Assembly (NCBI GenBank): GCA_902783745.1
Contig: CACZRY010000064.1
Coordinates: 1-14,049 of the forward strand
Origin: an uncultured Erysipelotrichaceae bacterium
GTDB taxonomy: Bacteria > Bacillota_I > Bacilli_A > Acholeplasmatales > Anaeroplasmataceae
Reading direction: 5' to 3'
Length of the DNA: 14,049 nucleotides
Part shown: piece by piece, positions 1 to 14,049 of the stretch
Layout: each line of letters begins with the position of its first letter
How positions within the stretch are numbered: position 1 is the stretch's first letter
The notes under the pieces: generated by a model
Seen by the model: the letters and a program-made list of their open reading frames with translations, nothing else
The model's database searches: none
What the model was told of the DNA's origin: nothing
Program-made: the position numbers and the translations under genes

Positions 1-18
1 AAATAATTAGTATTTATA

Positions 19-861
19 TTAATCATTATAATATTCTCCTTCAAAAACTCTTCTTGCAGGTCCTTTCATAGTTACATTGAAATCCTCATCAACTATAATT
101 TCTAAAGTACCTCCAATTAAATTTACATATATAGTTTCATTAAAAGGCGAAATTCCATTAATACATGCTGCACAAACACTTGCACAAGCACCTGTACCAC
201 ATGCATAAGTCTCTCCGCTTCCTCTTTCATAAACTCTCATGTTTAAATGATTTTTATCTATGATTTCTATAAATTCAGTATTAACCTTAGTTGGAAATAA
301 TTTATTATTTTCAAACACAGGTCCTATTTTATCAAGTTCTAATGAATTAATATTATTCATAAAAATGACGCAATGGGGATTACCCATAGATACCGCAGTG
401 ATATCATAATAATCCCCATTGATTAAACATTTATGATTTATATATTTTTTATCTTCTTGAAGTGGAATAACTTTTGGTTCAAATGATGCTTGTCCCATAT
501 CAACACTTACAAATTCTATTTTATTATTATCATTTGGATATAATTTTAAATATTTAATGCCACTTTTAGTTTCAATTGATAAATCTAGTTTATCTGTATA
601 TTTCTTATCATATACATATTTACCAACGCATCTAATTGCGTTACCACACATCATACCTTCACTACCATCAAGATTAAACATTCTCATTTTAAAATCTGCA
701 ACATCACTTTTGCAAATTAAAACTAATCCATCTGATCCTACACTAAAATGTCTTTTTGACATTTCAATCGCAAGTGAATTTGGGTCATCTATTACATCAT
801 CTAATTCTGATACATAAATATAATCATTTGCACAACCGTGCATTTTTGTAAATGGAATCAT
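19..861 (-). CDS. dapF: Diaminopimelate epimerase DapF
   Basis: Converts LL- to meso-diaminopimelate, the last epimerisation before lysine and the peptidoglycan cross-linking residue; a cytosolic, cofactor-independent enzyme. The 280-residue product has the family length and both halves of the two-cysteine active site: C72 in the MCGNAIRC stretch (71-78) and C221 in the ACGTGACAS stretch (220-228). The N-terminal MHGCANDY (7-14) and the GSGET motif (214-218) are also typical. The ATG overlaps the TAA of pyrG by one base (TAATG), and its AGGAGG ribosome-binding site lies inside the end of pyrG, so translation is probably coupled. It is the last gene of the minus-strand run visible here and the only one whose reaction does not involve glutamine or glutamate nitrogen directly. 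Nothing about the protein looks abnormal. Confidence 0.97.
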   Translation of the reverse strand: MIPFTKMHGCANDYIYVSELDDVIDDPNSLAIEMSKRHFSVGSDGLVLICKSDVADFKMRMFNLDGSEGMMCGNAIRCVGKYVYDKKYTDKLDLSIETKSGIKYLKLYPNDNNKIEFVSVDMGQASFEPKVIPLQEDKKYINHKCLINGDYYDITAVSMGNPHCVIFMNNINSLELDKIGPVFENNKLFPTKVNTEFIEIIDKNHLNMRVYERGSGETYACGTGACASVCAACINGISPFNETIYVNLIGGTLEIIVDEDFNVTMKGPARRVFEGEYYND

Positions 862-2468
862 TATGATAACCTCCTTTTTAAGCTCTCACAAATAAATTTT
901 TTAAATAAAGGATGAGCTTTATTTGGTCTTGATTTGAACTCAGGATGATATTGTACTCCTAAGAAGAATGGTTCTTCTTTAATTTCAATTGCTTCAACTA
1001 ATCTATTATCAACTGAAGTACCTGAAATTGTAATTCCGGCTTTTTCAAATTGACTTCTATAATCATTATTAAATTCATATCTATGACGATGACGTTCATG
1101 TATTAATTCGTTTTGATAGCATTTATATAAAGTAGTATCATGATCTTTTATACTGCATGGATATGAACCTAATCTTAATGTTCCACCTTTGTTTATTTCA
1201 TCGTTTTGTCCTGGCATAAAGTGTATTACTAAATTCTTAGATGTTGGATCAAATTCAAATGAATTTGCGTCACTAAGCCCTAAAATATCTCTTGCAGCCT
1301 CAATAGTAAATATTTGCATACCTAAGCAAATACCAAAATATGGTATATGATTTAATCTTGCATACTTACAAGCTAAAATCATACCTGATATTCCTCTATT
1401 ACCAAATCCACCTGGAACAATAATTCCATCTGAATTAGATAATATAGAATCAACATTATCTTCAGTAATTGTATCTGAATCTACCCAATTAATATTTACT
1501 GTAGTCTCATTTTCAAAGCCAGCGTGGTTTAATGCTTCAACAACAGATAAATAAGCATCATGTAATAATGTATATTTACCTACTAATGAAATTCTTACCT
1601 CGTATTTTAAATTATTTATTCTTGAAACTAAATCATACCAGTCATGTAAGTCTGGTTCTTTAGCATCTAAATGAAGCTTTCTTACAACAATATTTGCAAG
1701 GCCTTCCTCTTCTAGCATTAAAGGTGCTTCATATAAAGAATTTAATGTCACGTTTGAAATAACACAATCCTCTTCTACATCACAAAATAAGGCAACCTTT
1801 TTAAATATAGATTCATCTAAAATCTTTTCATCGCTTCTTAGGATTATAATATCAGGAGATATTCCCATACCTCTTAATTCCTTACAAGAATGCTGTGCAG
1901 GCTTAGATTTATGTTCTTTTGATGCTTTTAGGTATGGTACTAATACAATATGTATATATAACGCATCACCTAATACCTCACGACCAATTTGTCTTATAGC
2001 TTCTAGGAATGGTTGAGATTCAATATCACCTGTTGTACCACCTATTTCTGTAATTACAACATCAGCATCAGTTATTTCACTTAATTTATAAATAAAGTTT
2101 TTTATTTCGTTAGTAACATTAGGAATATATTGTACAGTATGACCTAAATATTCCCCTTTTCTTTCTTTATCTAATACTTTTTCAAATACCTTACCTGTTG
2201 TAAGATTTGAATATTTATTTAAATCTTCATCAATAAATCTTTCATAATGACCTAAATCTAAGTCAGTTTCAGTACCATCTTCAGTAACATAAACCTCACC
2301 ATGCTGGTAAGGTGACATTGTACCAGGATCTACATTGATATAAGGATCTAGTTTTTGGGATGCTACCTTTAAGCCTCGTGCTTTTAATAATCTTCCTAAG
2401 CTTGCGGCAGTAATTCCTTTTCCAAGGCCAGATACTACACCTCCTGTTACAAATATAAATTTACTCAT
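861..2468 (-). CDS. pyrG: CTP synthase PyrG (glutamine-hydrolysing)
   Basis: Aminates UTP to CTP using ATP and the amide nitrogen of glutamine. The 535-residue protein has the normal length and two-domain order. The N-terminal synthetase domain (about 1-270) has the P-loop-like [10 protein letters not shown] (9-18) and the [13 protein letters not shown] region (41-53). The class I glutamine amidotransferase domain (about 290-535) has the FGICLGMQ nucleophile elbow with C381 and the catalytic H508 and E510 in YHPE. The [10 protein letters not shown] motif (458-467) is also conserved. The gene starts 13 bases after the ANTAR gene, with AGAGGTG as ribosome-binding site, and overlaps dapF by one base. 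Its place downstream of glutamate synthase and glnA suggests that CTP formation is tied to glutamine supply, which is an inference from context. Confidence 0.98.
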
Positions 2469-2481
2469 CTTAATTTCACCT

Positions 2482-3069
2482 CTATTTTTTATGATAAATA
2501 TCTATAATATGCTTAGCTAAATCTATCTTCTTTACTCTTAAGTCCATACTTGTCTTTTCAAGCCACTTATGAACCTCATCTTCTGTATAGTTCTTATTCT
2601 TAATTAATAATAGTTTAGCTTCATTTATTAATCTAATTTCTTTCATTCTTTCATCTAATGATTTCTTAGGCTCACTAGATTTGCTCATATTTATCTTTTC
2701 TAGAGTAGATGTTATTAATCTTAATGCTTGTATAAATGTTTCTTTTGATGTAGGTTTTGAAATAGTTAAAATACCAAATTCATTAGTCTTTTCATATACA
2801 TCAGCATATATGTTTTCTTTTGCTAAAACTAAAACACCAAGCTTTAATCTATAAGATACATCAATTGAAAAAAGTACTCCTAATTCATCCTTTAATGGAG
2901 TATTTACTATGACTATATCAAAACTTCTTTCAATCAATAATCTTTTAGCTTCACTTGCTGATGATACAACAACTAATTCATAATTTCTTGGGTCAAGGAT
3001 GCTTTTTATTGTTTCATTGAATTTTTCAAATTGTGATACTAATAATATCTTATAAATAAATTCTTTCAT
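2482..3069 (-). CDS. ANTAR-domain RNA-binding antitermination regulator with degenerate receiver
   Basis: A 195-residue two-domain regulator. Residues 1-123 look like a response-regulator receiver fold but lack its chemistry: the acidic pair after the first strand is replaced (KILLVSQF, 7-14) and the phospho-acceptor position is N56 ([10 protein letters not shown], 50-59). The distal lysine K105 in SKP is kept. A short linker leads to a C-terminal ANTAR three-helix domain (about 138-192) with the usual pattern, including A151-K152, [10 protein letters not shown] (170-179) and LAKHII (184-189). ANTAR proteins bind hexaloop RNA hairpins and prevent intrinsic termination in leaders. A related protein beside glnA in solventogenic Clostridium has been called NitR, from memory. 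It sits between glnA and pyrG with an AGGAGG site. Likely targets are the leaders at 7718-7784 and 7964-8015. The loss of the aspartate suggests control other than phosphorylation. Confidence 0.9.
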
Positions 3070-3100
3070 AAAAAGCCTCCTTTCAAAAAAATTTATAAAA

Positions 3101-4288
3101 CTATTTTAAATAGTATTCTAAAGTTTCTTTATCTAAATATTTGTTAATAAATTCACTATTTCTTGCAATTTCTTTTGCTTCATCTAATGTCTTAGGAAGC
3201 ATTTCGAAATTAATATTTTCTTTCCTGTTTGCATCTAAAGTTTTATCTAGACTTAAATTATTTAAAACTCCATCCATTGCAGCATAAATAATTAATGCGA
3301 ATGCAATATATGGATTGCATGTTGAATCAGGACTTCTTAATTCACTTCTTTTATAAATGCCCTTTGCGGCAGGAATACGAACAAGAACTGTACGATTTTC
3401 TTCTCCGTATGAAATAAATTTAGGTGCGTTCATTTTACCTAATCTATTGTATGAATAATCCTTACAATTTAAGAATGCAGTTATTTCTTTAATATGCTTT
3501 ATTACACCAGCTGTACCAGCTTCATTTAGTGATACATCACCTTTTGATAAAGAGAAATTAATATGAAAACCACTACCAGGTCTACCTTCTAAAGGTTTTG
3601 GCTCAAATGAAGCATAAAGACCATTACGTTCCGCAACTGTTCTTACAACACCTTTAAATGTTGTTGCATCATCTGCAGCCTCAAGTGGGAAAGAACACAT
3701 GTAATCAATTTCATTTTGACCAGGTCCTTCCTCGTGATGAGAACCTTCTGGTATTAAATCCATTTCCTCTAATGTTAAACAAATTTCTCTTCTAACATTT
3801 TCACCTTTATCCTTAGGTGCAATATCCATATAACCTGCATTATCATATGGAATTAAAGTTGGTTCACCTTCTTCATCTCTTTTAAATAAATAGAATTCAA
3901 TTTCTGAGCCAAATTTAAATGTAACTCCTTCTTTTGAAGCATATTCAATAGCTTCTTTTAAAATCCTTCTTGAATCATTTACAAATAAAGTTCCATCTGG
4001 ATTTTTAATATCACAATACATTCTAACAACCTTACCTGATAATGGACGCCATGGTAATAGTGTTAATGTATCTGGATTTGGGAATAAGAATAAATCTGAT
4101 TTTATTCCTGTATTAAATCCCTTGATTGCAAATGCATCAATAGAAATTCCATAATTAAATGCTTTATCAAGCTCATGTGGCATAATAGAGATATTTTTTT
4201 GTTCACCATAAATATCTGTAAATGCTAATCTTATGAACTTAACATCTTCTTCCTTACAATATTCAATAACTGATTCTTTATCGTACAT
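3101..4288 (-). CDS. glnA: Glutamine synthetase type I, short form
   Basis: ATP-dependent ligation of ammonia to glutamate. Type I signatures are clear: GSEIEFYLF (127-135, metal ligands E129 and E131), HHEEGPGQNEID (184-195, E186 and E193), GSGFHIN (238-244, H242), NRTVLVRIP (298-306) and ELRSPDSTCNPYIA (316-329). At 395 residues it is some 50 or more shorter than usual GSI proteins and stops soon after the catalytic core. No adenylylation-site NLYDL motif is present. The active-site flap is unusual: where most GSI proteins read VPGYEAP this one reads GKMNAP (284-289), one residue shorter and with asparagine in place of the flap glutamate. The usual DGSSIEGF is DAFAIKGF (51-58). It may be a divergent GS lineage of Clostridia or a related gamma-glutamyl ligase; the glutamate synthase/ANTAR context favours glutamine synthetase. 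An AGGAGG site precedes the ATG. Confidence 0.88.
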   Translation of the reverse strand: MYDKESVIEYCKEEDVKFIRLAFTDIYGEQKNISIMPHELDKAFNYGISIDAFAIKGFNTGIKSDLFLFPNPDTLTLLPWRPLSGKVVRMYCDIKNPDGTLFVNDSRRILKEAIEYASKEGVTFKFGSEIEFYLFKRDEEGEPTLIPYDNAGYMDIAPKDKGENVRREICLTLEEMDLIPEGSHHEEGPGQNEIDYMCSFPLEAADDATTFKGVVRTVAERNGLYASFEPKPLEGRPGSGFHINFSLSKGDVSLNEAGTAGVIKHIKEITAFLNCKDYSYNRLGKMNAPKFISYGEENRTVLVRIPAAKGIYKRSELRSPDSTCNPYIAFALIIYAAMDGVLNNLSLDKTLDANRKENINFEMLPKTLDEAKEIARNSEFINKYLDKETLEYYLK

Positions 4289-4322
4289 AATAAAGTCCTC
4301 CTAAATTTAAATAATATAGTCT

Positions 4323-4328
4323 ATTATA
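4323..4328 (-). promoter_or_regulatory. Possible internal -10 element upstream of glnA
   Basis: A perfect TATAAT reads toward glnA in the 74-base gap behind the GXGXG gene, about 35 bases before the glnA ATG. No good -35 box is found 16-18 bases upstream, where the sequence is about TTTTAA. In such AT-rich DNA this may be chance. If real, it would give glnA, the ANTAR gene, pyrG and dapF a second start independent of the attenuated gltB leader. Confidence 0.25.
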
Positions 4329-4350
4329 TAACATCTACTTTTGTTTTAAA

Positions 4351-4367
4351 ATTAGTATTATACTAAT
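4351..4367 (-). other. AT-rich stem-loop overlapping the stop codon of the GXGXG gene
   Basis: A 7-bp perfect inverted repeat (ATTAGTA / TACTAAT, 3-base loop) covers the TAG stop and is followed by a few Ts on the minus strand. It has only one G-C pair per arm and a short T-run, so it would be at best a weak, leaky terminator or a 3' processing element between the glutamate synthase genes and glnA. Confidence 0.3.
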
Positions 4368-5082
4368 TTGCAACATAATGGGCCTTAAATGGATTTGAGC
4401 TATTTGGAGTTACAACACTAAATCCATCCTTAATTAAATCATCTAAATTCAAATTAAAGTATTTAGAAAACTTTTTTAAGTAAGGCATAATTTCTAATAA
4501 ATCCTCTTCTTTAGCTTCATTAATTAATAATCTTTCAGATTTATTTTTATATTTACCTCTTATATATACCTTACCACCATACATACCCTTAAATGAGAAA
4601 TCACCTATTATTTCCTTAGGATTATCTAATCCTAATACAACAATATATCCACCAGCCATATATTCAGCTAAAAAAGAACCAGCCTTATTTCCAATAATCA
4701 TTACAGGCTTTTTATCTAAATAAGCCTTCATATGAATACCACTTCTATAACCAGTGTTTCCTCTTACATATATTTCACCGCCACGCATTGCGTATCCTAA
4801 TGCATCACCAGCATTACCATGGATAATTATTTCACCTTTATTCATAGTATCCCCTGTTGCATCAGAAACATTACCATATACTTCAATTTTAGCGCCATCC
4901 ATATACGCACCAAGTGCATTACCAGGAATACCATTAGTAATTTTTATATTTTTATCTACTAATGCATCACCAATAAATCTATCTCCTAAAGTATTTATAA
5001 CCTCAATATCCTTATATTTTGAATTTTTAATTGCTTGATTTAAATCCTTATAGCTTTTAAAGCTTCTTGCATCAATAACCAT
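4363..5082 (-). CDS. Glutamate synthase GXGXG-domain protein (archaeal-type third subunit)
   Basis: Equivalent to the C-terminal right-handed beta-helix domain of bacterial GltB, here a separate 239-residue protein. Repeats of G-x-x-G-x-x-x-G form run through residues 50-175: GIPGNALGAYMDGA, GNVSDATGDTMNKG, GNAGDALGYAMRGG and GNTGYRSGIHM. These are the diagnostic turns of this fold. In glutamate synthase the domain is structural and helps join the glutaminase and synthase sites; it has no catalytic residues of its own. It begins 8 bases after the FMN-domain gene with an AGGTGA ribosome-binding site, so the two are surely co-translated from one message. GXGXG domains also occur in formylmethanofuran dehydrogenase subunit C, but the neighbours here settle the assignment. 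Archaeal-style naming would be gltB3 or glxC. Confidence 0.93.
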   Translation of the reverse strand: MVIDARSFKSYKDLNQAIKNSKYKDIEVINTLGDRFIGDALVDKNIKITNGIPGNALGAYMDGAKIEVYGNVSDATGDTMNKGEIIIHGNAGDALGYAMRGGEIYVRGNTGYRSGIHMKAYLDKKPVMIIGNKAGSFLAEYMAGGYIVVLGLDNPKEIIGDFSFKGMYGGKVYIRGKYKNKSERLLINEAKEEDLLEIMPYLKKFSKYFNLNLDDLIKDGFSVVTPNSSNPFKAHYVAN

Positions 5083-5090
5083 AAATTCAC

Positions 5091-6602
5091 CTACATTCCT
5101 GCATGATTAATGCCTAATATATCAAGTTCAACTTGATTCAAACCTAAACCCCTAAGCATCAATCTATTACCTTTTAGGGTTTCTATAGAATTAATTCCCA
5201 TACCACCCATCATTTCTTTTATTTCATATGTCCAGGCATTGATTAGATTTACTAATCTTTCTTCAGCAATCTTAGGATCTAATCTCTTAGTTAAGTTTTC
5301 ATCTTGTGTAGCAATACCCCAATTACATTTACCACTTTGACAATTTCTACATAAATGGCATCCCATTGCAAGTAATGCAGCTGTACCAATATATACTGCA
5401 TCCGCACCTAAAGCTATTGCTTTTATTACGTCTGCAGAGGAACGAATTGAACCAGCAGCAACAAGTGAAATATTATTTCTAATACCTTCTTCTCTTAATC
5501 TTTGATCTACAGATGCTAACGCAAGCTCAATAGGAATACCTACGTTATCTCTTATTCTTGTAGGTGCAGCACCTGTACCTCCTCTATAACCATCAATTAC
5601 AATAATATCCGCACCACTTCTTGCGATACCTGAGGCAATAGCTGCGATATTATGTACTGCTGCAACCTTAACTATAATTGGCTTTTTAAAATTAGTAGCT
5701 TCCTTTAATGAATCAACTAATTGTTTTAAATCTTCAATAGAATAAATATCATGGTGTGGTGCTGGAGATATTGCATCAGAACCTTCTGGTACCATTCTTG
5801 TTTTAGAAACATCACCAACCATCTTCTTACCAGGTAAGTGACCACCAATACCAGGCTTTGCACCTTGTCCCATTTTTATTTCAATCGCAGAACCAGAATC
5901 TAAATAATCCTTATAAACACCGAATCTACCTGATGCTACTTGAACAATTGTATTATCCTTAAAGCCTTCTAAATCTTGGTGTAAGCCACCCTCACCTGTG
6001 TTATAAAAAGTTCCTAATCTTTTTGCAGCACCTGCAAGTGCTTTATGTGCATTAAGTGATATTGCGCCATAAGACATACCACCAAACATAATAGGAGTGT
6101 CAATTTTTAATTGAGGCTCCATATCTAAATTTATACTTCCATCAAGATTTCTTTTTATATGTGTAGGCTTTTTGCCTAAGAATACTCTTGTTTCCATTGG
6201 TTCTCTTAATGGATCAATTGATGGATTTGTTACTTGTGATGCATTAATTAAAATTCTATCAAAGTATGAAGGCATTTGGTTAGGATTACCCATAGATGAT
6301 AATAATACACCACCAGTATTAGATTGCTTATATATTTCTTCTACAAGGTTAGATGTCCAGTTTGCATTTCTTTTAATGCTACAATCAGATTCAACTATCT
6401 TTAAGCATTTCATAGGACATACTGCAACACATCTCATACAAGATACACATTTTTCATCATGTGCAAGCATAATATGGCCTTTTTCATTATAATAATGAAC
6501 CTCATTTGCACACTCACGTTCACATAAACGACATCTTGAGCATATATCATTATTTCTTACTATTTCATATTTAGGATAAAAATATCCACTATAATCTTTC
6601 AT
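5091..6602 (-). CDS. gltB: Ferredoxin-type glutamate synthase, FMN-binding synthase subunit
   Basis: Catalyses reductive transfer of ammonia to 2-oxoglutarate, giving glutamate. The N-terminus (about 15-70) carries two 4Fe-4S motifs, C21-x2-C24-x2-C27-x3-C31 and C52-x2-C55-x2-C58-x3-C62. Residues of about 140-495 form the FMN TIM-barrel of glutamate synthase, with MFGGMSYGAIS (172-182), GEGGLHQD (203-210), GQGAKPGIGGHLPG (245-258), SPAPHHDIYS (279-288), DGYRGGTGAAP (337-347) and AAGSIRSSAD (382-391). The 3Fe-4S ligands are C415, C421 and C426, in the family spacing Cx5Cx4C, before GIATQ. At 503 residues it is the archaeal-type split form, not the roughly 1500-residue bacterial GltB. The extra ferredoxin domain implies electrons arrive through iron-sulfur centres; no gltD-like NADPH subunit is in the window. 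The ATG overlaps the upstream TAA by one base. Confidence 0.96.
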   Translation of the reverse strand: MKDYSGYFYPKYEIVRNNDICSRCRLCERECANEVHYYNEKGHIMLAHDEKCVSCMRCVAVCPMKCLKIVESDCSIKRNANWTSNLVEEIYKQSNTGGVLLSSMGNPNQMPSYFDRILINASQVTNPSIDPLREPMETRVFLGKKPTHIKRNLDGSINLDMEPQLKIDTPIMFGGMSYGAISLNAHKALAGAAKRLGTFYNTGEGGLHQDLEGFKDNTIVQVASGRFGVYKDYLDSGSAIEIKMGQGAKPGIGGHLPGKKMVGDVSKTRMVPEGSDAISPAPHHDIYSIEDLKQLVDSLKEATNFKKPIIVKVAAVHNIAAIASGIARSGADIIVIDGYRGGTGAAPTRIRDNVGIPIELALASVDQRLREEGIRNNISLVAAGSIRSSADVIKAIALGADAVYIGTAALLAMGCHLCRNCQSGKCNWGIATQDENLTKRLDPKIAEERLVNLINAWTYEIKEMMGGMGINSIETLKGNRLMLRGLGLNQVELDILGINHAGM

Positions 6603-7696
6603 TAGTACATGCCCTCCTTTACCTTTATAATAACAGGCTCTCCACCCTTAGGAGCCCATATTTCATCTAAATCACTTCTCATGCTTCTTAAAGCACATTC
6701 TTCACTTGCTAGATAAACAACATCATCTTTTTCTGATACAACTAAATTTCTTAATTTTAATCTATCATTTAATGCCATAAGTCCACCTTTAAATCCTAAA
6801 ATAATAGAAAATGGACCAGTTATTAATAAAGATGCATAATTATTTCTTAAGAAAGTAATTTTCTTCTTTTCATCTAAATCAGTCATTTCATCGATTTGTT
6901 CCCAAAATGGTGCTGCAACAACTGTTGCAAATTCATTTAGTGATAATCCTTCTCTTCTTAATAAGAAATCAGCAATATATGTAATAACTTCAGTATCAGT
7001 TTTTAATGAACATTTATAACCAAACATTTCTATAAATCTTCTATTTGCATCATAGCTTGATATTTCACCATTATGTACAATAGTATAATCAAGTAACGCA
7101 AATGGGTGAGCACCACCCCACCAACCAGGTGTATTTGTTGGATATCTACCATGTGCTGTCCACATATATCCTTTATATTCATCTAATCTATAGAATTCTC
7201 CTACCTCTTCAGGATAACCAACAGCCTTAAATACACCCATATTTTTACCAGATGAGAATACATATCCTCCATCAAATGTATCATTAATCTTTGTAACAAC
7301 TCTCATTGTATATTCATCTTCTGTTAATTGAGATTCTCTTAATTTGTTCGCATTAGGCTTTACAAAATAACGCCAAATTAATGGTTCATCCTTTATAGCC
7401 TTAATTTTTTTAGTTGGAATTCTTGAATAGTCAACTATATCAAATACTTCATTTAAATATGCTTCAGTCTTTGTTTTTATATTATTATCATTATAAAATA
7501 CGTGTAATGCATAATAATCTTTATATTCAGGATATATTCCATATCCAGAAAAGCCACCGCCTAAGCCATTTGATCTGTCATGCATTGTTGCCATTGCATC
7601 AACAATCTTCTTACCAGACATTAATTCACCATTTTTAGATATCATTGCAGCAATTGCACATCCTGCAGGGATTCTAATTTCTCCTTCTTTTTTCAT
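6602..7696 (-). CDS. Glutamate synthase glutaminase-domain subunit (class II amidotransferase)
   Basis: Releases ammonia from glutamine for the adjacent synthase subunit. Class II (Ntn) amidotransferase motifs are present in order: GRYPTN (183-188), HNGEI (208-212) and KTDTE (232-236). The probable nucleophile is C13 in IPAGCAIAAM, so 12 residues would have to be removed to expose it as residue 1; the start is set by AAGGAGG at 7704-7710, seven bases before the ATG. Cys-Ala here differs from the common Cys-Gly of this family. The protein is 364 residues, the size of the stand-alone archaeal-type GltB1 (glxB). It is the first gene of the minus-strand operon and lies behind the attenuated leader at 7718-7784. 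Its stop overlaps the next start (TAATG). Confidence is high for the family and moderate for the processing. Confidence 0.93.
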   Translation of the reverse strand: MKKEGEIRIPAGCAIAAMISKNGELMSGKKIVDAMATMHDRSNGLGGGFSGYGIYPEYKDYYALHVFYNDNNIKTKTEAYLNEVFDIVDYSRIPTKKIKAIKDEPLIWRYFVKPNANKLRESQLTEDEYTMRVVTKINDTFDGGYVFSSGKNMGVFKAVGYPEEVGEFYRLDEYKGYMWTAHGRYPTNTPGWWGGAHPFALLDYTIVHNGEISSYDANRRFIEMFGYKCSLKTDTEVITYIADFLLRREGLSLNEFATVVAAPFWEQIDEMTDLDEKKKITFLRNNYASLLITGPFSIILGFKGGLMALNDRLKLRNLVVSEKDDVVYLASEECALRSMRSDLDEIWAPKGGEPVIIKVKEGMY

Positions 7697-7717
7697 TAAA
7701 AGACCTCCTTAAATAAT

Positions 7718-7780
7718 AAAAAGGGCGCTCACCCAATAATTAGAGGGTAAAGTACCCCTAAAAATTAGGTGAACGTCCTT
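7718..7780 (-). terminator. Leader intrinsic terminator (attenuator) before the glutamate synthase operon
   Basis: Transcribed toward the operon, 7764-7780 pairs with 7721-7737 over 17 positions with one mismatch (A7776 opposite C7725), followed by TTTTT at about 7718-7722. The apex holds a second hairpin at 7741-7760 (TAGGGGTA / TACCC-T-CTA, loop CTT). It lies between the promoter and the ribosome-binding site of the first gene, so as drawn it would stop transcription before any coding sequence. Its 5' arm overlaps the hexaloop hairpin 7771-7784, giving two mutually exclusive folds. Confidence 0.8.
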
Positions 7781-7784
7781 GTTC
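7771..7784 (-). promoter_or_regulatory. Candidate ANTAR-binding hexaloop (antiterminator) in gltB leader
   Basis: On the minus strand GAAC (7784-7781) and GUUC (7774-7771) form a 4-bp stem around the six-base loop AAGGAC (7780-7775). The loop has A at position 1 and G at position 4, the conserved positions of ANTAR hexaloops. Eleven of its 14 bases belong to the 5' arm of the terminator, so a protein holding this hairpin would block termination. This is the expected position for the second hairpin of the ANTAR motif; no first hairpin fits between the predicted start site and here. Confidence 0.5.
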
Positions 7785-7790
7785 CTCTAT

Positions 7791-7819
7791 AATTTATCAC
7801 TTTTAAATTCGATAGTCAA
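7791..7819 (-). promoter_or_regulatory. Promoter of the glutamate synthase-glnA-ANTAR-pyrG-dapF operon
   Basis: Minus-strand -35 TTGACT (7814-7819), exactly 17 bases, then -10 TAAATT (7791-7796) preceded by TGA, an extended -10 (TGn). Transcription would begin near 7783-7786, only a base or two from the foot of the hexaloop hairpin. The -10 matches the consensus at only four of six positions. Confidence 0.6.
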
Positions 7820-7820
7820 C

Positions 7821-7841
7821 CTATTTTTAAAATAAAATTCA
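7821..7841. repeat. AT-rich direct repeat, copy 1
   Basis: A 21-bp unit beginning CTATTTTT matches 7883-7903 in the same orientation at 19 of 21 positions, with differences at the 9th and 20th bases. This copy abuts the upstream side of the -35 box of the minus-strand promoter. It could be an UP element or regulator site, or simply low-complexity sequence. Confidence 0.45.
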
Positions 7842-7882
7842 ATATATTTACTAATTCAAACGAACTTTTTGCGTTTTTTTGT

Positions 7883-7903
7883 CTATTTTTGAAATAAAAT
7901 TTA
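7883..7903. repeat. AT-rich direct repeat, copy 2
   Basis: Second copy of the 21-bp unit at 7821-7841, ending 9 bases upstream of the -35 box of the glnN promoter. Between the copies (7842-7882) is AT-rich DNA with a small inverted repeat, AAACG (7858-7862) and CGTTT (7872-7876), and no other recognisable element. Confidence 0.45.
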
Positions 7904-7912
7904 AAATTGTTG

Positions 7913-7941
7913 TTGACAACTAATTTTTTTAGGATTAGAAT
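7913..7941 (+). promoter_or_regulatory. Promoter of the glnN-amt operon
   Basis: A consensus -35 TTGACA (7913-7918), a 17-base spacer, and -10 TAGAAT (7936-7941, five of six). Transcription should start near 7948. The -35 lies inside a small palindrome, GTTGACAAC (7912-7920). This is a strong vegetative-type promoter, consistent with control being exerted after initiation at the terminator just downstream. Confidence 0.8.
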
Positions 7942-7962
7942 AAGCGTGTAAATAAAAAACGC

Positions 7963-8015
7963 GAGGCAAAGGAGCCTGATGTATTATGCATCTTATGCTC
8001 CCTTGCCTCTTTTTT
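7963..8015 (+). terminator. Leader intrinsic terminator (attenuator) before glnN
   Basis: GAGGCAA (7963-7969) pairs with TTGCCTC (8003-8009). After one A-C mismatch GGAGC (7971-7975) pairs with GCTCC (7997-8001), and GATG (7978-7981) can pair with CATC (7989-7992) at the apex. Six Ts follow at 8010-8015. It is a complete intrinsic terminator between the promoter and the glnN ribosome-binding site, so full-length glnN message requires readthrough. Confidence 0.88.
7964..7977 (+). promoter_or_regulatory. Candidate ANTAR-binding hexaloop (antiterminator) in glnN leader
   Basis: AGGC (7964-7967) and GCCT (7974-7977) form a perfect 4-bp stem around the loop AAAGGA (7968-7973), again with A at position 1 and G at position 4. 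The hairpin occupies almost the whole 5' arm of the terminator, so the two folds exclude each other. It has the same relation to its terminator as the hexaloop in the divergent leader. The roughly 15 transcribed bases upstream hold no comparable second hairpin. Confidence 0.5.
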
Positions 8016-8022
8016 ATTTGTT

Positions 8023-8029
8023 AAGGAGG
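8023..8029 (+). promoter_or_regulatory. Ribosome-binding site that fixes the glnN start
   Basis: AAGGAGG six bases before ATG 8036. An earlier in-frame ATG at 7979 lies inside the terminator stem-loop and would add 19 residues with no family counterpart, so the start at 8036 is preferred. Confidence 0.9.
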
Positions 8030-8035
8030 AAATTT

Positions 8036-10117
8036 ATGAAACAGGTACAAGATTATTTTGGATGTTTGGTGTTTGATGACAAAGTTATGAAGTCAAGATT
8101 ATCTAGTGATGTTTATAAATCATTAAGAAAAACAATAGATAATGACACTGAATTAGATTTATCCGTTGCAAATTCTGTAGCGCAAGCTATGAAGGATTGG
8201 GCAGTTGAAAACGGAGCAACACATTATACACATTGGTTCCAGCCAATGACAGGTACAACTGCTGAAAAGCATGATAGCTTTATTTCACCTGATGCAGATG
8301 GAAGAGTTATTATGGAATTTAAAGGTAAGGAATTAGTAAAAGGTGAGCCTGATGCATCATCATTCCCATCAGGTGGTCTTAGAGCTACTGCTGAAGCAAG
8401 AGGATATACTGCATGGGATCCTACATCATACGCTTTTATTAAAGACAAATGCTTATGTATTCCAACAGCATTCTGTAGTTATGGTGGTGAAGCATTAGAT
8501 AAGAAGACACCACTTCTTCGTTCAATGCAAGCATTATCAAAACAAGCAATAAGAATTTTAAAATTATTCGGTCATACTGATATTAAAAATGTTAAGACTA
8601 CAGTAGGTCCAGAACAAGAATACTTCTTAATTGATAAAAAGTATTATGATAAAAGACCTGATTTAATTTATACAGGTAGAACATTATTTGGTGCAATGTC
8701 TCCTAAGGGACAAGAATTAGATGATCATTATTTTGGTATTATTAAGCCAAGAGTTCAAGCATTTATGAATGAATTAAATGAAGAATTATGGAAGCTTGGT
8801 ATTCTTGCAAAAACTGAACATAATGAGGTTGCACCAGCACAGCATGAGCTTGCTCCTATATTCTCAACAACAAATGTTGCTGCAGACCATAATCAAATTA
8901 CAATGGAGCTTATGCAAAAAATCGCTAAGAAACATGATTTAGTTTGTTTACTTCATGAAAAACCATTTAAGGGTGTTAACGGAAGTGGAAAGCACAATAA
9001 CTGGTCTATGTCTACAAATACCGGCCTAAATCTATTAGAACCAGGTGCTACTCCATGGGATAATGCACAATTCTTATTATTCCTAGTTTCTGTTATTAAA
9101 GCAGTTGATGAATATCAGGATTTATTAAGAATTAGCTGTGCTTCTGCTTCAAACGACTTCCGTTTAGGTGCAAACGAGGCACCTCCTGCAATCATTTCTA
9201 TTTTCTTAGGTTCTGAATTACAAAATGTATTAGATCATATTGAAACAGGTAAGGCATTAAAGAGTAATGGTAGCTCATTCTTAAAGATTGGTGCGGATGT
9301 ATTACCACCATTACCAAAGGATTCAACAGATAGAAACAGAACTTCTCCTTTCGCATTTACAGGAAACAAATTTGAATTCCGTGCATTAGGTTCATCCGAT
9401 TCAATCTCTTGTTGTAACATTATGTTAAATACTGCGGTTGCACAAGTATTAAAGGAATTTGCTGATACTTTAGAAAAATCTACTGATTTTGATAAGGATT
9501 TACATGAAATCATTAAGGATACAATTATTAAACATAAAAGAATTATCTTTAATGGAAATGGATATGATGAAGCTTGGGTTTCTGAGGCTAAAAAGCGTGG
9601 ATTATTAAATTTAGCATCTACACCTGAAGCATTACCATATTATATTGATCCAAAGAATATTAAATTATTTAAGGATAATAATATATATTCAGATGCTGAA
9701 ATTCATGCAAGATATGAAATTGGTCAAGAACATTATTGTAAGGTTGTAAATATTGAAGCTAAAACTGCAATTGATATGACTTTAAAAGGTTATTTACCAA
9801 CTATTTCAAAATATACTTATTCTTTAACTAAAAACATTGAAATGAAAAAGAATTTAGCTATTGATACTACATATGAGGAAGCTGAATTAAATGTTTTATC
9901 TAATGGATTAAGAGATGCATTTGTTGAAGTAACTTCTTTAAAGGGTGCATTAACTCATATTCCATCAAAAATTGAAGAGGCTTCACTATATTATAGAAAC
10001 AAAGTCTTACCTAAGATGGAATCATTAAGAAATATTATTGATTCTTTAGAAGAACATGTAGATAAGGAAGTATGGCCATATCCTACATATGGTGACTTAT
10101 TATTCGGAGTAAGATAA
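8036..10117 (+). CDS. glnN: Glutamine synthetase type III (GlnN)
   Basis: ATP-dependent synthesis of glutamine from glutamate and ammonia, by the large dodecameric GS family known from Bacteroides, cyanobacteria and Clostridia. From the start at 8036 the protein has 693 residues, within the GSIII range and far above GSI. Motifs with that start are GPEQEYF (191-197), [12 protein letters not shown] (263-274), [19 protein letters not shown] (306-324) and [16 protein letters not shown] (434-449, R449). These give the metal, glutamate and nucleotide sites typical of GSIII, with a C-terminal helical region after about residue 560. It is the first gene of the plus-strand operon, downstream of the attenuator at 7963-8015 and 23 bases before the amt-PII gene. 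With glnA at 3101-4288 the organism carries two unrelated-length glutamine synthetases within 5 kb. Confidence 0.96.
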
Positions 10118-10140
10118 TAATTTTTTAGGAGGGGAATATA

Positions 10141-11952
10141 ATGAACATTAACGACATTAGTGGCGTTTTTGGCGGTACTGGTCTTTGGGCAATCATTGGC
10201 TGTGCATTAATATTCTTTATGCAAGCTGGATTTGCCATGGTAGAAACAGGTTTTACACGTGCTAAAAATGCTGGAAATATTATGATGAAGAACCTAATGG
10301 ACTTCTGTATTGGTACTGTAACATTTACATTACTTGGTGGTGGATTATTATTAGGTGAAGATGCATTAGGAGGATTCTTAGGATTACCTACTATGGGTGT
10401 ATTCACTGATTTTAGTAATTTCGATTGGTTATCATTTATTTTTAACTTATTATTCTGTGCAACTGCATCTACTATTGTATCTGGTGCTGTTGCTGAACGT
10501 ACTAAATTTAGTGCTTATTGTATTTATTCAGCTATTATTTCATTAATTATTTACCCTATTGAAGCTCACTGGGTTTGGGGAGGCGGATGGCTTTCTCAAT
10601 TAGCTATTACTTGGGGTATTAATGAAGGTAACTGGATTGGATTTATTGATATTTCTGGTTCTGCTGCTATCCACTCTGTTGGTGGTGTATGTGCTTTAAT
10701 TGGTGCATGGATGATTGGCGCAAGAACAGGTAAATATATTAGAGATGATGCTGGTAAGGTTACAAAGATTAACGCATTCCAAGCACACTCAATTCCACTT
10801 GGTGCACTTGGTGTATTTATTCTATGGTTTGGCTGGTATGGATTCAACTCAGCTCCAGCTTCTACTATTGAAGAGGTTGCACAAATATTTGCAACAACAA
10901 CAATTGCACCTGCAGTTGCAACATGTTCATGCTTATTATTAACTTGGATTAAGAATGGTAAGCCTGATGTATCTATGTGCTTAAATGCATCTTTAGCAGG
11001 TCTTGTTGCAATAACTGCTGGATGTCATGCAGTTGATGCAATCGGTGCTGCAATAATTGGTGTAATATCAGGTATATTAGTTTATGCATCAGTAATTATT
11101 ATTGATACAAAATTACATATTGATGATCCAGCAGGTGCTATTTCAGTACACTTTGTAAATGGTGTATTTGGTACTATTGCTGCAGGATTATTTGCAACAT
11201 CAAAATCATTCTTAGGAATTGATGGTCCTATTTATGCATTAATCCATGGTACTTCTTTTGGCCATGGTATGGCAGTATTAGGAATTCAGCTAATCGGTAT
11301 TGTATCAATTGTTTTATGGGCAGGAGTTCTAATTTTTATAACATTCTTCATCCTAAAGAAAACAGTTGGTATTAGATGCAGTGTTGAAGATGAAATTAAG
11401 GGTATGGATATATCTGAACATGGTCTTCTATCAGCATATGCAGATTTCGTTCCTGCAGTAGATCCAATTGATTATTCACTTGATAAGAACTATAAAGCAT
11501 TAATTGTATCTGGAGATACTCCATTACCTGAAGCTGTACCAGTTTCAGTTGTTGAAGATGTAACTGATAGTAAATCGCCTGAGGTTACAACAGGATTCAG
11601 TAAAGTATCTATTATATGCAAAGAAAGAATGCTTGAATCATTAAAGGAATCTTTAATGGCAATTGGAATTACAGGTATGACTGTAACACACGTAATGGGT
11701 TGTGGTGTTGAAAAAGGACAACCAGAATACTACCGTGGTGTTAAGGTTGAAGCAACATTACTTCCAAAAGTACAAGTTGATGTAGTTGTTGCAAAAGTCC
11801 CAGTTAGACAAGTTATAGATGTTGCTAAAAAGACATTATACACTGGTCATATTGGAGATGGAAAGATTTTTGTATATAACGTTATTAACGCAGTTAAGGT
11901 TAGAACTGGTGAGGAAGGTTACCAGGCATTACAAGATTTACAAGAATCTTAA
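10141..11952 (+). CDS. Ammonium transporter with fused C-terminal PII (GlnB/GlnK) domain
   Basis: Takes up ammonium and senses nitrogen status in one 603-residue chain. Residues of about 1-415 are the Amt/MEP channel with about 11 membrane spans: F105 and F226 align with the twin gate phenylalanines, D170 with the ammonium-site aspartate, and H178 and H337 with the twin pore histidines. LGVFILWFGWYGFN (223-236) is diagnostic. A hydrophilic linker of about 65 residues follows, then a complete PII domain at about 486-600. It has the T-loop GQPEYYRG (526-533; Y531 aligns with the uridylylated tyrosine of GlnB), LPKVQVDVVV, and the nucleotide-site motifs IGDGKIFV and RTGEEG. The stop and frame are intact, so this is a true fusion, placing the usually soluble PII blocker permanently at the cytoplasmic face. 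AGGAGGGG precedes the ATG. Confidence 0.95.
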   Translation: MNINDISGVFGGTGLWAIIGCALIFFMQAGFAMVETGFTRAKNAGNIMMKNLMDFCIGTVTFTLLGGGLLLGEDALGGFLGLPTMGVFTDFSNFDWLSFIFNLLFCATASTIVSGAVAERTKFSAYCIYSAIISLIIYPIEAHWVWGGGWLSQLAITWGINEGNWIGFIDISGSAAIHSVGGVCALIGAWMIGARTGKYIRDDAGKVTKINAFQAHSIPLGALGVFILWFGWYGFNSAPASTIEEVAQIFATTTIAPAVATCSCLLLTWIKNGKPDVSMCLNASLAGLVAITAGCHAVDAIGAAIIGVISGILVYASVIIIDTKLHIDDPAGAISVHFVNGVFGTIAAGLFATSKSFLGIDGPIYALIHGTSFGHGMAVLGIQLIGIVSIVLWAGVLIFITFFILKKTVGIRCSVEDEIKGMDISEHGLLSAYADFVPAVDPIDYSLDKNYKALIVSGDTPLPEAVPVSVVEDVTDSKSPEVTTGFSKVSIICKERMLESLKESLMAIGITGMTVTHVMGCGVEKGQPEYYRGVKVEATLLPKVQVDVVVAKVPVRQVIDVAKKTLYTGHIGDGKIFVYNVINAVKVRTGEEGYQALQDLQES

Positions 11953-11965
11953 TTTATAAATTATA

Positions 11966-11998
11966 GCTATGTGTCTAGATTTATCTAGGCACATTAGC
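11966..11998 (+). other. Strong stem-loop between amt-PII and asnB
   Basis: About 15 base pairs with one bulged T and one G-T pair: GCTATGTGTCTAGAT opposite ATCTAGGCACATTAGC. Only four Ts follow (12001-12004), just before the asnB ribosome-binding site AAAGGAG (12006-12012). It may act as a partial terminator, lowering asnB and purF relative to amt, or as an RNA-stability or processing hairpin. No A1/G4 hexaloop overlaps it. Confidence 0.6.
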
Positions 11999-12020
11999 CA
12001 TTTTAAAAGGAGATTAAAAT

Positions 12021-13604
12021 ATGTGCTCAATAATGGGATATATAGGAAATGATAGCTTAGATAAATACATTAAGGACTTTAATAACACTATATCTAGAGG
12101 TCCTGATATGACAAGAATCATAAATCTTAAAAAAGGTGGTTTCATTGGATTTCATCGTCTTGCAATAATGGGACTAAATGAAAGTGGTATGCAACCATTT
12201 CAATTAGGAAATAAAATTTCAGTTTGTAATGGTGAAATATATGGATTTAGAAAGCTAAAGGAAGATTTAATTAATAAAGGATATACATTCAAAAGTGATT
12301 CCGACTGTGAAATTATTCTTCCATTATACAATTTATATGGTACTTCTATGTTCAAAATGCTAGATAGTGAATTTGCAATGATAATTTATGATGGAGATAC
12401 AAATCAATTTATTGCAGCACGTGACCCTATCGGTATAAGACCTCTTTATTATGGTTATAATAAATTTAATGAAATAGTATTCGCATCAGAACCTAAAAAC
12501 TTAATAGATGTATGCGATAAAATATTACCATTCCCACCAGGACATTATTTTTACAATAATGAATTTCATTGTTATTCAGATCCAACTAAAGTAGATAAGG
12601 TAATTGATGATAGTCTAGATGAAATATGCAAAAACATACATGATAAATTAATTAAAGGTGTTGAAAAAAGATTAGATTCAGATTCACCAATAGGATTCTT
12701 ATTATCTGGTGGTCTTGATTCTTCTTTAGTTTGCGGTATCGCAACTAAGATTTTAAACAAACCATTAAGGACTTTCGCAATAGGAATGGAAAAAGATGCA
12801 ATTGATTTAAAATATGCAAAAATGGTTGCATCATTTATTGGTTCAAAACATACTGAGGTTATATTCACTAAAAAGGATATATTTGATGCTTTAGAAAATG
12901 TAATATATTCTCTTGCAACATATGATATAACAACAATCCGTGCTTCTATTGGTATGTATCTAATTTGTAAATATATACATGAAAACACAGATTTAAGAGT
13001 AATTCTTACAGGTGAAATTTCAGATGAGTTATTCGGATATAAATATACCGATTTTGCACCTAACGCTAAGGAATTCCAAGCTGAGGCAGTAAAAAGAATT
13101 AAAGAAATACATATGTATGATGTATTACGTGCTGATAGATGTATTGCCACAAATTCACTTGAGGCAAGAGTTCCATTTGGAGATTTAGATTTTGTTAAAT
13201 ATGTAATGTCTATTAATCCTGAAGTTAAAATGAATAAATATAATATGGGAAAATACTTACTAAGACATGCATTTGAAAAAGATAATCTAATACCATATAA
13301 CATTTTAATGCGTGATAAAGCCGCATTTAGTGACGCTGTAGGACATTCAATGGTAGATTATTTAAAAGATTATGCTAATAATCTTTACACTGATGAGGAA
13401 TTTGTGATAAAATCTTCTTTGTATTCTTTTGCAAAGCCATTTACAAAAGAGTCTCTATTATATAGAGAAATATTTGAAAAATACTATAAAGGACAGGCTG
13501 AAATGGTAAAAGATTTCTGGATGCCTAACAAAAACTGGGAAGGCTGTAATGTGAATGACCCTTCCGCAAGAGTATTATCAAATTATGGCAATTCTGGTAA
13601 ATAA
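12021..13604 (+). CDS. asnB: Asparagine synthetase (glutamine-hydrolysing) AsnB
   Basis: Makes asparagine from aspartate, ATP and the amide of glutamine. The 527-residue protein matches the E. coli AsnB-like length. The N-terminal class II glutaminase domain (about 2-190) starts with nucleophile C2 directly after Met and has RGPD (26-29), HRLAI (45-49), CNGEIYG (69-75) and SDSDCE (92-97). The synthetase domain has the PP-loop SGGLDSS (229-235) that binds ATP, TGEISDELFGYKY after residue 330, and the LEARVPFGDLDFVKYVM segment that lines the aspartate site. Long C-terminal helices end without signs of truncation. Spacing is 68 bases after amt-PII, with the stem-loop 11966-11998 between, and 11 bases before purF. 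Another amidotransferase of the asparagine synthetase family is possible in principle, but the motifs and length fit AsnB well. Confidence 0.95.
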   Translation: MCSIMGYIGNDSLDKYIKDFNNTISRGPDMTRIINLKKGGFIGFHRLAIMGLNESGMQPFQLGNKISVCNGEIYGFRKLKEDLINKGYTFKSDSDCEIILPLYNLYGTSMFKMLDSEFAMIIYDGDTNQFIAARDPIGIRPLYYGYNKFNEIVFASEPKNLIDVCDKILPFPPGHYFYNNEFHCYSDPTKVDKVIDDSLDEICKNIHDKLIKGVEKRLDSDSPIGFLLSGGLDSSLVCGIATKILNKPLRTFAIGMEKDAIDLKYAKMVASFIGSKHTEVIFTKKDIFDALENVIYSLATYDITTIRASIGMYLICKYIHENTDLRVILTGEISDELFGYKYTDFAPNAKEFQAEAVKRIKEIHMYDVLRADRCIATNSLEARVPFGDLDFVKYVMSINPEVKMNKYNMGKYLLRHAFEKDNLIPYNILMRDKAAFSDAVGHSMVDYLKDYANNLYTDEEFVIKSSLYSFAKPFTKESLLYREIFEKYYKGQAEMVKDFWMPNKNWEGCNVNDPSARVLSNYGNSGK

Positions 13605-13615
13605 AGGAGCATATT

Positions 13616-14049
13616 ATGTTCGATTCAATACATGAAGAATGTGGTGTTTTTGGAATATTCGAAGATAAAACATCAAACGTTGCACAAACTACATATTTAG
13701 GATTATTTGCACTACAACATAGAGGTCAAGAATCTGCAGGTATCGCAGTTTGTGATGATGGTATATTTAGACACTTTAAGGGTAAAGGCTTAGTTGAGCA
13801 TGTATTCACAAAAGAATCACTTAATTCATTAGGAAAGGGTAATATGGCAGTTGGCCATGTTAGATATTCTACTACAGGTGGAGATAACCCAAACAATATT
13901 CAACCTCTTACAGTAAGACACGTAAAAGGTAATCTTGCATTAGTACATAATGGAAACTTAACTAACGCAGATGAATTAAGAAAAACATTTGAAATGAATG
14001 GTGCAATATTTCATGCAACATCAGATACAGAATCTATTGCATACGCTAT
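13616..14049 (+). CDS. purF: Amidophosphoribosyltransferase PurF, 5' part, runs off the window
   Basis: First committed step of purine synthesis: PRPP plus glutamine gives 5-phosphoribosylamine. Only the first 144 codons are in the window, covering most of the class II glutaminase domain; the phosphoribosyltransferase half lies beyond the edge. Reading from ATG 13616, the product begins MFDSIHEECGVFGIF, so an eight-residue propeptide precedes nucleophile C9, as in Bacillus-type PurF. LFALQHRGQESAGIAV, GHVRYSTTG, HNGNLTNA and ATSDTE follow, distinguishing it from GlmS and AsnB. AAGGAG (13604-13609) overlaps the asnB stop region, indicating one transcript. The frame is open to the edge with no defect. 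Confidence 0.95.
   Translation, partial: MFDSIHEECGVFGIFEDKTSNVAQTTYLGLFALQHRGQESAGIAVCDDGIFRHFKGKGLVEHVFTKESLNSLGKGNMAVGHVRYSTTGGDNPNNIQPLTVRHVKGNLALVHNGNLTNADELRKTFEMNGAIFHATSDTESIAYA

Follow-up and report, generated by a model that had tools for sequence, protein, structure and literature searches.

The locus described here raises the question whether two divergent gene rows can be governed by a single RNA-binding protein acting on the leaders between them, and what such a protein would recognise there. The window, i.e. the whole stretch of 14,049 nucleotides analysed, stems from a rumen bacterium with a genome of 1.44 Mb (81.8% complete) and consists of two divergent gene rows with two leaders in between (Table 1). 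The plus row comprises glnN, an ammonium transporter-P-II fusion, an asparagine synthetase, and the start of a last, partial gene which we take to be purF-like. The minus row contains a glutaminase subunit, the glutamate synthase core, a GXGXG subunit, a glutamine synthetase (GS)-like protein, an ANTAR protein, CTP synthase, and beyond it a presumably dapF-like gene. Glutamate synthase is thereby made up of three proteins (4363-7696: glutaminase, ferredoxin-like plus synthase core, GXGXG), and in several relatives it is encoded by a single open frame of about 1500 amino acids.

Table 1. Features of the two leaders and gene rows, in coordinates of the window
Feature	Position	Strand	Remark
Predicted promoter of the glutaminase-headed row (TTGACT, 17 nt, TAAATT, TG before -10)	7791-7819	-	similar distance in relatives
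Putative single hexaloop antiterminator hairpin GAAC-AAGGAC-GTTC	7771-7784	-	begins 6 nt past -10, at the predicted transcript start
Competing predicted intrinsic terminator stem-loop	7721-7780	-	
Terminator U-tract	7718-7722	-	
Class II glutaminase subunit	6602-7696	-	first gene behind minus leader
Glutamate synthase core	5091-6602	-	ferredoxin-like and glutamate synthase domains
Glutamate synthase GXGXG-domain subunit	4363-5082	-	
Short glutamine-synthetase-like protein	3101-4288	-	395 aa; Asn at flap-Glu position; candidate sensor partner
ANTAR regulator	2482-3069	-	degenerate receiver domain (Asn56 at phospho-Asp position, no acidic pair)
CTP synthase (pyrG)	861-2468	-	downstream of ANTAR gene, same operon-like row
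Predicted glnN promoter (TTGACA, 17 nt, TAGAAT)	7913-7941	+	
Putative single hexaloop antiterminator hairpin AGGC-AAAGGA-GCCT	7964-7977	+	22 nt past -10 (other measured glnN leaders 9-13 nt)
Competing predicted intrinsic terminator of glnN leader	7963-8009	+	T-run 8010-8015
Type III glutamine synthetase glnN	8036-10117	+	first gene behind plus leader
Ammonium transporter fused to P-II domain	10141-11952	+	single protein

The initial annotation had claimed that the 5' arm of the minus-leader terminator can refold into a hairpin with a six-base loop carrying A at position 1 and G at position 4 (A1/G4). This hairpin was found; it has a 4-bp GAAC/GTTC stem, and its loop and its 3' arm both fall within the predicted terminator stem. 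The plus leader, with an unrelated stem, agrees with the further claim that both leaders have the same mutually exclusive layout. The minus leader (74 nt) folds with -33.7 kcal/mol (z -6.54) and an 83-nt stretch of the plus leader with -30.9 kcal/mol (z -6.83), 0 of 200 shuffles being as good in either case. The isolated hexaloop hairpins are worth just -1.6 (minus) and -4.4 kcal/mol (plus) and would therefore need help to win over the terminator. In both leaders the ribosome binding site lies about 8 nt past the T-run. An Rfam search of the window at permissive E-values gave five matches, all under the gathering score. Both leaders carry what is expected of an ANTAR RNA, i.e. an A1/G4 hexaloop, a stem of at least three pairs and overlap with a predicted intrinsic terminator. 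Judged by their sequences they form a real, conserved switch, which is most likely a one-hexaloop variant of the ANTAR kind.

Comparison of the two leaders in related genomes, proposed earlier as a check, revealed that they are conserved side by side. In the loci of near relatives a scan for a promoter, an A1/G4 hexaloop and an overlapping terminator yielded 33 distinct sites, 20 with an AGGC-type (glnN-type) and 13 with a GAAC stem; its promoter filter missed the glnN leaders of the window and of the sister genome G015, in which the -10 box is too far off (22 nt in the window). In rescans that carried gene labels, the AGGC-type sites precede glnN. The GAAC-type sites precede glutamate synthase or a glutaminase subunit, or, in four genomes (G021, G036, G040, G043), directly the GS-like gene, and their hairpin begins mostly 6 nt past -10, at the expected transcript start. 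Within each kind the stems are almost invariant, the exception being a glnN stem AAGC/GCTT in G033, which is a two-sided change. In all 33 sites the unselected loop position 2 is A, position 5 is G or A, and the loop G4 has a C or U as its partner in the predicted terminator; positions 3 and 6 vary freely. The sister genome G015 (completeness listed as 100) has a single ANTAR match and the same leader pair.

Plain attenuation or a constitutive terminator might produce such leaders without any ANTAR protein, the hexaloop being a by-product of the terminator arm or a stabiliser of the 5' end of the RNA. The bases of the hairpin do belong to the terminator, so that conservation of the terminator alone would keep part of them. 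Both stem arms and the loop letters are kept, however, while the remaining terminator varies, which argues against this explanation, and so do the distant relatives. A profile scan with the ANTAR alignment gave 186 loci, of which the best 80 are the named loci used here; these best 80 include Acholeplasmatales, Anaeroplasma, Ruminococcaceae, Lachnospiraceae, Eubacterium, Acetobacterium, Romboutsia, Scatolibacter, Spirochaetales, and others. In these best 80 of 186 loci plus the window, 82 unique hexaloop-terminator leaders were found in 47 of the 81 sources. The loop reads AAnG(A/G) in 75 of the 82, which are spread over 43 sources; in the other 38 sources, some of which may not extend to the leaders, no leader with this typical loop was found. 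In a control in which loop letters 1 and 4 were left free and a 4-pair stem, a six-base loop, an overlapping terminator and a gene behind it were required, A..G occurred 69 times and each of the 15 other letter combinations 0-9 times (80 named loci, best of 186; 2,521,162 bases over both strands, related loci not thinned). The commonest loop was AAAGGC with 26 of the 69 A..G matches. The earlier argument that the layout is unlikely to arise by chance is thus borne out.

Absence of covariation in the hexaloop had been named as an outcome that would refute the idea, and the result spoke in its favour. Covariation is clear across distant leaders, as 68 distinct hairpins have two-sided changes in 116 cells compared with 32 in shuffles; within the close relatives of each gene the stem hardly varies. 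The scans behind the 33 sites, the 82 and 75 leaders and the 68 hairpins required A1, G4 and at least three pairs, and the 68-hairpin set additionally AAnG(A/G); in these scans loop positions 3 and 6 and stem pairs 4 and beyond were unselected, and so was loop position 2 outside the 68-hairpin set. Of the 68 hairpins, 61 form pair 4 and 44 form pair 5, neither of which was selected for, with 32 and 24 two-sided changes, respectively. With the stems covarying, the loop letters controlled for and the leaders co-occurring with ANTAR genes as described below, a terminator that functions without ANTAR is considered very improbable.

By best match to the window proteins, the genes after the 75 leaders mostly serve nitrogen metabolism or use glutamine, namely glnN (30), glutaminase-type (13), glutamate synthase (8), GS-like (8), pyrG (3), amt (3), and asnB (1, with 27% identity), nine being unlabelled; labels below 35% identity are uncertain (L240, L243, L250, L261, L203), including two of the 13 glutaminase-type genes. 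Six unlabelled protein starts were compared with Pfam, giving one adenylosuccinate synthetase, one class I glutamine amidotransferase, nothing in three cases, and a resemblance to aspartate-ammonia ligase under the Pfam cut-off in the sixth. Some unlabelled scan matches (e.g. L241 10606, L255, L284) resemble chance occurrences. Searched with Rfam at gathering score, 7 of the 80 named loci gave a single tRNA and nothing else. In one locus (L248, 440 and 496) two single-hexaloop terminators stand in tandem before an ammonium transporter gene.

The occurrence of the leaders follows that of ANTAR genes. A covariance model (R1) was built from leaders of relatives which it then searched. Among 60 genomes, the own genome included, 28 have an ANTAR gene, and the model matched with E <1e-3 in 26 of these 28 as compared with none of the 32 without it (Fisher p 5e-15, without correction for kinship and with some of these genomes having supplied leaders for the model). 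Within the genus the figures are 19 of 20 with ANTAR and 0 of 7 without (Fisher 9e-6, kinship not corrected). For G013, G029 and G035, which belong to these 26, the model hit the first of the two hexaloop hairpins in a glnA leader. In G011, which has a type III GS and lacks an ANTAR gene, no such leader was found. When 296 genomes of the class were searched with R1, five matched at 1e-4, adding G191 and G287, neither of which was used in model building; G191 has a back-to-back leader pair, and in G287 the glnA leader contains two hexaloops, of which the second has a very short stem. The own genome gave 25 model matches at E up to 1, among which the true glnN leader of the window itself has only E 0.0104, so weak targets may exist there as well. 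Four weak further matches (C191, C21, C92, C13) were rejected as by eye they have no hexaloop before a terminator.

The sole ANTAR gene detected in the genome (81.8% complete) lies within the row headed by the minus leader, and the regulator would hence control itself as well. That both halves of the cluster answer to one RNA-binding protein, as the initial annotation had suggested, is by this genomic evidence well supported. The C-terminal ANTAR domain of the protein scores 48.4 bits, over the Pfam cut-off of 27.3. Its receiver domain reaches 21.1 bits with the Response_reg model, below the cut-off of 30.2 and thus outside the phosphorylatable receivers. Among the window protein and the best 80 of 186 relatives the position of the phosphorylated aspartate is N in 65 of 81 (Asn56 in the window) and D in 8; of the acidic pair the first position is acidic in 0 of 81 and the second in 1. 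The receiver domain is therefore degenerate, and the signal is probably not phosphorylation. A sequence search for relatives with a solved structure returned only Rv1626 and EutV. The residues of EutV which contact the loop were taken from section 21 of PMC8934654 and mapped by a HMMER alignment, on which the following counts rest. All 81 proteins retain the equivalents of Lys149, Glu160 and Met172, and in all 81 Tyr164, which stacks on G4, is replaced by a His that one of the two search patterns had included. At the positions of Arg168 and Arg177 none of the 81 proteins has Arg, and at that of Arg175 it is present in 34.

What goes beyond the initial annotation is the number of hexaloops, one per leader instead of a tandem pair. 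ANTAR antiterminators are defined in the parts of PMC3369931 (Ramesh 2012) used here as two hairpins, P1 and P2, and according to the same parts eutP of E. faecalis could no longer be induced once P1 had been deleted. Extending the P1-P2 linker also did away with antitermination in vitro. These findings speak against a one-hexaloop model, since by the known mechanism one hexaloop may not suffice. The leaders could then be of the ordinary two-hexaloop form with a P1 that went unrecognised, either because its loop is imperfect or not hexameric or because a longer transcript starts upstream. A P1 plus P2 arrangement with a linker of about 2-25 nt was looked for and not found here, and no second hexaloop was found in the scan upstream of either window leader. 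In none of the 75 leaders was an upstream A1/G4 hexaloop with at least three pairs, one of them G-C, found within 33 nt (shuffles 1.9). If no G-C pair is demanded, candidates appear in 6 of 75, which might be counted in favour of a hidden P1, though it equals the shuffles (6.06). By eye, a possible GCGT/ACGC hairpin is seen upstream in the glnN leader of the window, and other, non-A1/G4 hairpins lie upstream in some Acetobacterium and Ruminococcaceae leaders. Among them the Acetobacterium-type glnN leaders (L251, L252, L253; Acetobacterium, Eubacteriaceae) have a GUGG/CCAC hairpin at the place of P1, ahead of the hexaloop.

In many of the leaders the position of the predicted promoter leaves little room for a P1. 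A promoter match ends 4-12 nt before the hairpin in 48 of the 75 leaders, the other 27 falling outside this rule, so that in these 48 the hairpin begins at or a few bases past the expected transcript start, in line with the 6-nt distance of the GAAC-type. The leader scan did find real P1 hairpins in six two-hexaloop leaders. Within the same genus and family it detected them before the ordinary 450-aa glnA (L183, L184, L189, L196) and before more distant glnN genes (L206, identical with G006, and L207, identical with G004). Five further two-hexaloop glnA leaders seen by eye (G002, G008, G013, G026, G029) were missed because their second stem was too short for the filter, so the scan caught 6 of the 11 counted by eye. 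An unrecognised P1 is therefore regarded as unlikely, and ANTAR-RNA leaders with one recognisable hexaloop appear to be a new variant of the described dual-hairpin form. A second hexaloop between the first one and the T-run was also considered and rejected (3 of 75 when a G-C pair is demanded, as against 3.2 in shuffles); without the G-C rule there are 9 of 75 such downstream candidates (shuffles 4.6, maximum 12). In the two-hexaloop leaders the P1 loops (AAnGGn) resemble the single loops and the P2 loops are by eye mostly AnnGTn, the two seeming to differ at position 5. A strict rule by which His-type ANTAR proteins go with one hexaloop and Tyr-type with two was dropped owing to exceptions on both sides: G014, G018 and G034 have a one-hexaloop glnN leader and only a Tyr-type ANTAR was found in them, and G035 and G287 have a two-hexaloop or two-hexaloop-like glnA leader and a His-type ANTAR.

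The leaders share with the dual-hexaloop systems EutV/eutP, NasR/nasF and AmiR/amiE (PMC3369931) the short stem, the six-base A1/G4 loop, mutual exclusion with an intrinsic terminator, an ANTAR gene in the genome and nitrogen genes downstream. They differ from them in having one hexaloop, positioned at the predicted transcript start or close to it, which itself overlaps the terminator. ANTAR RNAs preceding glutamate and glutamine synthase genes are already mentioned in passages of PMC3369931. Two published searches for ANTAR RNAs, that paper among them, demanded two hairpins by their method descriptions, and single-hexaloop switches would be missed by them. That one hexaloop can be bound is indicated by in vitro work on EutV and NasR: in the portions of Walshe 2022 (PMC8934654) consulted the hexaloops are contacted singly by an ANTAR dimer and single-hexaloop sites may exist, and in those of PMC7496416 NasR binds a single hairpin with poorer affinity. 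Walshe 2022 expected single sites where a race with the polymerase is absent, whereas the sites found here look like attenuators. Among the papers listed in searches of the open-licence literature no report of natural single-hexaloop attenuators was found; the original NitR study, which is outside that scope, may contain part of it. The nitR gene is an ANTAR gene adjoining a glutamine synthetase gene. According to parts of PMC6316151 the ANTAR protein NitR of Clostridium saccharobutylicum, capable of antitermination, induces GS/GOGAT genes under nitrogen limitation, and nitR is also mentioned in a passage of PMC4676874.

The reading preferred here, held with good though not full confidence, is that both leaders act as transcription attenuators, which the ANTAR protein of the minus row would read via one hexaloop each instead of a P1-P2 pair. 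Without bound ANTAR protein the nascent RNA would fold into the terminator and transcription would halt before the predicted operon. The active ANTAR protein, presumably under nitrogen limitation, would hold the one hexaloop hairpin close to the 5' end of the emerging transcript, withholding its bases from the terminator, and RNA polymerase would continue into glnN and amt-PII in one direction and into the genes of glutamate synthase, the GS-like protein, ANTAR and pyrG in the other. The two alternative folds, their conservation and covariation and their place behind predicted promoters can be read directly from the sequences, and so can the lack of a further A1/G4 hexaloop beyond chance level, the co-occurrence with ANTAR genes and the adjacency of GS and ANTAR genes; we infer binding, the direction of control, the nitrogen signal and the sensor role, as well as operon structure and transcript starts. 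A bound hairpin might conversely serve as a repressor site, like the actinobacterial and mycobacterial ANTAR RNAs covering the ribosome site. Such sites are described in parts of PMC8164766 where the hairpin overlaps the ribosome binding site or start codon. Here it overlaps the terminator, the ribosome binding site lies past the T-run, and binding would block the terminator, all of which makes repression scarcely credible.

The attenuator reading leaves the question how nitrogen would be sensed, and for this the gene next to the ANTAR gene is the best candidate. In 78 of 80 loci (best 80 of 186), and likewise in the window, the ANTAR gene is immediately preceded by a GS gene of the same strand, an arrangement resembling that of NitR-type GS/GOGAT regulators. 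Unlike that of C. saccharobutylicum NitR, the adjacent GS is mostly degenerate here. In this comparison we take the catalytic flap Glu and four further glutamates, the latter as metal ligands, to have their usual roles in GS. Nine ordinary GlnA proteins of relatives, used as reference, all have the flap Glu (9 of 9). In the 79 GS neighbours (78 loci and the window) the flap residue is not Glu in 67, Glu in 9, and a gap in 3. Eight of the nine with flap Glu are 424-442 aa long (Acetobacterium, Romboutsia, others), and 61 of the 79 have a length of 380-419 aa. The conserved Asn of NGSGMH is changed to Pro in 60 of 79, and the four putative metal-ligand glutamates are kept in 65 to 73 of 79. The window protein, with Asn at the flap position, scores 305.3 bits with NCBIfam GlnA, below the cut-off of 429.15, and thus lies outside type I GS by this measure. 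The adjacency of its gene to the ANTAR gene makes the GS-like protein a candidate partner comparable to those of NasS-NasT (in the parts of PMC3795266 used) and AmiC-AmiR, in which the ANTAR protein is held by a ligand-binding partner. By analogy, a GS-like sensor for ANTAR would also resemble GS with TnrA in Bacillus, as described in parts of PMC6316151.

Taken further, and with somewhat less than even confidence, these leaders could belong to a wide nitrogen switch of anaerobic Firmicutes and some spirochaetes. In it a dead GS would sense glutamine or ammonium and signal by contact to a dead-receiver ANTAR protein, which would open, via single 5'-end hexaloops without a recruitment hairpin, a regulon of genes that make or use glutamine (glnN, glutamate synthase, amt, pyrG, probably purA, guaA and asparagine synthetases). 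Should single-hexaloop switches work, recruitment of the protein by P1 and blocking of the terminator by P2 would not hold as a general model, and the sufficiency of one hexaloop would become testable with natural leaders, some of them from cultured strains. A GS-like partner would give a direct handle on nitrogen sensing in these bacteria.
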